Shown here in pieces: positions 1 to 64,000 of a stretch of DNA of 64,000 nt. The DNA comes from Prevotella corporis DSM 18810 = JCM 8529. GTDB taxonomy: Bacteria > Bacteroidota > Bacteroidia > Bacteroidales > Bacteroidaceae. The DNA is taken from NCBI RefSeq assembly GCF_000430525.1, contig NZ_AUME01000007.1:1-64000 (forward strand). The letters are read 5' to 3'. Below the pieces are notes generated by a model. It was not told the origin of the DNA. It did no database searches and saw only the letters and a list, made by a program, of their open reading frames with translations. The position numbers and the translations under genes were made by a program. Numbering within the stretch: the stretch's first letter is position 1; every line of letters begins with the position of its first letter.

Positions 1-672
1 AATAGGGCAGCAAAAGTGGCGGAAGAAATAAGCAGAGAGAAAGGCTTGACCATTGCAAAGGAGGTCAAGGCAGAAAAGAAATATCAAAAGACAAAAGCAA
101 GTCCAACGAGAGAGCAAACCAAGAAAGAGGTGCAGCAAATCTGTTATGCCCTGCTTGACAAGTACAAAGGAACAGGCGTCACGGGGCATTCCATGTTCCT
201 TTATGAATTGAACAAAAACGGCATTACCATAGAGCGTATGAAGAACAAGCAGGGCAAGGTATATGGCTTGAAGTTCTCATACGCAGGGCAATCCTTCAAG
301 GCTTCCGAAATCGGCAGGGAGTTCGGCTACCATTCCTTGCAGAAGAACTTTGAAGCAACCAACAAGGAAGAATCAAGGAAACCACATCTAACAGTACAAG
401 AGCCGACAGAAAGGAAAGAACAACCTGATGCAGGCTATCAGCTCTTACCTCCAAGCCGTTCCTCTATCTCACGAGACAATGACACCTCACAAGTGCAGAA
501 TCCCATTGGTGCAGTGGCAGACACCATCGTTAGTGCAGTCGATAATGTGGTGGAAGGGTTGGGCGATTTGATTACACCTACTACGCAAGGCAATGACTAT
601 GCCGAAGCTGCATGGCAGCGCAAACTCAGATACCAAGCTAACAGAAAGAAGAAACGTGGAAGGGGATTATAA
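1..672 (+). CDS. Relaxase/mobilization protein, C-terminal part (5' end outside window)
   Basis: The frame is open from base 1 (N-R-A-A-K-V...), so the GTG at 16 is probably internal and the gene starts upstream of the window. The visible 223 residues are Lys/Glu-rich. They resemble the variable C-terminal region that follows the nuclease domain in Bacteroidota relaxases, with a segment reading AEEISREKGLTIAKEVKAEK near the visible start and a basic end (RKKKRGRGL). The catalytic Tyr and His motifs are not in the window. In such elements the relaxase nicks oriT DNA and is transferred with it. Nothing conserved with the chromosomal neighbours lies nearby, so this is probably the edge of an integrated mobilizable element. 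The family call rests on general resemblance only. Confidence 0.55.
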   Translation, partial: NRAAKVAEEISREKGLTIAKEVKAEKKYQKTKASPTREQTKKEVQQICYALLDKYKGTGVTGHSMFLYELNKNGITIERMKNKQGKVYGLKFSYAGQSFKASEIGREFGYHSLQKNFEATNKEESRKPHLTVQEPTERKEQPDAGYQLLPPSRSSISRDNDTSQVQNPIGAVADTIVSAVDNVVEGLGDLITPTTQGNDYAEAAWQRKLRYQANRKKKRGRGL

Positions 673-718
673 CTCACGCCTGAACAAAATGCAGAAAGAA
701 GAATATCTCATTAAAAAT

Positions 719-767
719 GCTTGTTATTCGGTAACAAAGTATTATCTTTGCAAACAGAATAACAAGC
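719..767 (+). promoter_or_regulatory. Promoter flanked by an 11-bp inverted repeat
   Basis: TTG at 721-723 and TATCTTTG at 743-750 are 19 bp apart, a good match to the Bacteroidota -33/-7 promoter. Two perfect inverted arms, GCTTGTTATTC (719-729) and GAATAACAAGC (757-767), cover the -33 element and the presumed transcription start. This is the geometry of an operator for a dimeric repressor. No intact gene follows on the plus strand before the convergent transporter gene at 2367-1045. Confidence 0.5.
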
Positions 768-1044
768 GTTCTTTGTTAGGCAAAAAACAGCGAAGCCAAG
801 TAGCTCGCTCGTTTCCAAATCGTTACCTATTTAGTTTCGCCAACATGGTAACTTCTTTATTTTCAATGAGTTGTATTTTAAGAATTATCTTGCCATGCGA
901 GAGACCAGCTTTTAAGAAACGGCTGTGAAATTATTTGACAAACATAGCCACTTCACGGTGCGAAAAACCGCAGAAAGAACGAGCCCCACCTATAAAAATA
1001 AATGGGAACTCGCTGCTGATAATTGAAAATAAAGGTTGTCAAAC
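768..1044. other. Non-coding stretch between relaxase remnant and transporter gene
   Basis: After the promoter at 719-767 I see no credible coding sequence. The short ORFs here have low-complexity or arbitrary translations and overlap one another. The stretch probably contains the junction between the mobile element and the chromosome, but I cannot identify an attachment site without the other end of the element. Confidence 0.4.
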
Positions 1045-2367
1045 TTACTCACTACTGGTATCTTTGATGATGGAGACGGAGAGCGCTCCTAAGCCGAGGG
1101 CCACACCGGCAACTATCATCATGTTACTCTGAACAGCTCCCACCATGCTGAAGATGACTCCACCGATGGAGGCTGCAATAATTTGGGGTATGCAAATCGT
1201 ACCATTGAACAATCCAAGGTAAGCTCCCATGTGTCCGTAGCCCTCCAGCGCGTTGGTGACGAAAGTGAAAGGCATGGCCAATATAGCCGCCCAAGCGCAA
1301 CCAATGAGGATAAACGGCACGAACATGACATACTGGTCGTGGACGAAAGCCGTCATGACAAAGCCGACACCACCGATGGCAAGCGAAAAACTGTAGGCCA
1401 ACTTGCGATTTTTGAACTGCGGCAACACCATCGCCCAAAGCACCGATCCGACAGCCTGAACAGCGAACAACACTCCCACCCAGTTGCCGGCAGCCTGATA
1501 ACCCTCGCTGGCCACTTCGGTAGTATTCCAGCAGTTGGCTGCAACAGTTCCGTTGGTGTAAGTCCACATATACATGAAGGCAAACCACGAGAAGAACTGA
1601 ACGAGGCCAACCTTCCAAAAAGTTGACGGAGCATTCTTCAGCAAGTCAATCCAATTCGCCTTCGACTCGTTGTCGGCTTCTTTCAAATTGTGATACTCAG
1701 CATATTCCTTGGGAGGCATCTCCTTCACCTTGGCAGTGGTATAGATCACACAAAGAATGAGGATGGCAGCACCGATATAGAATGAATATATCACCGAATC
1801 GGGAATAACACCCGACGGAGCTGTGTTGGCAATGCCGATGGCCGTGAAAAAGAACGGGAAAACATAACCCACCAGCGAACCGGCATTGCAAAGGAAACTC
1901 TGGATAGAGTAAGCAAGGGCTTTCTGATTCTCGTTCACTTCGTCGCCTACAAGCATCTTGAACGGCTGCATGGCCATGTTGATACTCGTGTCGAGGAACA
2001 TCAATGCAATCAGCCCAAAAACCATCGCCGTCGAAACCGTCATGCCCAACGAACCGGCATTAGGCAAGAGGCACATGACCAGAACCGCAACCGCTGCTCC
2101 TACGAACAGGTAGGGAATGCGACGGCCGAAGCGTGTCCATGTCTTATCAGAAAGAGTTCCCACGATGGGTTGAACAACGATACCCATTAAAGGAGGCAAA
2201 ATCCAAAAGTAGTTCAGATTGTGCGGATCAGCTCCCAAAGTAGCGAAGATTCGAGAAATGTTGGCACTTTGCAAAGCGTAGGCGATTTGCACACCAAAGA
2301 ATCCGAAACTGAGATTCCAAAGCTGCCAGAATGTTTTGTCCGAGCGCAATTTTAATTCATTATTCAT
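1045..2367 (-). CDS. MFS/GPH-type sugar:cation symporter (probable maltose or malto-oligosaccharide transporter)
   Basis: The product has 440 residues with about twelve hydrophobic segments. The N-terminal region (FWQLWNLSFGFFGVQIAYAL, then a P-L-M-G-I-V-V-Q-P-I-V-G-T-L-S-D motif and RFGRRIPY in the first cytoplasmic loop) is typical of the SLC45/GPH-like sugar symporters that Bacteroidota keep in starch loci. Its expected role is to bring di- or oligosaccharides released in the periplasm across the inner membrane. The gene lies 246 bp downstream of the lacI-type gene on the same strand and opposite the sus genes, which supports a maltodextrin substrate. The substrate is inferred from context. 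Start ATG at 2367. Confidence 0.75.
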   Translation of the reverse strand: MNNELKLRSDKTFWQLWNLSFGFFGVQIAYALQSANISRIFATLGADPHNLNYFWILPPLMGIVVQPIVGTLSDKTWTRFGRRIPYLFVGAAVAVLVMCLLPNAGSLGMTVSTAMVFGLIALMFLDTSINMAMQPFKMLVGDEVNENQKALAYSIQSFLCNAGSLVGYVFPFFFTAIGIANTAPSGVIPDSVIYSFYIGAAILILCVIYTTAKVKEMPPKEYAEYHNLKEADNESKANWIDLLKNAPSTFWKVGLVQFFSWFAFMYMWTYTNGTVAANCWNTTEVASEGYQAAGNWVGVLFAVQAVGSVLWAMVLPQFKNRKLAYSFSLAIGGVGFVMTAFVHDQYVMFVPFILIGCAWAAILAMPFTFVTNALEGYGHMGAYLGLFNGTICIPQIIAASIGGVIFSMVGAVQSNMMIVAGVALGLGALSVSIIKDTSSE

Positions 2368-2613
2368 AGTTCACAATTCATAGTCGCTCATCACAATCTG
2401 CTTTAAAAGTGAGTGTGTGGGCTGTTATATACTGATTTTTATCAAATTTTACCTTTACCTTAACCCTTATAATTCATGATGCATAATTTATCATCAGTAG
2501 TGCATCCATACTATATTTTAAGTCATTGTGCACAATGTAAGTAAATTTTCTTTCCACGTTTCCAAATCAGAGGATATTCACTTTGTCATTGTTCGACATT
2601 CATGAATTAAAAA

Positions 2614-3639
2614 TTACTTTGTCGTACCTCTCACAATCAATCTTGTGCGAACCACCCTCTTCTCCACAGACTCCATAGGCAACACGCCTTCCACCTTATC
2701 AATGAGAATGGTCACAGCTTCCTCCCCTACCCGTATGCCACGCTGTTCGACAGTAGTCAACATGGGGTCGCAAGCGATAGCACGCTCGCCGTTGGTGAAT
2801 CCACAGATAGAGACGTCGTCGGGCACACGCAAGCCATGCCGCTTGCATGAGTAAAGAATACCGATTGCCGTGTCGTCGTTCACGGCAAAAAAGGCATCGG
2901 GCGGATTCGGCATATTAAGCATGTCGGGGGTGACGACCTCTGCATCGGTACGGTTGTCGCAAATTCTCATCAACTGTTCATCTGGTTGCAAGCCGTGTCG
3001 CAACAAAGCATCCTTGTAACCATTGTAACGGTTCTTTCCAATTTCAAGATTGAGCGACACTCCGTAATAAGCAATACGTTTGCAACCTGTGTCAATCAAG
3101 TGTGTCACCGCCGAATAAGCCCCCATATAGTCGTCCACCACCACACGGCTGGCATTCACCCCCGTACTGATACGGTCGTAGAAAACCAAGGGAACACCCT
3201 GACTCATTAAGTATTTGAAGTGGTCGTATTTCATCGTGTCTTTTGCCTGTGATACGATTACACCACACACTTTGTTCTCATAGAACGATTTGCATATCTT
3301 CACCTCGCGCTCGTATTTCTCATTGCTCTGCGCCACCATGATGCGATAGCCGCGTGCTGATGCCTCCTCCTCTATGCCTGCAAGCACTGACGAGAAATAA
3401 AAATGAGCAAATTGAGGCACGATAACCCCTATAATTTTCAGCGGTTGCACCTTGCTTTTGCGCAAAGTCTCCGCAAGAACGTTTGGATAGAAATTGTGCT
3501 CACGGGCATAAGTTTTAATCTTCTCTCGCTTTTCGGCGGAGATACGGGGACTGTCTTTCAATGCACGAGAGACTGTTGCAACAGAAACACCCAGTGCCTG
3601 TGCAATATCTTTCATTGTCAAATTTCCACCTTCTTTCAT
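2614..3639 (-). CDS. LacI-family transcriptional regulator of the starch locus
   Basis: The product has 341 residues. An N-terminal LacI helix-turn-helix (MKDIAQALGVSVATVSRAL at residues 9-27) includes the hinge-proximal RISAEKREKI segment. A periplasmic-binding-protein-like sugar-sensing domain follows (IIGVIVPQFAHFYFSSVLAG, then VNDDTAIGIL near residue 253). Several Bacteroidota use LacI-type regulators instead of SusR for maltodextrin genes. The gene diverges from susC across a 262-bp region containing a LacI-type operator at 3743-3756. Start ATG 3639; a second in-frame ATG at residue 9 is possible. The effector is presumably maltose or a maltodextrin (inference). Confidence 0.85.
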   Translation of the reverse strand: MKEGGNLTMKDIAQALGVSVATVSRALKDSPRISAEKREKIKTYAREHNFYPNVLAETLRKSKVQPLKIIGVIVPQFAHFYFSSVLAGIEEEASARGYRIMVAQSNEKYEREVKICKSFYENKVCGVIVSQAKDTMKYDHFKYLMSQGVPLVFYDRISTGVNASRVVVDDYMGAYSAVTHLIDTGCKRIAYYGVSLNLEIGKNRYNGYKDALLRHGLQPDEQLMRICDNRTDAEVVTPDMLNMPNPPDAFFAVNDDTAIGILYSCKRHGLRVPDDVSICGFTNGERAIACDPMLTTVEQRGIRVGEEAVTILIDKVEGVLPMESVEKRVVRTRLIVRGTTK

Positions 3640-3680
3640 AGATTCGGTCTGTTTTAGTCAGAACTTTCATTGTGATAGGG

Positions 3681-3688
3681 CAAAAATA
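3681..3688 (-). promoter_or_regulatory. Candidate -7 element for the lacI-type gene
   Basis: On the minus strand the sequence reads TATTTTTG, 42 bp before the start codon. No good TTG -33 element is found at the usual distance, so this is only a candidate. Confidence 0.3.
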
Positions 3689-3742
3689 CACATTTTTACA
3701 ATAATGTTGACCTATATCAATTATTTATTATACATTTGTCAA

Positions 3743-3756
3743 TGCAAACGATTGCA
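3743..3756. promoter_or_regulatory. LacI-type operator in the lacI-susC intergenic region
   Basis: TGCAAACGATTGCA is a near-perfect palindrome with a central CG and one mismatch between half-sites, the standard architecture of LacI-family operators. It lies 55 bp upstream of the susC -7 element and about 55 bp upstream of the lacI -7 candidate. From there one regulator could control both directions. Confidence 0.7.
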
Positions 3757-3810
3757 CAAGTTAAATAGCATTTTTAAAGAAAAAAAAGTGCAAAACATGT
3801 AGAAGAAGGC

Positions 3811-3818
3811 TAACTTTG
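3811..3818 (+). promoter_or_regulatory. susC promoter, -7 element
   Basis: TAACTTTG matches the Bacteroidota -7 consensus TAnnTTTG and lies 84 bp before the susC start. The -33 position has no clear TTG, which would suit a promoter that needs an activator. Confidence 0.5.
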
Positions 3819-3901
3819 CCAACAGTAAGCCCTAAACAGGCAATTAACCTAACGTATAGACAAAAGTATTAATTTAATCAATTTATAACTTTACTAACAA
3901 A

Positions 3902-6900
3902 ATGATGAAGCAGGTAAAAAGCAAAATTCCCGTCAGAATGCTGACCCTTCTACTTGGGCTCATTCTGTCAATCAGCGCCTTTGCACAGTCAACTGTCAAT
4001 GGCCATGTTAAAGATGCTACCGGCGAACCTGTGATCGGTGCCTCCATTCTAATCAATGGAACCACTGATGGCACAGTGACCGACCTTGACGGTAATTTCG
4101 TTCTCAACGTACAGCCAGGTGCCACACTGACTATTTCCTACATCGGATATCAGAAGCAGCAGGTAACGGCCGTTGACGGTATGGTAGTAACCCTTCAGGA
4201 AGACGCTGCACAGCAGCTGAACGAAGTGGTAGTAATCGGTTATGGAGCCGTCAAGAAGAGCGATCTCACTGGTTCCGTACTCGCTATGAAACCAGACGGA
4301 AAGAACAAGGGTGTGATTGTGAACCCACAGGACATGCTGGCCGGAAAGGCAGCAGGTGTGAGCGTCATTTCAAATGACGGTACTCCAGGTGGTGGTGCAC
4401 AAATCCGCATTCGCGGCGGCGCATCTCTGAACGCATCAAACGACCCTCTTATCGTGATCGATGGTCTGGCCATTGACAACAATGGTGTAAAGGGCGTTTC
4501 CAACATCCTCTCAACAATCAACCCTCAGGACATTGAAAGCTTCAACGTCTTGAAGGACGCATCGGCAACAGCCATCTATGGTTCACGCGGTTCGAATGGT
4601 GTCATCATCATTACGACAAAGAAAGGTCGCCGTGGTCTCAACATTTCTTATGCAGGAAGTGTTACCATGAGCATGAAGAAAAAGACAATCGACGTGATGG
4701 ATGGCAATCAGTATCGTGACTTTATCAAAAACATCTTCGGCGAAAACAGCGACCAATACAGAATGTTGGGTACAGCCAATACCAACTGGCAAGATGAGAT
4801 TTATCGCACGGCATGGAGCCACGACCATAACGTTACTGTCTCTGGCTCAACACAACTGGGCGAGGCCAACAGCCTGCCTTACCGAGTTTCAGTTGGCTAC
4901 ACAGACCAGCAGGGTATCTTAAAGACATCTGATTTCAAACGCTACACAGCTGCTGTGAACTTGAGTCCTTCGTTCTTCAACGATCATCTGAACATGAACT
5001 TGAACGCAAAGGGCATGTATGCCAAATCTCAATTCGCTGATGGTGGTGCGATTGGCGCTGCTGTTTGGATGGATCCGACACAGGCAATCAACGCATTCAC
5101 ATCGCCTTTCCACACGGCTATGCCAGGAATCGATCAGACTCTGAGCAACTTCGGTGGTTACTTCCAGTGGCCAACCGACGGTTCTGCACTGAACGACAAG
5201 ACGTGGAAATACACCAAATTCAATGAAGCCACAGCCAATCCTCTCTCACTATTGAATCTCATGGACGACCATGCGAACAGCCGCCAGTTCATCGGAAGTG
5301 CTGACTTCGACTACAAAGTTCATGGTTTCGAGGACCTACGCCTCCACCTCACATTGGGTGCCGACATAGCAAAGGGTAAGCAAACGACTAACAAACTTCC
5401 AGCTTATCCAGGCTCTATCTACTACGGATCATACGGTTCTGAAGAGATTTTCAAGCGCAACCTGTCATTGAGTGCTTACGCTCAGTATTTCAAAGACTTC
5501 AACGAAAAGCACCACTTTGATATCATGGCCGGCTATGAATACCAAAGTTTCTATCAGAACAAGAACAACGACTACGTAGGCTATTATGCTTCAACCAACA
5601 ATGATGCGTCATTGGCTGGAACAGCTTGTCCACACACTCCTTATTACTTTGCAACCGACCACTATCTGGTGTCTTTCTTCGGCCGTGCAAACTACACGCT
5701 GATGGATCGCTACATGATAACAGCTACTGTACGTGACGACGGTTCTTCACGCTTCAAGAATCACTGGGCAATCTTCCCTTCATTCGCCTTCGCATGGAAA
5801 ATCAAGGATGAAAACAAGTTCAGAGATATCAAGTGGCTTTCTGACTTGAAGCTCCGTCTTGGCTGGGGTATGACTGGTCAGCAGGAAGGAGACGTTGCAG
5901 ACTATGGATGGGTTGCTACCTACGAAAAGAGCACTGGTACCAACGGCTACTATCCACTCATCGATATGAACGGCGACGGTAAGATTACAGCTGAAGACGG
6001 TATTCTCTATCGTCCGGCTAACCGCACTCCAGACTTGAAGTGGGAAACAACCACGACTTACAACGTAGGTCTCGACTTCGGATTGTGGAATCAGCGCCTC
6101 TCAGGAACAGTGGATTGGTACTTCCGCAAGACTACTGACTTATTGAATTACGCACCATACGCAGCTATGGGCTTGTTCAAGAACCAAGCATGGCAGAACA
6201 TCGGCTCGATGAACAACACCGGTGTTGAAGTTCAGCTCGACTGGAAAGCTGTTCAGGCAAAGGACTTCTACTGGACTATCGGCTATAACTTCACTTACAA
6301 CTACAACAAGATTACCGATTTGAGCGGTGTTACAACTGGTGGAATGCCCGTTCAGACAGGCGACGATGCTGGAGGAATTTTCAACAAAGTCTTGGCGCAC
6401 CAAGTTGGATACGCAGCCAACTCTTTCTACGTTTACCAACAAGTTTACGACAAGAATGGAAAGCCAATCGAAAATCAGGTGGTTGACCGCAATGGCGATG
6501 GCCAGATCAACTCTGCCGACCGCTATATCTACAAGACAGCAGCTCCTCCTGTTACAATGGGCTTGACTTCTCGCATGGATTACAAGAACTTCGACTTCGG
6601 TTTCACACTCAGAGCAAGCATAGGCAACTACGTATTCAACAACATTGAATCGACATCTGCCAACATGAGCCCAGGCTCTATCTATGCTCAGAATGCTTAT
6701 CTCGCCAACCGCCCAATCATGTCATTAGAAAAGAACTGGCAGACAAACGAGAATACTGCACAGCAATCAGACCTCTATGTCCACAATGCCAGCTTCTTGA
6801 AGGTTGACAACATCACATTGGGTTACAGCTTTACCGACCTTTTCAAGTCTGATTCATGGAAGGGAATTGGCGGACGTATCTACGCTACAGCAGCTAACGT

Positions 6901-7012
6901 ATTTACATTCACCAAATACAATGGAATCGACCCTGAGACAAAAAATGGCATCGACAACAACCTTTACCCACGTCCATTCTCAGTTATCTTAGGTTTGAAC
7001 CTCAATTTCTAA
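3902..7012 (+). CDS. susC: SusC/RagA-family TonB-linked outer-membrane transporter
   Basis: The 1036-residue protein has a signal peptide ending at AFAQ (residue 29). A CarboxypepD_reg-like domain follows (about 31-105, VNGHVKDATGEPVIGASILI). A TonB-box-like segment (LNEVVVIGYG, 106-115), a plug domain (GVSVISNDGTPGGGAQIRIR, then AIYGSRGSNGVIIITTKKG) and a long beta-barrel ending in aromatic LNLNF complete it. Length and order are standard for SusC. It imports bound oligosaccharides into the periplasm using TonB energy, working with the SusD lipoprotein encoded 21 bp downstream. The starch substrate is inferred from the downstream alpha-amylase and SusE/SusF-like genes. Start is ATG 3902 or the adjacent ATG 3905. 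Confidence 0.95.
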   Translation: MMKQVKSKIPVRMLTLLLGLILSISAFAQSTVNGHVKDATGEPVIGASILINGTTDGTVTDLDGNFVLNVQPGATLTISYIGYQKQQVTAVDGMVVTLQEDAAQQLNEVVVIGYGAVKKSDLTGSVLAMKPDGKNKGVIVNPQDMLAGKAAGVSVISNDGTPGGGAQIRIRGGASLNASNDPLIVIDGLAIDNNGVKGVSNILSTINPQDIESFNVLKDASATAIYGSRGSNGVIIITTKKGRRGLNISYAGSVTMSMKKKTIDVMDGNQYRDFIKNIFGENSDQYRMLGTANTNWQDEIYRTAWSHDHNVTVSGSTQLGEANSLPYRVSVGYTDQQGILKTSDFKRYTAAVNLSPSFFNDHLNMNLNAKGMYAKSQFADGGAIGAAVWMDPTQAINAFTSPFHTAMPGIDQTLSNFGGYFQWPTDGSALNDKTWKYTKFNEATANPLSLLNLMDDHANSRQFIGSADFDYKVHGFEDLRLHLTLGADIAKGKQTTNKLPAYPGSIYYGSYGSEEIFKRNLSLSAYAQYFKDFNEKHHFDIMAGYEYQSFYQNKNNDYVGYYASTNNDASLAGTACPHTPYYFATDHYLVSFFGRANYTLMDRYMITATVRDDGSSRFKNHWAIFPSFAFAWKIKDENKFRDIKWLSDLKLRLGWGMTGQQEGDVADYGWVATYEKSTGTNGYYPLIDMNGDGKITAEDGILYRPANRTPDLKWETTTTYNVGLDFGLWNQRLSGTVDWYFRKTTDLLNYAPYAAMGLFKNQAWQNIGSMNNTGVEVQLDWKAVQAKDFYWTIGYNFTYNYNKITDLSGVTTGGMPVQTGDDAGGIFNKVLAHQVGYAANSFYVYQQVYDKNGKPIENQVVDRNGDGQINSADRYIYKTAAPPVTMGLTSRMDYKNFDFGFTLRASIGNYVFNNIESTSANMSPGSIYAQNAYLANRPIMSLEKNWQTNENTAQQSDLYVHNASFLKVDNITLGYSFTDLFKSDSWKGIGGRIYATAANVFTFTKYNGIDPETKNGIDNNLYPRPFSVILGLNLNF

Positions 7013-7033
7013 CACATTTTAATTGAAGTAACA

Positions 7034-8650
7034 ATGAAAATATTTATAAAAAATATGATTCCAATGGCAACACTCGCATTAGCGATGAGCCTCTCGTCAT
7101 GTGTCGGTGACCTCGACAATGCTGAGAATCCTAAGGATCCCAACATCAGTACGGAGTACAAAGCCGTAGGCGAGTATAACAAGTGTTACGCAAACTTGGC
7201 TCTTCCAGGCAATGGCGGTGCCAACGGAGACTCCGACCTCGATGGTTACGATGGTGGAACAGCGGGATTTATCCGCCAAATGTGGAACGCCAACGAGCTT
7301 TCCACTGATGAGGCCATTTGTAGTTGGGGAGACGCTGGCATCGCAGAGTTCGTCTATAATACATTCGGAGCTTCTCATCCGATGACTGCAATGTACTATT
7401 ATCGCCTGACAACGGGTATCACTTATTGCAACGATTATCTCCAGAAAGCCAGCGATTACGACAAGACTATGACGGCAGAGATTCGCTTTATCCGCGCTCT
7501 CCATTATTTCTATCTGATGGATGCCTTCGGAAACATTCCTTTCAGTCTGACAACAGTGGAAAAACCCAGACAGGCTACACGAAAGGAAGTTTATGACTTC
7601 TTGGAGAAAGAACTTTTGGAGATAGAGCCAGACTTATTGGAAGCAAAAGCTCTCACCTCAGATCAACCTGGTTATGGTCGTGCCAATAAGGCTGCCGACT
7701 GGATGCTGTTAGCACGGCTTTATCTCAATGCCGAGGTTTATACAGGTACTGCGCAATGGCAGAAAGCGGCAGACTATGCCAAGAAAGTCATGGACTCTGA
7801 CTTCCAGCTCAACACCACTCCCACTGGAAGATGGAGTGCTTACCAGAAACTCTTCATGGGCGACAATGGCGAGTCAAGCGCAGCGAAGGAAATCATTTTC
7901 CCAATCAAGGCCGACGGTTTGACCACGACGAGCTATGGTGGCTCGCTCTATGTCATTGCATCTACCTTCGACGGCAAGATGCATGCTGACAAGGAGAACC
8001 CAGATGCAACAAACGGCACGACAGGAAACTGGGCAGGAAACCGCGCCCGTCCTGACCTCATTGCCAAGTTCTTCCCAGCGGGCAATGCGCCACAGGTTCC
8101 ATCTTACGAAATGACTGCCAAGGCATCTGACGACCGCGCCATCTTCTGGGGTGCTGACCGTTCGCTTGACAATGCCACACAGTCAACCTTCACTGATGGT
8201 TATGGTGTTGCGAAGTTCCTGAACTTCCATTCTGACGGCACAAGGACTCACGATGCGCAGTTCCCTGACATGGACTATCCTTTGATGCGTGCTGCCGAGG
8301 CTTACCTCATGTATGCTGAAGCACAGGCACACCTCAACGGTGGAACAGCAACGGGTAACGCTGCCAAAGCCATCAATGCTCTTCGTGAGCGCGCCAACAA
8401 CCCTAACCTCAAGACAGCTTACACGCTAGATGAGATCTGCGACGAGTGGAGCCGCGAGTTCTACTTTGAGGGAATGCGCCGCAACACCCTTATCCGCTTT
8501 AACAAGTTTGGTGGAAACAACAATTACAACTGGACTTGGAAAGGCGGTGCAAAGAGCGGCCGCAACTTCGCAGCAACACGTAACATCTACGCCATACCAG
8601 ACAAGGACTTGAGTGCCAACACTAACCTCAAGCAGAACCCTGGTTACTAA
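7034..8650 (+). CDS. susD: SusD/RagB-family nutrient-binding surface lipoprotein
   Basis: The 538-residue lipoprotein has lipobox Cys at residue 23 (SLSSC). The helical TPR-like SusD fold is indicated by AEIRFIRALHYFYLMDAFGN, by LMRAAEAYLMYAEAQAHLNG and by the C-terminal NTLIRFNKFGG region, with a terminal NPGY motif. SusD proteins cap the SusC barrel and capture glycan. The gene lies 21 bp after susC and before two SusE/SusF-like lipoproteins, so it belongs to the same operon. Starch binding is inferred from context. Confidence 0.93.
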   Translation: MKIFIKNMIPMATLALAMSLSSCVGDLDNAENPKDPNISTEYKAVGEYNKCYANLALPGNGGANGDSDLDGYDGGTAGFIRQMWNANELSTDEAICSWGDAGIAEFVYNTFGASHPMTAMYYYRLTTGITYCNDYLQKASDYDKTMTAEIRFIRALHYFYLMDAFGNIPFSLTTVEKPRQATRKEVYDFLEKELLEIEPDLLEAKALTSDQPGYGRANKAADWMLLARLYLNAEVYTGTAQWQKAADYAKKVMDSDFQLNTTPTGRWSAYQKLFMGDNGESSAAKEIIFPIKADGLTTTSYGGSLYVIASTFDGKMHADKENPDATNGTTGNWAGNRARPDLIAKFFPAGNAPQVPSYEMTAKASDDRAIFWGADRSLDNATQSTFTDGYGVAKFLNFHSDGTRTHDAQFPDMDYPLMRAAEAYLMYAEAQAHLNGGTATGNAAKAINALRERANNPNLKTAYTLDEICDEWSREFYFEGMRRNTLIRFNKFGGNNNYNWTWKGGAKSGRNFAATRNIYAIPDKDLSANTNLKQNPGY

Positions 8651-8722
8651 GAGTAAACAAACAAGGGATAGTCGGTTGAATCCCGACAGTTCCTTGCAAT
8701 AAAAACAAAATACTGAATAGAA

Positions 8723-9922
8723 ATGAAAAAGATATTTAGTCTAATCATGTTGGTTTGCTGTGTAGGCATGTTCACAGCCTGCTCCGATGACAGAGACGAC
8801 AATCCTGTTCTTCAGCAGCCAGAGACATTCACACTCAACCAACCGGCTTATTCTGCAGGCGTAGATCTCCAGAATGCCAAATCAATCGCTTTCACATGGT
8901 CGCAACCTGCCTACGGGTTCCCAGCAGGAACAGAGTACCAGCTACAGGTTTCCAACAATGGAAAGTTCACCAAGGAGCTTGATGTCAACGCTGACCCAGC
9001 AACACAGCTCGGTGTAGCCGACCACGTGACGCTGCTCGAATCATACAAAACTTGCGACGGTCCGTTGTTCACCAAGGACATGGCCAAGGCTCTTCAGCAA
9101 CTAAACGCCTACGAGGAAGGCAAAGTTCCTGCCACAGACGATGTGTGGGTACGTTGCGTTGCTAGCACCAAGGGAGCGGAGAAGGTTTATTCCAACGCTG
9201 TCAAGCTCAGCGTAGTGCCTTACTATGTTGAGCTCAAGGATGCTGTTCCTGCCACATGGTACCTCATCGGCAGTTGCATTGGGGACGGCAAATGGACCAA
9301 TGCCGAGGCAGCTATTGGCGTTTCGATGATGCCACTTTACACAAAGGCTGGCGAAACCTACGACAAGGCAACCGGAGACGGCAAGTTCGAATACACAGGC
9401 TATTTCCCTGCTGATGCCAACTTCAAGATTGTCAAGACTCCAGGCGACTGGGATCACTACGTATGGTGTACCGACGGAACACCTCTTGGAACATCTCTCC
9501 GCAACGGTGGCTCTGACCCAGGCAACATCACTGTTCCTGCAGCAGGCTATTACACCATCACGCTCGACACGAAGGCTCTGAAATGCGTCATCAAGCCCAC
9601 TGCCTCTACACCGTCGGCAACCTATGCAATGATTACGATGCCTGGCACACCGAACGGTTGGGATGCAGCTAATGGAAACCCAATGACACCAGTATCGGCA
9701 TCACCCGAAAACCACGACTGGTTCACCACAATTACCTTCGATGCCAACGCACCTGCCGACGGCGGTACCAAGTTTGCCAAGGGTAGCTGGGACGAAAGCT
9801 GGGGTATCGCGGAATTCCCATTCGGAATCGCATCTGGATCAGCTAACATTCCTTACAAGAAGGGAACTTTCAAAGTGTTCTTCAACGATTACACCAAACA
9901 GTTCTTCTTCATTGAACAGTAA
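8723..9922 (+). CDS. SusE-like starch-binding outer-membrane lipoprotein
   Basis: The 399-residue protein has a lipobox Cys at residue 20 (FTAC). The N-terminal part (FTLNQPAYSAGVDLQNAKSI, then FTWSQPAYGFPAGTEYQLQV) matches the SusE N-terminal domain. Two later modules, one with WYLIGSCIGDGKWTN and one with MPGTPNGWDAANGNPM, look like the tandem starch-binding modules of SusE/SusF. In Bacteroides thetaiotaomicron SusE is 387 residues, a similar size. It would hold starch at the cell surface. It lies 72 bp after susD. Confidence 0.82.
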   Translation: MKKIFSLIMLVCCVGMFTACSDDRDDNPVLQQPETFTLNQPAYSAGVDLQNAKSIAFTWSQPAYGFPAGTEYQLQVSNNGKFTKELDVNADPATQLGVADHVTLLESYKTCDGPLFTKDMAKALQQLNAYEEGKVPATDDVWVRCVASTKGAEKVYSNAVKLSVVPYYVELKDAVPATWYLIGSCIGDGKWTNAEAAIGVSMMPLYTKAGETYDKATGDGKFEYTGYFPADANFKIVKTPGDWDHYVWCTDGTPLGTSLRNGGSDPGNITVPAAGYYTITLDTKALKCVIKPTASTPSATYAMITMPGTPNGWDAANGNPMTPVSASPENHDWFTTITFDANAPADGGTKFAKGSWDESWGIAEFPFGIASGSANIPYKKGTFKVFFNDYTKQFFFIEQ

Positions 9923-9937
9923 TAAATAAAGTTTTAT

Positions 9938-9955
9938 GCGGAGCTTCGGCTCCGC
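9938..9955 (+). other. Intercistronic UUCG-tetraloop hairpin
   Basis: GCGGAGC, TTCG, GCTCCGC: a perfect 7-bp GC-rich stem closed by a UUCG tetraloop, between the SusE-like stop codon and the SusF-like start. No T-run follows, so it is more likely an RNA-processing or stability element that tunes expression of the two lipoproteins than a terminator. Confidence 0.5.
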
Positions 9956-9974
9956 ACACTTAATAAGATTCAAC

Positions 9975-11027
9975 ATGAAAAAGTTAGTATATTTATTAGG
10001 TCTCGTCCTTCTCGCAAGTTGTGGAGGCAGTGAGGATTACACCGATTGGGCCAACCCTATCTCTCACGAACAAGAGGCTGGCAAGACTGTGAGCTTCACC
10101 GCAACAGCCGAAACTTCGACCATCAACTTTGCAAATGTCACTACAGACTCTGTGAAGTTGTTCACACCCACGGTCAACTCTGAGGATGCCATTGCTTCCC
10201 AGACCATGACCATCACTCTCTATAATGCGGACAAGACAGCAAGCTACGTGCTCTATCCCAACGCAAACGGATATGTCAGCACAAGTGAGTTGCAGAAAGC
10301 CGTTGAGAAACTTTATGGCAAGGGGGGCGACCTCCGCAACATACCAGCAACTATCAAGAACACCACTGTTCTCACAAGGGGAGAAGCGTTCACCAACACG
10401 GTTGACGTCACCATCAAGGCCCAGCTCATAGCACCCAAGTTCCCTGAATTCATTTATCAGGTAGGCAACAACAACGGCTGGGGCGACGCAGGTGTTAACA
10501 AGATGCGCAGCCCAGAAATGGATGGCAAGTACTTGGGTTACTGCTACCTCGACGGTGAGTTCAAGTTCCGCAGCCATGAGACTACATGGGACGCTCCTGA
10601 CTGGGGAATGGGAAGCACAGAAGGCTCACTGGTTGAGGAGGGTGAGAAGAACATCCCTGCCGTAGCAGCTGGATTCTATCGTGTCGAGGCAAGTCTCGCC
10701 GACGGTACCTACAGCTACAGCCCTATCATGATCGGCATCATCGGAAGTGCAACACCCAATGGTTGGGACTCTGACGTGAACATGACTTACGACAAAGCAG
10801 AGAAGGCTTGGACATGGACGGGCAATCTGGTTGCAGGCGAATTGAAATTCCGCGCCAACGACGACTGGGCTATCTCTTGGGGTGGTGCCAACGACGACGC
10901 TTTCAACTTCAACAACCTGACGGAATTCAATGGAAAGAACCTCAAGATCGAAGAGGCGGGCAACTATACTGTCAAACTCTATATTTCTTACGAAGGCAAC
11001 CATAAAGTAGTCTTCAAGAAGAACTAA
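9975..11027 (+). CDS. SusF-like starch-binding outer-membrane lipoprotein (DUF5115-type modules)
   Basis: I chose ATG 9975 because it gives a clean lipoprotein signal (MKKLVYLLGLVLLASC, Cys16); an upstream ATG at 9936 would add 13 residues and destroy it. The product has 350 residues. The C-terminal half contains two modules of the type seen in SusE/SusF: one begins YQVGNNNGWGDAGVNKMRSP, the other IIGSATPNGWDSDVNMTYD with ELKFRANDDWAISWGG. These resemble DUF5115 starch-binding modules. It is shorter than B. thetaiotaomicron SusF (485 residues), so it probably has one module fewer. It would bind starch at the surface with the SusE-like protein. Confidence 0.75.
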   Translation: MKKLVYLLGLVLLASCGGSEDYTDWANPISHEQEAGKTVSFTATAETSTINFANVTTDSVKLFTPTVNSEDAIASQTMTITLYNADKTASYVLYPNANGYVSTSELQKAVEKLYGKGGDLRNIPATIKNTTVLTRGEAFTNTVDVTIKAQLIAPKFPEFIYQVGNNNGWGDAGVNKMRSPEMDGKYLGYCYLDGEFKFRSHETTWDAPDWGMGSTEGSLVEEGEKNIPAVAAGFYRVEASLADGTYSYSPIMIGIIGSATPNGWDSDVNMTYDKAEKAWTWTGNLVAGELKFRANDDWAISWGGANDDAFNFNNLTEFNGKNLKIEEAGNYTVKLYISYEGNHKVVFKKN

Positions 11028-11057
11028 CAGACTGACATTGCTTTCATAACCACAATG

Positions 11058-11092
11058 AGGAGAGAATGCTCAGTGCATCCTCTCCTTTTTTT
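11058..11092 (+). terminator. Intrinsic terminator between susF-like gene and amylase
   Basis: AGGAGAG (11058-11064) pairs with CTCTCCT (11080-11086), with an inner ATGC/GCAT stem, and is followed by a run of seven T. It lies inside the sus gene cluster, so the amylase probably depends on partial readthrough or on its own promoter. Confidence 0.75.
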
Positions 11093-11149
11093 CGCAATAT
11101 GCCAGACAAATAAATACCAAACATCAGACAAACATAGAATAGAAACATC

Positions 11150-13165
11150 ATGAAAAAAATATTTACGCTGCTTACATTATGCTGCATTGCTCTTTCCTCA
11201 CTCGCGCAAGGGTGGCAAGACAACTATAAAGGTGTAATGCTGCAAGGATTTTATTGGGATTCCTTCGACGATACAAAATGGACCAACTTGGAAGCACAGA
11301 CAAATGATATCGTGGACTTCTTCGACCTTGTATGGATTCCTCAAAGTGCCAAACCAAGCCATAATCCTTCAATGGGCTACGACCCTCTCTATTGGTTCAG
11401 CGACTACACCAGTTCGTTCGGAACGGAAAAGGAACTGCTTAGCCTCATCGACACATGGAAGAAAAATGGGATAGGTACGATTGCCGACATCGTCATCAAT
11501 CATCGTGGGAACGTGAGCAACTGGTTCGATTTCCCTACGGAGACCTACGAAGGAGCAACCTATACCATGCGAGCAACCGACATCGTGAAAGACGATGACA
11601 AAGGAAAAACTCAAGCCGAAGCCACGAAGCAGGGCGTCTCGCTCAGCCAAAACAACGATACCGGAGAGGGATGGGATGGCATGCGCGACCTCGACCATCA
11701 CAGCCCTAACGTACAAAAGACGGTAAAGGCATACCTCAATATGCTGATCAATAAATTTGGTTACTCAGGTTTTCGCTACGACATGGTAAAAGGCTACGCC
11801 GGTAGTTTCACCGGGCTTTATAACACTGCCACACAACCACAATTTTCAGTAGGTGAATATTTCGACAGTAACCTTGCGAAAGTGAAAAACTGGATAGAAA
11901 GCACCCGGACAGGGGGCGTCATCACCAGTGCCGCTTTCGATTTCCCACTGCGATATGCCATCCGCGATGCGGTGAACAACGGCAATTGGGCTGCATTGGA
12001 CGGACAAGGATTGGCAAAACTCCCCGATTATGCTCGCTATGCGGTAACCTTCGTAGAGAACCACGACACGGAGGATCGAGGAGGCGGCAACACGCAAGAC
12101 CCGATAAGAAACAACATTTCGGCAGCCAACGCTTACATCATGGCCATGCCGGGAACACCTTGCGTTTTCCTGAAGCATTGGCAAAGCTGCAAGAAGGACA
12201 TCAAGAACATGATAACCGTGCGCAAACTATTAGGCATCAGCAACCGAAGTACGTCAACCAAACTCGTCAGTGGCAACGATTTCTATGCCATGGTAACAAA
12301 GGGCGACATGGGCAACCTGTTGACTGTCGTGGGGCCGGCGGCTACTTTCGCCACACAATCGAAATGGATAAAAATCACCGGTGGAGAGAATTGGGCATAT
12401 TATGCCGACAAGAACACGTCGAGTTTCGCTTGGGCGGATCTGCCAAGTGGAAGTTACGATGGCGTACAAAGCGTCACGCTGACAGCTGTTACGGGAAATC
12501 CGAATGCGAAGATTGTTTATACTATAGACGGAAGCGACCCCAAAGCAAGCAGCTCCATGGCTGAAAACGAATCGAAGATAACCATTCCGGAAGGAAAAGC
12601 CACCACGCTGAAAGTCGGTTTGCTCATCAATGGGACTGTTACCGGCATTAGCACTCGCCACTACGACATCGTTGATTTCCAACCTTACGACATCAGTGTA
12701 TATGTAAACGCAGATAATGCGGACGACACATGGGCTGAAGCTAAGACCTCAAGCCCGACTCCTTCCATCAACTATTATTACTGGGGAAGTGCGACAAGCA
12801 GTCCGTGGCCCGGCAACGCGGTAACAACTACCACGGAGATAGGTGGAAAAAGATATTTCGTAAAGCAATTCCGCATCAACTCTTCGTCAGATGCCATCAA
12901 CTTCGTGTTCAACATGGGGATGAACAAATCGCAGACAGTGGATGTGATGAACATCCGACAAGACACCTTCATCGACATTTCATCGCAGAAAGACGATTGG
13001 AAATACAAGGTAAACACCACGACAGCCATCCGGGGCATCAAGTGCGAGAAAACTGGAAACAAAAACGAAAGTTCCTATTATTACACTTTATCCGGGCAAC
13101 GACTCAAGAAGCCGGTACAACCGGGAATTTACATCCATAAAGGCAAAAAAATAATAATAAAATAA
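11150..13165 (+). CDS. GH13 alpha-amylase with starch-binding module and T9SS-like C-terminal tail
   Basis: The 671-residue protein has a Sec signal ending near SLAQ (residue 20) and no lipobox. The GH13 catalytic motifs are all present: DIVINHRGN (region I), FRYDMVKG (nucleophile Asp211), SVGEYFDS (acid/base Glu236) and FVENHDTED (Asp306). After the barrel comes a chitobiase C-terminal-like segment (VTLTAVTGNPNAKIVYTIDG) and a starch-binding-like module with YYYWGSATSSPWPG. The last residues, LSGQRLKKPVQPGIYIHKGK, form a T9SS-type tail. In B. thetaiotaomicron the surface amylase SusG is a lipoprotein; here secretion by T9SS is more likely. It should hydrolyse alpha-1,4-glucans at the surface for SusCD import. 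Confidence 0.92.
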   Translation: MKKIFTLLTLCCIALSSLAQGWQDNYKGVMLQGFYWDSFDDTKWTNLEAQTNDIVDFFDLVWIPQSAKPSHNPSMGYDPLYWFSDYTSSFGTEKELLSLIDTWKKNGIGTIADIVINHRGNVSNWFDFPTETYEGATYTMRATDIVKDDDKGKTQAEATKQGVSLSQNNDTGEGWDGMRDLDHHSPNVQKTVKAYLNMLINKFGYSGFRYDMVKGYAGSFTGLYNTATQPQFSVGEYFDSNLAKVKNWIESTRTGGVITSAAFDFPLRYAIRDAVNNGNWAALDGQGLAKLPDYARYAVTFVENHDTEDRGGGNTQDPIRNNISAANAYIMAMPGTPCVFLKHWQSCKKDIKNMITVRKLLGISNRSTSTKLVSGNDFYAMVTKGDMGNLLTVVGPAATFATQSKWIKITGGENWAYYADKNTSSFAWADLPSGSYDGVQSVTLTAVTGNPNAKIVYTIDGSDPKASSSMAENESKITIPEGKATTLKVGLLINGTVTGISTRHYDIVDFQPYDISVYVNADNADDTWAEAKTSSPTPSINYYYWGSATSSPWPGNAVTTTTEIGGKRYFVKQFRINSSSDAINFVFNMGMNKSQTVDVMNIRQDTFIDISSQKDDWKYKVNTTTAIRGIKCEKTGNKNESSYYYTLSGQRLKKPVQPGIYIHKGKKIIIK

Positions 13166-13265
13166 CGGCACATTCCGAATCGAAACAGAGATTACTAAAA
13201 AAAGGAATGCAACTCTTCAAAACAGAAAGCTGAACACTCAAAAGATTTTTTTTGCGAAAAATACT

Positions 13266-13331
13266 TGCGAAAGGTAAGCACTAAAAGTCTAAAAGGTCAT
13301 CTTCCACAATACGAAAGATGACCTTTTTTCT
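13266..13331. repeat. 22-bp dyad-repeat array A (3 units)
   Basis: Three consecutive 22-bp units begin at 13266, 13288 and 13310 with cores GAAAGGTAAGC, AAAAGGTCATCTT and GAAAGATGACCTTT. The core AAAGGTnAnCTTT is nearly self-complementary. The array sits between the 3' ends of convergent genes. Units two and three also pair with each other to form the terminator listed separately. Confidence 0.7.
13291..13329. terminator. Bidirectional terminator between amylase and barrel gene
   Basis: AAAAGGTCATCTT (13291-13303) pairs perfectly with AAGATGACCTTTT (13315-13327), followed by T on the plus strand and by A-rich sequence in the other direction. It is built from two adjacent units of repeat array A. 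Confidence 0.75.
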
Positions 13332-13378
13332 TCGTCCAATGCTCATCACCTCCGCCAAAGACGACAGATGAGCGACAA

Positions 13379-13951
13379 TCAGAACGTTAAACCAACACCA
13401 AACGACAGCGAGTGACGCGTGGCAGCTTCCTCGCTAAAAGTCGCTGTTCTCGAAAATGTTTCAATCCTGTAGGTAGATACGTCGTCAAAGCATTTCAAGT
13501 TGTATGCAATTTGAAAGTTCACTCCTAAATGCTTTGCGAAGTTATAAGTATAACCAATACCCAGACTACCGGTGAAGCCTTTATTATAATCCCCCACCTT
13601 TACGGCATAGCCCAAATCTGAGAAAGCGTAAAGCTCCGGAACAGTCTTTATGGCTTTACATCTCACTGTGGCAAAAATCGGCATGGAATTGTGCGAAGGA
13701 TTCGTATAACAATCCAAGCCCAAGCCCACTCCTGCAGACCAAAGAGGAGAAAGGTCGTAACGAGCAGTGAAACGCAAAGAGTTTCCGCCCATTTTGTAAG
13801 TGTCGCGATGGAACGTTCGATTCATAAATTTTTCAGATAAGCCCAAATAATAGTGGTAATCTAAATCAAAATGAAATTTACTCTGCCCTTGTATGGCTGA
13901 CACACAACCGAAGAGCAAGAATATCGCCAAAAGTCTTTTTCGTAGTTTCAT
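13379..13951 (-). CDS. Small outer-membrane beta-barrel protein, unknown function
   Basis: The product has 190 residues and a signal peptide ending near IQGQ (residue 23). Alternating hydrophobic/polar strands such as WSAGVGLGLDCYTN, GFTGSLGIGYTYNF and HLGVNFQIAYNL follow, ending in SFGVGLTF with the terminal Phe typical of outer-membrane barrels. The pattern fits the beta-barrel families with eight or so strands that are common in Bacteroidota. No enzymatic motif is visible. It stands alone, convergent to the amylase, so no functional context can be inferred. Start ATG 13951. Confidence 0.65.
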   Translation of the reverse strand: MKLRKRLLAIFLLFGCVSAIQGQSKFHFDLDYHYYLGLSEKFMNRTFHRDTYKMGGNSLRFTARYDLSPLWSAGVGLGLDCYTNPSHNSMPIFATVRCKAIKTVPELYAFSDLGYAVKVGDYNKGFTGSLGIGYTYNFAKHLGVNFQIAYNLKCFDDVSTYRIETFSRTATFSEEAATRHSLSFGVGLTF

Positions 13952-14294
13952 ATCAATTGCTTTTATGTTATTTTTTTAGTTTAATATCAGTATCCCGGCA
14001 TAAATAGAACATAAGCACACAAAGTAAAAATAAGAAATCTGTTTTTAACTTCGTCATACTTTAATGGTTCAAAATGAATTTAATAGTAATATGCTGCAAA
14101 TGTAAAAAAAAAAATCTTACTAACAGAAATCTTCTGTTAAATTATATGAATATTATTATCACGAAAACTAAAAACCGGGAGGCTGCCAAGAATCATTTGT
14201 TGGTTATTACCGTTGCAGTACTCGGAAGCCAACTTGTCCGTTCCGCCGGCAGGCTAATGGGGTAAAAAACACAGCAATGATGAGAGGAAAATTA

Positions 14295-14404
14295 CAATAA
14301 GGTAATCTATCGTAAATCAGCTGTTTACAAACCATCCCGCAAAAGCTAAGGTATTGCAGCGTAAAAGCTGAGCGTTTGAAGAGGAAAAGCTCAGCTTTCG
14401 CAAA
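14295..14404. repeat. 22-bp dyad-repeat array B (5 units)
   Basis: Units start every 22 bp at 14295, 14317, 14339, 14361 and 14383. Cores are AAGGTAATCTATCG, a degenerate second unit with AGCTGTTTAC, then AAAAGCTAAGG, AAAAGCTGAGCGTTTG and AAAAGCTCAGCTTTCG. The first and third units are in exact 44-bp register although the unit between them has decayed. Confidence 0.65.
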
Positions 14405-14623
14405 CTGATAGTTTTCACATGAAAAAAACTGCCGACCGTTTCAATGTGTTGATGTCTCAAAAGCAATAACTGAAGGAAAGAAATCTACCCTGCGAAGTTT
14501 TCCTTTCGGGATAAAAGGCATTGAATGTTATGTCCTTGTATATCATGTGGCGACGCATTGTGAAAATGTCGGGATTGGAACAAACATAACCTATCAAAAA
14601 AATTGAACAGACGGTAAAGAGGA

Positions 14624-14645
14624 CCTCCCTATGAGTATAGGGAGG
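14624..14645 (-). terminator. Hairpin after the thioredoxin-fusion gene
   Basis: CCTCCCTA and TAGGGAGG form a perfect 8-bp stem with a 6-nt loop, 10 bp beyond the stop codon of the minus-strand gene at 14655. The T-run on the minus strand is weak, so termination efficiency is uncertain. Confidence 0.5.
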
Positions 14646-14654
14646 AGAAAGCTA

Positions 14655-15587
14655 TCAGTCTTTCTTTTTACCAGCTTTCTGATAAGGATCGAAAGGAACG
14701 GTAAGAGTGATTTTCCCCATTACGAGGCGCCCGTTCTTCTCCGCCGGTTTCCAATTGGGCATTCGCTGCACCAAACGCACGGCTTCGGATTTGAAGAATG
14801 TTTCCGCATCGATTAAGATTGCCTGTTGTTCTTCGGGTGTGAGTTTCTCGAATTTCGGGTTGTTGGCTTTCAGTCCGTTCACCTCCAAAGCTCTTGCGCC
14901 GGAAGTACTGCCATCAATCTCTATGTTCAGCGATACCAACACATTGGCTTCCACTCGCCACTTGCGCGTCTTCATCGTATAAAGCTCGTTCTCCATAAAA
15001 TAGGCTTGCATGGCGGAATCACCACCAACGTATTGCGGAGCCACGTCTGGGTTTGAGGTATTTAGCTTATTTTTCAATCCTTCTAAGACCGCATGCAGCT
15101 TTTCTATCTGCACTGTGCCCAGCATCACTCGCCCATTGGGGTCGATGAGATACAGGGTCGGAATCCAGTCAACTTTGTAGAGACGGTCGATGTTGGTCTC
15201 CTTCTTCCATTTCTTGAGTTCGCTCACCTGCGTCCAATTCATCTGATACTTATCCCAGTAGGTTTTAACCCACGATTCCTTGTTGATGTCGAATGAAATG
15301 CCGATAAACCGGACATTATAATCGCGAAAATCATTCCACAATTTCTTGACGTCGGGGATTTCCTTTCTACAATCAGGACACCACGAAGCCCAAAAGTGGA
15401 GAACCACGTAATTGCCACGGTAGGTGTTCAACTTGATTTCCTTGCCATCGGCAGTGAGCAATGTGAAGTCGGGGGCCATTGTGCCTGGTTTCAGAAGTTC
15501 CTTTGCATACTGTGCATCGGCATCTTGCGCCCTCATGATTGCGATGGCTGCGAAGATAAAAAGTGCTGATAAAAGTATTCGTTTCAT
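14655..15587 (-). CDS. Periplasmic TlpA-like thioredoxin fused to a TonB C-terminal-like domain
   Basis: The product has 310 residues with a Sec signal ending near MRAQ. The TlpA/AhpC-like thioredoxin domain (about 35-170) has the redox motif WCPDC (residues 74-78, in FWASWCPDCRKEIPD) and the cis-Pro segment VDWIPTLYLIDPNGR. The C-terminal 100 residues contain VLVSLNIEIDGSTSGARALE and VRLVQRMPNWKPAEKNGRL, which resemble the TonB_C fold common in Bacteroidota envelope proteins. The thioredoxin part should reduce or exchange disulfides in the periplasm. The tail may bind an outer-membrane receptor or simply be a TonB-like module. The gene is last of a nadK-ABC-thioredoxin operon, 37 bp after the ABC gene. 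Confidence 0.75.
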   Translation of the reverse strand: MKRILLSALFIFAAIAIMRAQDADAQYAKELLKPGTMAPDFTLLTADGKEIKLNTYRGNYVVLHFWASWCPDCRKEIPDVKKLWNDFRDYNVRFIGISFDINKESWVKTYWDKYQMNWTQVSELKKWKKETNIDRLYKVDWIPTLYLIDPNGRVMLGTVQIEKLHAVLEGLKNKLNTSNPDVAPQYVGGDSAMQAYFMENELYTMKTRKWRVEANVLVSLNIEIDGSTSGARALEVNGLKANNPKFEKLTPEEQQAILIDAETFFKSEAVRLVQRMPNWKPAEKNGRLVMGKITLTVPFDPYQKAGKKKD

Positions 15588-15624
15588 ATCTTGTTTATTT
15601 GGTTATTACTTATTCAGCCAGTGG

Positions 15625-17331
15625 CTATAGTGTCGGTTCGGAATTGTGGGTCACCTTCTCAATCGTAAGCGTCTGGTCGCAGTAATCTACAAGGGCCGGA
15701 CGATGGGTGACGAATATGACCGTCTTGCCATGGTTGGCGAGAATGTTCTTGAGCAACTGGCGTTCTGTTTCGGGGTCGAGTGCCGATGTAGCCTCATCGA
15801 AAAGCATGATGGAGCGGTTCCTAAGCAACGAGCGGGCTATTGATATGCGCTGCGCTTGTCCCTCGCTCAGGCCTCCTCCCTGTTCGGAGCATTGTGTTTC
15901 GAGCCCTTCGGGAAGGTCGAACACGAAGTCGGCACAACTTTTCCGCAGCACCTCTTTCATCTCCGCTGTCGTTGCATTCATCTTTCCCAACAAAAGATTC
16001 TCACGTATCGTACCACTCATGAGGGTGTTTCCCTGTGGCACATAGACGAAATTGGCCCGGAGGAGCGGACTGAGGTTGCGGCTTTCCTTATCGTTGTAGA
16101 TTTCAACCTTACCCGTCTGTGGACGGAGCAGTGCCAGAATCATCCTAATCAGCGTTGTTTTCCCAGAGCCTGTCTCGCCTAAGATTGCAGTGCAGGATCC
16201 TGGATGGAAGTCGAATGAGAAGTTGTTGATGACGTTTCCATCGGCCTTGTCGTAACAGAAGCTGACGTTGCTGAACCTGATGCCGCACGTTCCTTCCATC
16301 GTGATGGAGTCGCCCTGCTCTTCCAAGGGGTTTTCCTCAAGTTCCATCAATCGCTCGACGGCTGTAAACACTGACACGAATGACGGCACGAGGCGGGTCA
16401 GTTGCCGTGCAGGACTCTGAATGCGGTTGACCAATTGCAGGAAAGCCGTCATTCCACCAAAAGTAAGCGTAGCGGCAGAAAGGCGAAAAGCTGCCCAAGC
16501 GAAAGCTACCAAATAGCCGAAAGAGAATCCAAGGTTGAGCACGAGATTGGAAAAGACCGAGAATTTAGTGCGCTTCACCACCTTGTTGCGAAGCTCACTC
16601 TGCGTGTCTTCGAGCCTATCTACGGCCGCACCGTCGCCCTCCAGTGTCTTGATGAGCATTCGGTTCTGTATGGTCTCCTGCAAAACGCTCTGCACCTTCG
16701 AGTCGGAATTTCTCACCTGACTCGTCAGACTACGCATCTGTCTGATATAAATCTTGCTGAGGAGCACGAAAAAGGGAATCATGATGACGATGAGCACCGC
16801 CAATCGCCAGTCCATGAGCAATAAGTAGCAGAATGCTCCGAGGAACATGGCCAACGTTGACAGGGAGCTGGGAATGATTTCGGTGAGAAAGTTCACCACG
16901 TTCGTGACATCGAACTCCAATCGGTTGAGCACGTCGCCCGAATGGTGGGTTTCCTTTCCATGCCATTCGGAGCGTAAAATGCGGTCGAGGAGTCGCTGTT
17001 GCATTCGGTTCTGAGCCTTGATGCCCAAGATATTGGAAACCCACACCGATGCGATGTTAAGCCCAAAACTACAAAGGATGAGCATCCCCATCAGCAAAAC
17101 CGCACTGATGATATCGCCTTCCACCTCGTGTGATGCCACATCGATGGCATGCTGCACCGCCCACACTGACGCAAGCGACACCACCACACTCAAAAGACCG
17201 ATGGAGGCATTGAGCACCGCCTGCAAACGGTTGCCCCGCCAGGCAGTCCACAGCCAGCGGTAGATTTCTCCCGTCTTGTATTTCGTGTCGGGAATTCTCA
17301 AAAGTGCTCTTATCTTTGAATTGAAATGCAT
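15625..17331 (-). CDS. ABC exporter, fused membrane and ATPase domains
   Basis: The 568-residue half-transporter has an N-terminal six-helix membrane domain (about 25-315). The nucleotide-binding domain has Walker A GETGSGKTTL, the signature LSEGQAQR in place of the usual LSGGQ, Walker B SIMLFDEATSALD and the switch His in FVTHRP. The layout is that of MsbA/LmrA-type exporters, which work as dimers to export lipids, peptides or drugs. The substrate cannot be read from sequence. Flanking genes are nadK 19 bp upstream and the thioredoxin fusion downstream, all in one direction. Confidence 0.85.
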   Translation of the reverse strand: MHFNSKIRALLRIPDTKYKTGEIYRWLWTAWRGNRLQAVLNASIGLLSVVVSLASVWAVQHAIDVASHEVEGDIISAVLLMGMLILCSFGLNIASVWVSNILGIKAQNRMQQRLLDRILRSEWHGKETHHSGDVLNRLEFDVTNVVNFLTEIIPSSLSTLAMFLGAFCYLLLMDWRLAVLIVIMIPFFVLLSKIYIRQMRSLTSQVRNSDSKVQSVLQETIQNRMLIKTLEGDGAAVDRLEDTQSELRNKVVKRTKFSVFSNLVLNLGFSFGYLVAFAWAAFRLSAATLTFGGMTAFLQLVNRIQSPARQLTRLVPSFVSVFTAVERLMELEENPLEEQGDSITMEGTCGIRFSNVSFCYDKADGNVINNFSFDFHPGSCTAILGETGSGKTTLIRMILALLRPQTGKVEIYNDKESRNLSPLLRANFVYVPQGNTLMSGTIRENLLLGKMNATTAEMKEVLRKSCADFVFDLPEGLETQCSEQGGGLSEGQAQRISIARSLLRNRSIMLFDEATSALDPETERQLLKNILANHGKTVIFVTHRPALVDYCDQTLTIEKVTHNSEPTL

Positions 17332-17350
17332 AGTCGAAAGAATGGAATTA

Positions 17351-18238
17351 TTATTCCCTACTGTCAGCTCCCCACATCAGTTTGGAACGCAGCGTCGAGA
17401 AATAACGGTGGTTGTGCCGCTTGACAATCCGTATTCGGAAAGGTGCTTTGGCAATGGTCACCGTCGTCCCCTCATCAACACGCTCCGAACGCCCATCTAT
17501 GGCAGCGAGGAAGCTGTGACTGCGACTCTCCACCTCAAGCTTGATTTCCATGTCATCGCCTATCACGATGGGGCGAATATTCAGACTGTGTGGCGCAACA
17601 GGTGTCAGACTGAGGATACCACTGCGTGGAACCATGATGGGTCCGCCGTTGGAAAGCGAATAGGCCGTTGAGCCAGTGGGAGTGCTGATGATCAGTCCGT
17701 CGGCAAGATAGGTCACGACATATTCGCCTCCCACGCTCACACGGATGGAAATCATTGAAGCTGTGTCGCGCTTCAGTATGGCAATGTCGTTCAGGGCAAA
17801 GGGATAGTCACGGAATTTCTCACTGTCGGTTGACAATTTGATGACTGACCGCTCTTCTATATCGAAGTTTCCCACATAGATCTCGTCGAGCATCTCCAGA
17901 ACTTCGCCAGGCAATACGTTCGCAAGGAAGCCAAGCCGCCCCATATTGACACCGATAATAGGGATATTTTTCGCACCTACCTTGCTGGCAGCACGGAGAA
18001 ACGTGCCGTCGCCACCAAGGGAAATGGCATAGTCGGTTTCGAAACTGTTGCCCTCAAACACCCCCGCCACTGGTAAATCCCCGTTCAAATCACGACAAAG
18101 GTTCCGATAGAAGGTTTCCTCTATGAACACATCGGCATTGCGCTTGGACAAATAGTCAAGCATCTCCCACACCTGCATCAACTCCAAAGCCTTCCGATCA
18201 TTTCCAAAGATAGCAAAACTCAGTTTCTTGTCAGCCAT
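17351..18238 (-). CDS. nadK: NAD kinase
   Basis: The 295-residue protein has the diagnostic GGDGT motif (GGDGTFLRAAS, residues 75-85), the NMGRLGFLANV segment and the conserved TPTGSTAYSLSNGGPI region, all typical of the PpnK family. It phosphorylates NAD to NADP in the cytoplasm. It is the first gene of a minus-strand operon and diverges from the DJ-1/ispD/recG group. Length matches the family. Confidence 0.95.
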   Translation of the reverse strand: MADKKLSFAIFGNDRKALELMQVWEMLDYLSKRNADVFIEETFYRNLCRDLNGDLPVAGVFEGNSFETDYAISLGGDGTFLRAASKVGAKNIPIIGVNMGRLGFLANVLPGEVLEMLDEIYVGNFDIEERSVIKLSTDSEKFRDYPFALNDIAILKRDTASMISIRVSVGGEYVVTYLADGLIISTPTGSTAYSLSNGGPIMVPRSGILSLTPVAPHSLNIRPIVIGDDMEIKLEVESRSHSFLAAIDGRSERVDEGTTVTIAKAPFRIRIVKRHNHRYFSTLRSKLMWGADSRE

Positions 18239-18300
18239 AGAATATTATGTTTTTTAAAATCTTTTATCGCTCCTATCCACATTATCACGTGAATATTTTG

Positions 18301-18308
18301 TATATTTG
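18301..18308 (+). promoter_or_regulatory. Candidate promoter -7 element for the DJ-1/ispD/recG genes
   Basis: TATATTTG matches TAnnTTTG, 131 bp before the DJ-1 start. A TTG -33 element at the usual spacing is missing. Confidence 0.35.
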
Positions 18309-18439
18309 CATGTGTTAAAAAAGAGCTGGAGAAGATGGAGTTTTCAACATCGGCAAAACATCCCAACTGCTTTTGACAACATATTGCTATGCAAAAATAA
18401 AGATTTTTGTTGACAACATGAAGATAAAACCAAAATATT

Positions 18440-19009
18440 ATGGCTAAAGTATATGAATTCCTTGCCAACGGCTTCGAGGAAATAGAGGCTCTGGCGCCAC
18501 TGGACATCCTCCGCAGAGGAGGTGTTGATGTTAAAACCGTGAGTATTACAGGCAGCGAATTTGTCGAATCGGCACATGGTGTCACCGTCAAGGCTGACCT
18601 CATCTTCGAGAACACCACTGGTTTCGGCGATGCCGATATGCTGATGATTCCTGGTGGCATGCCTGGAGCGGCGAACCTAAACGCCCATGAGGGGCTTCGC
18701 AACCTGTTTTTGACACACAACGAGCAGCACAAACTTATCGGAGCGATCTGCGCAGCCCCAATGGTGCTGGGTTCGCTGGGCATCGTCAAGGGCCGTAAGG
18801 CAACCTGCTATCCAGGATTCGAAAAGTTTTTAGACGGCGCAAGCTACACAGCCGAGCTGGTTACGGTGGACGACAACATCACAACGGGCAAAGGTCCGGC
18901 TGCGTCATTCATGTATGGCTTTTGCATTCTTGAGCAACTGACCTCGAAAGCAGTAGCCGAGGACGTGAAAGCGGGCATGCTCATTAATGAATTGATTGCA
19001 TTACGTTAA
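18440..19009 (+). CDS. DJ-1/PfpI family protein (YajL-like)
   Basis: The 189-residue protein spans the whole DJ-1/PfpI fold. The conserved acidic segment NGFEEIEALAPLDILRRGG is at the N terminus, followed by MLMIPGGMPGAANL and the nucleophile elbow AICAAPMVLG with Cys104. Members of this group are annotated as YajL, deglycase or thiamine-biosynthesis-like proteins and act in protection from oxidative or carbonyl damage; the precise reaction is disputed. It lies 15 bp upstream of ispD in the same direction. Confidence 0.88.
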   Translation: MAKVYEFLANGFEEIEALAPLDILRRGGVDVKTVSITGSEFVESAHGVTVKADLIFENTTGFGDADMLMIPGGMPGAANLNAHEGLRNLFLTHNEQHKLIGAICAAPMVLGSLGIVKGRKATCYPGFEKFLDGASYTAELVTVDDNITTGKGPAASFMYGFCILEQLTSKAVAEDVKAGMLINELIALR

Positions 19010-19024
19010 GACTTCGCCCTAACT

Positions 19025-19696
19025 ATGAACTATATTATTATTGTCGCAGGCGGAAAAGGACTGCGCATGGGCAGCGAGACTCCTAAACAATTTCTGCCCA
19101 TCGGTGGCAAGCCCATACTGATGCGTACCATAGAGCGTTTCAAGGCATACGACAAGGAGATGAAAGTAATCGTTGTTCTGCCCGAAAGCCAACAGTCCTA
19201 TTGGAAGGAACTATGCGGAGAATACGACTTCAACATTGAACATCAGATTGCCAACGGTGGCAACACACGCTTCGAATCGTCAAGGAACGGACTGGCGATG
19301 ATTCCCGAAAGCGAGGATGGGCTGGTGGGAATACACGATGGAGTCAGACCTTTCGTATCACTACAAACCATCGCACGCTGCTACGACGAGGCTCTCAAAA
19401 CATGTGCGGCCATTCCAGTGATGCCAATAACCGAGACACTGCGCATGATCGAGAAGAACGGAAACTCCAAAAACGTGCTTCGTAGCGACTATCGCAGCGT
19501 ACAGACGCCACAGGTGTTCAACATCATGATGCTGAAGATGGCCTATGCACAGGAGTTCCAAGATTCGTTTACCGACGATGCAAGCGTGATGGAACAATTT
19601 GGCTGCAAGGTGTCGATGGTGGAAGGCAACTGCGAGAACATCAAGATAACGACACCAACCGATTTGAAGTTTGCAGCAACTTTGCTGAATGAATGA
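19025..19696 (+). CDS. ispD: 2-C-methyl-D-erythritol 4-phosphate cytidylyltransferase
   Basis: The 223-residue protein has the nucleotidyltransferase signature [20 protein letters not shown] at the N terminus, the [11 protein letters not shown] segment and the C-terminal RSVQTPQVF motif that marks IspD. It converts MEP and CTP to CDP-ME, the third step of the non-mevalonate isoprenoid pathway. Two further pathway genes, ispF and dxr, lie elsewhere in the window. A second, more distant paralogue at 47557 is more likely a sugar-alcohol phosphate cytidylyltransferase. Confidence 0.93.
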
Positions 19697-19774
19697 CAGA
19701 GGGAGCATGACGCAAAGGATGGATTTCCCACGCAGCGAAGGATAGTCGCCACAACAAACAGCAGTCTATCAATA

Positions 19775-21871
19775 ATGGATATACTCTCACAAGACATCAT
19801 GTACCTGACGGGTGTTGGCCCGAAGCGCAAGGAGATTCTGAGCAAAGAGCTTGGAGTCAGCACCTACCGTGACCTTCTTGAGTATTATCCTTACAAATAC
19901 GTTGACCGAACCAAAATCTACCTCATACCAGAGCTGGTGCCCGACATGCCGTTCGTGCAGATCAAGGGACACATCCTCAGCTTCGAGGAGTTCGAGATGG
20001 GCAGACGCAAGAAACGGGTAGTGGCCCATTTCACCGACGGGCATGGAATCTGCGACCTCGTATGGTTCAACGGAACGCAATATGTCTATAAAAATTACAT
20101 CATCGGCAAAGAATACGTAGTTTTCGGCAAACCGGGCGTCTTCGGCGGACGCTTTCAGTTCACCCACCCCGACATTGATGATGCCTCGGAACTGCAACTC
20201 AACGACATGGGGATGCAACCTTTCTACTCCACTACGGAGAAGATGAAGAAATCGGGGTTGACCTCGCGCACCATCGAAAAGCTGACGAAAACCCTCATTG
20301 GCAAAATAACGACACCCCTGAAGGAAACCCTTCCCGACTTCATCATACAGCGTCTGCATCTCATTTCGCGCGATGAAGCCATGAGAAAGATCCACTATCC
20401 GAAATCAATCGAGGACACCCAGAGAGCGAAAGTACGCCTGAAGTTCGAAGAACTCTTCTATGTGCAGCTCAATATATTAAGGTATGCGAGCGACCATAGA
20501 CGCAAATTTCGAGGATACGACTTCAAATCGGTAGGAGCACAGTTTAATTGGTTCTACTCGCACAACCTACCCTTCGAGTTGACAGGTGCACAGAAACGTG
20601 TGATGAAGGAAATTCGGGCCGATATGGGTAGCGGGCGACAGATGAACCGTCTGCTACAAGGCGACGTTGGGTCAGGAAAGACACTCGTTGCCTTAATGTC
20701 GATGCTCATTGCCATAGACAACGGCTACCAAGCCTGTCTCATGGCGCCGACGGAAATACTTGCCGAGCAGCATTTACAGACCCTCAAGGACTTCCTGAAA
20801 GGCATGAACATCAACATTGAGTTGCTGACGGGCATCGTGAAGGGCAAGAAGCGCAAGGAGGTTCTCGACGGACTTATCGACGGCTCGACCAATATCGTTG
20901 TGGGCACGCATGCGATTATTGAGGACAAAGTACAGTTCAACAATCTTGGACTTGCCGTCATCGACGAGCAACACCGCTTCGGAGTGGCGCAGCGTGCCAA
21001 GCTGTGGAGCAAGAGCGCCAACCCACCACATGTGCTTGTCATGACAGCGACACCCATTCCCCGGACTTTGGCAATGACCATCTATGGCGATCTCGACGTC
21101 AGTGTCATCGACGAGCTACCTCCAGGGCGCAAGGCCATCCAGACAATCCACAAATACGACAACCAGACAACGAGCCTCTACAACGGCATTCGACAGCAAA
21201 TCAACATGGGCAGACAGGTTTACATCGTCTTTCCACTCATCAAGGAAAGCGAGAAGATGGACCTGAAGAACCTTGAGGCAGGCTACGAAGGGCTGAAAGA
21301 AGTCTTTCCCGAATTCCACATGAGCAAAATCCATGGGAAAATGAAAGACAAGGAGAAGGAGGCAGAGATGAGACAGTTTGTTGAGGGCCAGACACAGATT
21401 CTCGTTGCCACCACGGTGATAGAAGTAGGTGTCAACGTCCCCAACGCCAGTGTGATGGTTATCCTCGATGCCCAGCGGTTCGGCCTCTCACAACTACACC
21501 AGTTGCGCGGAAGAGTGGGTCGTGGAGCGGAGCAAAGCTACTGCATACTGGTCACCAGTCACAAACTCACGAACGAGACACGACGGCGCATCGATATCAT
21601 GTGCGAGACCAACGATGGTTTCGAGATTGCCGAGGCTGATCTGAAACTGCGTGGACCAGGCGATCTTGAAGGCACACAACAGAGTGGGATTGCGTTCGAT
21701 TTAAAAATTGCCGACATAGCGCGCGACGGTCAAATCGTACAAATGGCACGCAATGAGGCACAAAAAATCATCGATGACGACCCCACTTGCACGAAAATTG
21801 AATATAATCTGCTCTGGAATAGACTAAAAGAGTTAAGAAAAGCAAATATAGACTGGGCAGCAATATCATAA
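19775..21871 (+). CDS. recG: ATP-dependent DNA helicase RecG
   Basis: The 698-residue protein has an N-terminal wedge/OB domain (about 1-230), Walker A GDVGSGKTLVAL (about residue 295), the DEQH box in VIDEQHRFGVAQR (about 396), motif III TATPIPRTLAM and the C-terminal helicase motifs VGVNVPNASVMVILDAQRFG and QLRGRVGRGAEQSYC. RecG reverses stalled forks and branch-migrates Holliday junctions. It follows ispD by 78 bp. Length is normal. Confidence 0.96.
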   Translation: MDILSQDIMYLTGVGPKRKEILSKELGVSTYRDLLEYYPYKYVDRTKIYLIPELVPDMPFVQIKGHILSFEEFEMGRRKKRVVAHFTDGHGICDLVWFNGTQYVYKNYIIGKEYVVFGKPGVFGGRFQFTHPDIDDASELQLNDMGMQPFYSTTEKMKKSGLTSRTIEKLTKTLIGKITTPLKETLPDFIIQRLHLISRDEAMRKIHYPKSIEDTQRAKVRLKFEELFYVQLNILRYASDHRRKFRGYDFKSVGAQFNWFYSHNLPFELTGAQKRVMKEIRADMGSGRQMNRLLQGDVGSGKTLVALMSMLIAIDNGYQACLMAPTEILAEQHLQTLKDFLKGMNINIELLTGIVKGKKRKEVLDGLIDGSTNIVVGTHAIIEDKVQFNNLGLAVIDEQHRFGVAQRAKLWSKSANPPHVLVMTATPIPRTLAMTIYGDLDVSVIDELPPGRKAIQTIHKYDNQTTSLYNGIRQQINMGRQVYIVFPLIKESEKMDLKNLEAGYEGLKEVFPEFHMSKIHGKMKDKEKEAEMRQFVEGQTQILVATTVIEVGVNVPNASVMVILDAQRFGLSQLHQLRGRVGRGAEQSYCILVTSHKLTNETRRRIDIMCETNDGFEIAEADLKLRGPGDLEGTQQSGIAFDLKIADIARDGQIVQMARNEAQKIIDDDPTCTKIEYNLLWNRLKELRKANIDWAAIS

Positions 21872-22011
21872 GAAAAGATTACAAAAACGTTCGGTAACCG
21901 TCGGTCGTATAGGAATTACAAGTTTATTTTCTTGAAGCAAATTATTTTCGTTTTTATGTTAAAAACCACCTAAAAACTGTTAATCAGAAAATGTTTCCTT
22001 GATTTTTTTGT

Positions 22012-22019
22012 TAACTTTG
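22012..22019 (+). promoter_or_regulatory. Promoter -7 element for the M23 peptidase gene
   Basis: TAACTTTG, with T-rich sequence upstream but no TTG at the exact -33 spacing. A transcript starting just after it would have a leader of about 110 nt. Confidence 0.45.
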
Positions 22020-22134
22020 CAACGCTTTAATACATTTAGTTGGCCTTTTGTATTGTTCAACTTTGGGATTTAAAGGAAAGGAACAGATGTATGTTCCCAT
22101 TTATTTTTATAACCGAAAACAAAGTAACTGAAAA

Positions 22135-23127
22135 ATGACTTTCGAGAAGATAGTTAAAACATTCGCATTATCAGCAGTATTAGCTTTTGCAGGAACATCT
22201 GCAAACGCACAAGACTTGATAGCCAGACAAGCTCCAGTTGACCGTAGAGCAACAAGCATCGATACCATCGTTATCAATCGCTTGCAAGAAGCTGAGGAAG
22301 CAGAGAGCCCCTCGGCCATGTTATACAATGACTGGAACACAACGAGAACACATAGTTCAGGAACACTTCCAGATGTTTTCAGAATAGACTTGAGAGGTTT
22401 CCACATGCCTACGCCAAGCCGTGTCATCACGAGCAATTACGGTCGGCGTTGGGGACGCGCCCATAAAGGCCTCGATATCAAGGTCTATATCGGCGACACT
22501 ATTCGCGCAGCTTTCTCTGGCAAGGTGAGAATCGTAGGATATGACGGCCGAGGATACGGAAAGTACATCGTGATTCGTCACAATAATGGACTGGAGACCT
22601 ACTATGGACACCTATCAAAGCAAATCATTCATAAGAACCAATTGGTAAGAGCTGGCGACCCGATTGGCTTGGGTGGCAACACAGGCCGGTCAACGGGTTC
22701 ACACCTCCACTTCGAAACACGTTTGTGTGGCGTAGCCATCAACCCAGCATTGATGTTCGATTTTGCCAATCAGGACGTCACAGGCGACTTCTACACTTAT
22801 CGTAAAAGCACTGTCAACAGCGAGTCAGCGCGCGCAACAGCTCTACGTGGCAAATCATCGAGCCTTGGTTACTCACGCAAGAATATACAGGGAAATGGCA
22901 GAGGCGGCAGCTACTACAATCGGCAGACGACCGACTATTCCACAAGGAACTCACACGTTGTAACGACATCTAACGGCGGTCAGATTCTATACCATAAGGT
23001 TTCTGACGGAGACACATTGGAATCGATTGCCGAACAGCACGGAATCAGCGTGGAGAAGCTCTGCAAACTCAACCACCTTGGCAAATACACACGCGTGGTG
23101 AAAGGGCAGATACTTAGATACAGTTAA
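22135..23127 (+). CDS. Exported M23 peptidoglycan endopeptidase with C-terminal LysM domain
   Basis: The 330-residue protein has a signal peptide ending at ANAQ (residue 26). The LytM/M23 domain carries the zinc ligands His110 and Asp114 in RAHKGLDIK and His192 in GSHLHFETR, plus YYGHLS. A Ser/Tyr/Arg-rich linker leads to a LysM domain at the C terminus (VSDGDTLESIAEQHGISVEK, then KGQILRYS). All metal-binding residues are present, so it should be an active murein endopeptidase rather than a NlpD/EnvC-like activator. It is monocistronic. Confidence 0.9.
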   Translation: MTFEKIVKTFALSAVLAFAGTSANAQDLIARQAPVDRRATSIDTIVINRLQEAEEAESPSAMLYNDWNTTRTHSSGTLPDVFRIDLRGFHMPTPSRVITSNYGRRWGRAHKGLDIKVYIGDTIRAAFSGKVRIVGYDGRGYGKYIVIRHNNGLETYYGHLSKQIIHKNQLVRAGDPIGLGGNTGRSTGSHLHFETRLCGVAINPALMFDFANQDVTGDFYTYRKSTVNSESARATALRGKSSSLGYSRKNIQGNGRGGSYYNRQTTDYSTRNSHVVTTSNGGQILYHKVSDGDTLESIAEQHGISVEKLCKLNHLGKYTRVVKGQILRYS

Positions 23128-23258
23128 AAAGGACACACCTAAAGCATTTGAAAAACTATCGTTTCTGAAAAGCAATGGTGCATGGATAACCGTCCATGCA
23201 CCATTGCTATAATAGCAAATCACTTCATCCCAATTTATTGCTGATCGGTGAATTATTT

Positions 23259-23368
23259 CGCTCAGCTGATCTCTTGTATGGTAAAAGCTCATCTTTCGCC
23301 TTGCGAAAGGTGAGCTATCATATCACGATAGATGACCTTTTAGAAGAGGCCATCTATCACATTGAATA
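23259..23368. repeat. 22-bp dyad-repeat array C (4-5 units, with internal hairpin)
   Basis: Units begin at 23259 (weak), 23281, 23303, 23325 and 23347 (weak). Units two and three form an inverted pair: AGCTCATCTTTCGC (23286-23299) against GCGAAAGGTGAGCT (23303-23316), 14 bp with one mismatch and a 3-nt loop. No T-run follows. It lies between the 3' ends of the M23 gene and the Cys-rich gene and fills most of the 302-bp gap. Confidence 0.65.
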
Positions 23369-23429
23369 TCAACACCTTTACAAAGAAAACATTTTAATGA
23401 CTGCTTCAACCTATTAGAATTCAAATGAA

Positions 23430-23855
23430 CTAATGATTTATCTGATGGTTGGAGACTGCATCGCTTGCTTTGTTCAAAGTGTTGCTTACTCCCTTGCCGA
23501 CCTTCTTGAGAACCTTTTTCCCACTGTCGCCAGCCTTTTTGGCTATCTTGCTGATAGCCTTAGCCTCACGCTTCATGAAGTTATTCAAACCCTCGCCAAC
23601 CTTGTCAAGCCCGTTCTTTATCTGCTGCTCTGACGAATCACGCTTGCAAGTTTGCCGGTTGTCGGGACACTGGCACTGTTTTTTTGCGCACGCAGCAGTA
23701 TCAGAGCAACAAGAATGACAATGTATGGGCTTTTGCGCCTCAACTGTCTTTACCTGTTGGGAGGAGTCACACACCACATTTGACTGCGCAGCGATAGGAT
23801 TTGTACAACTCAAAGCAGCGAACAATAGGGCTGCCACTGTCATAATTTGCTTCAT
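23430..23855 (-). CDS. Small Cys-rich exported protein, unknown function
   Basis: I took ATG 23855 as the start; a TTG two codons upstream is the alternative. The 141-residue product has a hydrophobic signal (MKQIMTVAALLFAALSC) and could be cleaved at the ALSC lipobox-like site or at IAAQ. A Cys/His cluster follows (HCHSCCSDTAACAKKQCQC, then CPDNRQTCK) with about ten Cys in 50 residues. The second half is an amphipathic Lys-rich helix (MKREAKAISKIAKKAGDSGK). The cluster suggests metal binding or disulfide knots. I recognise no family. Codon use and the clean signal argue it is real. Confidence 0.5.
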   Translation of the reverse strand: MKQIMTVAALLFAALSCTNPIAAQSNVVCDSSQQVKTVEAQKPIHCHSCCSDTAACAKKQCQCPDNRQTCKRDSSEQQIKNGLDKVGEGLNNFMKREAKAISKIAKKAGDSGKKVLKKVGKGVSNTLNKASDAVSNHQINH

Positions 23856-23953
23856 AATCAATTCTGTTTTAACGCCATATAGATTTCTCCTAAACGCTAT
23901 AAGCAGTAAAACTGATATATGGAAATGTTGGTTTTAAGAAAATCTAACAACTT

Positions 23954-24724
23954 TTATTTCCTGACAATAAACCACAAGTGTTTCAGTATGGTTGTGAAAA
24001 TACCGTAATGACGGCACATGACGCGAAAGCGCTCAATGAGCGATGCACGGTGGTGGATAGTTGTCTGTCCCTCCTGCATGTAATAGGCTACCACGGCATG
24101 AATATTTCGCAGCAGGAGTCCTTGTTCTTGTCCAGCTTTCATGACCCGAATACACCAGTCCACGTCAGCGGAATACCGGAAATGTGTATCGTAAGGAATG
24201 CCACGGGCAATGTCTAAACGTGCATAAAAAGCTTGATGGCACACAAGCATACCGTCCTTGAACGATTCCCATGTGAGGTCCTCTGGAGGCTGAAGATGGC
24301 GATGAAAGAGGAAATTACCATTCTCATCGACGATATCAGTGTCGCCATAGAGCACCGCTGGGCGTTCCTCGCCGTCGCCAGCCTCAGCAGCCAACGCCAC
24401 CAACTCCAACGTATCGGCAGCGGGGAAACAGTCACCGGCATTCAGGAATACGATGTAATCGCCCGTAGCACGCTGAAGGCCCTTGTTCATGGCATCATAC
24501 AACCCATCATCGGGCTCACTGGAAATCCTTATCTTGTGCCCATTCTCGGCCTCATCGGACGCAATCTTGTAAGTCTGGGCAATTTTCACGGTGCTGTCCT
24601 TCGAAGCCCCATCAACAATCAGGTGCTCCACATGAGGAAAATCCTGCATCATGACACTGTCCAAAGTGGATTGCAATACTTCGGCAGCATTATAGGTAAT
24701 CGTTACGACTGAAATTGTAATCAT
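23954..24724 (-). CDS. Family 2 glycosyltransferase (WcaE-like)
   Basis: The 256-residue protein has a GT-A fold N terminus ITISVVTITYNAAEVLQSTL, the acidic nucleotide-binding segment LIVDGASKDSTV and FLNAGDCF (the D.D-like metal site). The later block DVDWCIRVMKAG resembles the acceptor-side ED motif. Such enzymes add a sugar from a nucleotide donor to cell-surface polysaccharide. Its start overlaps the end of the upstream GT4 gene by 4 bp, so the two are translationally coupled. Confidence 0.85.
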   Translation of the reverse strand: MITISVVTITYNAAEVLQSTLDSVMMQDFPHVEHLIVDGASKDSTVKIAQTYKIASDEAENGHKIRISSEPDDGLYDAMNKGLQRATGDYIVFLNAGDCFPAADTLELVALAAEAGDGEERPAVLYGDTDIVDENGNFLFHRHLQPPEDLTWESFKDGMLVCHQAFYARLDIARGIPYDTHFRYSADVDWCIRVMKAGQEQGLLLRNIHAVVAYYMQEGQTTIHHRASLIERFRVMCRHYGIFTTILKHLWFIVRK

Positions 24725-25995
24725 ATCTGGTAGTTATTCATAGCCAAAGCCTGGTTGTAAATCTCTATATACCGCATGGCCACATTGTGCCGGGAATAAG
24801 AGCGCTGCACCTTTCGCACAGCTGCGACAGAGATTGCCTCATAGTCTGCTTCGTCGAGCACCCAGCGGATTCCACGGGCAAGGTCGTCAGAACTTCGAGC
24901 CGAAGCCACATAGCCATTGGTATGGTGGTCTATCATCTCAGGGATGCCACCCACACGGAAGCCAACACATGGCACACCGCATGCCATTGCCTCCATGATG
25001 GTGTTTGGGAGATTCTCCGAGAGTGACGGTAGAACGAATGTATCCACAGCATTGTAGATATTGACTATCTGCGCCTCGTCACTGACATAGCCCAAAGGAA
25101 ACATCTGCATGCGGAATTGCCCATCAAAATCATCGGATTGTCCGCCGAGAATGACAAGTGCGGTATTGTCGCACATCTCTGGATAGGTATCTGTCAGTTG
25201 GTTGCACGCCTCTATCAGATAGCTCATACCCTTGTTGACATTCGTAGCTCGTTGAGCAACAAAGAGTATCAACCGCTTCCCTTCTGGAAAGCCACACAGT
25301 TGCCGTGCCAGTCTTTTATCATTGGGGTTGAACATTTGTGTGTTGATGGGATTGGGGATTGCTGTGACAACCTGATTCTTCAGCAGACCGCTCGCCTTTG
25401 CCTCATTGGCAAGCCATCGGCTGCAAGCGACGAATGAGATATTGGAAGCGTTGTAGAGTTTTTCTTTCTTCTTCCATACCTGATAGGAAAGATCGTGCGA
25501 CGAGCCACCATTGGGCAGATACTTGCAATGACCACAGTGAGTCTTGAAGTTGTTGCACCCCAGCGACAAATGACAGATGGCTGACGCAGGCCATAAGTCG
25601 TGCATGGTCCACACTACTGGCTTGCCAGTTCTTAATATCTTCCTGATGTTTGAAAGGGAGAGCATGCCTTGGTTTATCCATGAGAGGTGGATGACATCGG
25701 CTTCCTTGAACTCCCTAAGCGACGTAATATCTGTTCCAGAATTGGCGATGTCTAAGGCGAAAAGGTGCTTTCGAGAGAAACGCAACTTGAAAAAAACGCA
25801 GAAGCGCTCCCACAGGAAATGCCACTTGGTACCCAAGCCTTTTCGCAAACTGACGACTGTAATGTCATCGGTAAGTTTGTCGCGGACCAGCATCTTTGCC
25901 TTTATCCCATTATGGTTGAGTGCGTCCTTCAAACGGCTGGCTGCAACAGCTGCCCCACCAGTCTTTTCGCTTGTATTAACAATCAGTACTCGCAT
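24721..25995 (-). CDS. Family 4 glycosyltransferase
   Basis: The 424-residue GT-B protein has an N-terminal ILIV-type strand with TGGAAVAASRLKDAL. The C-terminal GT4 donor-binding region is FVLPSLSENLPNTIMEAMAC, then GVPCVGFRVGGIPEMI with the conserved E-x7-E pattern. The middle part (TMHDLWPASAICHL) with a Cys-rich stretch after it (CNNFKTHCGHCKYLP) is typical of a GT4 subgroup in Bacteroidota capsule or O-antigen loci. It forms a two-gene operon with the GT2 gene at 23954. Donor and acceptor unknown. Confidence 0.87.
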   Translation of the reverse strand: MRVLIVNTSEKTGGAAVAASRLKDALNHNGIKAKMLVRDKLTDDITVVSLRKGLGTKWHFLWERFCVFFKLRFSRKHLFALDIANSGTDITSLREFKEADVIHLSWINQGMLSLSNIRKILRTGKPVVWTMHDLWPASAICHLSLGCNNFKTHCGHCKYLPNGGSSHDLSYQVWKKKEKLYNASNISFVACSRWLANEAKASGLLKNQVVTAIPNPINTQMFNPNDKRLARQLCGFPEGKRLILFVAQRATNVNKGMSYLIEACNQLTDTYPEMCDNTALVILGGQSDDFDGQFRMQMFPLGYVSDEAQIVNIYNAVDTFVLPSLSENLPNTIMEAMACGVPCVGFRVGGIPEMIDHHTNGYVASARSSDDLARGIRWVLDEADYEAISVAAVRKVQRSYSRHNVAMRYIEIYNQALAMNNYQI

Positions 25996-26002
25996 TGTGT
26001 TA

Positions 26003-26010
26003 CAAAGGTA
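26003..26010 (-). promoter_or_regulatory. Candidate promoter -7 element for the glycosyltransferase pair
   Basis: The minus strand reads TACCTTTG immediately upstream of the GT4 start codon (8 bp), so the transcript would have a very short leader or be leaderless. No -33 element is clear. Confidence 0.35.
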
Positions 26011-26156
26011 ATGTAAAAAAAATAAATAGTAGAAAGATAGAGAAAAAAATGATAGTTGTAAGAAATCACCCTTCCTTTGGAATAAGAATCGAGGTTGATT
26101 GTGAATTTGACATACATCAAGAAAATGCTAATATTCCGACAGTTGTCAAACAAATA

Positions 26157-26188
26157 TTTGGTTTTACTTCAAAACCACAGTAACTTTG
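26157..26188 (+). promoter_or_regulatory. Strong orphan promoter facing a gene-free interval
   Basis: TTTG (26157-26160) and TAACTTTG (26181-26188) are separated by exactly 20 bp, one of the best -33/-7 matches in the window. The next gene downstream is on the opposite strand, so it would drive a non-coding RNA. Confidence 0.55.
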
Positions 26189-26194
26189 CAACGT

Positions 26195-26377
26195 CAAAAG
26201 GTTAATAGATTGTTTAGGTTAGTAGTAATAGATTTAGGTTTTTAGTTATTTATTAAAGGTGAAGTTTAACAGATTGTTTAAAGGATGACAAAGGAAACCG
26301 TGAGGTTCCCTTCTAATTAGAAACATTTTCGTTAAACATAAAAAAAACGCTGAAGCTCGCAGAGAGTTTCAGCGTTT
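26195..26377 (+). ncRNA. Candidate small non-coding RNA
   Basis: The interval is bounded by a full promoter (26157-26188) and a hairpin terminator (26345-26377) and has no ORF on the plus strand with a plausible product. It holds a 14-15 nt direct repeat with core AGATTGTTTA (26202-26216 and 26266-26280) and a short hairpin GGAAACC-gtga-GGTTCC (26293-26309). The predicted transcript is about 180 nt. No known RNA family is recognised; existence is inferred from the signals alone. Confidence 0.35.
26345..26377. terminator. Bidirectional terminator after ispF
   Basis: AAACGCTGAA (26345-26354) and TTCAGCGTTT (26368-26377) form a 10-bp stem. On the minus strand it continues into at least seven T, giving a strong terminator for the ispF/porV/porU operon. 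On the plus strand it would end the candidate small RNA. Confidence 0.8.
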
Positions 26378-26398
26378 GCTTTATTTCACGGTTTGTAT

Positions 26399-26893
26399 TC
26401 AATACTTGCTTATCAAACAAACGGCATAAGCAGCCATACCTTCTTCGCGCCCCACAAATCCCATGCGCTCTGAAGTTGTTGCCTTAATGGAGATATCATC
26501 CTCATCACAGCCGATAATTTCAGCCATGCAGACTTTCATAGCGGGAATATGAGGATTGATTTTCGGTTTTTCGGCACACACGGTCGCATCTATGTTGCCC
26601 ACCTTATAACCGTTGGTTTCCAATAATTCAACCGTCTTTCGCAGAATCACTTTAGAATCCATGCCGAGAGTCTCCCCTGCAGTATCGGGAAAGTGATAAC
26701 CAATATCACGCAAGTTGGCCGCTCCCAGCAGAGCATCACAGATTGCATGAATCAAGACATCTGCATCGCTATGGCCCAAAAGACCCAGGGAATGATCGAT
26801 TTTGACTCCGCCCAGATAAAGATCACGGCCTTCTACCAATTTATGGACATCATATCCCATGCCCACACGAATGCGGAGAAAAGAATTTGACAT
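26399..26893 (-). CDS. ispF: 2-C-methyl-D-erythritol 2,4-cyclodiphosphate synthase
   Basis: The 164-residue protein has the metal-binding GMGYDVHKL motif (Asp and His), the LGLLGHSDADVLIHAICDAL signature and SERMGFVGREEGMAA near the C terminus. It cyclises CDP-ME 2-phosphate to MEcPP in the isoprenoid pathway. It lies 20 bp after porV and is the last gene of the operon. The ispF-porV-porU arrangement is also found in Porphyromonas gingivalis. Confidence 0.95.
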   Translation of the reverse strand: MSNSFLRIRVGMGYDVHKLVEGRDLYLGGVKIDHSLGLLGHSDADVLIHAICDALLGAANLRDIGYHFPDTAGETLGMDSKVILRKTVELLETNGYKVGNIDATVCAEKPKINPHIPAMKVCMAEIIGCDEDDISIKATTSERMGFVGREEGMAAYAVCLISKY

Positions 26894-26913
26894 AACCTAC
26901 CGTTACTTAAAGT

Positions 26914-28098
26914 TTATCTTCTGTTGAACAAGTCCTTAATTCCGTCCATATCAAATGCCAGCGAGAAACGCAAGGTCTGGTCGAGTGGATTGCTCTTTGC
27001 TGTTGCAATAACGTAGCCAGCATCAAGAGAGAACACACTCATGCGGAAGCCAGCACCAACGGTGAAATACTTGCGGTTACCCTTGTTCTGACTTTCATTG
27101 TGATAACCGGCACGAAGCGAGAATTTGTCGTTATACACATACTCTGCACCAACGCTCCATTGGATTTCCTGAAGCTCTTCCGACACACCATTGGGGGCAT
27201 CGCTGAAGCTCTTGAATATACCAGAAATGGATGAAATATCGTAATAATCTCTTTGCAAACGGTCCTGATAATCAGTCTCTGACTCATTGTTCTCAATATC
27301 GCGCTTGGGATAAGTGGGAACCAAAAGTTTATTAGCATCAGCAGAGATTGTGAAACGATTGAACTCATCAATAGGTATCATCAAGGCAGCACCCAGACGC
27401 AAGTTGGTAGGAATGAACTCTGAACGACTGTCACCGCCAAAAGTAATCTTCGAACCAATATTTGAGATATTCAATCCCAAACCTAACTGACACTCACGGC
27501 TGCCCAAGTTGATGTAATTCTGGTAATAAGCCGAAATATCCGCTGCAAAGGCAGATCCAGGAGTCGTCTCTTCTGTGAAATCGTAGGTAAGATCCGAATA
27601 AATCCAACGTACGGCGGCACCCAGAGAGAACCTTTCGCTCAACATCAAGGAGTAGGCCACATCCACCGACATCTCATAGGGCTTGATAGTCATATCGGCA
27701 GAACCGTCCTGACTGCTGCTCGTCTGCACCTCTCCCAGCGAGAAGTAACGGAGAGAGCCTGACACAGCACTGTAATCGCCTATTCGATAATATCCCGCCA
27801 TATAGGCTAAGTCCATATCGCTCACCAGCTGACGAAGCCATGGAGTATAGTTGAGCGATACGCCGGCACGAGAAATCGTAAAGGGATATTTAGCCGGATT
27901 CCAGTATTGTGAATAAACATCAGGATCTGTCGCAACGCCCACATCTCCCATACCAGCAGCACGGGCATCAGGAGCTATCATCTGCGATGTTACAGCATGA
28001 TTGACTGGATTAAAAATATCCTTCTTGTCCTGTGCCGAAGCGGTAATGGCAAAAAGGGTAAGCAAGAACATGCTCACTATTCTAAAAGACTTATTCAT
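26914..28098 (-). CDS. porV: Type IX secretion system outer-membrane protein PorV (LptO)
   Basis: ATG 28098 is preferred over an upstream TTG at 28110; it gives a 394-residue protein with a signal ending near ASAQ. The conserved start of the mature protein, PVNHAVTSQMIAPDARAAGM followed by GDVGVATDPDVYSQYWNPAK, is diagnostic for PorV. The rest is a FadL-like barrel with strands such as FSLGAAVRWIYSDLTYDF. PorV shuttles cargo from the SprA translocon to the PorU attachment complex. It is next to porU, its partner. Confidence 0.93.
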   Translation of the reverse strand: MNKSFRIVSMFLLTLFAITASAQDKKDIFNPVNHAVTSQMIAPDARAAGMGDVGVATDPDVYSQYWNPAKYPFTISRAGVSLNYTPWLRQLVSDMDLAYMAGYYRIGDYSAVSGSLRYFSLGEVQTSSSQDGSADMTIKPYEMSVDVAYSLMLSERFSLGAAVRWIYSDLTYDFTEETTPGSAFAADISAYYQNYINLGSRECQLGLGLNISNIGSKITFGGDSRSEFIPTNLRLGAALMIPIDEFNRFTISADANKLLVPTYPKRDIENNESETDYQDRLQRDYYDISSISGIFKSFSDAPNGVSEELQEIQWSVGAEYVYNDKFSLRAGYHNESQNKGNRKYFTVGAGFRMSVFSLDAGYVIATAKSNPLDQTLRFSLAFDMDGIKDLFNRR

Positions 28099-28183
28099 TC
28101 TATTGTTCAATTTTTCTGATTCTTTATCAACTCCCAGTGCGCCGGTTTAGGCGGAACACCGATGTGAAAACGCACAAGTAGGA

Positions 28184-31100
28184 CTATTTATTGTTTATGA
28201 CAATCAGTTTCTTTGCCTTCGACTCCTTCACCGCCCCGCCATTACTTAGGCGGACACGATAAAGATAAACACCTGTTTGCAAGCGTGCGCCGCCTTTCAC
28301 AACCAAGTCCCAATCTACCGTGATGGCATTCCCTGTAGAAGTTCCACTGGCAGAATGGCTCCAAAGGAGACGACCTGTAGTATCAAATACATCTATCTCA
28401 ACACCCACATCCGAACCGGTATAATTGTGGGTGACAATAAATGTGGTATGCGTCGTAGCGGGATTGTTGGTGCAGCTGATTTCCTCAATATCGGGGGCCA
28501 GACCCTTAACAACGTTAAAGTCGAGGACAGCCGTTGACGAGTTGTTCAGGATGTCCCACACACGGAACCTCAGCTGATGCCGGCCTTCTGGCAGCTCTGG
28601 AATACTGAAGTAGGTCTTTCCCTTCGTATAACTACCGAAATCAAATGTGAAATTGTCATTCAGATTATAAGTGCGGGCCATCTCACCGTCGATAACAAGC
28701 TGGATATCATGTCCCACACCGTTGCCTGTAGCATTGATACCATTTCTGTCTGTCACTTCCGCAACAAAGTATGGTGTGCTGTTCACATTGCCACCATTGA
28801 CAAACGAAGGCTTGTTAAGGTAACAATAGATAGACGGTCCTATAGAATCATTGCTTACTTGTTCAGAACCGTTGACGTTGAACCTCTCCTCTGATCCATT
28901 GGCCATGAGCGTGTGGTCATTGTTAACCGCATAGATATTGATCAATCCTGCGCCATCGGCGTAGTTAAGGTCACGCGGAACAGCAAAGGTAAAGCTGAAA
29001 TCGCCATTTTTCACACTGTCTGAACCATTGTAAAGAATCTTCTGACGATCATAATAGACAAAGGCAGAGTTGGATGTTTCCTCTTGCTTCTTACAGGTAA
29101 TCAGCTCTCTTGTATCCCGTACTGTTGCCGTCATCAAGCCATTGAAATCACTGACCTTATCATTTCCGCGTGCTACATGACCTTTCACCTTTACTATCGC
29201 CCCACCTTTAAGAACTATTTGACTGCCTCCACCCACAGGAATTCCGTTAATGGAATCGATAACAGTAATTAGAGCCGGAAGATTCAGCGAGAGTGCGGGG
29301 TCGCCCAACAAAGAATATTGCAACTTATTGCGTGTCTTGTCCTGTCCAGTGTTTATCATTTCCATCTTCGCCAACCGCTGCGCCTCTCCCAAAGTGGTAG
29401 GTTTTCCGTCAGTGAAACTCAGCACATGCTTCAAGAAAGCCGTATTAATGGATTTATTATAGTTGGCAAATACTGTGCGTGTCGTGCCCCAAAAAGCCAC
29501 TGAACCACCCTTTTTATTCAACATGGCCTCCTCTCCCAACGTGGCAGTAGTACCATCAAACGGCATGATATCGCAACTTGCTGTAATCCATAATGGGAGA
29601 TTCTCATTGGTGAAATTGGTGAAATCGGTGATTCTCAATACCGCCTCATGCGAAATTTGTATCTCTGATCCATGCCCGGCATAATCCATGATAAGCGCAC
29701 CCTGTGCCTGTTGCTGCTTGATGAGTGCCGAAACATCAGGGTATGTGTTACCTGTCGATGACGTAACACGCTTGTAGGCATCCCACATCACTTTCTTCAC
29801 CAAATATCCTGGATAAGAACTCATGATGGCTTCGGCTGTCTGATTCACGTCATGCATGTGCAGATTGTCGTTACCATCGTCCCCCATGAACATTATGACA
29901 TTCTGCCACGCACCAGCGTTCTTGTTGGTTGCGTAGTTGATAGTCTTATCCACCATTGTTCGAGCATCAGCAGCATTCGAAACAGGGAATCGCCCTACCC
30001 CAATGTCTTCTTTGTCGCGGCTAAGCAAGTCGGCACCTTCGCCGTCGTCCATCAGTGTGAACCACCCATCGTTGACATAGCAGTCGGTTGCGCTGAATGA
30101 GTTTTCACTCTCGTAAGCCAGTAGATAATCATTTGGATTGAGCTGGCGACAGTCGGGGGTCAGCATACGGTTGTCCCACACACAATCGCCGAACAAGAGG
30201 AGCGACTTCGGCAATTCCTTCTCTGTAGATGCTCTGTCGTACATCATCTTCATGTAACGGCGATATGCCATTGCATCTGGCGTACCGCTTGAGAACTCAT
30301 TGTAAAGTTCGTCAGCAGGCACAATGCGGACAGATATCGAATCGTGCTGTTCGTGGAATGCCGCCAGTCGTCGGGCCTCCTGCAACCATTTCTGACTCGT
30401 TGGGATGATAATCACCATATCAACATTGTCATGTGCATGGAGGTCTTGGTTCGTAATGTTGTGCACATACTCAGGAACGGCAAACGAACCACTACCCAAA
30501 CGAGGCGCAGGTCTTGGAGTGTCGTACGTCATTGACAGATAATCGAGACGTGCAGGACCACCAGAGACAGTTGAAATCCTTACAGAATCGACATTCTGAA
30601 GGCCTCGCACATCGAAAACACGCTCGGTCTCATAGCCAAAATCGTAGGAGTCGCTCGGCTTTATCTGAATTTTCCCGAGCGAAATACCATTCACTTCCAC
30701 ATCCACTACCGTTGTATTCTTACCCGTCGTCACACCTATCGCCAGTTTTCCGTTGCTGGCCTTGGCTGCGTTTGTCAAAGTATAGATGTGTGATTTACCC
30801 ACGGCTATCGGCGTATTCTCAAAGAGATTCCGTCCACCATGATACCAACTGAAGTTATCTACCTCATGAAGGGTGTGATAATCATCAGCCATAGGATAGA
30901 CACTGGCCAGAAATTCGGCAGAATCAACGGTCAATGGTGCACTCTCATTTTCAGTAAGAAAGTAATATCCGTAATCGGAATAGGGGTTTCGGGTTCGCTT
31001 CGTGGCGGTGTTACTGTCCCAACTGACTGGGCCACGACCATAAAAGAGCCTTTTCCCACCGACAAGACAAGTCGGAATCTCTCTTAAATCGTCAGTAGCT

Positions 31101-31738
31101 TGTATATGAGCAGCTGTCAGTCGCTCATTCTGCATATTGCCACCATAGCCATAAATCTTCACTTTGCTCAAGTCGGAGAAGCCGGCCTGTTTGGTGACAG
31201 CTGCCGTTAGGTTATAGATGCCATTTGCCGGCACACGTATTTTCGCCCACTTGCCAGAAGCCAGCACCGAATGTTCAGCATATTTTGGCATGCCAGCAGG
31301 GACTTTGGCAGCCCTCAAGCCATGAGTTTTCTTATTATAGCTGACTGGCTTTGACGTCAGTGCTATCATGAAACTAACCAAAAACTGCTTTTTCCCTCCC
31401 CGTTCAACAATCGGAACAAGCGAGAACTCCAATACTCCTCTCTTCCGCTCCACCACAATCTGCTGGTAAATTTCAGGCAATGCCGGCGGCACTTCAGCTG
31501 TCAGGGCATGATAAAGAGCCACATCGCGCTTGTTCATATCAATGAACTCCGGATACCTGATTTCCAATTGATAGGTGGAGTCAGCATAATTTTCACCTAT
31601 GGGAATGGAATAAGTGAAGCGTGGCAGAACGGAGTCAATGGTTACATCCTCAACCGTCAAGTTGAAGAAGCGTTGTTTTTGAGCGTAAGCAGAAAAACAA
31701 AGCATGAACAGAAATAAGCCTAATATCGATCGTTTCAT
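28184..31738 (-). CDS. porU: Type IX secretion system sortase/protease PorU (peptidase C25 family)
   Basis: The 1184-residue protein has a Sec signal ending at AYAQ. The gingipain-like C25 domain carries the catalytic His in MDYAGHGSEIQIS (about residue 688) and Cys in WITASCDIMPFDG (about 720). The C-terminal domain, with VEIDVFDTTGRLLWSH and GVYLYRVRLSNGG, resembles a T9SS sorting domain that is retained in PorU. It removes C-terminal signals from T9SS cargo and attaches the proteins to lipopolysaccharide at the surface. Both catalytic residues are present. It lies between the FAH-like gene and porV. Confidence 0.93.
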   Translation of the reverse strand: MKRSILGLFLFMLCFSAYAQKQRFFNLTVEDVTIDSVLPRFTYSIPIGENYADSTYQLEIRYPEFIDMNKRDVALYHALTAEVPPALPEIYQQIVVERKRGVLEFSLVPIVERGGKKQFLVSFMIALTSKPVSYNKKTHGLRAAKVPAGMPKYAEHSVLASGKWAKIRVPANGIYNLTAAVTKQAGFSDLSKVKIYGYGGNMQNERLTAAHIQATDDLREIPTCLVGGKRLFYGRGPVSWDSNTATKRTRNPYSDYGYYFLTENESAPLTVDSAEFLASVYPMADDYHTLHEVDNFSWYHGGRNLFENTPIAVGKSHIYTLTNAAKASNGKLAIGVTTGKNTTVVDVEVNGISLGKIQIKPSDSYDFGYETERVFDVRGLQNVDSVRISTVSGGPARLDYLSMTYDTPRPAPRLGSGSFAVPEYVHNITNQDLHAHDNVDMVIIIPTSQKWLQEARRLAAFHEQHDSISVRIVPADELYNEFSSGTPDAMAYRRYMKMMYDRASTEKELPKSLLLFGDCVWDNRMLTPDCRQLNPNDYLLAYESENSFSATDCYVNDGWFTLMDDGEGADLLSRDKEDIGVGRFPVSNAADARTMVDKTINYATNKNAGAWQNVIMFMGDDGNDNLHMHDVNQTAEAIMSSYPGYLVKKVMWDAYKRVTSSTGNTYPDVSALIKQQQAQGALIMDYAGHGSEIQISHEAVLRITDFTNFTNENLPLWITASCDIMPFDGTTATLGEEAMLNKKGGSVAFWGTTRTVFANYNKSINTAFLKHVLSFTDGKPTTLGEAQRLAKMEMINTGQDKTRNKLQYSLLGDPALSLNLPALITVIDSINGIPVGGGSQIVLKGGAIVKVKGHVARGNDKVSDFNGLMTATVRDTRELITCKKQEETSNSAFVYYDRQKILYNGSDSVKNGDFSFTFAVPRDLNYADGAGLINIYAVNNDHTLMANGSEERFNVNGSEQVSNDSIGPSIYCYLNKPSFVNGGNVNSTPYFVAEVTDRNGINATGNGVGHDIQLVIDGEMARTYNLNDNFTFDFGSYTKGKTYFSIPELPEGRHQLRFRVWDILNNSSTAVLDFNVVKGLAPDIEEISCTNNPATTHTTFIVTHNYTGSDVGVEIDVFDTTGRLLWSHSASGTSTGNAITVDWDLVVKGGARLQTGVYLYRVRLSNGGAVKESKAKKLIVINNK

Positions 31739-31781
31739 TTATGTTGCTATTAATAGTTGAGGGATAACGGCCGAATAGTAA

Positions 31782-32399
31782 TTACTTACAGCGAAAGTCA
31801 AGTACTTTTCGATCCTCTATATATCCTTCAAGGTGGTCGTTAATCTGAACCGGACCACAGCCTGTCGGGCATCCCGTATATAACAAGTCACCTGTCTTGA
31901 GCGTAAAGTAACGGCTGATGTAGCTAATCACTTCATCTATTTTGCAGAGCATATCGCAAGTACAGCCTTGCTGCACGGTCTTTCCGTTGATATCAAGATG
32001 AAAGCGAAGTCTTTGTATGTCAAGAAGCCTCTCTTTATCCACCCAACTGCCTAAGACGGCAGCCCCATCGAAACTCTTAGACAATTCCCACGGGTGTCCC
32101 TGCTCCTTCAATTTCTTCTGCAATTCGCGTGCCGTGAAGTCAATCCCCACCGTAACGGCATCGTAATACCGATGTGCGAAACGTTCCGGGATGGTCTTTC
32201 CCAACCTACAAATGCGCACCACGACTTCCGTTTCGTATTCTATCCGCCCCATGTCGTCAGGGATGAAAAACGGTTTACCGTCTTTTAAAAGTGCGGAATC
32301 CGCTTTTAGGAATATCACCGGCTCATTTGTTTTTGATAACGTGCCGTGCAACGATTTATTGTGTTCGGAATAATTCATTCCTATCGCAAATATTTTCAT
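31782..32399 (-). CDS. Fumarylacetoacetate hydrolase family protein
   Basis: The 205-residue protein is of the small FAH-fold (YcgM-like) type. It begins MKIFAIGMNYSEHNKSLHG and has the metal-binding acidic residues in GRIEYETEVVVRI, the GIDFTARELQKKLKEQGHPW block, a KSFDGAAVLG segment, and GDLLYTGCPTGCGPV near the end. Members hydrolyse or decarboxylate beta-diketo acids such as acylpyruvates or oxaloacetate. Its place as first gene of the porU-porV-ispF operon (43 bp before porU) is a matter of synteny and gives no clear functional link. Confidence 0.87.
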   Translation of the reverse strand: MKIFAIGMNYSEHNKSLHGTLSKTNEPVIFLKADSALLKDGKPFFIPDDMGRIEYETEVVVRICRLGKTIPERFAHRYYDAVTVGIDFTARELQKKLKEQGHPWELSKSFDGAAVLGSWVDKERLLDIQRLRFHLDINGKTVQQGCTCDMLCKIDEVISYISRYFTLKTGDLLYTGCPTGCGPVQINDHLEGYIEDRKVLDFRCK

Positions 32400-32829
32400 C
32401 TTAAATTATTTTGAAGATTGAATACAATGGATTAGTCATCGGGTGAGAACCGAGAAGCGATTCTTTTCCCTGCAAAGATATGCAATTTGTCAGAAAATAA
32501 GGAAGCTGACGTCCTAAAATTATCTATCGCCAACCATTTCCAACATAAAACAATCCTAAAATTTCTCCATTGAAACACCAAGTCTAACTTGTAGAATACT
32601 TATCCTATAAGACGCTTAAAAAGAAAAAAGTTTAAAAGAAATCGCTCATTTGAAAAATTCGCTTTCTTTATGTTTTTAGACAGAACGAAAGCCACGTGTT
32701 GTGTTGGCATTCAGATACCATTATGATGACTATAAGCTATCCTTTGCTTTCTTTTAGCATGAGAAAAGATATAATGACAGATTTGGGTTAAAAGCAAACG
32801 AAGAGAAACGACTGACCACCGCTTTAAAT
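32400..32829. other. Gene-free region upstream of the FAH/porU operon
   Basis: No plausible coding sequence. A minus-strand TATCTTTG (32473-32480) is the likely -7 element of the FAH-porU-porV-ispF operon, about 74 bp before its start codon; no matching -33 TTG is seen. The rest is A/T-rich without notable repeats. Confidence 0.4.
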
Positions 32830-32879
32830 AAAAGGAGTTGTAAAAGTCGAGATTCGCACTTTTACAACTCCTTTTTTTA
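32830..32879. terminator. Strong bidirectional terminator after tsf
   Basis: A perfect 18-bp stem: 32830-32847 (AAAAGGAGTTGTAAAAGT) pairs with 32858-32875, with a 10-nt loop. Plus-strand T-run continues to 32878; on the minus strand the stem runs into TTTTATTT. Confidence 0.9.
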
Positions 32880-32900
32880 TATCCTCAGTAAAGGAAAAGC

Positions 32901-33899
32901 TTATTCCGCAGCGAGAGTGAAGCGTTTGTAAGCAACCACTTTAAGGTCCTTATCCTGACTCTTCAACCAGTCTGCCACGTTAATCTTATCGCCATCGCCA
33001 AACTGGAACTCCTGATCAACAAGGCAATTGTCCTTGAAGAACTTGTTCAAACGACCCTTAGCGATATTCTGAATCATGTTCTCGTTCAGGTTGGCAGCCT
33101 TCTCCGCACCCACAGTCTTCTTGATTTCGAGTGCTTTGTCGGCATCCTCACGAGTCAGCCAACCTTTATTGATGTTCGACTCAATGTGCTCTTCGCTATC
33201 AACGAGGTTGGCATTGATGCCGGCTTTTTTGATAGCCGAGTTAACAGCCTTCTCCACCTGTTCTTCCTTTGTTTTTTCAACAGCCACCTTGTATTCCTCT
33301 TCTTTTACCGATTGTGGAACGGAAGCTTCATCGAGAGCCACCGGTTTCATGGCAGCCACCTGCATGGCAATCTTGTGAGCCGCATCCTCATTATTACCAC
33401 TTAGCTGAACGATGGTGGCAAGCGTGTGTTTGCCCATGTGGTCATAAACAGAAAGGTTATCGCCCTCAATGAAGTTATAACCATCCAGTTCCATCTTCTC
33501 ACCCGTGATTCCGGAACGCTGCTGAACGGTGCTTGCGGCATCCTCGCCGTTCGCCAATTTCAACGCCTTCACCTCATCGAGAGACTTAGCCTTAGCTGCA
33601 ACAGCAGCGTCGAGAATTTCACGAACCATATCGACAAAATCCTTACCATTGGCAACGAAATCGGTCTCACACTTAACAGCCACCATAGCAGCAAAGCCAT
33701 CAACAGCTTTCACGAGAACGCAACCATTGGAAGTCTCGCGGTCGGAACGTTTTGCGGCGATTGCCAAACCACGTTCGCGGAGCAAATCTTTTGCCTTGTC
33801 GAAATCGCCCTCTGCCTCGGTAAGAGCCTTCTTTACATCTGCAAGACCGGCACCGGTCATGGCGCGGAGCTTCTTAATATCATCAATAGATACAGCCAT
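32901..33899 (-). CDS. tsf: Elongation factor Ts
   Basis: The 332-residue protein has an N-terminal UBA-like domain with the EF-Ts signature LRAMTGAGLADVKKALTEAE, then DLLRERGLAIAAKRSDRETS and a core with VKCETDFVANGKDF. It is longer than E. coli EF-Ts, as is usual in Bacteroidota. It catalyses GDP release from EF-Tu. It is last in the rplM-rpsI-rpsB-tsf group, 104 bp after rpsB. Confidence 0.97.
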   Translation of the reverse strand: MAVSIDDIKKLRAMTGAGLADVKKALTEAEGDFDKAKDLLRERGLAIAAKRSDRETSNGCVLVKAVDGFAAMVAVKCETDFVANGKDFVDMVREILDAAVAAKAKSLDEVKALKLANGEDAASTVQQRSGITGEKMELDGYNFIEGDNLSVYDHMGKHTLATIVQLSGNNEDAAHKIAMQVAAMKPVALDEASVPQSVKEEEYKVAVEKTKEEQVEKAVNSAIKKAGINANLVDSEEHIESNINKGWLTREDADKALEIKKTVGAEKAANLNENMIQNIAKGRLNKFFKDNCLVDQEFQFGDGDKINVADWLKSQDKDLKVVAYKRFTLAAE

Positions 33900-34003
33900 A
33901 TTCTTTTTTCTCTTTAGATTTATGTTTAAAAATGTGGGCGTTGGCGACCATCAGCGAGCATGTTGCTCACAAGCGTTCACCAATGCCCAGATATAGTTAT
34001 TGA

Positions 34004-34852
34004 TTATTCAGCAGCTGGAGCTTTCTCTTCAGCAGCTACTTCTTTAGCCGGAGTCTCTGCCACGGGAGCCTCCTCAGCAGCAGCCTTGCGTGCGCCACGC
34101 TTTGGTTTAGCCTCAGCGGCTTCCTCTGCCTGTTCTGCAGCGGCCTTCTCATCGGCCTTTTCTGCCTTACGCTCCTCAAGACCTTCGGCAATGGCACCGC
34201 AGCATGCGTTGAGGATTGCCTCAACAGAATCCTTGGCATCGTCGTTTGCTGGAATCACGTAGTCGATGTTGCGTGGGTCTGAGTTGGTATCAACAATACC
34301 AAAAACAGGGATACCCAGGCGGTTGGCCTCTTTGACAGCGATGTGTTCCTTCATTACGTCGATAACGAAAAGTGCAGACGGCAGACGTGTAAGGTCGGAG
34401 ATAGAACCTAAGTTCTTCTCAAGCTTGGCACGCTGACGTGAAATCTGCAAGAGCTCACGCTTTGAGAGATTAGAGAATGTTCCATCGTTCATTAACTTAT
34501 CGATGTTCGTCATTTTCTTAACAGCCTTGCGAATGGTAGGGAAGTTGGTGAGCATACCACCAGCCCAACGCTCGTTCACGTATGGCATGTTAACCGATGC
34601 TGCCTTCTCTGCAACAACGTCCTTAGATTGTTTTTTAGTAGCGACGAACAAGATTTTCTTACCGCTCTTGGCGATACCCTTGAGAGCCTCTGCAGCTTCG
34701 TCAACCTTAGCTACTGTCTTGTGAAGGTCAATGATATGGATGCCATTGCGTTCCATATAGATATATGGCTTCATGGCTGGGTTCCACTTACGATGGAGGT
34801 GGCCGAAGTGGCAACCTGCCTGCAACAATTGGTCAAAATTCGTTCTTGACAT
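34004..34852 (-). CDS. rpsB: 30S ribosomal protein S2
   Basis: The 282-residue protein starts MSRTNFDQLLQAGCHFGHLH and contains RKWNPAMKPYIYMERNGIHI and NERWAGGMLTNFPTIRK, clear S2 hallmarks. The last 50 residues are an Ala/Glu/Lys-rich tail (EEAAEAKPKRGARKAAAEEA) beyond the usual S2 end, probably disordered. The 243-bp leader upstream is highly structured and may be the site of regulation. Confidence 0.97.
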   Translation of the reverse strand: MSRTNFDQLLQAGCHFGHLHRKWNPAMKPYIYMERNGIHIIDLHKTVAKVDEAAEALKGIAKSGKKILFVATKKQSKDVVAEKAASVNMPYVNERWAGGMLTNFPTIRKAVKKMTNIDKLMNDGTFSNLSKRELLQISRQRAKLEKNLGSISDLTRLPSALFVIDVMKEHIAVKEANRLGIPVFGIVDTNSDPRNIDYVIPANDDAKDSVEAILNACCGAIAEGLEERKAEKADEKAAAEQAEEAAEAKPKRGARKAAAEEAPVAETPAKEVAAEEKAPAAE

Positions 34853-34895
34853 GTTTTTTCTTTTTTGTTTGTTTACTTTCTTTTTAATTCTTTCT

Positions 34896-35084
34896 TGGCG
34901 AATAAGCTTCGCCAGGCTTTGTTAGAATCAACCGGTGGGTAGTCCCCGATTTGGAATCTCACCAGTTTAGATACTAAACCATTCTCCCCAGACTTTGCCA
35001 TTTAAGCCCTGCCTCTGAATCGGCTTGTGGCCTACACTGAGGCCAGCAGTTGGATATCACGCACAACGACCAGTGGGCAAAGTC
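34896..35084 (-). promoter_or_regulatory. Structured rpsB leader RNA (candidate ribosomal-protein autoregulatory element)
   Basis: The rpsI-rpsB spacer contains several stems (plus-strand coordinates). A long-range closing stem of GACTTTGCC (34991-34999) with GGCAAAGTC (35076-35084) encloses AAGCC/GGCTT and TGGCC/GGCCA hairpins, giving a multiway junction. GTTTAG/CTAAAC (34965-34979) and TGGCGAA/TTCGCCA (34896-34914) lie nearer the rpsB start. No ORF or tRNA fits. Ribosomal-protein operons often have such leaders bound by their own product; S2 is the obvious candidate ligand (inference). Confidence 0.55.
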
Positions 35085-35095
35085 CACAGAAAATA

Positions 35096-35482
35096 TTAAC
35101 GCTTGCTGAACTGGAAGTGAGCACGTGCTTTTGGCTGACCTGGCTTCTTACGCTCCACAGCACGGCTGTCGCGTGTCAGGAATCCGTGATCCTTCAAGTT
35201 TTTCTTGTCTTCAGGGTTGATTTCAACGAGTGCGCGTGCGATAGCGAGGCGGAGAGCTTGGCTCTGTCCTGTAAAGCCGCCACCATAGAGGTTAACCTTG
35301 ATGTCGTACTGGCCTTCTACACCGAGCAACTGCAATGGTTGTTTAACCACATATTGCAGGATAGCTGATGGGAAGAACTCAGTTATATCTTTCTTGTTGA
35401 TTGTAATCTTGCCTGTACCTTCTGAGAGGTAAATACGAGCTACAGAGCTCTTGCGGCGTCCAATTGTATTAATTACTTCCAT
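35096..35482 (-). CDS. rpsI: 30S ribosomal protein S9
   Basis: The 128-residue protein starts MEVINTIGRRKSSVARIYLS and ends with the S9 signature GFLTRDSRAVERKKPGQPKA and the terminal basic KR that contacts tRNA in the P site. It lies 9 bp after rplM, the usual S9-L13 pairing. Confidence 0.98.
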   Translation of the reverse strand: MEVINTIGRRKSSVARIYLSEGTGKITINKKDITEFFPSAILQYVVKQPLQLLGVEGQYDIKVNLYGGGFTGQSQALRLAIARALVEINPEDKKNLKDHGFLTRDSRAVERKKPGQPKARAHFQFSKR

Positions 35483-35491
35483 CTTTACCTA

Positions 35492-35956
35492 TTATTTATA
35501 CTGGTTAATATCAATTGACTTTGGCTTCTGTGCCTCAAGTCCGTTGAGTTCTGTACCCTCAATAACGTAGAGGTTGTCCAACAAATGACGACCGAGAGGG
35601 CCTTTTGGCAACATACCCTTAACAGCGTGGCGAACCATCTTGTCGATACCACCCTTGCGTGCGCGGAGCTGGGCAGGTGTGTTGAAGCGTTGACCGCCTG
35701 GATAGCCAGTATATCGTGTGTAAAGCTTGTCAGTTTCCTTCTTACCTGTGAAAACTACTTTTTCGGCATTGATAATAATTACATTGTCTCCACAATCAAC
35801 GTGCGGAGTGAAAGTTGGCTTGTACTTTCCGCGAAGCAACTTAGCAACTTTAGAGCAGAGACGACCAACAATCTGGTCTGTAGCATCGACTACAACCCAC
35901 TCTTTCTTGGCTGTTTCCTTGTTCACGGAAATAGTCTTGTAACTTAAAGTGTCCAT
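35492..35956 (-). CDS. rplM: 50S ribosomal protein L13
   Basis: The 154-residue protein has WVVVDATDQIVGRLCSKVAK, VDCGDNVIIINAEKV and AVKGMLPKGPLGRHLL, all typical of L13. It is the first gene of the rplM-rpsI-rpsB-tsf group. Start ATG 35956. Confidence 0.98.
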   Translation of the reverse strand: MDTLSYKTISVNKETAKKEWVVVDATDQIVGRLCSKVAKLLRGKYKPTFTPHVDCGDNVIIINAEKVVFTGKKETDKLYTRYTGYPGGQRFNTPAQLRARKGGIDKMVRHAVKGMLPKGPLGRHLLDNLYVIEGTELNGLEAQKPKSIDINQYK

Positions 35957-36307
35957 TCTAAAAAATTAATAATTTTACTACTAAAAAACGTTTTCTAATT
36001 TTGCCCGTGTGATTCTCTAACCGTGCGGCTCGGCCAAAAGCCACTACTATTAACACACATCGTGCAGAGGGCTCTAAGTACACCCTCGAAAATAATCGGT
36101 CTGCAAAATTACTCATTTTATATACCAGAATCACTATCGTCAGGGATTAATTCCGTTCATTTATTATTATTTAACACGAATCACATTTATTAACAACCAA
36201 TCGCTGACATAACATTATTATATGTGTAGCCATTCAGAACGCATCTTACCGACACCCAGCGTCACGATTTTGCCAACCATGAATCGGAAGGGCACCAACT
36301 GATGTGC
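35957..36307 (-). promoter_or_regulatory. Upstream region of rplM with candidate promoter and leader hairpins
   Basis: A minus-strand TAATTTTG (36104-36111) is a plausible -7 element, giving a leader of about 140 nt. Within it GAGGG/CCCTC (36067-36085 region) and GGCT/AGCC (about 36027-36041) can pair. No gene is visible on either strand between rplM and the repeat array at 36308. The rest is unremarkable. Confidence 0.35.
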
Positions 36308-36395
36308 GATAGGTCAGCAATGACCGTGCGAAAGCTTACCTTTTGACACTCGTTTGATGACCAAATGGTGACCAAAAGCTAAGCTTTTGAAAAGC
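36308..36395. repeat. 22-bp dyad-repeat array D (4 units)
   Basis: Units start at 36308, 36330, 36352 and 36374 with cores AGGTCAGCAATGACC, GAAAGCTTACCTTTTG, GATGACCAAATGGTG and AAAAGCTAAGCTTTTG. It is located between two divergent 5' ends (rplM and the cobalamin operon), upstream of both promoters, so it cannot be acting as a terminator for either gene. Confidence 0.65.
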
Positions 36396-36611
36396 AATTT
36401 CCAACATACTGATTTACAACCAATTAGAAATCGCATTCCAAAATCTTGTTTTTCTATTCGCTTTATCCCCAACAGCAGCTCGGAGCGGAACTACAATCCA
36501 CCCACCTGAAACAAGCATCCACTACCTCCCTCATGGTTTTACAAGAAATAGGAAAATGAACTCAGATTTCAAAATGTCCTCGTTATTTTTCCCCATTCAC
36601 TTGATATTTAT

Positions 36612-36619
36612 TACCTTTG
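36612..36619 (+). promoter_or_regulatory. Promoter -7 element of the cobalamin-uptake operon
   Basis: TACCTTTG about 60 bp before the cobalamin aptamer. No TTG at the usual -33 spacing. The leader to the BtuB-like start codon is about 365 nt and contains the riboswitch. Confidence 0.5.
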
Positions 36620-36671
36620 CATCTGTGAATGAACCGCATAAAGCATTATGAAATAATAAAAGATGTCACGA

Positions 36672-36815
36672 ACTATGCGGTTAAAGGGAATCCGGTGTGA
36701 ATCCGGAACAGTACCTGCTGCTGTAAGTCCTAATTATTATCGCTGCACAAAACCATTGGTTGCACCAACAACTGAGAAGGAGCAGAGAGATAGGGATAAG
36801 TCAGAATACCTGTTC
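36672..36815 (+). ncRNA. Cobalamin (vitamin B12) riboswitch
   Basis: The core of the cobalamin aptamer is clear: GGTTAAAGGGAATCCGGTGT (from 36679), then GAATCCGGAACAGTACCTGC and TGCTGTAAGTCC, with the 3' part AACTGAGAAGGAGCAG and GATAGGGATAAGTCAG (to about 36805). These are the conserved AAGGGAA, CCGGTG..AATCCGG and CTGTAAG boxes. It precedes a BtuB-like receptor gene. When cobalamin is abundant the RNA should reduce expression of the operon. The expression platform downstream (36816-36990) has no obvious terminator, so control may be at translation. Confidence 0.93.
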
Positions 36816-36990
36816 ACCAATCAAGAAAGCTACCGCGGGTTTCGGTTAGAGCAACAGTAAATAGTATTTTCACCAACAATTTCTGTTTCTTTATTTGAAT
36901 GCTTGTAGTACGCTTTGATGCTGCCACAACTAAAAGCCGAGCTCATAATTTTCGGAATTATATTTTTAATCGCAATCAATAAAAACATAT

Positions 36991-39003
36991 ATGTATAGAA
37001 AGAATCTTTTACTGATTATTTTTTTTAGTATCGCATTAGGGGGATTTGCTCAAAACGAGAACAAAACAAAGAGCAAACTGGACAGCCTTCATCACTTGGA
37101 GGAGGTTACCATTGTCGCCAATTATGTGCAAAAAACAGTCGTTCCATCGCAGCAACTTAACGGAAAGGAGTTGCGCAACATGAACTCTCTAAATGTTGCT
37201 GACGCCTTACGCTATTTCTCTGGTGTACAGTTGAAAGACTATGGCGGTGTCGGTGGTATCAAAACCATCAACATCCGAAGCATGGGCACCAACCACATGG
37301 GAATATCCTACGACGGCATTCAACTGGGAAATGCGCAGAACGGACAGATAGACTTGGGGCAATTCTCACTCGACAATATAGAGTCCATCTCGCTCTATAA
37401 CGGTCAGAAAAGCGACATACTACAAGCAGCTAAAGATTTCGGTTCGGCTGGTTCTGTGTATATACGAACAAGAGTTCCGGTGTTTGCCCACAAAGAGAGC
37501 TATCATGCACGGGGAACCATACGCATAGGTTCATCTGACCTCATCAATCCTTCGGCACTCGTAGAGCTTAAGCTCAGCGAGAGGCTGAACGCTCAGCTCA
37601 GTACGGAGTGGATAAACGCAAGCGGCAAATACAAGTTTCGCTATCGCCGCGTAAATCCTGCCGGCGAATTGGCCTACGACACCACCGCAATACGACAAAA
37701 CGGAGACATCAACGCTACTCGTCTGGAACTCAACCTGAACGGACGTACCAACCATGGCGACTGGCATGCGAAACTATATAACTACAACTCCGAACGTGGA
37801 GTTCCCGGTGCAATTGTAAACAATGTTTGGCGCAGAGGCGAGCGCATTTGGGACACCAACTCATTCGCACAATTCAGCTTCAACCATACCATCAATAAAT
37901 TTACAACACTGAACCAAGGGAAATACTCATTCTATCGTACCCACTACGTAAACAACGATGACAAACAGATAAAGATAGACAACCTCTACAAACAGCGGGA
38001 AGTTTACTTTTCGTCAGCCAACATGTATTCTTTCCTTCCGGAGCTGAAAGCCTCTGCCAGCTATGACTTCCAATGGAACTCGCTCGATGCGAACGTTTAT
38101 GGTTTTGCGAAGCCTACCAGACAAACCCACATGCTGTCATTGGCAGCAGCCTATCATTTAGATTGGATAAAATTACAGGCAAGCGGTTTGGCGACTTATA
38201 TCCACGATGCACTCGACGGTCAGGAAGCTCCAAGCGATAAATTTGTGTTCACACCTGCCGTGATTATGGCCATCCACCCATTCAAGTCGAAGGATTTCTC
38301 TTTCCGTCTGTTCTACAAGAAAAGTTTCCGTATGCCCACATTCAACGACCTTTATTATGCTGACATGGGAAACTCTAAACTGAACCCCGAACACGTAACC
38401 CAATACAATGTAGGAATGCTCTACGAGCACCAGTCGCCGGAACGATTCTTCACCAATCTTCGTTTCAGCGTTGATACGTATTATAATAAGGTGAAAGACA
38501 AAATCGTGGCTTATCCCAAAGGGCAACAGTTCCGTTGGACAATGCTGAACCTTGGCGAGGTGGAAATCAAAGGTATTGACGCTTCTGCCCAAGCAACTAT
38601 CAATCCCATCAAAGACCTTTATCTCACGCTGCGCACCCAATACACCTACCAACATGCAATCGATGTCACCAATCCCGCTGACAACTATTATCGGGACCAG
38701 ATTCCTTATATTCCGCACCATTCGGGTAGTGCCATCTTCAATGCAGAGTACAAAGGCTGGAACTTGAACTATAGTTTCATTTATGTGGGTGAACGCTACA
38801 ACCAGCAAGAAAACATTCGCTACAATTACACACAACCATGGTACACAAGCGATGTATCTCTTTCAAAGACTTTCAGAATAAGGAACGTGAACATGCGGGG
38901 ATTGTTGGAAGTCAATAATCTATTCTCGCAAGATTATGATGTCATTATCAACTATCCAATGCCCAAGCGCAACTATCGGTTCACTGTAATGGTGGAAATC
39001 TAA
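36991..39003 (+). CDS. btuB: BtuB-like TonB-dependent cobalamin receptor
   Basis: The 670-residue protein has a signal peptide ending near GFAQ (residue 21). A TonB box-like segment LEEVTIVANYVQK follows, then a plug domain (SLNVADALRYFSGVQLKDYG, TINIRSMGTNHMGISYDGIQ) and a 22-strand-type barrel ending FTVMVEI. It lacks the CarboxypepD_reg domain of SusC proteins. The cobalamin riboswitch directly upstream and the BtuG-like gene 11 bp downstream make corrinoid import the most likely role. The inner-membrane BtuCDF genes are not in the window. Confidence 0.9.
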   Translation: MYRKNLLLIIFFSIALGGFAQNENKTKSKLDSLHHLEEVTIVANYVQKTVVPSQQLNGKELRNMNSLNVADALRYFSGVQLKDYGGVGGIKTINIRSMGTNHMGISYDGIQLGNAQNGQIDLGQFSLDNIESISLYNGQKSDILQAAKDFGSAGSVYIRTRVPVFAHKESYHARGTIRIGSSDLINPSALVELKLSERLNAQLSTEWINASGKYKFRYRRVNPAGELAYDTTAIRQNGDINATRLELNLNGRTNHGDWHAKLYNYNSERGVPGAIVNNVWRRGERIWDTNSFAQFSFNHTINKFTTLNQGKYSFYRTHYVNNDDKQIKIDNLYKQREVYFSSANMYSFLPELKASASYDFQWNSLDANVYGFAKPTRQTHMLSLAAAYHLDWIKLQASGLATYIHDALDGQEAPSDKFVFTPAVIMAIHPFKSKDFSFRLFYKKSFRMPTFNDLYYADMGNSKLNPEHVTQYNVGMLYEHQSPERFFTNLRFSVDTYYNKVKDKIVAYPKGQQFRWTMLNLGEVEIKGIDASAQATINPIKDLYLTLRTQYTYQHAIDVTNPADNYYRDQIPYIPHHSGSAIFNAEYKGWNLNYSFIYVGERYNQQENIRYNYTQPWYTSDVSLSKTFRIRNVNMRGLLEVNNLFSQDYDVIINYPMPKRNYRFTVMVEI

Positions 39004-39014
39004 CATAAAAGACT

Positions 39015-40169
39015 ATGAAGAAATTTTGGTTTATCATGATATTAGCGATATTCGTATTCTACTCTTGCAGAGAGGACGAATTGGTAGTGCCCACCGAATA
39101 CGACATCATCAATGATCCACCTCTTCCGAACAGCAAAGTGCGCGGTTTCTACCTTGTGAACGAAGGAAACATGGGAAGCAACAAATGCACCTTGGATTAC
39201 TTCGATTATCAGACAGGACTCTACGCACGTAATTTCTACGCGGAACGAAATCCTAATGTCATCAAGGAATTAGGAGATGTGGGAAACGATATACAAATAT
39301 ACGGCTCAAAGCTCTATGTTGTGGTCAATTGCTCACACAAGGTTGAGGTATTGGACGCTCGTACAGGTGTCAGGATAGGGCAAGTAAACATCCCCAACTG
39401 CCGCTATATCAGGTTTTACAAGGGTGCGGCGTATGTCAGCGCATACGTCGGACCGGTACTCATCGACCCTACAGCACCCAAAGGCGCAGTATATAAGGTT
39501 GATACGACTTCTTTGGCAGTGAAAGCAAAAGTGACTGTGGGATATCAACCTGAAGAAATGGAAATAATCGATGACTATATGTATGTTGCCAACTCCGGAG
39601 GATACCGCCCACCTGTTTACGACAATACTGTGTCGGTCATACAAATGGAGGACTTCAAACAAGTTCAACAGATACCTGTGGGCATCAACCTCCACCGACT
39701 GAAGAAAGACAAGTACAAGAAACTGTGGGTAACCTCTCGTGGTAACTACGAGAATGTGCCTTCACGTCTCTTTGTCCTGAGCAAGAGACCGGGCTACAAT
39801 CAGATGATTGTTACCGATACCATACCGGTAGCATGCTCAAACATGGCTTTCTATGGAGATTCCCTTTATTATTATGCAACTGAATGGAACAACTACACCC
39901 AGAAGAACACAATAAATTATGGAATCATCAACATAAAGACCAAGAAAGTGGTGAGCAAGAACTTCATCACCGATGGAAGCGAAAAAGACATCACAATCCC
40001 CTATGGCATAGCCATTCACCCGGAGACAGGCGATATTTTCGTCACCGATGCTAAGAATTACGTGTCGTCCGGAACGCTCTACTGTTTCGACCGGAATGGC
40101 AAACGAAAATGGAGTGTCCGCACCGGGGATATACCTGCACACATTTGTTTTTTAAAGACTCGAAAATGA
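39015..40169 (+). CDS. BtuG-like beta-propeller lipoprotein (surface cobalamin binding)
   Basis: The 384-residue lipoprotein has Cys18 (FYSC). Repeated propeller blades are visible: VGNDIQIYGSKLYVVVNCSH, VGYQPEEMEIIDDYMYVANS, NLHRLKKDKYKKLWVTSRGN and YGIAIHPETGDIFVTDAKNY. In Bacteroides, BtuG is a seven-bladed surface lipoprotein of about this size that captures B12 with very high affinity and passes it to BtuB; its gene is next to btuB under a riboswitch, exactly as here. Overlaps the next gene by 4 bp. Confidence 0.87.
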   Translation: MKKFWFIMILAIFVFYSCREDELVVPTEYDIINDPPLPNSKVRGFYLVNEGNMGSNKCTLDYFDYQTGLYARNFYAERNPNVIKELGDVGNDIQIYGSKLYVVVNCSHKVEVLDARTGVRIGQVNIPNCRYIRFYKGAAYVSAYVGPVLIDPTAPKGAVYKVDTTSLAVKAKVTVGYQPEEMEIIDDYMYVANSGGYRPPVYDNTVSVIQMEDFKQVQQIPVGINLHRLKKDKYKKLWVTSRGNYENVPSRLFVLSKRPGYNQMIVTDTIPVACSNMAFYGDSLYYYATEWNNYTQKNTINYGIINIKTKKVVSKNFITDGSEKDITIPYGIAIHPETGDIFVTDAKNYVSSGTLYCFDRNGKRKWSVRTGDIPAHICFLKTRK

Positions 40170-41410
40170 ATAAAGTAAAACTATACCTCATAACTATTCT
40201 CTGCGCAACCTTTTCGTTCTTCATGACAGGCTGTACGGAAGACCCTGCTATGGTGAATCTCGGAATAGATGACACGTATTACATCTATAGAATGCAGAAA
40301 TTGGGACTCCATTCGGAGTTTACCGGCGAAGAATACAAGTGGACGTTACACCTGCCCGATGGCAGAGACTCGCTCTTAAGTACTCAACGTGACTATATTT
40401 TCCTTGCAAAAGACGAGGGAAAATACAAGATAACTTTTGAAGTCATTGATCCAAACACCCCCTACCACCACGATTTTGAAGTAAACGTGATGCATGAGGA
40501 AGTAGAATACAGCCGCTATATTAGCCATGTTTATGAGTATATGCCGGCCCCGGGACAATTTGTAAATTATATTCCCGAATATTTAAATGGGGACAATGCA
40601 GAGGCTATGCGCATCAGAGCGGAAGAAAGCATTACAGGAAAGAACGATGTATTGGTATCCTTAGGAGGCTTTGGAGGATACATCATATTTGGGTTTGACC
40701 ATACTGTAGTGAATGTTCCTGATGCGTTAGACTTTTATATCCAAGGCAATGCCTTTTACGAGCTTATTGAACCGGAAAAGAAGGGTGGGTCATGCGAGCC
40801 CGGCATTGTAATGGTCTCCTACGACACCAACATGAATGGGAAACCCGACGATGAATGGTACGAGCTGGCGGGTAGCGAGTATTATAAACCCACAACCATT
40901 CATAATTATTCCATCACTTACACACGACCGGATCCAAACAAGAAACCGGTGAAAGACGACTCTGGCTTCCTGACCGATTTGACATACGTGCCGTGGACGG
41001 ATTCAGAGGGGAAGAGTGGCTATATTGCCAAAAACAGCTTCCATACCCAACCATATTTCCCACAGTGGGTTGCCAACGATCAACTGACATTTACCGGCAC
41101 GCGACTGCCAAACAATGCAGTGGACAAGAGTGGGCAAGGCAGATACTACGTACTCTATTCCTACGAATGGGGATACGTGGATAATCACCCGGCTGAATTA
41201 AAGGATTTAAGCAGCTTTGACATCTCATGGGCTGTGGATAAGAATGGGAAGCCTGTCCACCTGCCTGGTATTGACTTCGTAAAGGTCTATACGGCAGTAA
41301 ATCAGTATTGCGGTTGGATTGGTGAAACAAGCACAGAGATTTGCCGAGGAGAGGATCTTCACATCAAGGAGCCCAATGGAGTACCTGACGACCCAATCCC
41401 CGGAAATTAA
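40166..41410 (+). CDS. Surface lipoprotein of the cobalamin locus (cell-surface protein family)
   Basis: I chose ATG 40166 (ATGA overlap with the previous stop), giving a lipobox Cys23 (FFMTGC); the open frame extends upstream to 40109 but would lose the signal. The 414-residue protein has an N-terminal Ig/PKD-like part (YKWTLHLPDGRDSLLSTQRD). A conserved domain follows, with YMPAPGQFVNYIPEY, GGYIIFGFDHTVVNV, WYELAGSEYYKPTTIHNYSI and a C-terminal QYCGWIGETSTEICRGEDLH. The same domain recurs at 43314. Its location points to corrinoid or cobalamin-analogue capture, but that is inference. Confidence 0.7.
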   Translation: MNKVKLYLITILCATFSFFMTGCTEDPAMVNLGIDDTYYIYRMQKLGLHSEFTGEEYKWTLHLPDGRDSLLSTQRDYIFLAKDEGKYKITFEVIDPNTPYHHDFEVNVMHEEVEYSRYISHVYEYMPAPGQFVNYIPEYLNGDNAEAMRIRAEESITGKNDVLVSLGGFGGYIIFGFDHTVVNVPDALDFYIQGNAFYELIEPEKKGGSCEPGIVMVSYDTNMNGKPDDEWYELAGSEYYKPTTIHNYSITYTRPDPNKKPVKDDSGFLTDLTYVPWTDSEGKSGYIAKNSFHTQPYFPQWVANDQLTFTGTRLPNNAVDKSGQGRYYVLYSYEWGYVDNHPAELKDLSSFDISWAVDKNGKPVHLPGIDFVKVYTAVNQYCGWIGETSTEICRGEDLHIKEPNGVPDDPIPGN

Positions 41411-41448
41411 TATTTAGCGAAACAATTCCATCATAAAAAATTAAACTT

Positions 41449-43164
41449 ATGAAAAAGAAGCTACTCATCAGGTTATTTCTGCTACTGACGATGTTCCCGG
41501 CATTTACAATAGGAGCATTGGCACAGACAGATGATATAGACTACACCACCGGAGTCTTCTTTGTCAATGAAGACTGGTACGGTCATCAAAATTCCACGGT
41601 CAACTACCTCACGGAAAAAGGAGAATGGGTTTACCGTGTTATCCAAAAAGAAAATCCGGGCATGGAGTTAGGCTGTACCAATCAGCACGGCATCATCTAT
41701 GGCGACCGGTTCTATCTCATTGCCAAGCAGGAACGAGACCCGGGATCCAAAATTAAAGGTGGACGCATTACGGTTACTGATGCCAAAACCATGAAAGTTA
41801 TAAAGCAACTGGACAAGATTGATCCTTCGGGGAACACTTGCGATGGACGTGGATGTTTAGGAGTTGATGAGAACAAAGTCTATATCAGCACGAGCAATGG
41901 CATCTGGATATTCAACAGCAATACTTTGGAAGTAACAGGTCAAATAAAGGGCACTGAAAATCCATTCGCAGCTTCAGGAACAGGTGGCAATGCCAATCCT
42001 GGCAACAAGGCACTCTACTGGGGACAGTCAGGTTGCATGGTTCGGATTAACGACTATGTATTCTCTGTTCATCAGGAATACGGCGTTCTTGTGATAGACC
42101 CCTCTACGGATAAGGTGATTAAGGTAATTGACATGAAGTCGCTAATAGACACATTCAACGAATATCTCGCAGAGAAAGCCAAGCTGAAAGATGACGCCGA
42201 ACCTTGTGTTGGCAGTTCTTTGGTAATGGCAAAAGATGGCAGCTTATGGGTTTCTGTTACTTTGAACAAAGACGGCTATGGCAATATGTTGCCATTTATT
42301 GTGCGAATCGATCCCATTAGCTTTGGGACGGAAGTCGTTTACATTAGTCCCGACACCGGAAACTATCCCCCTGCATCATCATGGTACGCATGGACACCTG
42401 ACGGTTTCTGTGCCTCCAATGTAGAGAATGCACTCTATTGGAATGGGGGTGAGAACTCATGGTTCAGTAATAGTAAGATTTTCAAGTTTGATGTTGATAC
42501 TCGCACGGTAACCAATATTATCGACCTTGACAAGCAACCTGAGAAGTGGAAGCTTTACGGTTGCTCCATGCGTCCACACCCCATAACCGGAGATTTGTAC
42601 ATGTCGCTATTCAAAGGAGACTTTGCCGACAACACCTACAAGACTGTGAGAACCGACAAAGACGGCAAGATGCTTAAGGAGTATCCCATGATAAAGAACT
42701 ACTGGTTCCCATCTCTTCCGGTATTCCCCGATCTAGAGGCACCAATCCCCAATGACTTGGGCATAAAGAATATAGATACCGATGAGGCTTCCATAAAGAT
42801 TTCCCTTTCAACACTGGCACATGATGCTGACAATATGGATGCAGCAATGGTAAAGACTGTTGAGAAAGTGAGCGACAATAGCAAATTCAACGCTGAGATA
42901 AAGAATGGGGAACTCATCGTAACTCCAAAGACAAAGTTTACATCTGAAGAATTTGTGAAGATAAAAATCAACAGCAACGGAAAGATAGCTTACGCAACCA
43001 TCAAGCTCAACTGTACTACCAATGGCATTGAGAATGTTCAGAACAATGATGTCAAGGAAATTAAACGCTATAATTTATCCGGTCAAGAAACAAACAAAAG
43101 AAATGGAAGGATTCAGATTATTCGCATGAGCGATGGTACAGTGAAGAAAGTATTTGTGAAATAA
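41449..43164 (+). CDS. DUF5074-like propeller protein with T9SS-like tail, paralogue 1
   Basis: The 571-residue protein has a Sec signal ending at ALAQ (residue 25) and no lipobox. Propeller repeats include GVFFVNEDWYGHQNSTVNYL, GIIYGDRFYLIAKQERDPGS, CLGVDENKVYISTSNGIWIF and WYAWTPDGFCASNVENALYW. The C terminus (KRYNLSGQETNKRNGRIQII, ending VKKVFVK) is a T9SS-type tail, somewhat divergent from the GIYI.NGKK form. It is related to the BtuG-like lipoprotein in fold and clearly paralogous to the protein at 44448. A surface cobalamin-binding role is inferred from the operon. Confidence 0.75.
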   Translation: MKKKLLIRLFLLLTMFPAFTIGALAQTDDIDYTTGVFFVNEDWYGHQNSTVNYLTEKGEWVYRVIQKENPGMELGCTNQHGIIYGDRFYLIAKQERDPGSKIKGGRITVTDAKTMKVIKQLDKIDPSGNTCDGRGCLGVDENKVYISTSNGIWIFNSNTLEVTGQIKGTENPFAASGTGGNANPGNKALYWGQSGCMVRINDYVFSVHQEYGVLVIDPSTDKVIKVIDMKSLIDTFNEYLAEKAKLKDDAEPCVGSSLVMAKDGSLWVSVTLNKDGYGNMLPFIVRIDPISFGTEVVYISPDTGNYPPASSWYAWTPDGFCASNVENALYWNGGENSWFSNSKIFKFDVDTRTVTNIIDLDKQPEKWKLYGCSMRPHPITGDLYMSLFKGDFADNTYKTVRTDKDGKMLKEYPMIKNYWFPSLPVFPDLEAPIPNDLGIKNIDTDEASIKISLSTLAHDADNMDAAMVKTVEKVSDNSKFNAEIKNGELIVTPKTKFTSEEFVKIKINSNGKIAYATIKLNCTTNGIENVQNNDVKEIKRYNLSGQETNKRNGRIQIIRMSDGTVKKVFVK

Positions 43165-43177
43165 CTTGAGGGTTTGT

Positions 43178-43247
43178 CATCGGAGATAAAAGGCTCTCCG
43201 ATGATGAATCTTGTAAAGTTACCACAAAGATGATGAATCCTGTAAAG
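43178..43247 (+). other. Hairpin and direct repeat between two gene pairs of the cobalamin operon
   Basis: CATCGGAGA (43178-43186) pairs with TCTCCGATG (43195-43203), without a T-run. It is followed by a 19-bp direct repeat with core GATGAATC.TGTAAAG at 43200-43218 and 43229-43247 (one mismatch, 29 bp apart). It lies at the boundary between the first and second copy of a duplicated two-gene cassette and could be an attenuator or a recombination scar. Confidence 0.45.
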
Positions 43248-43313
43248 GCCTGATAGATGATATGGAAAGAAAAGTATAACTACCTAATTTATATAACCAA
43301 TAAAAGCAAGATA

Positions 43314-44408
43314 ATGAAAAGAAAGGTTTACACAAGCATTTTATTCAGCTTGGCAACATTAACGGCAACAGCTCAAACACAGGAGATAGAAGTGTTGGAG
43401 TATCATCCCGCACCGGGACAGTTTGTCAACACGCTTCCAAATGCCGATGAGACAACCACACACGAAGAGATTTGTCAAAGGGCAACTAAAAACCTCAACA
43501 ACAAGGAAATGGTTCATCTTGGCACTTACGGAGGGTATGTAACCGTAAAGTTCGACCATCCCGTACAAAACAAGAAAGGTTCCGACCTCCGCATCTTGGG
43601 CAACGGCTTCTATGCCAATGCCGATCCGGTCTATGGAAAGGAGACAATAGGCGGAAGCATTGAGCCGGGAATCGTCTATGTAGGCGTGGGCGACAATGTG
43701 GAAACAGCACAATGGTATGAATTGGCAGGATCGGAATACTACAGAGGACGGCAGATTTTCGACTTCACCATCACCTATCACAAGCCGACGGCAGAGTCAG
43801 GGGAGCACAATCAAGAATGGTCCACATACGACAACTACATCAAGTGGGAAGCCACATGGACGGAAAACGGTGTAAAGAAAGATTCTACGGGCTATCACAT
43901 GAAGAACTCTTTCCATGCCCAGACCTATTGGCCTTATTGGGAAAAGGGAGAGACAATGACCTTCTCCGGCAGCAAGTTGCCCAACAATGCCATCGACCAA
44001 TCGCACGTTGGCAGATATTGGGTGCTGTATCGTTACTCAAAAGACAGCTACGGCTACGTGGATGGCTCCACCAACGAAGAAGACGCTGCCACATTCGATC
44101 TCGACTGGGCAGTAGATAAGAACGGAAAGCATGTGGACCTGACGGAAGTTAACTTCATAAAGGTTTACACAGGCATTTTCCAATACTGTGGCTGGTTGGG
44201 CGAGACCTCGACAGAGGTTGCCGGTTTTGAAGACCTGCACTTGATACCGGGCTACGATGACAACCCTATCATCATTCCGACAAGCATCACTGCGCCACAG
44301 GCTGAAAGGAAATACGATGGTGCTTTCTACGATTTGACAGGACGCAAGGTAGAACACCCGAAGAGAGGCATTTACATACAAAATGGCAAAAAGATAGTTA
44401 TCAAATAG
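43314..44408 (+). CDS. Cell-surface protein of the cobalamin locus with T9SS-like tail
   Basis: ATG 43314 is preferred because it gives a good signal peptide (MKRKVYTSILFSLATLTATA); the frame is open from 43257. The 364-residue product shares the domain seen at 40166: EYHPAPGQFVNTLPNADETT, GTYGGYVTVKFDHPVQNKKG, WYELAGSEYYRGRQIFDFTI, QYCGWLGETSTEVAGFEDLH. In place of a lipobox it ends with a typical T9SS-like tail, YDLTGRKVEHPKRGIYIQNG then KKIVIK. So two paralogous surface proteins in one operon use different anchoring routes. Confidence 0.72.
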   Translation: MKRKVYTSILFSLATLTATAQTQEIEVLEYHPAPGQFVNTLPNADETTTHEEICQRATKNLNNKEMVHLGTYGGYVTVKFDHPVQNKKGSDLRILGNGFYANADPVYGKETIGGSIEPGIVYVGVGDNVETAQWYELAGSEYYRGRQIFDFTITYHKPTAESGEHNQEWSTYDNYIKWEATWTENGVKKDSTGYHMKNSFHAQTYWPYWEKGETMTFSGSKLPNNAIDQSHVGRYWVLYRYSKDSYGYVDGSTNEEDAATFDLDWAVDKNGKHVDLTEVNFIKVYTGIFQYCGWLGETSTEVAGFEDLHLIPGYDDNPIIIPTSITAPQAERKYDGAFYDLTGRKVEHPKRGIYIQNGKKIVIK

Positions 44409-44447
44409 GAATAGATATATCAACCAATAATTTTAAAACTTATAGTT

Positions 44448-46070
44448 ATGATTAAAAGATTTTACATTTTCTTGGTTGCGTTGCTGTCGATAACGGTAAT
44501 GCAAGCACAAAGTTTCAGAGAACAAAAAACGCCTTGTGTGCAGACAAATAAAGCTCCGGTGGATTACACCAATGGTGTTTTCATCGTAAACGAGGACTGG
44601 TTCGGTCATCAGAATTCAACGCTTAACTTCATTAGCAACGATGGAGAATGGACTTACCGTGTCATTCAGAAAGAAAATCCAGGCAAGGAGTTGGGAGCAA
44701 CAGCGCAGTATGGTACCATCTACGGAGATAAATTCTACATCATCTCGAAGCAGGAGAAAGATCCAGGTGCATCAATTGTGGGTGGTCGTTTGACTATTGC
44801 CGATGCCAAGACCCTGAAGATGGAGAAGCAACTGACCACGTTTGCAACCAACAGCGAAGGCAAGAGCATTGCCGACGGTCGTTCGTTCCTTGGCGTTGAT
44901 GAAACCAAGGCATACATTGGTACAACCAACGGTATTTATATCTTGGATTTAACCACCAATGAAATCAAAGGACAAATCAGCGGTGCCGAAGGCAGTGCCA
45001 CCGACCTTTATTCCGGGCAGATTGGCAACATGGTTCGCGTTGACAACAAAGTATATGCCGTACATCAAACCAAAGGCTTGATTGTCATCGATGCAATTAC
45101 AGACAAGGTAAGGAAGGTGATTCCGGCAGAGGAAGGCTGGGGCTTCGGCTCTGTGGTTCTTTCCAAAGACGGAAACTTGTGGCTCAGTCTTGCAGATAAA
45201 AATGGAAGCGGTAAGGCCGACACACGCATTGTTAAGCTGGATCCGAAATCACACAAGAAAGAAGTTATCACCCTTCCGAAAGGTACGTTCGGCCCTGCCA
45301 ACTCTTGGTATGCGTGGACTCCTGACGGCTTCTGCGCAAGCACACAGCAGAACGTTCTTTATTGGAATGGTGGCGAAAGCAGCTGGTTCAGCAACAAGAC
45401 CATCTTCAAGTACGACATCGACAAGAAGGAATGTACTAAATTTATCGCAATCGATGACCCATGGAAACTCTACGGCTGCTCCATGCGTGTACACCCCGTT
45501 ACAGACGAATTGTACGTCAGCCTGTATCAAGACTTCGGTAACCAAAGCTATACGTTGAGAAAATATGACACAACCGGTACCATCATCAAAGAATACCCAA
45601 TGATTGCCAACTACTGGTTCCCGTCATTGCCCGTATTCCCCGACAACTTTGCTCCTACTGCAAAAGACCTTGGTGTCATTCCTGTTAGCAATACAAAGAG
45701 AACAAACATCAAGTTGGATGATTTTGTTGAAGACAAAGACAACTTGCCAGCTTCTATCATCATGACAGTGAAAGAAATTAGCGATGCCGATCTCTTTGAT
45801 GCCAAGATTGTTAATGGTTATTTGTCTATCAATCCTTTGGTTGAACCTGAAGGCGAGCAGACAGTTACAATCAAGATTAACAGCAATGGCAAGATCATTG
45901 AAAAGGTGGTTACCATAGAGTTTATGACCAATGAAGCACTCGGTGTTAACGAAATTGAAACTGAAAACGAAACGAAAGAGAAGGTAATCTACGACCTGCA
46001 GGGCCGTCGTGTGAAGAATCCACAGCATGGCATCTACATTGTAAACGGCAAGAAAGTTGTTTTCAAATAA
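44448..46070 (+). CDS. DUF5074-like propeller protein with T9SS-like tail, paralogue 2
   Basis: The 540-residue protein has a signal ending near MQAQ. It aligns along most of its length with the protein at 41449: GVFIVNEDWFGHQNSTLNFI, WTYRVIQKENPGKELGATAQ, WYAWTPDGFCASTQQNVLYW and NYWFPSLPVFPDNFAPTAKD all have close counterparts. The tail YDLQGRRVKNPQHGIYIVNG then KKVVFK is a textbook example of the Prevotella form. It is the last gene before a strong terminator. Function inferred as cobalamin or corrinoid binding at the surface. Confidence 0.75.
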   Translation: MIKRFYIFLVALLSITVMQAQSFREQKTPCVQTNKAPVDYTNGVFIVNEDWFGHQNSTLNFISNDGEWTYRVIQKENPGKELGATAQYGTIYGDKFYIISKQEKDPGASIVGGRLTIADAKTLKMEKQLTTFATNSEGKSIADGRSFLGVDETKAYIGTTNGIYILDLTTNEIKGQISGAEGSATDLYSGQIGNMVRVDNKVYAVHQTKGLIVIDAITDKVRKVIPAEEGWGFGSVVLSKDGNLWLSLADKNGSGKADTRIVKLDPKSHKKEVITLPKGTFGPANSWYAWTPDGFCASTQQNVLYWNGGESSWFSNKTIFKYDIDKKECTKFIAIDDPWKLYGCSMRVHPVTDELYVSLYQDFGNQSYTLRKYDTTGTIIKEYPMIANYWFPSLPVFPDNFAPTAKDLGVIPVSNTKRTNIKLDDFVEDKDNLPASIIMTVKEISDADLFDAKIVNGYLSINPLVEPEGEQTVTIKINSNGKIIEKVVTIEFMTNEALGVNEIETENETKEKVIYDLQGRRVKNPQHGIYIVNGKKVVFK

Positions 46071-46142
46071 TGAATAATCTCACACCCGCCAATCGGTTTC
46101 ACAATCCATGAGAACCGGTTGCGCAGTGTGTAACCGAAATAG

Positions 46143-46184
46143 AAAAGGCAGCGACCCATTGACAAAGGTCGCTGCCTTTTCATT
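46143..46184 (+). terminator. Terminator of the cobalamin operon
   Basis: AAAAGGCAGCGACC (46143-46156) and GGTCGCTGCCTTTT (46167-46180) form a perfect 14-bp stem with a 10-nt loop and a T-run, 73 bp after the last stop codon. Confidence 0.92.
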
Positions 46185-46370
46185 TTTGAAACAGCGAGTG
46201 CCCTGCACCCACAGAAAAAAGAATCGTTTGCCGGAGGATTTCTGATTCCGAACCATCGGGCATTAGATACCGAAAACCGCCTCGTCATCACCATGAAATA
46301 ACATGACAAAAAAGGGACCAAAACACTCTTTGCAACCTATTGATAATCAGGGTGATACAAATTGTGATTT

Positions 46371-46458
46371 AAAAGGTTAGCTTTTGCACTCCAAAAGGTA
46401 AGCATTTACGACGCAGAAGGTAAGCTTTTAAAAAGTGAAAGGTAAGCTTTCAGAATGA
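46371..46458. repeat. 22-bp dyad-repeat array E (4 units, all same orientation)
   Basis: Units begin at 46371, 46393, 46415 and 46437. Cores: AAAAGGTTAGCTTTTG, AAAAGGTAAGCATTTACG, AGAAGGTAAGCTTTT and GAAAGGTAAGCTTTC. The spacers between cores vary in sequence but not in length. It lies after the cobalamin-operon terminator and before the promoter of the next gene. No gene is visible in 46185-46564. Confidence 0.75.
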
Positions 46459-46540
46459 AAAACAAGCGAAAAGATTGTGGCAATTAATTTTGAGCATCTA
46501 CTTATTACGCAATATTACGCTGACTTTGGATTATTTTTCA

Positions 46541-46548
46541 TACATTTG
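46541..46548 (+). promoter_or_regulatory. Candidate promoter -7 element for the glycosyltransferase gene
   Basis: TACATTTG lies 16 bp before the chosen ATG at 46565, giving a very short leader. No -33 TTG at standard spacing. Its position is a further reason to prefer the 46565 start over the open frame that begins at 46475. Confidence 0.4.
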
Positions 46549-46564
46549 CAGTACATTATCACCT

Positions 46565-47521
46565 ATGGCAAACAACAATTTCAAGACCGTATCGGTAATC
46601 GTCTGCACATATAACGGTGCCAAATACCTGAAAGAACAGGTAGATTCCATCATCGGGCAGACCTACCCCATTCGGGAAATCATCATACAAGACGATGGCT
46701 CGACCGATGAAACCGTGGCAATGGCACAGGCTTACAAGGCAGAGTACCCAAATGTTCAGGTGTTCAGCAACACAAAGAACATGGGCTTCAATGCCAATTT
46801 CGAGACAGCCGCCCGACGAGCCACGTCCGACTTCATTGCCATTGCCGACCAAGACGACATCTGGTATCCGACGAAAATAGAGAAACAGGTGGCTGCCATT
46901 GGCGACAAGGACATCTGCTTCTGCTGCCATCACAGAGGCAAATCACCCGAAAAGTCGGTCTATGTTACCCCACAATACAGCCTTGAGGCACTCCTCTTCA
47001 CGGGATTTGCCGGACACACGATGCTCCTGCGCCGCGAGTTTGCCCACAATCATGCCAACTGGATAAGCTACATCCACTACGACTGGTCGCTGGCCATCAA
47101 TGCTCAGCTGCAAAGAGGCATCGTGCGCATCGACGAACCACTGAACTGGCACCGCTCCCACTCGGAATCCGCCATAGCACAGGAGAACAAATCGCACGGA
47201 ATAGACAACAGCCGGATGTCGAAAACGGAACCTTACACAAAGGGCTATGCCAACTATCGGCAACTGCAAGGAAAACGCAACTGGCAAAAGCTCTATCAAT
47301 ACATCTGCGAAAGAAGCACAACAACACAGCCGTTGGCTCACCGCATGGCGGGACTGATGCTAAGAAAAGACTTGTGGGCACTCGTGCAACTGTGCCTCAT
47401 CTGCGCACGGCACCGCGACAGCATCTATTACAACGGGAACGCAAAAGGACTCATGGGCTGGATTCGCGGATTCTTCTATCCGCTCATCTTCACCTATCAC
47501 AACGTGCAGTACGACTTGTGA
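46565..47521 (+). CDS. Family 2 glycosyltransferase (rhamnosyltransferase-like)
   Basis: ATG 46565 starts the conserved domain directly (MANNNFKTVSVIVCTYNGAK); the upstream extension to 46475 runs through the promoter. The 318-residue protein has IIIQDDGSTDETVAMAQAYK, FIAIADQDDIWYPTKIEKQV (the metal-binding ADQDDIW motif common in rhamnosyltransferases) and a C-terminal acceptor region. It should transfer a sugar to a surface polysaccharide. Followed after 35 bp by the cytidylyltransferase gene. Confidence 0.85.
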   Translation: MANNNFKTVSVIVCTYNGAKYLKEQVDSIIGQTYPIREIIIQDDGSTDETVAMAQAYKAEYPNVQVFSNTKNMGFNANFETAARRATSDFIAIADQDDIWYPTKIEKQVAAIGDKDICFCCHHRGKSPEKSVYVTPQYSLEALLFTGFAGHTMLLRREFAHNHANWISYIHYDWSLAINAQLQRGIVRIDEPLNWHRSHSESAIAQENKSHGIDNSRMSKTEPYTKGYANYRQLQGKRNWQKLYQYICERSTTTQPLAHRMAGLMLRKDLWALVQLCLICARHRDSIYYNGNAKGLMGWIRGFFYPLIFTYHNVQYDL

Positions 47522-47556
47522 AACAGAAATCATCGACAACCAACAAAACGAACAAT

Positions 47557-48276
47557 ATGAACATCGCATTATTAACCGCAGGCGGCACGGGCAACAGAAT
47601 GGGACAGGACATTCCCAAACAGTTCATGACAATAGACAACATCCCCGTCATCATCTACACGATGAAAGCTTTTCAGGAGCATCCGGAGATAGATGCCATG
47701 GCCGTGGTTTGCCTTCAGGGCTGGGAAGTGGTGCTGCAAGCCTATGCCAACCAATTCAACATAACGAAACTGAAATGGATTTTCAAAGGCGGCAACAGCA
47801 ACCAGCAGTCCATTCTCAACGGTTTGGAAGGCTTGAAAGCAAAAGGTTGCAAAGACGATGATATTGTCTTGGTACACGACGGCGTGCGTCCATTAGTGTC
47901 GGAGCGCATCATTTCCGAGAACATCGCCAAATGCCGGGAGTTCGGCTATGCCGTGACGGGACTCGTGTGCAAGGAAGCCATCATGGAAGTGAAGGGCGAT
48001 TGCCTGTCGAACATTTCCATACCGCGCGAGCGACTCATCCGAACGCAGACGCCACACACCTACCGACTGAAGACTTTACTCGATGCACACGCCGAAGCCA
48101 AGGCACAAGGCATAGAGAACACGGTGGCATCCTGCACCTTGTTGGGTGCATTGGGCATCGACGACCAGCACCTTGTCGCCGGTTCTGAGCGCAACGGACT
48201 GAAACTGACGCAGACGGAAGACGTTGAGTTGTTTAAGGCATTGAAAAATACGGATAAGGAATATTGGTTGAAATGA
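47557..48276 (+). CDS. IspD/TarI-family cytidylyltransferase (probably sugar-alcohol phosphate)
   Basis: ATG 47557 starts the domain (MNIALLTAGGTGNRMGQDIP, KQFMTIDNIPVIIYTMKAF); the longer open frame from 47374 overlaps the upstream gene. The 239-residue protein has VLVHDGVRPLVSE and the IRTQTPHTYRLKTLL segment. The QTPHTY variant and the presence of a bona fide ispD at 19025 point to the TarI-like branch, which makes CDP-ribitol or a similar CDP-polyol. It overlaps the next gene by 4 bp (ATGA), an SDR epimerase, which fits a nucleotide-sugar or polyol pathway for a surface glycan. Confidence 0.8.
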   Translation: MNIALLTAGGTGNRMGQDIPKQFMTIDNIPVIIYTMKAFQEHPEIDAMAVVCLQGWEVVLQAYANQFNITKLKWIFKGGNSNQQSILNGLEGLKAKGCKDDDIVLVHDGVRPLVSERIISENIAKCREFGYAVTGLVCKEAIMEVKGDCLSNISIPRERLIRTQTPHTYRLKTLLDAHAEAKAQGIENTVASCTLLGALGIDDQHLVAGSERNGLKLTQTEDVELFKALKNTDKEYWLK

Positions 48277-49304
48277 CAAGCGACTACCGACATCAATTGG
48301 AGCATGTGGCCAAGACTGATTTGCCTTGGCAGTTGCTCGACGGAGCAAACATCCTCGTCACAGGGGCAACCGGGCTCATCGGAGGATGTATTGTCGATGT
48401 GCTCATGTGCCGTACCACTGGTGACTTCCACGTTTATGCGGCTGGCAGAAATGAGGCAAGGGCGCAAAAAAGATTTGCCAACTACTGGCACTCTCCCCGA
48501 TTCCACTTCCTCGCCTTCGACGTCACCAAGGAACTGGATACCGACATCGATTTTCATTTCATCATCGACGCGGCAAGCGGTGCCTCGCCAAGCGCCTATG
48601 CCTCCGACCCTGTAGGCGTAATGAAAGCCAACTTTTACGGAGTCAACAATCTGCTTTGCTACGGCAGCAGTCACGGACTGCGCAAGTTTGTGTTCGTCTC
48701 ATCGGGCGAAATCTATGGCGAGGGCGACGGCAGCCCATTCACCGAAGACTATAGCGGCTATGTAAACACGGCAACACTGCGCGCCTGCTACCCGTCGTCG
48801 AAGCGTGCAGCCGAGACGCTCTGCGTCTGCTATGCCCATCAGTACGGTTTGGATGTGAGCATAGCCCGTCCGTCGCACGTCTATGGCCCTTATTTCACCG
48901 AAAACGACAACCGTGTCTATGCCCAGTTCATCCGCAACGTATTGGCAGGCGACGACATTGTGATGAAGAGCAAGGGTGAACAGTTCCGCTCATGGTGCTA
49001 TGTGGTCGATTGTGCTTCAGCCCTCCTCTATCTGCTGTTGAAGGGCGAGAACATGACTCCCTACAATATAGCCGACCCGCACTCAAACATCACCATACGA
49101 GAGTTGGCTGAAACCATTGCGTCAATTAATGGAAAGAAAGTGGTTTTCGACATTCCTGACAAGCGGGAGAAGTCGGGCTTCTCAATCATCAAGAAGGCAA
49201 CGTTCGACACCTCACGGCTTCAGGCATTGGGCTGGACCATAGAGGGGAGCATAAAAGACAAGCTGCGGTTCACCATAGAGGAGCAGAAGCACAACGGCCT
49301 TTAG
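48273..49304 (+). CDS. NAD-dependent epimerase/dehydratase (extended SDR)
   Basis: ATG 48273 is coupled to the upstream stop (ATGA); a TTG at 48264 is less likely. The 343-residue protein has the Rossmann motif ILVTGATGLIGGCIVDVLMC, the conserved VFVSSGEIYGEGDG segment and the catalytic Tyr-x3-Lys in ACYPSSKRAAETLC. Substrate-side residues follow (ARPSHVYGPYF). Expected to modify a nucleotide-linked sugar. Its partner is the TarI-like protein; together they may supply a donor to the glycosyltransferase at 46565. Confidence 0.85.
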   Translation: MTSDYRHQLEHVAKTDLPWQLLDGANILVTGATGLIGGCIVDVLMCRTTGDFHVYAAGRNEARAQKRFANYWHSPRFHFLAFDVTKELDTDIDFHFIIDAASGASPSAYASDPVGVMKANFYGVNNLLCYGSSHGLRKFVFVSSGEIYGEGDGSPFTEDYSGYVNTATLRACYPSSKRAAETLCVCYAHQYGLDVSIARPSHVYGPYFTENDNRVYAQFIRNVLAGDDIVMKSKGEQFRSWCYVVDCASALLYLLLKGENMTPYNIADPHSNITIRELAETIASINGKKVVFDIPDKREKSGFSIIKKATFDTSRLQALGWTIEGSIKDKLRFTIEEQKHNGL

Positions 49305-49443
49305 CCCTTTGCGTGATTTTGCGTCATCGTCGGCTTGCCCCGCACAATGGTTGGTCAGTTGGCGGGGCGATGAAGTCGGGATCGTTGTTCTTCTGTTTTT
49401 GTAAATATTTTTCAGAATCGCATGGTAATGACTTTGCCATCGC

Positions 49444-49531
49444 ATGCCAATAGTTCATCTTTCGCATTGCAATAGGTCACCTTTCGTATGCCAATAGATC
49501 ATCATTCGCATACCAATAGCTCACCCTTCGC
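49444..49531. repeat. 22-bp dyad-repeat array F (4 units, most regular)
   Basis: Units start at 49444, 49466, 49488 and 49510. Each has the form AT.CCAATAGnTCAnC.TTCGC (20 of 22 positions shown), so here both the core and the spacer are conserved. The array lies between the 3' ends of convergent genes (SDR epimerase and licD). Apart from it and the terminator at 49735, the 443-bp interval 49305-49747 holds no gene I can support. Confidence 0.8.
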
Positions 49532-49734
49532 CAAAGAAAGCACAACGCACTAATTACAAACCACTTACAAAGCATTGGATAAAAGACTTATTTGTAAAGA
49601 TTTTTCACCCAGCCACGGTGTTCGTCGGCTCAACGAATCAGTGTGGTTCGTTGCGTGGCGATGATACAAAAATAGTGTGCGGCAGACACAGGGCTGACCG
49701 ATTCTTTCGACAAGGGAATGGAAAGCAAACAAAA

Positions 49735-49760
49735 AAAGTCCCTATTGCTATAGGAACTTT
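49735..49760 (-). terminator. Terminator after licD
   Basis: AAAGTCCCTAT (49735-49745) pairs with ATAGGAACTTT (49750-49760) with one mismatched pair; the minus strand continues into seven T. It overlaps the last codons of licD. Confidence 0.75.
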
Positions 49761-50578
49761 ATTGTAACTTGATGGCGGTTTCGCTTGTCTCTGGGTGGCA
49801 ATGCCATGTAATCGCCATAAATTATCTTGCAGAAGTCTGCTGGTTGGGCCGGCCCGTTGTATTCCTTTCCCTCGAACGAGATGGGCTTGTAGGGCCTTAC
49901 AACTTCGACGGGAAAGCGCTCATAGAACCATGTGCCATAGGTGTGCATGAATTTTCCACGCTTGCCAAACAGATGGCCGATGAAACGGAATACGGGAAAT
50001 ACGCATTTTTCGAGAATTTTGTAACTCCATCTGGCCAGCAACGGGTGGTGCGGGGCTATGTCGAGATTGACTTTCACCGCCAATTTGCCGGCTATGCGCT
50101 GCAAACCTGACAGAATGCGGTCCTCATAGGGAAAGATATCAATGTGGAGTCCTCTGTATCTCATGTTCTCCAATGCCCTTCTGTCGCGCGATTGCTCATC
50201 CTCGGTACTGACATGCTCGCTCTTCAGATCACGAAAACTTGCCCAAAACTTCAGATAACCCTCATCGGTGGTGTTGTCCTGAAGCAGGTATTGAGGATGA
50301 GGATGTTGCTTCAGATAGTCGCAGAATCGCTTGTAGTCTTTCTGACTGACCACGATATCGACATCGTCGTCCCAAGGAATGAAGCCCCCATGACGCAAAG
50401 CGCCCAACACATTCCCACCATCCAATCGCCAACTCACATTGGCCTTGCCAGCAGCCTCAGCCAAATAATCGAGCATATCGAGCATACGCAGTTGCGCACG
50501 CCTAAGCACCGAGCCGTCGGGGTTATAGTCGCGTCGTAGGGTCTCTTGGGTTTCGCCAGTATTGAAGGTCGTTGTCAT
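49748..50578 (-). CDS. LicD-family phosphotransferase
   Basis: The 276-residue protein has the LicD core: LRRAQLRMLDMLDYLAEAAG, then VSWRLDGGNVLGALRHGGFI and PWDDDVDIVVSQKDYKRF, with the DDDVD metal motif. A GLHIDIFPYED segment follows. LicD proteins transfer phosphocholine or related phospho-polyols to surface glycans from CDP-activated donors. The TarI-like gene on the other side of the convergent intergenic region could make such a donor. It is the last gene in the rseP-dxr direction, 35 bp after rseP. Confidence 0.87.
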   Translation of the reverse strand: MTTTFNTGETQETLRRDYNPDGSVLRRAQLRMLDMLDYLAEAAGKANVSWRLDGGNVLGALRHGGFIPWDDDVDIVVSQKDYKRFCDYLKQHPHPQYLLQDNTTDEGYLKFWASFRDLKSEHVSTEDEQSRDRRALENMRYRGLHIDIFPYEDRILSGLQRIAGKLAVKVNLDIAPHHPLLARWSYKILEKCVFPVFRFIGHLFGKRGKFMHTYGTWFYERFPVEVVRPYKPISFEGKEYNGPAQPADFCKIIYGDYMALPPRDKRNRHQVTIKFL

Positions 50579-50613
50579 TCCTGTTTCCTTGTCGATTGCC
50601 GTACCATCTCACC

Positions 50614-52014
50614 CTACATCAATCCAATCCATCGCAACACATCGTTCAGATTGGCGACAATCATCAGTAAAATAAGAATGGTGATACCAGCATATTCAGC
50701 ACGTATCATGAACTTTTCGGACGGCTTACGACGTGTGATCATCTCATAGAGAAGGAATACCACGTGACCTCCATCGAGTGCTGGAATAGGAAGAATGTTC
50801 ATGAAAGCAAGGATAATGCTCAGGAAAGCCGTCATGTTCCAAAACATATACCAGTCCCAAAAAGGTGGGAACATCTTGCCAATGGAACCGAAACCTCCGA
50901 GACTCTTCGCCCCATCAGCCGAAGCGAGATAACGGAAGTTGCTCACATATCCGCGCAAGATATTCACTCCGTACTTCACTCCTGCGGGGAAACTGGCCAA
51001 AAACGAATAATTCTCCTGCGTTGGCTTGTAATAGTTGGCAAGGGTGCTTTGCAGTACGCCGAGTTTCATTTCAGGATTGAGCATCATTCTCACCGTGTCT
51101 ATCTTGTCAGTTCCGGCGCGTTGTACCGTCAGAACCACATTGCGCAGTGCCAAGGAGTCTTTACGGGTCTCCTTTACCGAAGCCACATCGCTCAAAACAC
51201 CCATCTGGTAATTCATCTCCGCCCACGTCTCAACTGGTTTTCCGTTGATAGATTTCAACAGATCGCCCTCCTTCAGGCCGGCTTTCTGCGCTGGTGAGCC
51301 ACCCATCACACTGTCAATGCGAGCCGGAATGTAGGGTTCGGCGAAAAGTGGACGGTTCTTTATCATCGACAACATATCCATATCGCCAGGCATGGCGATA
51401 CGTTTCTTCTTGCCGTTACGAAGCACATCGACATAGTTTGATTGGGCAATCTGACGGAAGAAATCGCCATTGACATTGGCATACTCGCGGAACGCTCCCT
51501 TGTCGGTGCCTATCATGACGTCCCTATCTTGGAATCCAAGGGCCTTTGCCTCATCGTTGAACACCATACCCATCGACATATCAGCCACCTTATAGTAGCT
51601 TTCGCCCCACGTAAACATGATCATGGAGTAGATGAAGAGCGCCAGCAGGAAATTCACCAGTACACCACCAATCATAATCAGCAAGCGCTGCCATGCCGGT
51701 TTTACACGAAACTCCCACGGCTCTGGGGCTTTCTTCATCTGTTCGGTGTCGAAACTCTCGTCGATCATTCCAGCAATCTTGCAATATCCACCCAAAGGCA
51801 GCCAGCCGATGCCATAGGTGGTGTCGTCTTTCTTGGGCTTCCACTTGAAAAGCATGCCGTTCCATTTGCCGATAGCTACATCGAAGAACACGAAAAATTT
51901 CTCTACTCTCACGCCGAAGAGCTTAGAGAAGAACATATGTCCACCCTCATGAAGGAGGACAAGCAAAGAGATTGCCAAAACAAACTGGAGCAATCTAATC
52001 AGAAATGTTTCCAT
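50614..52014 (-). CDS. rseP: RIP zinc metalloprotease RseP (site-2 protease)
   Basis: The 466-residue membrane protease has zinc motif HEGGH (residues 22-26) in the first transmembrane helix, two PDZ-like regions (one near VMGGSPAQKAGLKEGDLLKS) and the C-terminal FMNILPIPALDGGHVVFLLY with the second metal-ligand motif LDG. It cuts membrane-embedded anti-sigma factors and signal-peptide remnants. It lies next to dxr, an arrangement also known from many other bacteria. Confidence 0.93.
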   Translation of the reverse strand: METFLIRLLQFVLAISLLVLLHEGGHMFFSKLFGVRVEKFFVFFDVAIGKWNGMLFKWKPKKDDTTYGIGWLPLGGYCKIAGMIDESFDTEQMKKAPEPWEFRVKPAWQRLLIMIGGVLVNFLLALFIYSMIMFTWGESYYKVADMSMGMVFNDEAKALGFQDRDVMIGTDKGAFREYANVNGDFFRQIAQSNYVDVLRNGKKKRIAMPGDMDMLSMIKNRPLFAEPYIPARIDSVMGGSPAQKAGLKEGDLLKSINGKPVETWAEMNYQMGVLSDVASVKETRKDSLALRNVVLTVQRAGTDKIDTVRMMLNPEMKLGVLQSTLANYYKPTQENYSFLASFPAGVKYGVNILRGYVSNFRYLASADGAKSLGGFGSIGKMFPPFWDWYMFWNMTAFLSIILAFMNILPIPALDGGHVVFLLYEMITRRKPSEKFMIRAEYAGITILILLMIVANLNDVLRWIGLM

Positions 52015-52074
52015 TAATTATTGTCTATTCTTATGTTTTATTTATATTCTATTGATTACCTTGCCACTGTTCAA

Positions 52075-53235
52075 TTACCTCCCAGACATCAATTCCTGTG
52101 CCACTTTGCGTGATTCGGCATCGGTCTGCAGATAAACGTCAAGGTCAGGACTCTTGTCGAAGGACACTTTTGACATCGTTTTCTCGATGATTTCGCCCAT
52201 TTCGAGGAATGAGCACGCCCCGTTCCTGAAACCCTCGTTAACTATTTCGTTAGCCGCATTCAATATACACGGCATGTTTCCGCCCTTAGAGATGGCCTCA
52301 TAAGCCATGGCCAGACAGCGGAATTTTTCAGTATCAGGCTCAAAGAATTCCAACGGCTGGCGGAACAGGTCCAGACGGTCACCATTCAACGACAAACGCT
52401 TTGGGAACGAAAAGGCATACTGTATCGGCAGACGCATGTCGGGTACGCCCAACTGCGCCTTCACACCGCCATCGGCAAACTGTACCGCACTGTGGACAAT
52501 CGACTGTGGATGTATCAACACCTGAATCTTCTCTGCCGGCACGCCGAAGAGCCATTTCGCTTCTATCACCTCAAAGCCTTTGTTCATTAATGATGCCGAA
52601 TCGATGGTGATTTTCGCACCCATGTCCCACGTCGGATGCCTCAATGCATCGGCTGCGGTCACTGTCTGGAGCTGTTCGCTGGAGAAAAGGCGGAACGGAC
52701 CTCCCGAACAGGTGAGCAATATCTTCTCTATCTCGTTCTCATCCTCCCCCACAAGACTCTGGAAAATGGCACTATGCTCACTATCTACCGGTAATATCGG
52801 AGCATGATAGTCAAGCGCCAACTTGCAGATAAGTTCTCCAGCGACCACGAGCGTTTCCTTATTTGCCAGGCAAATCTTCTTTCTTGCCTTGATAGCATTG
52901 ATGGTTGGCTCCAAACCGGAGAACCCTACCATTGCCGCAAGTACCATATTGATGGGCTCTGCCTCAACTATCTGCTTCAGAGCGTCACTTCCGGCATAAA
53001 CTTTTATATCGGGTTGGTCCTCCAACTCCTTGGTAAGGGCTTCATAATGGTCGGCATTGGCAATCACAACTGCCGCCGGACGGAACTTGCGAGCTTGTGC
53101 GGCAAGTTCTCTCCAATGATTGTTGGCCGTCAGTGCATAAACCTCGTATAGGTCGGAGTGCTGCTCTATCACATCAAGAGCTTGCGTTCCGATACTTCCC
53201 GTTGAGCCAAGAATACATATTTGTTGCTTCATCAT
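52075..53235 (-). CDS. dxr: 1-deoxy-D-xylulose 5-phosphate reductoisomerase
   Basis: I start at ATG 53235 (MMKQQICILGSTGSIGTQAL) rather than the TTG at 53253, because the conserved Dxr sequence begins there. The 386-residue protein has the NADPH motif GSTGSIG, KKICLANKETLVVAGELI, PVDSEHSAIFQ (metal Asp and Glu) and LNAANEIVNEGF. It catalyses the committed step of the MEP pathway and is the fosmidomycin target. Confidence 0.95.
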   Translation of the reverse strand: MMKQQICILGSTGSIGTQALDVIEQHSDLYEVYALTANNHWRELAAQARKFRPAAVVIANADHYEALTKELEDQPDIKVYAGSDALKQIVEAEPINMVLAAMVGFSGLEPTINAIKARKKICLANKETLVVAGELICKLALDYHAPILPVDSEHSAIFQSLVGEDENEIEKILLTCSGGPFRLFSSEQLQTVTAADALRHPTWDMGAKITIDSASLMNKGFEVIEAKWLFGVPAEKIQVLIHPQSIVHSAVQFADGGVKAQLGVPDMRLPIQYAFSFPKRLSLNGDRLDLFRQPLEFFEPDTEKFRCLAMAYEAISKGGNMPCILNAANEIVNEGFRNGACSFLEMGEIIEKTMSKVSFDKSPDLDVYLQTDAESRKVAQELMSGR

Positions 53236-53296
53236 TCTATATTCACTGCTCAAAATCCATCATTTAGCACAACGGAGATTGAACGTTACATTAATA

Positions 53297-53818
53297 TCAG
53301 AGTTCCAGAAGTCCATCTGGAATCTCCATTTTGATTATTCTTTTCTCTGTATCTACTTCCCTAATGAGGTCCTCTCTGGCAGGTATTAACAGTTGTTTGC
53401 CGTCATCTGTCGCAACCTCAAACAAGGTATTCAACGTCGTTTCATCGACTGTCTCAATGTGTCCGATGACCTTTCCCGTCCTGCTATCCACCAAACAGTA
53501 TCCGATGATTTGAGCCCAGGACACTTGTCCGTCCTCGTCCTCGGCAAGAGAGCGTGGAAAATAGACCTCTGCCCCTGTAAGTTCGCGCGCTCTTTCCTCA
53601 GTATCGATGTCGCAAAACTTCACCAATACCGTCTCGTCGGTGCGGAAACGATACTCCTCCATGAAGAAAGGCACAAGAATACCTTCCATATCGAGCAGCA
53701 AGTAGTCAGCCTCAACACGGTCGAACACATCATCGGCGAAACGAATGCACACCTCCCCACGAACACCGTGGGGCTTTCCGATGACACCTATCTTATAAAC
53801 GGTTTCTCGTTTTATCAT
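53297..53818 (-). CDS. rimM: Ribosome maturation factor RimM
   Basis: The 173-residue protein has the N-terminal RimM domain (VYKIGVIGKPHGVRGEVCIR), then LLLDMEGILVPFFMEEYRFR and a C-terminal PRC-barrel with EVATDDGKQLLIPAREDLIR. It binds S19 and assists 30S head assembly. It lies 61 bp upstream of dxr and 148 bp after murA in the same direction. Confidence 0.92.
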   Translation of the reverse strand: MIKRETVYKIGVIGKPHGVRGEVCIRFADDVFDRVEADYLLLDMEGILVPFFMEEYRFRTDETVLVKFCDIDTEERARELTGAEVYFPRSLAEDEDGQVSWAQIIGYCLVDSRTGKVIGHIETVDETTLNTLFEVATDDGKQLLIPAREDLIREVDTEKRIIKMEIPDGLLEL

Positions 53819-53966
53819 CTATCTTGAAGGGTTTGGTAGATTTTGGAGTTGAACGAGTCAAGGAAGGACTTGCGTTACCGAAGACTATGGAGCAGAGAAG
53901 CTGGCACATTCCAGCAAGACATCTGTCCAAATACCGAAAGTTTCATACCCTCTTCACCTCCGTTGC

Positions 53967-55280
53967 CTAACATATATCCACCCGTTGGATATGCGCACCG
54001 AGTGCGTTCAGCCGCTCCTCGATGTTCTCATAGCCACGGTCTATCTGCGTGATGTTGTCGATTCGGCTCGTTCCCTTTGCCGAAAGGGCAGCTATGAGCA
54101 ACGCAATGCCAGCCCGTATATCAGGACTCGACATGCGTCCGCCTCTCAACGTGCGACGATGGTCGTGACCTACGACCACCGCACGATGCGGATCGCAAAG
54201 AATTATCTGAGCACCCATGTCGATAAGCTTATCGACGAAGAACAAGCGGCTCTCAAACATTTTTTGATGGAAGAGCACACTGCCCTGCGCCTGTGTGGCA
54301 ACGACGAGCAACACTGATATCAGGTCGGGCGTGACACCAGGCCACGGTGCGTCGCTGATGGTCATTATCGTTCCATCGATGAACGAATCGATGCAGTAGT
54401 GTCCTTGTTTGGGAATAAAAAGGTCGTCGCCTTCCTCAATTATCTGTATGCCAAGCCTACGGAATGTGTCAGGAATGATTCCAAGATTCTTCACCGACAC
54501 ATCTTTGATTCGTATGCCATCGCCTATCATGGCTGCCATACCGATGAACGATCCCACCTCAATCATGTCGGGAAGGATGCGATGCTGGGCACCATGAAGG
54601 CTGCTCACACCCTCAATGGTGAGCAGGTTGCTGGCGATGCCACTGATTCGAGCACCCATTTCGTTGAGCATGTGGCACAGTTGCTGTATGTACGGTTCGC
54701 ACGCAGCATTGTAGATGGTAGTTGTTCCCTCAGCCAATACCGATGCCATGATGATATTTGCCGTTCCCGTAACGGAAGCCTCATCGAGCAACATATTGGT
54801 TCCGACGAGCTTATCGGCTTTCAACTCATAGACGTTCCTATCCTCAACGTGAACGAACCGTGCGCCGAGGTTTCTGAATCCAAGGAAATGGGTATCCAAT
54901 CGGCGGCGACCGATCTTGTCACCACCTGGCTTTGTGATGGTGGCTTTGCCGAAACGCCCCAACATGGGTCCGTAAAGCAGTACGCTTCCACGGAGCGATG
55001 CGCATTTCTCAACAAACTCTTCGCTCTCCAGGAAATCAAGGTTCACGTTGCCAGCCTTGAACGAATACTCGCTTGGGGCAAGCTCTCTCACTTCGACACC
55101 TATGTCTTTCAACAACTTTATAAGATTTTTGACGTCGAGGATGTTAGGAATATTCCTAATGACGACCTCCTCCGAAGTCAGCAGAGTGGCACAAATCACC
55201 TGCAGTGCCTCATTTTTGGCACCCTGGGGGATTATCGTACCTGACAGGCGGTGTCCGCCTTCTATCATAAAGGCCTCCAT
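53967..55280 (-). CDS. murA: UDP-N-acetylglucosamine 1-carboxyvinyltransferase MurA, Cys-to-Asp active-site type
   Basis: The 437-residue protein has the EPSP-synthase-like fold: catalytic Lys22 in IIPQGAKNEALQ, SLRGSVLLYGPMLGRFG, and DAPWPGVTPDL. The loop that in E. coli carries Cys115 (GGC.IGARP) reads GGDKIGRRRLDTHF here, with Asp121 in the Cys position (codon GAC on the minus strand). Fosfomycin acts by alkylating that Cys; Asp at this position is active but insensitive in Mycobacterium and Chlamydia. It makes the first committed precursor of peptidoglycan. Only 2 bp separate it from the DUF4290 gene upstream. Confidence 0.95.
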   Translation of the reverse strand: MEAFMIEGGHRLSGTIIPQGAKNEALQVICATLLTSEEVVIRNIPNILDVKNLIKLLKDIGVEVRELAPSEYSFKAGNVNLDFLESEEFVEKCASLRGSVLLYGPMLGRFGKATITKPGGDKIGRRRLDTHFLGFRNLGARFVHVEDRNVYELKADKLVGTNMLLDEASVTGTANIIMASVLAEGTTTIYNAACEPYIQQLCHMLNEMGARISGIASNLLTIEGVSSLHGAQHRILPDMIEVGSFIGMAAMIGDGIRIKDVSVKNLGIIPDTFRRLGIQIIEEGDDLFIPKQGHYCIDSFIDGTIMTISDAPWPGVTPDLISVLLVVATQAQGSVLFHQKMFESRLFFVDKLIDMGAQIILCDPHRAVVVGHDHRRTLRGGRMSSPDIRAGIALLIAALSAKGTSRIDNITQIDRGYENIEERLNALGAHIQRVDIC

Positions 55281-55282
55281 AC

Positions 55283-55888
55283 CTACCGTTTCTTTTTATT
55301 GTTATTGCGCGGCTGTATCAAATCGCGTGCGTTGATTTTATCAAATTTGAACGTGTCGAGGTCGAGCTGTACCTTCCCGTCGGTGAAGCGAGCCAAATCA
55401 GAAGCCACCTTCTCATCGTCGGAAGAGCCATGCCCCCACTGTATAAGGCAGCGTTTCATTTGATTGGCCACCACACGAATGAGCTCAGTGCGCTCATCGC
55501 CCTCCTCCATATTCTTCAGCTTTTCGAACAGTTCAAACATCATTTTACCATAGTGTCGAACAGGGATTTTCGACATGGGATAAGTCATCGGTTCAGGCTT
55601 CGAGGCTATTTTCATGGCCTGCGAGACATCAAAGGGATAGTCGATATCCAGCTTGAAGTCAGCCATCAATGCCAAATGATCCCATAGCTTTTGGATATGG
55701 TCAGCATTACCATGGTTCTGCTGGTTCATTCTGTCCATGATCGAGATAATGGTCTCGGCGCAATCCTGTCGCTCTTCCTTGGTAGGGAGGGTCACACAGT
55801 AAGCTACCATATCCTGAATCTCACGCCCATATTCGGGCAACACTAATTTCTCACGCTGGGTATTGTAATCCAATCCGTCAATATTCAT
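55283..55888 (-). CDS. DUF4290 family protein
   Basis: The 201-residue soluble protein has no signal peptide. The sequence LDYNTQREKLVLPEYGREIQ followed by DMVAYCVTLPTKEERQDCAE is characteristic of the Bacteroidota-specific DUF4290 family, which is nearly always next to murA. The C terminus is basic (PRNNNKKKR). No catalytic motif is visible and the function is unknown. It lies 2 bp upstream of murA, so it is probably co-translated. Confidence 0.85.
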   Translation of the reverse strand: MNIDGLDYNTQREKLVLPEYGREIQDMVAYCVTLPTKEERQDCAETIISIMDRMNQQNHGNADHIQKLWDHLALMADFKLDIDYPFDVSQAMKIASKPEPMTYPMSKIPVRHYGKMMFELFEKLKNMEEGDERTELIRVVANQMKRCLIQWGHGSSDDEKVASDLARFTDGKVQLDLDTFKFDKINARDLIQPRNNNKKKR

Positions 55889-56019
55889 TGATTTCTATTT
55901 TTATTTTCTAAATGGAATGCGCTGGGCAGCATGTACTAAAAAGCCATGAAAGGACACGAAGTAGTCAATCTTCACCGACTCTATTTCACTGCGACGCACA
56001 TCATTTGCAAATTCAAATC

Positions 56020-56712
56020 CTACAACAGGGGTTTCGCCTGCTTTGCCACGAAGTCCTTCAGGTACATGGGCACAAAGTAGGCCACATCCTCAAATTGCTC
56101 CAAAGCCAACCGTTTCTCTGCCAGTGGCAGCATATTCTTGGCCAACGGCTCAACTCCCTTTATCAGATGGGCATTGGGGTGATTGATAACGTCCATGCAT
56201 TTCTCAGCACCATTGCCGAAAAAATAGACTGGTCCTTTGTCGAGATACTCCCGATAGGTATTCTCATCGACGACATCGGCCTGAATGGGGCGGACCTCCT
56301 TCAAAGCACGGTCGAAAACCTGAGCATAAACCTCCATCCGACGCGCATCGAGCATCGGGACCAACAGTGCGTTTTCCTCCATCTCCTCATGGCGAAGCAA
56401 GACAGGAACACAGAGAAGTTCGAGCGTGGGGACCGCTATCAACTTGACATCGATACCGTAGCAGATGCCTTTGGCCATCGAGGTGCCGATGCGCAAGCCC
56501 GTATAGGAACCCGGACCGCTGCTGACGGCTACGGCATCGACTGGAATAGCGTGGCTGTCGGCAAACGACAAGGCCTCATCGACGAACGTTCCAAGACGCT
56601 CACCGTGATTCGGACCACTGTGATCTTCCTGTTCGTAGATGCATGCGCCATTTTCACTCAAGGCAACGGAGCACACATTGGTGCTTGTTTCTATGTTCAA
56701 TATACAAGACAT
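56020..56712 (-). CDS. tsaB: tRNA threonylcarbamoyladenosine biosynthesis protein TsaB
   Basis: The 230-residue protein has the ASKHA-type start CILNIETSTNVCSVALSENG, the DHSGPNHGERLGTFVDEALS segment and VSSGPGSYTGLRIGTSMAKG, the most conserved TsaB region. It acts with TsaD and TsaE in making the t6A37 modification of ANN-decoding tRNAs. It begins the minus-strand group that continues with DUF4290 and murA; 131 bp separate it from DUF4290. Confidence 0.93.
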   Translation of the reverse strand: MSCILNIETSTNVCSVALSENGACIYEQEDHSGPNHGERLGTFVDEALSFADSHAIPVDAVAVSSGPGSYTGLRIGTSMAKGICYGIDVKLIAVPTLELLCVPVLLRHEEMEENALLVPMLDARRMEVYAQVFDRALKEVRPIQADVVDENTYREYLDKGPVYFFGNGAEKCMDVINHPNAHLIKGVEPLAKNMLPLAEKRLALEQFEDVAYFVPMYLKDFVAKQAKPLL

Positions 56713-56772
56713 AATTCGTTTCTCTATTTATGAGCAACGGCTCCACCGATTGAGAGCCAGCTCTTCAAAGTG

Positions 56773-56780
56773 CAAAGATA
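56773..56780 (-). promoter_or_regulatory. Candidate promoter -7 element for tsaB
   Basis: The minus strand reads TATCTTTG, 60 bp before the tsaB start codon. No TTG -33 element at the usual spacing. Confidence 0.4.
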
Positions 56781-57236
56781 CGGTTAAATTTTGAATATTC
56801 CACACCTTATAGATAACAAATTAAAACTCATTGTGTTTATTTTCGCTATTCAAAGGATTGTAAAAGACCCGCTCCAACTGACTGAACTCTTGTCAGACGA
56901 TGAGAAGAGAATAGATAACGAGAGACGGAAAGTGACTCTCAACACGGCATCTGAAACGAAAATTATTGACAAAACGCATTGTCTATTGCTCATCTGTAAC
57001 AAGTTGAACATCAGTAAATTAAATTTCACACAACAAAAGGTGACCTATCGCACGATCAAAGATGACCTTTCGCAACACAAAAGCTTAGCTTTTACTTCGA
57101 TTTGGATTAGCATTCGGAAAACGGAGGCAAAACCATGGTAAAAAAATCAGACAAATAAATATTGACGGCTGCTTTCTGAACACATCGAAGATAATGTGAC
57201 AATGGATGATGCTCCTTCAACATCCGACAGGAAAAA
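56781..57236. other. Gene-free region between tsaB and the 57237 promoter
   Basis: I see no credible coding sequence. The open frame at 56791-57141 runs straight through repeat array G and has no recognisable content. The ordered feature is array G at 57034-57099; an isolated related core (AAAGTGACTCTC) occurs near 56930. Confidence 0.4.
57034..57099. repeat. 22-bp dyad-repeat array G (3 units)
   Basis: Units start at 57034, 57056 and 57078 with cores CAAAAGGTGACCTATCG, CAAAGATGACCTTTCG and CAAAAGCTTAGCTTTT. The array is between divergent genes (tsaB and the 57480 ORF), upstream of the promoters on both sides. Confidence 0.7.
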
Positions 57237-57268
57237 TTTGGTATTTTCGGTAAAATTGGGTAACTTTG
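57237..57268 (+). promoter_or_regulatory. Promoter with full -33 and -7 elements
   Basis: TTTG (57237-57240) and TAACTTTG (57261-57268), 20 bp apart, the same architecture as at 26157. It would give a leader of about 200 nt before the small membrane ORF at 57480. The leader contains a short hairpin CGGCT-aca-AGCCG. Confidence 0.55.
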
Positions 57269-57479
57269 CATTGCTGAGCACATCAGCCAAAGGCGAGGCT
57301 AAAGACAGTCCCATCCTGCCGTTGCTGCCCAGTCGGACGACAAAGCGCCAGCAAGCGATGACGAACGACAGGCCGCACGGCTACAAGCCGTTAATCTTCG
57401 GGCAGCAAAACACTACCCGACGCATGGCTATCCATTGACATGACACCCACGTTCAGAACCCACCGAAAAACAATCATCT

Positions 57480-57677
57480 ATGAGCAAGCCTACAAAGCGT
57501 AATCTGATGGTGACTGGAGGATGGTTATTCCTTCTTGCGACCGTTGTGGCCTTATTGCTCTTCGGCGAGCGGTATTTTCAGGTTTCCGATTCATTTTTCA
57601 CGGTTTCATCGATAGTTTTCTGCATTATCACCATCCTTTTATTGACAGAAAAGGCGCAGAACAACGCAAGCATTTAA
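57480..57677 (+). CDS. Small membrane protein, unknown function
   Basis: The 65-residue product has two predicted transmembrane helices: LMVTGGWLFLLATVVALLLF and VSSIVFCIITILLLTEKAQN, with a basic N terminus (MSKPTKRN) suggesting the N terminus is cytoplasmic. A good promoter lies about 210 bp upstream. I recognise no family. It may be a Prevotella-restricted small protein. Confidence 0.45.
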   Translation: MSKPTKRNLMVTGGWLFLLATVVALLLFGERYFQVSDSFFTVSSIVFCIITILLLTEKAQNNASI

Positions 57678-57697
57678 TCACTTGCCTTGCCTACAAC

Positions 57698-57844
57698 ATG
57701 GCATCGGTGACACTCATGTACACCCAAATTGCCCATTACGGCACTTCGCTGCTAATATTCGTAGGGCAAATTTTAGCGAATCTTCTGCACACGTCCATCA
57801 TTCTACTTATTGCCATTGTCAGATTTTTCACAAAAAAGAAATAG
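57698..57844 (+). CDS. Second small membrane ORF
   Basis: A 48-residue product starting at ATG 57698 with one hydrophobic segment (SLLIFVGQILANLLHTSIIL) and a basic end (FFTKKK). It lies 20 bp after the 57480 ORF in another frame, which is open upstream to 57521, so a frameshift joining the two in the ancestor is possible. Support is only composition and position. Confidence 0.25.
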   Translation: MASVTLMYTQIAHYGTSLLIFVGQILANLLHTSIILLIAIVRFFTKKK

Positions 57845-57890
57845 TATCACAAAATTAGATAAGAATTTGATAACCTTATTAAACTGTCTC

Positions 57891-57921
57891 TTGGTATTTT
57901 CACCCCTTTTTCGTACATTTG
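57891..57921 (+). promoter_or_regulatory. yicC promoter
   Basis: TTG (57891-57893) and TACATTTG (57914-57921) with a 20-bp spacer, 23 bp before the yicC start. A full match to the Bacteroidota promoter. Confidence 0.65.
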
Positions 57922-57944
57922 CAGAAATAAAAATGTAAAAGCCA

Positions 57945-58823
57945 ATGATACTATCCATGACAGGCTACGGGAAAACTGTCGTAACCTACAAAGAAAAGAA
58001 GATCAACGTTGAAATAAAATCGCTGAACAGCAAGACACTTGACTTGTCAACTCGCATAGCACCGCTCTACAGAGAGAAGGAAATGGAAATCAGACAAATG
58101 ATTTCACAGAGACTTGAACGTGGAAAAGTTGACTTTTCGCTCTGGATTGAGAAAGACGCCGTGCTCGACGCGACACCCATCAACACGAAATTGGTGGAAA
58201 ACTATTACCGGCAGCTCAAGACTATTTCGGAGCAGGCTGGCATTCCCGAACCACAAGACTGGTTCGCATCACTGTTGCGCCTGCCAGACGTGACTACCAA
58301 AACCGAGGTGGAAGTACTCGACGAAGAAGAATGGGCTTCGGCAAAGACGGCCATCGACGAGGCCATCGCACACCTTATAGCCTTCCGTACACAGGAAGGG
58401 GCCGCATTGGAGAAGAAATTCAACGAGAAAATAGACAATATCGAGTCGCTACTCAAGAGCATTGAGCCTTTCGAAGAGAGCCGAGTTCCTAAAATAAAGG
58501 ACAGAATCATCGAGGGATTGAAGCAGATTCCAGCCATCGACTACGATAAGAACCGACTTGAGCAGGAGCTTATCTACTACATTGAGAAGCTCGATATCAG
58601 CGAGGAACGCCAACGACTGACCAACCATCTACAATACTTCCGCAAGACAATGCGTGAAAATGGACACGGAATTGGCAAAAAGCTCGGTTTCATCGCTCAG
58701 GAAATGGGTCGGGAGATCAACACCACAGGGTCTAAAAGCAATCAGGCGGAAATGCAAAATATAGTCGTCATGATGAAAGACGAGCTGGAACAAATCAAGG
58801 AACAGGTGCTCAATGCCTTGTAG
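57945..58823 (+). CDS. YicC family endoribonuclease-like protein
   Basis: The 292-residue protein has an N-terminal YicC domain (MILSMTGYGKTVVTYKEKKI, then NVEIKSLNSKTLDLSTRIAP) and a C-terminal DUF1732 region (HGIGKKLGFIAQEMGREINT, TGSKSNQAEMQNIVVMMKDE). YicC proteins have been reported to act as RNases affecting small RNAs in E. coli. The yicC-gmk neighbourhood is conserved widely. Here a 319-bp insertion-like region separates them. Confidence 0.9.
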   Translation: MILSMTGYGKTVVTYKEKKINVEIKSLNSKTLDLSTRIAPLYREKEMEIRQMISQRLERGKVDFSLWIEKDAVLDATPINTKLVENYYRQLKTISEQAGIPEPQDWFASLLRLPDVTTKTEVEVLDEEEWASAKTAIDEAIAHLIAFRTQEGAALEKKFNEKIDNIESLLKSIEPFEESRVPKIKDRIIEGLKQIPAIDYDKNRLEQELIYYIEKLDISEERQRLTNHLQYFRKTMRENGHGIGKKLGFIAQEMGREINTTGSKSNQAEMQNIVVMMKDELEQIKEQVLNAL

Positions 58824-58824
58824 T

Positions 58825-59127
58825 CTCCCCCAAACTCTCCGAAAGGAGGAGAGCTCATTTTAGGTGTTAACTCGGAGAGTATTCAGAGTTTGGTCGCACT
58901 CAAATCCGAATTTAAAGAGAATATATCATACAAACAAATACCTACAAATGCCCAAGCGAAGAGATGCGCAAACATCCACAAAAGGGTAAAATAGTTTAAT
59001 TGGAGGTAAATCAGAATAATCAGGCCAAGGTATCATCAACGAAGTGGTATCATTCGTCATTAACTATATAAACTTATCCCCATACAGTCCTTAGGGACAT
59101 CATCTCCTTTCGGAGGAACATGGGGAG
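58825..59127. mobile_element. Candidate MITE-like element with terminal inverted repeats
   Basis: The left end reads CTCCCC, 6 bp, CTCCGAAAGGAG (58825-58848). The right end is its mirror image: CTCCTTTCGGAG, 6 bp, GGGGAG (59104-59127). Spacing is identical on both sides. The interior is A/T-rich and non-coding. Near the left end ACTCTCCG (58834-58841) can also pair with CGGAGAGT (58873-58880). I see no clear target-site duplication and no second copy in this window. It could alternatively be a pair of regulatory hairpins between yicC and gmk. Confidence 0.4.
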
Positions 59128-59142
59128 GCTTTCATTCTTAAA

Positions 59143-59715
59143 ATGTCAGGCAAATTAATCATCTTCTCTGCCCCATCTGGCGCAGGTAAAAGCACAATCG
59201 TTCAATGGCTGATGAAAGAACACCCAGAGTTCAATCTGGCTTTTTCAATCAGTTGTACCACACGCGCTCCACGCGGAACGGAAAAGAATGGCATCGAATA
59301 CATCTTTCTTTCACCCGATGAATTTAGGAAGAAAATCGAAAACGACGAGTTTCTTGAATACGAGGAGGTATATAACGACCGCTTCTACGGCACAATGAAA
59401 TCGCAGGTGGAAGAACAGTCAAATACCGGACAAAATGTAGTGTTCGACGTTGATGTGAAAGGTGGCTGCAACATCAAGAACTACTATGGCAACCGCGCAT
59501 TGAGCATCTTCATCCAGCCTCCATCGATTGCCGAGCTCCGCAAGAGACTTGAAGGTAGGCAGACCGACACGGCTGAAGCCATCGAGAATAGGCTTGCCAA
59601 AGCTGAATATGAGCTAACTTTTGCCGATAAATTCGACCATATTGTCATAAACGACAACTTGGAAAAGGCAGAGGAAGAAACCTATCAGATTCTAAAGAAG
59701 TTCTTGGAAGAATAA
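59143..59715 (+). CDS. gmk: Guanylate kinase
   Basis: The 190-residue protein has the P-loop SAPSGAGKSTIVQW, the GMP-binding SISCTTRAPRGTEKNGIEYI segment and VFDVDVKGGCNIKNYYGNRA. It phosphorylates GMP to GDP. The stop codon is directly followed by the nadD start (TAAATG). Confidence 0.96.
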   Translation: MSGKLIIFSAPSGAGKSTIVQWLMKEHPEFNLAFSISCTTRAPRGTEKNGIEYIFLSPDEFRKKIENDEFLEYEEVYNDRFYGTMKSQVEEQSNTGQNVVFDVDVKGGCNIKNYYGNRALSIFIQPPSIAELRKRLEGRQTDTAEAIENRLAKAEYELTFADKFDHIVINDNLEKAEEETYQILKKFLEE

Positions 59716-60291
59716 ATGAAAGTAGGAATTTACGGAGGCTCATTCAACCCCATCCATAACGGACACATCGCACTTGCCGAGGCGTTTCTTCGTCAGGCGG
59801 AACTCGACGAGGTATGGTTCATGGTGTCTCCGCAAAACCCACTAAAGGCAAACGCAAGACTTCTTGACGACAAAATCCGCTTTAAGATGGTGCAAAAAGT
59901 GTTGAAACACAAACGGAATCTCATTGCCTGCGACTATGAGTTCCATCTGCCGAAACCTTCTTACACATGGGACACCCTTCAACGTCTGTCAAACGACTTC
60001 CCGCAACACCAGTTCACATTGCTCATTGGTAGCGACAACTGGACGGCGTTCGACAGATGGTATCACCATGAGGACATCTTGCAGAACTATAAGATTGTCA
60101 TTTACCCAAGATTGGGCGATGAAATCGGCAAAAATGAGCTACCCGACAGTGTCTCACTGCTCAACGCAGAGTTCATAAACATCAGCAGTACGGAGATAAG
60201 AGAACGCATAGCCAATGGTAAATCCATCGACCATTTAGTACCAGCCGAGATTGCAGTTGAAGTGACAAATGCTTATTCACACCAGTCTTAA
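59716..60291 (+). CDS. nadD: Nicotinate-nucleotide adenylyltransferase
   Basis: The 191-residue protein has the nucleotidyltransferase motif GIYGGSFNPIHNGHIALAEA with the HxGH-type signature, the LIGSDNWTAFDRWYH segment and ISSTEIRERIANG near the end. It adenylates nicotinate mononucleotide in NAD synthesis; NAD kinase at 17351 acts two steps later. Abuts gmk without a gap. Confidence 0.94.
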   Translation: MKVGIYGGSFNPIHNGHIALAEAFLRQAELDEVWFMVSPQNPLKANARLLDDKIRFKMVQKVLKHKRNLIACDYEFHLPKPSYTWDTLQRLSNDFPQHQFTLLIGSDNWTAFDRWYHHEDILQNYKIVIYPRLGDEIGKNELPDSVSLLNAEFINISSTEIRERIANGKSIDHLVPAEIAVEVTNAYSHQS

Positions 60292-60336
60292 TTACTAATT
60301 CAAAGTGCAAAATGATGTAATTTAAATAATTTGCAC

Positions 60337-60344
60337 TAACTTTG
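60337..60344 (+). promoter_or_regulatory. Promoter -7 element for the sulfatase-fold transferase
   Basis: TAACTTTG, 19 bp before ATG 60364, so the leader is very short. The phrase TTTGCA recurs just upstream; the -33 element is poor. Confidence 0.4.
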
Positions 60345-60363
60345 CATCAAACTATGTGTGTTG

Positions 60364-62220
60364 ATGAAAATCATTAGGTCAATTGGAGTTTTGCTGAACA
60401 AGGTGTTTGCCCCTATCAAGCAGAACGCCTCATTCTTTTTCTTTATGTTCCTCATCGGAATTATCGTTTCATACGAGGAACTCCCAAAGGACACCCCATC
60501 TGCAGAAGTATATCAAAACCTGTGGCTGGAGCTTTTTCTCGACCTGTATGTAATATGCTTATTCCTGATGATTTTTCCCAAGAGAATCCGCCGATGGATA
60601 GCCGGGGTATTTTATGTGGTAGCCTATACAACCACTATCATCGACCTTTTTTGCTGGGACAAGTTCCAATCTACACTGAATCCATCGATGCTGTTGCTGG
60701 CAGCGGAGACCGACAAGAGAGAGGCAAGTGAATTTTTCAACAGTTACATCACAGGCGACTTGATTTATTCGGGCATCGGCCTCATCTTGCTCATCATTCT
60801 CTTTCATATCTTCGTTTCAATATGGTCGGTTTTTCGGCGCAAGTTCCCAGACTGGATAACATCGAAACTTGACAAAGTTAATACTGTTTTTCAAAAAATC
60901 CAGCCCGCATTCGGCTGCTGCACCTTAGTGTTATTGACATGGGCAGTAATCAGTTCAGCCCACAACAAGAAGGAAATGGCAGACATGTTCTCACAGAAAA
61001 CCATAGGTTCGGTGGAACATAAGCTGACCTCACCCAACACTGCACAATTCTATCTGCCAGTATATAGACTCGCATTCAGCATCTTTGCCAACAAGTTGGC
61101 CTCACAACAAATCGACCGTCTCATAGAGGCAAGAGATCAAGTGCGAGTGGACAGCTGCTCATTCAAATCGCCCAACATCGTTTTGATTATCGGAGAGAGC
61201 ATGGGACGCCATCACTCGCAACAGTATGGTTATTTCATGAAAACAACACCACGACAGGTGAAACGCGAACGGTCAGGTTTGCTCGTGCCATTCAGCGATG
61301 TGGTGTCGCCATGGAATCTCACCAGCTTCGTGTTTAAGAACATTTTCTCGCTGCACGTCACAGGTCAGGAAGGAGAATGGTGCGACTATCCACTGTTTCC
61401 GCAGCTTTTCCGCAAGGCCGGCTATCATGTATCGTTCATCACTAACCAATTCTTGCCACAGGCCAAGGAAGCTGTTTATGACTTCAGCGGCGGTTTTTTC
61501 CTCAACCACCCTGAGCTTTCGAAGTCCATGTTCGACACACGCAACGACGAACTGCACCAATTCGACGAGGGATTGCTCGATGATTACGACAAAAAACTGA
61601 GCCACGAGAACAAAGAACATAACCTGATCATCTTCCATCTCATAGGGCAACATGTGTCATACAAACTTCGTTACCCAAGCAACCGACATCATTTCAAGGC
61701 CAACGACTATAGCGAAAAGAGGGCGGACCTCATCAAGAAACAGCGGTTCATGCTCGCACACTACGATAATGCTGTGCTTTACAACGACTCTATCGTAGAT
61801 CAGATTATCAAACGGTTTGAGCACAAGGATGCGATCGTCATCTACATGCCCGACCACGGCGAGGAATGCTACGAAGGCAACAGGGGTTTTATCTGCCGCA
61901 ACCATTCGGCTGAGATTGATTACGACCTCGCACACTACGAGTTTGAGGTGCCGTTCTGGATCTACTGCTCACCGAAATACGTTGCAAGGCATCCCAAAAC
62001 TTTCCAACAGATAAAGAAAGCCAAAGACAAACGCTTCATGACCGACGACCTACCTCACCTTTTGTTGAACCTTGCCGGTATTGGAGTGAAGGATTATCAT
62101 GCCGAATACGACATCCTCAGTCCCGATTACGACGAGATGCGTCCACGCATTCTAAAGAATAAAACTAACTACGATGATTTGGTAAAGGAGCATCGGCAGA
62201 AAACAATGAAGAAACCGTAA
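60364..62220 (+). CDS. Phosphoethanolamine transferase-like protein (EptA-type sulfatase fold)
   Basis: ATG 60364 is taken over GTG 60358. The 618-residue protein has about five N-terminal transmembrane segments (such as NASFFFFMFLIGIIVSYEEL) and a periplasmic sulfatase-fold domain. That domain has the metal-binding IVLIIGESMGRHHSQQYGYF, the probable nucleophile Thr in VSPWNLTSFVFKNIF and the C-terminal metal site IVIYMPDHGEECYEG. Proteins of this type transfer phosphoethanolamine from phosphatidylethanolamine to lipid A or a surface glycan, which can lower sensitivity to cationic peptides. The acceptor is not evident here. It is followed by two acyltransferase genes. Confidence 0.83.
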   Translation: MKIIRSIGVLLNKVFAPIKQNASFFFFMFLIGIIVSYEELPKDTPSAEVYQNLWLELFLDLYVICLFLMIFPKRIRRWIAGVFYVVAYTTTIIDLFCWDKFQSTLNPSMLLLAAETDKREASEFFNSYITGDLIYSGIGLILLIILFHIFVSIWSVFRRKFPDWITSKLDKVNTVFQKIQPAFGCCTLVLLTWAVISSAHNKKEMADMFSQKTIGSVEHKLTSPNTAQFYLPVYRLAFSIFANKLASQQIDRLIEARDQVRVDSCSFKSPNIVLIIGESMGRHHSQQYGYFMKTTPRQVKRERSGLLVPFSDVVSPWNLTSFVFKNIFSLHVTGQEGEWCDYPLFPQLFRKAGYHVSFITNQFLPQAKEAVYDFSGGFFLNHPELSKSMFDTRNDELHQFDEGLLDDYDKKLSHENKEHNLIIFHLIGQHVSYKLRYPSNRHHFKANDYSEKRADLIKKQRFMLAHYDNAVLYNDSIVDQIIKRFEHKDAIVIYMPDHGEECYEGNRGFICRNHSAEIDYDLAHYEFEVPFWIYCSPKYVARHPKTFQQIKKAKDKRFMTDDLPHLLLNLAGIGVKDYHAEYDILSPDYDEMRPRILKNKTNYDDLVKEHRQKTMKKP

Positions 62221-62257
62221 TTTTTTCAACCATCTGCACACAACGCAACTACAATAA

Positions 62258-63379
62258 ATGGAAATAAAACGCAATAGCAACATCAACAAGAACGCTGACC
62301 ACCAGCTCAGCAAAATGGAATGTAATGCCATGAGAGGCATTGCCATTCTGGGCATCGTTCTTCACAATTATTGCCACTGGCTTGCCCCCATCGTGAAAGA
62401 AAACGAGTATCAGTATAACCAACACAATGTTGATTGGCTCAATCAAGTCATGTCAGCTGAGTGGTCGAGCCTTACTCTTTTCCATGTGATTTCCTTCTTC
62501 GGACATTACGGTGTGCCCATCTTTCTGTTCCTTTCAGCCTACGGACTCGTTATGAAATATGAGCAGCCCAAAACGGTAAACACGTCAGAGCCTACTGCAA
62601 TCAGCTTTATCAAATACCACTGGATAAAGCTTTTCCGTATGATGATAGTTGGTTTCGCAGCCTTTGTCCTCATTGATGCCATCACTCCCGGGCAGCATCG
62701 TTACACCGTTCTCGATATTATTGGACAGTTGGGATTGTTCAACAACCTTCTTTCAGCCCCAGACGACATTATCTGGCCTGGTCCTTATTGGTTCTTTGGA
62801 TTGATGTTGCAACTTTATATTGTCTATCGCCTCTTCCTCTACAAGCGGCATTGGAGTTGGCCTGTGGCATTCGTTATCGTCTGTACCATCATCCAATTGG
62901 CTTGCGAGCCCAACGGCGAGGCGCTCAACCGCTGGCGCTATAACTGCGTCGGTGGAATGCTGCCGTTCTGCTTAGGACTTCTTTACGCAAAATACATGAA
63001 GCCCACCACGCATCCAGGTCTTTATCCATTGTGGACAATCATATCTCTGATTGCCATTTATTTGTTGAGTCTCAACCAATATACTTGGTTCATAGTACCC
63101 GTATTCGTATGCACTGCGGCCCTCTGCGGTGTGAAGTTCATCAGTCGCACGGCATTCTTGAGCTTGTTCAACCAATGGGCGATTAAACAACTCTCATGGA
63201 TTGGGAGCATTTCAGCCGCTCTTTTTATTTCACACCCTATCACTCGGAAAATCATCATACCCATCTCACGCACAGGAGATTATTGGACGGGATTATTATT
63301 GTATATCGTCACGTCCATTTGCCTCGCTTGGCTTTTCAAAGAGTTGATGAAACGCATTCCGTCCCCTAAACTAACATGA
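62258..63379 (+). CDS. Membrane acyltransferase family protein (acyltransferase 3)
   Basis: The 373-residue protein has about ten hydrophobic segments. An N-terminal MRGIAILGIVLHNYCHWLAP contains the catalytic-type His, followed by FFGHYGVPIFLFLSAYGLVM. These match the acyltransferase-3 family, which O-acetylates or succinylates surface polysaccharides and other envelope molecules. Its stop overlaps the next gene start (ATGA). The acceptor cannot be told from the sequence. Confidence 0.82.
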   Translation: MEIKRNSNINKNADHQLSKMECNAMRGIAILGIVLHNYCHWLAPIVKENEYQYNQHNVDWLNQVMSAEWSSLTLFHVISFFGHYGVPIFLFLSAYGLVMKYEQPKTVNTSEPTAISFIKYHWIKLFRMMIVGFAAFVLIDAITPGQHRYTVLDIIGQLGLFNNLLSAPDDIIWPGPYWFFGLMLQLYIVYRLFLYKRHWSWPVAFVIVCTIIQLACEPNGEALNRWRYNCVGGMLPFCLGLLYAKYMKPTTHPGLYPLWTIISLIAIYLLSLNQYTWFIVPVFVCTAALCGVKFISRTAFLSLFNQWAIKQLSWIGSISAALFISHPITRKIIIPISRTGDYWTGLLLYIVTSICLAWLFKELMKRIPSPKLT

Positions 63380-64000
63380 TGAAAAAGAACATAGAACTCG
63401 GCAATATCAGTCGCTATCGAGGCGAGCTCATGGGCTTGGCGATCATATTCGTTGTGCTTTTTCATGTCGGTTTGCCAAGAGAGGATATCTTTTTCGGACT
63501 TCGCAGAATGGGAAACATCGGTGTTGACATTTTCTTATTCCTCAGTGGCATCGGGTTATGGTATTCATGGTCGAAAACACCTTCTACCCTGACATTCCTA
63601 TTTAAAAGATTTTTGCGTGTCTATCCGGCGTGGATTATCATCGCTGCCTTTTACTACATTCCCGATATGATATGCCCTGACCTTGTAAGACATGGCGGTC
63701 ACAGCACAAATATCATCGATTTAATCGGTGATATTACAATTAATTGGGACTTTTGGTTGAACGATGAGCTCACATTTTGGTACATTCCGGCAATCATGAT
63801 GCTTTATTTGTTTACGCCCGCTTACATTCAGCTCATCATTAAGCACCCCACCTATCGCTGGCTGCCAGCATTGATGATGGCGTGGTGCATTGTATTGCAA
63901 TACGTATCCCCGATACATGATGCAGTTGGTCATATTGAGATTTTCTGGAGCAGAGTTCCCATCTTCCTTTTGGGTATCAATATGGGGGCTGCAGTCAAGG
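63376..64000 (+). CDS. Membrane acyltransferase family protein, 3' end outside window
   Basis: Translation from ATG 63376 (or the next codon, ATG 63379) stays open to the window end, giving 208 residues. It begins MMKKNIELGNISRYRGELMG, followed by LAIIFVVLFHVGLPREDIFF with the conserved His, then GNIGVDIFLFLSGIGLWYSW and a basic RFLRVYP segment, all typical acyltransferase-3 features. It overlaps the previous acyltransferase gene by 4 bp, so the two are coupled. Confidence 0.8.
   Translation, partial: MMKKNIELGNISRYRGELMGLAIIFVVLFHVGLPREDIFFGLRRMGNIGVDIFLFLSGIGLWYSWSKTPSTLTFLFKRFLRVYPAWIIIAAFYYIPDMICPDLVRHGGHSTNIIDLIGDITINWDFWLNDELTFWYIPAIMMLYLFTPAYIQLIIKHPTYRWLPALMMAWCIVLQYVSPIHDAVGHIEIFWSRVPIFLLGINMGAAVK

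Follow-up and report, generated by a model that had tools for sequence, protein, structure and literature searches.

Described small RNAs (sRNAs) of several kinds provide points of comparison for the locus presented here. FopS (RF04319) consists of paralogous Bacteroides sRNAs of 65–70 nt, which are multicopy and have an unpaired 5′ segment, an intrinsic terminator and a sigma-ABfr-type promoter. The FopS sRNAs of B. thetaiotaomicron act as repressors of susC-type mRNAs and are counteracted by RbpB, an RRM protein that binds FopS 5′ regions; the transcriptional regulator of FopS is given there as unknown (PMC11697453). A preference of RbpB for GUAGGAUA is mentioned in another paper (PMC12119571, citing Adams 2021). 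GibS (RF04182), 145 nt in length, is described as having a 5′ unpaired seed region, middle hairpins and a terminator (PMC7366714). BTnc231 (RF04180) has a CGUGAG-capped hairpin together with a terminator, and a literature search turned up no function for it. In enterobacteria, the sRNA FnrS is driven by an FNR-type site.

The window analysed here, a 64,000-nucleotide stretch of Prevotella corporis, contains a predicted sRNA gene between a divergent glycosyltransferase gene and a convergent operon (Table 1). The predicted sRNA resembles FopS in being multicopy, in its unpaired 5′ segment and intrinsic terminator, and in its promoter, which is also of the sigma-ABfr type with the same TTTG-N4-G spacing. 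In addition, AGTAATAGATTTAGGTT in the second half of its 5′ segment resembles by eye the FopS R1′ seed AGTATTAGATTTAAGGTT. However, the window sRNA is about 185 nt long and has an additional hairpin and repeats, and the FopS model gives no match at the site even at E 10 (required cut-off 56 bits). Two true FopS copies are found elsewhere in the genome, both above the Rfam cut-off (C52, 78.4 bits; C39, 72.3 bits). The overall layout is also that of GibS, whereas the GibS promoter type (PM2) differs, and membership is rejected at 21 bits vs a cut-off of 115. BTnc231 shares the capped hairpin and terminator and matches weakly over its full length, but the score at the window site is 19.8 bits vs a cut-off of 80.4, and its model rises above the cut-off in 0 of 60 genomes. 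FnrS differs in phylum, sequence and site position. No family of Rfam 15 reaches its cut-off at the sRNA site, and the literature search turned up no published description of a Prevotella sRNA family.

Table 1. Predicted parts of the sRNA unit and neighbouring genes, in window coordinates
Feature	Position	Strand	Basis or remark
GT4 glycosyltransferase gene	24721..25995	-	divergent neighbour; context
CRP/FNR-like palindromic box TTGACATACATCAA	26107..26120	.	centre -79.5 from inferred +1
-33 element TTTG	26157..26160	+	sequence
-7 element TAACTTTG (TAnnTTTG)	26181..26188	+	sequence
Predicted small RNA gene, ~185 nt	26193..26384 (3′ end about 26377-26384)	+	alignment of copies; fold z -4.97; covariance model 196.7 bits (window copy itself included in the model); +1 at 26193 inferred from the FopS spacing TTTG-N4-G
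Near-invariant 5′ segment, ~58 nt	26193..26250	+	alignment, fold
AGATTGTTTA copy 1	26207..26216	+	sequence
AGATTGTTTA copy 2	26271..26280	+	sequence; AGATTG recurs in relatives
Covarying hairpin, GTGA (GNRA) loop, CCGTGAGG core	26291..26312	+	covariation
Conserved box GTTAAACATA	26331..26340	+	alignment; may pair with upstream GTTTAAC
Intrinsic terminator hairpin, probably bidirectional	26345..26377	+	terminator scan, covariation
ispF	26399..26893	-	convergent neighbour; TIGR00151, 207 bits; context
porV (T9SS)	26914..28110	-	NF033710, 522 bits; context, in line with ispF
porU (T9SS sortase)	28184..31738	-	NF033707, 1015 bits; context, in line with ispF

The original prediction described a full -33/-7 promoter facing a gene-free interval with two repeat copies, a short hairpin and a hairpin terminator, opposite an operon for T9SS components and IspF. 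All of these parts are present. The promoter elements are separated by a 20-nt spacer, no open reading frame of at least 60 aa lies wholly within the interval, the AGATTGTTTA copies are spaced by exactly 64 bp, the terminator-like hairpin has 14 pairs, and the convergent genes encode IspF, PorV and PorU. Simple scans for such elements give numbers close to chance (4 promoter-like sites vs 2.8 in shuffles, and 2 terminator-like sites vs 1.2), and the case therefore rests on comparisons with relatives. The plus-strand T tail of the terminator is weak (GCTTTATTTC) and the stronger T run belongs to the minus strand (A8 at 26340–26347), which makes it likely that this hairpin terminates the ispF operon as well.

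Homologues of the interval, whose conservation in related strains had been proposed as a check, were found by DNA search in 53 of 100 genomes. These are its own genome and 52 of the 59 further genomes from the genus, whereas none of 40 genomes from other families of the order has a homologue. At least 117 stretches of named genomes have the exact 21-base core; among the 80 core matches listed, 78 have a title with the name Prevotella, Prevotellaceae, Segatella, Hallella, Hoylesella or Leyella. The remaining two are labelled ‘Bacteroidales bacterium’ and ‘uncultured bacterium’. When the family's 151 genomes were searched with the covariance model, 15 scored above 90 bits, every one of them from the window's genus, and eight from two other genera scored 30–42 bits. 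Among 148 sampled genomes of the order, four besides its own match the model weakly. Some of the weak matches, which show AGGTT/AGATT repeats and a CGTGAG hairpin, may be distant kin.

The genome itself has four copies: that of the window, one at C14 near 21117 and, on the minus strand, one each at C6 near 14007 and C1 near 23405. A total of 82 named copies were found, of which 72 were assessed after removal of 8 at a contig edge and 2 starting off the stretch; the terminator is present in 66 and a strict CGTGAG-type hairpin in 59 of the 72. Other subfamilies have the 5′ segment and hairpin in common and differ in the downstream part. In relatives, AGATTG is again found within the variable middle, with 16 occurrences vs 1.3 expected in 30 sequences and 16 vs 3.0 in 10 sequences. 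Our verdict from these comparisons is that the window unit represents what appears to be a new multicopy Prevotella sRNA family.

A mobile element was considered and rejected. Phage records gave no blastn match, and the plasmid collection gave two records, both of which are large Prevotella replicons. The core is present in two viral contigs. In the viral collection, contig L175 carries a family copy near 330–361, ~3.6 kb from a tyrosine-integrase-like open reading frame; it is possibly the bacterial flank of an integrated element.

Folding and covariation were assessed with the window sequence and with an alignment of 28 copies of one subfamily, that of the window; these were hand-picked from loci with a complete element, and truncated loci and those of other subfamilies were left out. 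The sRNA folded alone has a minimum free energy z of -4.97, with 0 of 200 shuffles as low, and the 5′ segment is largely unpaired in the centroid fold. This segment (alignment columns 1–70) has a mean column identity of 0.91–1.0 per block. Changes on both sides of a pair are seen in 5 of 8 pairs of the short hairpin and in 11 of 14 pairs of the terminator (16 of 22 together), with 94.2% and 97.2% of cells paired, respectively. When a tentative third helix is included, the whole structure has 93.8% of cells paired vs 82.9% in shuffled alignments, a value reached by 0 of 500 shuffles. This long-range helix, GTTTAAC/GTTAAAC, is not claimed; 86.1% of its cells are paired, but only 1 of 7 pairs changes on both sides. 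G-U mismatches far exceed A-C mismatches in both hairpins (28 vs 6 in the short hairpin and 50 vs 2 in the terminator), which indicates that the plus strand is the one folded as RNA. The data support selection on the two hairpins for RNA pairing, apparently on that strand.

The upstream sequence adds a feature that was absent from the original prediction. CRP/FNR proteins have a TTGAT-N4-ATCAA-like palindrome as consensus, and a palindrome of this type was found at a fixed promoter distance, the window site being off the strict form by one base. It resembles a site at which a regulator that senses oxygen or stress would bind. In a non-redundant set of 98 copies, the 200-nt region upstream contains the pattern TTGAYN4RTCAA in 89 cases, compared with 4.6 in shuffles. 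Rounded box centres are at -80 (33 regions), -79 (53) and -78 (3), with two others elsewhere. The 98 regions are what was left, after removal of similar ones, of 118 copies that have both a TAnnTTTG box and 200 bases of upstream sequence; the -7 element is the entry condition, and copies without it are absent from the count. As for the -33 element, 93 of these 98 regions have a TTG at a distance of 18–21 nt from the -7 box, and 36 have TTTG. A second palindrome, TGTGTNCGNNNACA, occurs in 36 of the 98 regions vs 2.5 expected, mostly at about -98 or at about -23 within the promoter, and is absent from the window copy.

There are 30 box sites in the genome vs 8 for a reversed control pattern, and in 9 of the 60 site-orientations the box is accompanied by TAnnTTTG at the sRNA spacing, where chance is 0.46% each. 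Of these nine, five belong to the sRNAs, namely to all four family copies and to the C52 FopS copy, whose box is at -79.5. The remaining four comprise both sites of a divergent pair on C4, a site on C7 and another that is probably intragenic. At the C4 locus (near 53200; L248, 1200–1800), two adjacent boxes are seen with divergent, correctly spaced promoters, each before an open reading frame of less than 50 aa. Another TTGAYN4RTCAA box, TTGACCTATATCAA, is found at window positions 3707–3720 upstream of the SusC gene at 3992, with a promoter spacing that does not follow the sRNA rule.

Composites of box and promoter are present in 40 of 40 genomes of the genus, with 311 sites in total and none for the control. 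Thirty-one sites at 30 loci were inspected by eye. Five are long-family sRNAs (L303, L304, L314, L318, L320) and four are FopS (L306, L313, L323, L327). At least seven others are closely followed by a gene-like open reading frame of at least 60 aa (L301, L302, L308, L315, L316, L319 and L329 on the minus strand), and at the remaining sites such frames are short, doubtful or absent. At least seven sites thus appear to act as promoters of protein genes, so that use of the box is not confined to sRNAs. In several Prevotella genomes, the composite promoters at L301, L302, L315, L319 and L329 precede genes for proteins of ~120–130 aa with signal-like starts (MKRLFLTVV..., MKKIM...).

That the box is common to Bacteroides FopS was considered and is mostly not the case, since 6 of 39 non-redundant FopS upstream regions (40 before removal of redundancy) carry it; by our reading, the box is present in 5 of the 12 regions that belong to the window's genus but in only 1 of the 27 that belong to other genera. 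By eye, many FopS copies outside Prevotella (L278–L299) have in place of the box a common TGTTATAA-like stretch near -60, which may be the site of another regulator.

Very likely, the predicted box regulates the sRNA. As to the protein that would bind it, the genome has three proteins with cNMP-binding domains. The C29 protein L238 has the sequence ...TPETLSRVRA... near its end, and the ETLSR motif, which we take to be typical of TTGA-reading FNR proteins and which recalls the FNR recognition helix, makes L238 a candidate regulator. L240, a protein with a cNMP-binding domain, adjoins a gene that looks like one for an iron-centre repair protein.

The explanation that best fits these findings, with a probability of roughly 60%, is an independent, regulated and trans-acting sRNA gene that is the window's member of a multicopy Prevotella family. 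A CRP/FNR-family protein would bind the box upstream of the sRNA and would activate the window sRNA along with its paralogues in the genome and one of the FopS copies. The unpaired 5′ segment would then pair with mRNAs, as those of GibS and FopS do, and the sRNA might be bound by the genome's single RRM protein, which is RbpB-like. For base-pairing as the mechanism the odds are about even. The CRP/FNR-like box, the multicopy family and the link to FopS go beyond the original prediction; the fixed box offers a directly testable regulator for the whole sRNA set, and it bears on the question of the FopS regulator, at least for the Prevotella copies.

Target prediction was underpowered, because the FopS seed used as positive control was also not enriched. 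Within this limit, duplex energies of the sRNA against 395 start regions of its own genome are no better than those of coding controls (z below -3: 3 vs 3), and complements of the seed number 68 in 871 start regions, below the shuffled mean of 100.7. The gene porU ranked 4 of 395 (z -2.98) and was dropped as a target, being no better than controls. Only three SusC proteins are over the family cut-off in the genome.

Perhaps the sRNA acts mainly as a decoy for protein, sequestering the RbpB-like RRM protein via repeated single-stranded motifs as CsrB/RsmZ do with CsrA, and thereby shifting FopS control. One RRM protein is encoded in the genome. The binding of FopS 5′ regions by RbpB of B. thetaiotaomicron, which opposes FopS (PMC11697453), and the preference of RbpB for GUAGGAUA (PMC12119571, citing Adams 2021) fit such a role, as does the missing complementarity signal in the underpowered start-region test. 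UAG is present 7 times in the 5′ segment vs 4.6 expected, with 20 of 500 shuffles as high, and some paralogues likewise support the decoy idea. However, UAG is not enriched in the variable middles (20 vs 26.3 and 34 vs 29.6), and binding of the window sRNA by the RRM protein is putative. We regard the decoy role as unlikely. Also unlikely is a genus-wide network in which one CRP/FNR-type regulator, via the -79.5/-80 box, would switch on long sRNAs, FopS copies and small proteins; it would use RNA to couple redox or nitrosative signalling to the control of surface glycans and secretion, with the long sRNAs as decoys for, or competitors of, the RRM protein that set FopS activity.

That the RNA acts in cis, or as antisense, on the divergent glycosyltransferase gene is suggested by the arrangement of the two genes and by the 38 of 72 assessed named copies that have a glycosyltransferase homologue no more than 1.5 kb away. 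Yet the other 34 have no such neighbour within that distance, some because the fetched stretch ends, and the sRNA runs away from the glycosyltransferase gene and terminates before any open reading frame. The position of the box points in the same direction: in 49 glycosyltransferase-adjacent copies it is 79.5–80.5 nt (sd 0.5) from the sRNA start, as against 79.5–515.5 nt (sd 82) from the glycosyltransferase start codon, and therefore goes with the sRNA promoter. A cis or antisense role is improbable.

An RNA of dual function might encode a peptide of 10–20 aa, which in some copies reads MTKxxVRLxFxxKRIFS. Two alignment columns that are in frame hold an ATG in 8 and 9 copies, respectively, so that up to 17 of 28 copies have one, and the stop box AGTTAA is in phase in 13 of 28, but the phase is broken in 7 and the stop box absent in 8, no start column exceeds 9 of 28, and the window version is cut to 11 aa. 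Bias by codon position is only slight (0.78, 0.80, 0.71), and the hairpin explains the conserved letters, which leaves a peptide very improbable.

The absence of any gene, with a chance promoter before a bidirectional terminator of the ispF operon, would suit the near-chance scans and the minus-strand T run, but is barely credible given genus-wide conservation, hairpin covariation, the G-U strand bias, paralogues away from ispF and the upstream box at a fixed distance. Rather, promoter, 5′ segment, hairpin and terminator are conserved as one unit, which recurs at unrelated loci with the same box; together with the covarying hairpins and the plus-strand G-U excess, this bears out the earlier view of an independent small RNA gene, which, as a transcription unit read from sequence tests, is very probably real. 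Two other RNA elements of the window are above their Rfam cut-offs, a cobalamin riboswitch at 36644–36828 on the plus strand (71 bits) and an L13-Bacteroidia ribosomal leader at 36011–36087 on the minus strand (65.3 bits).
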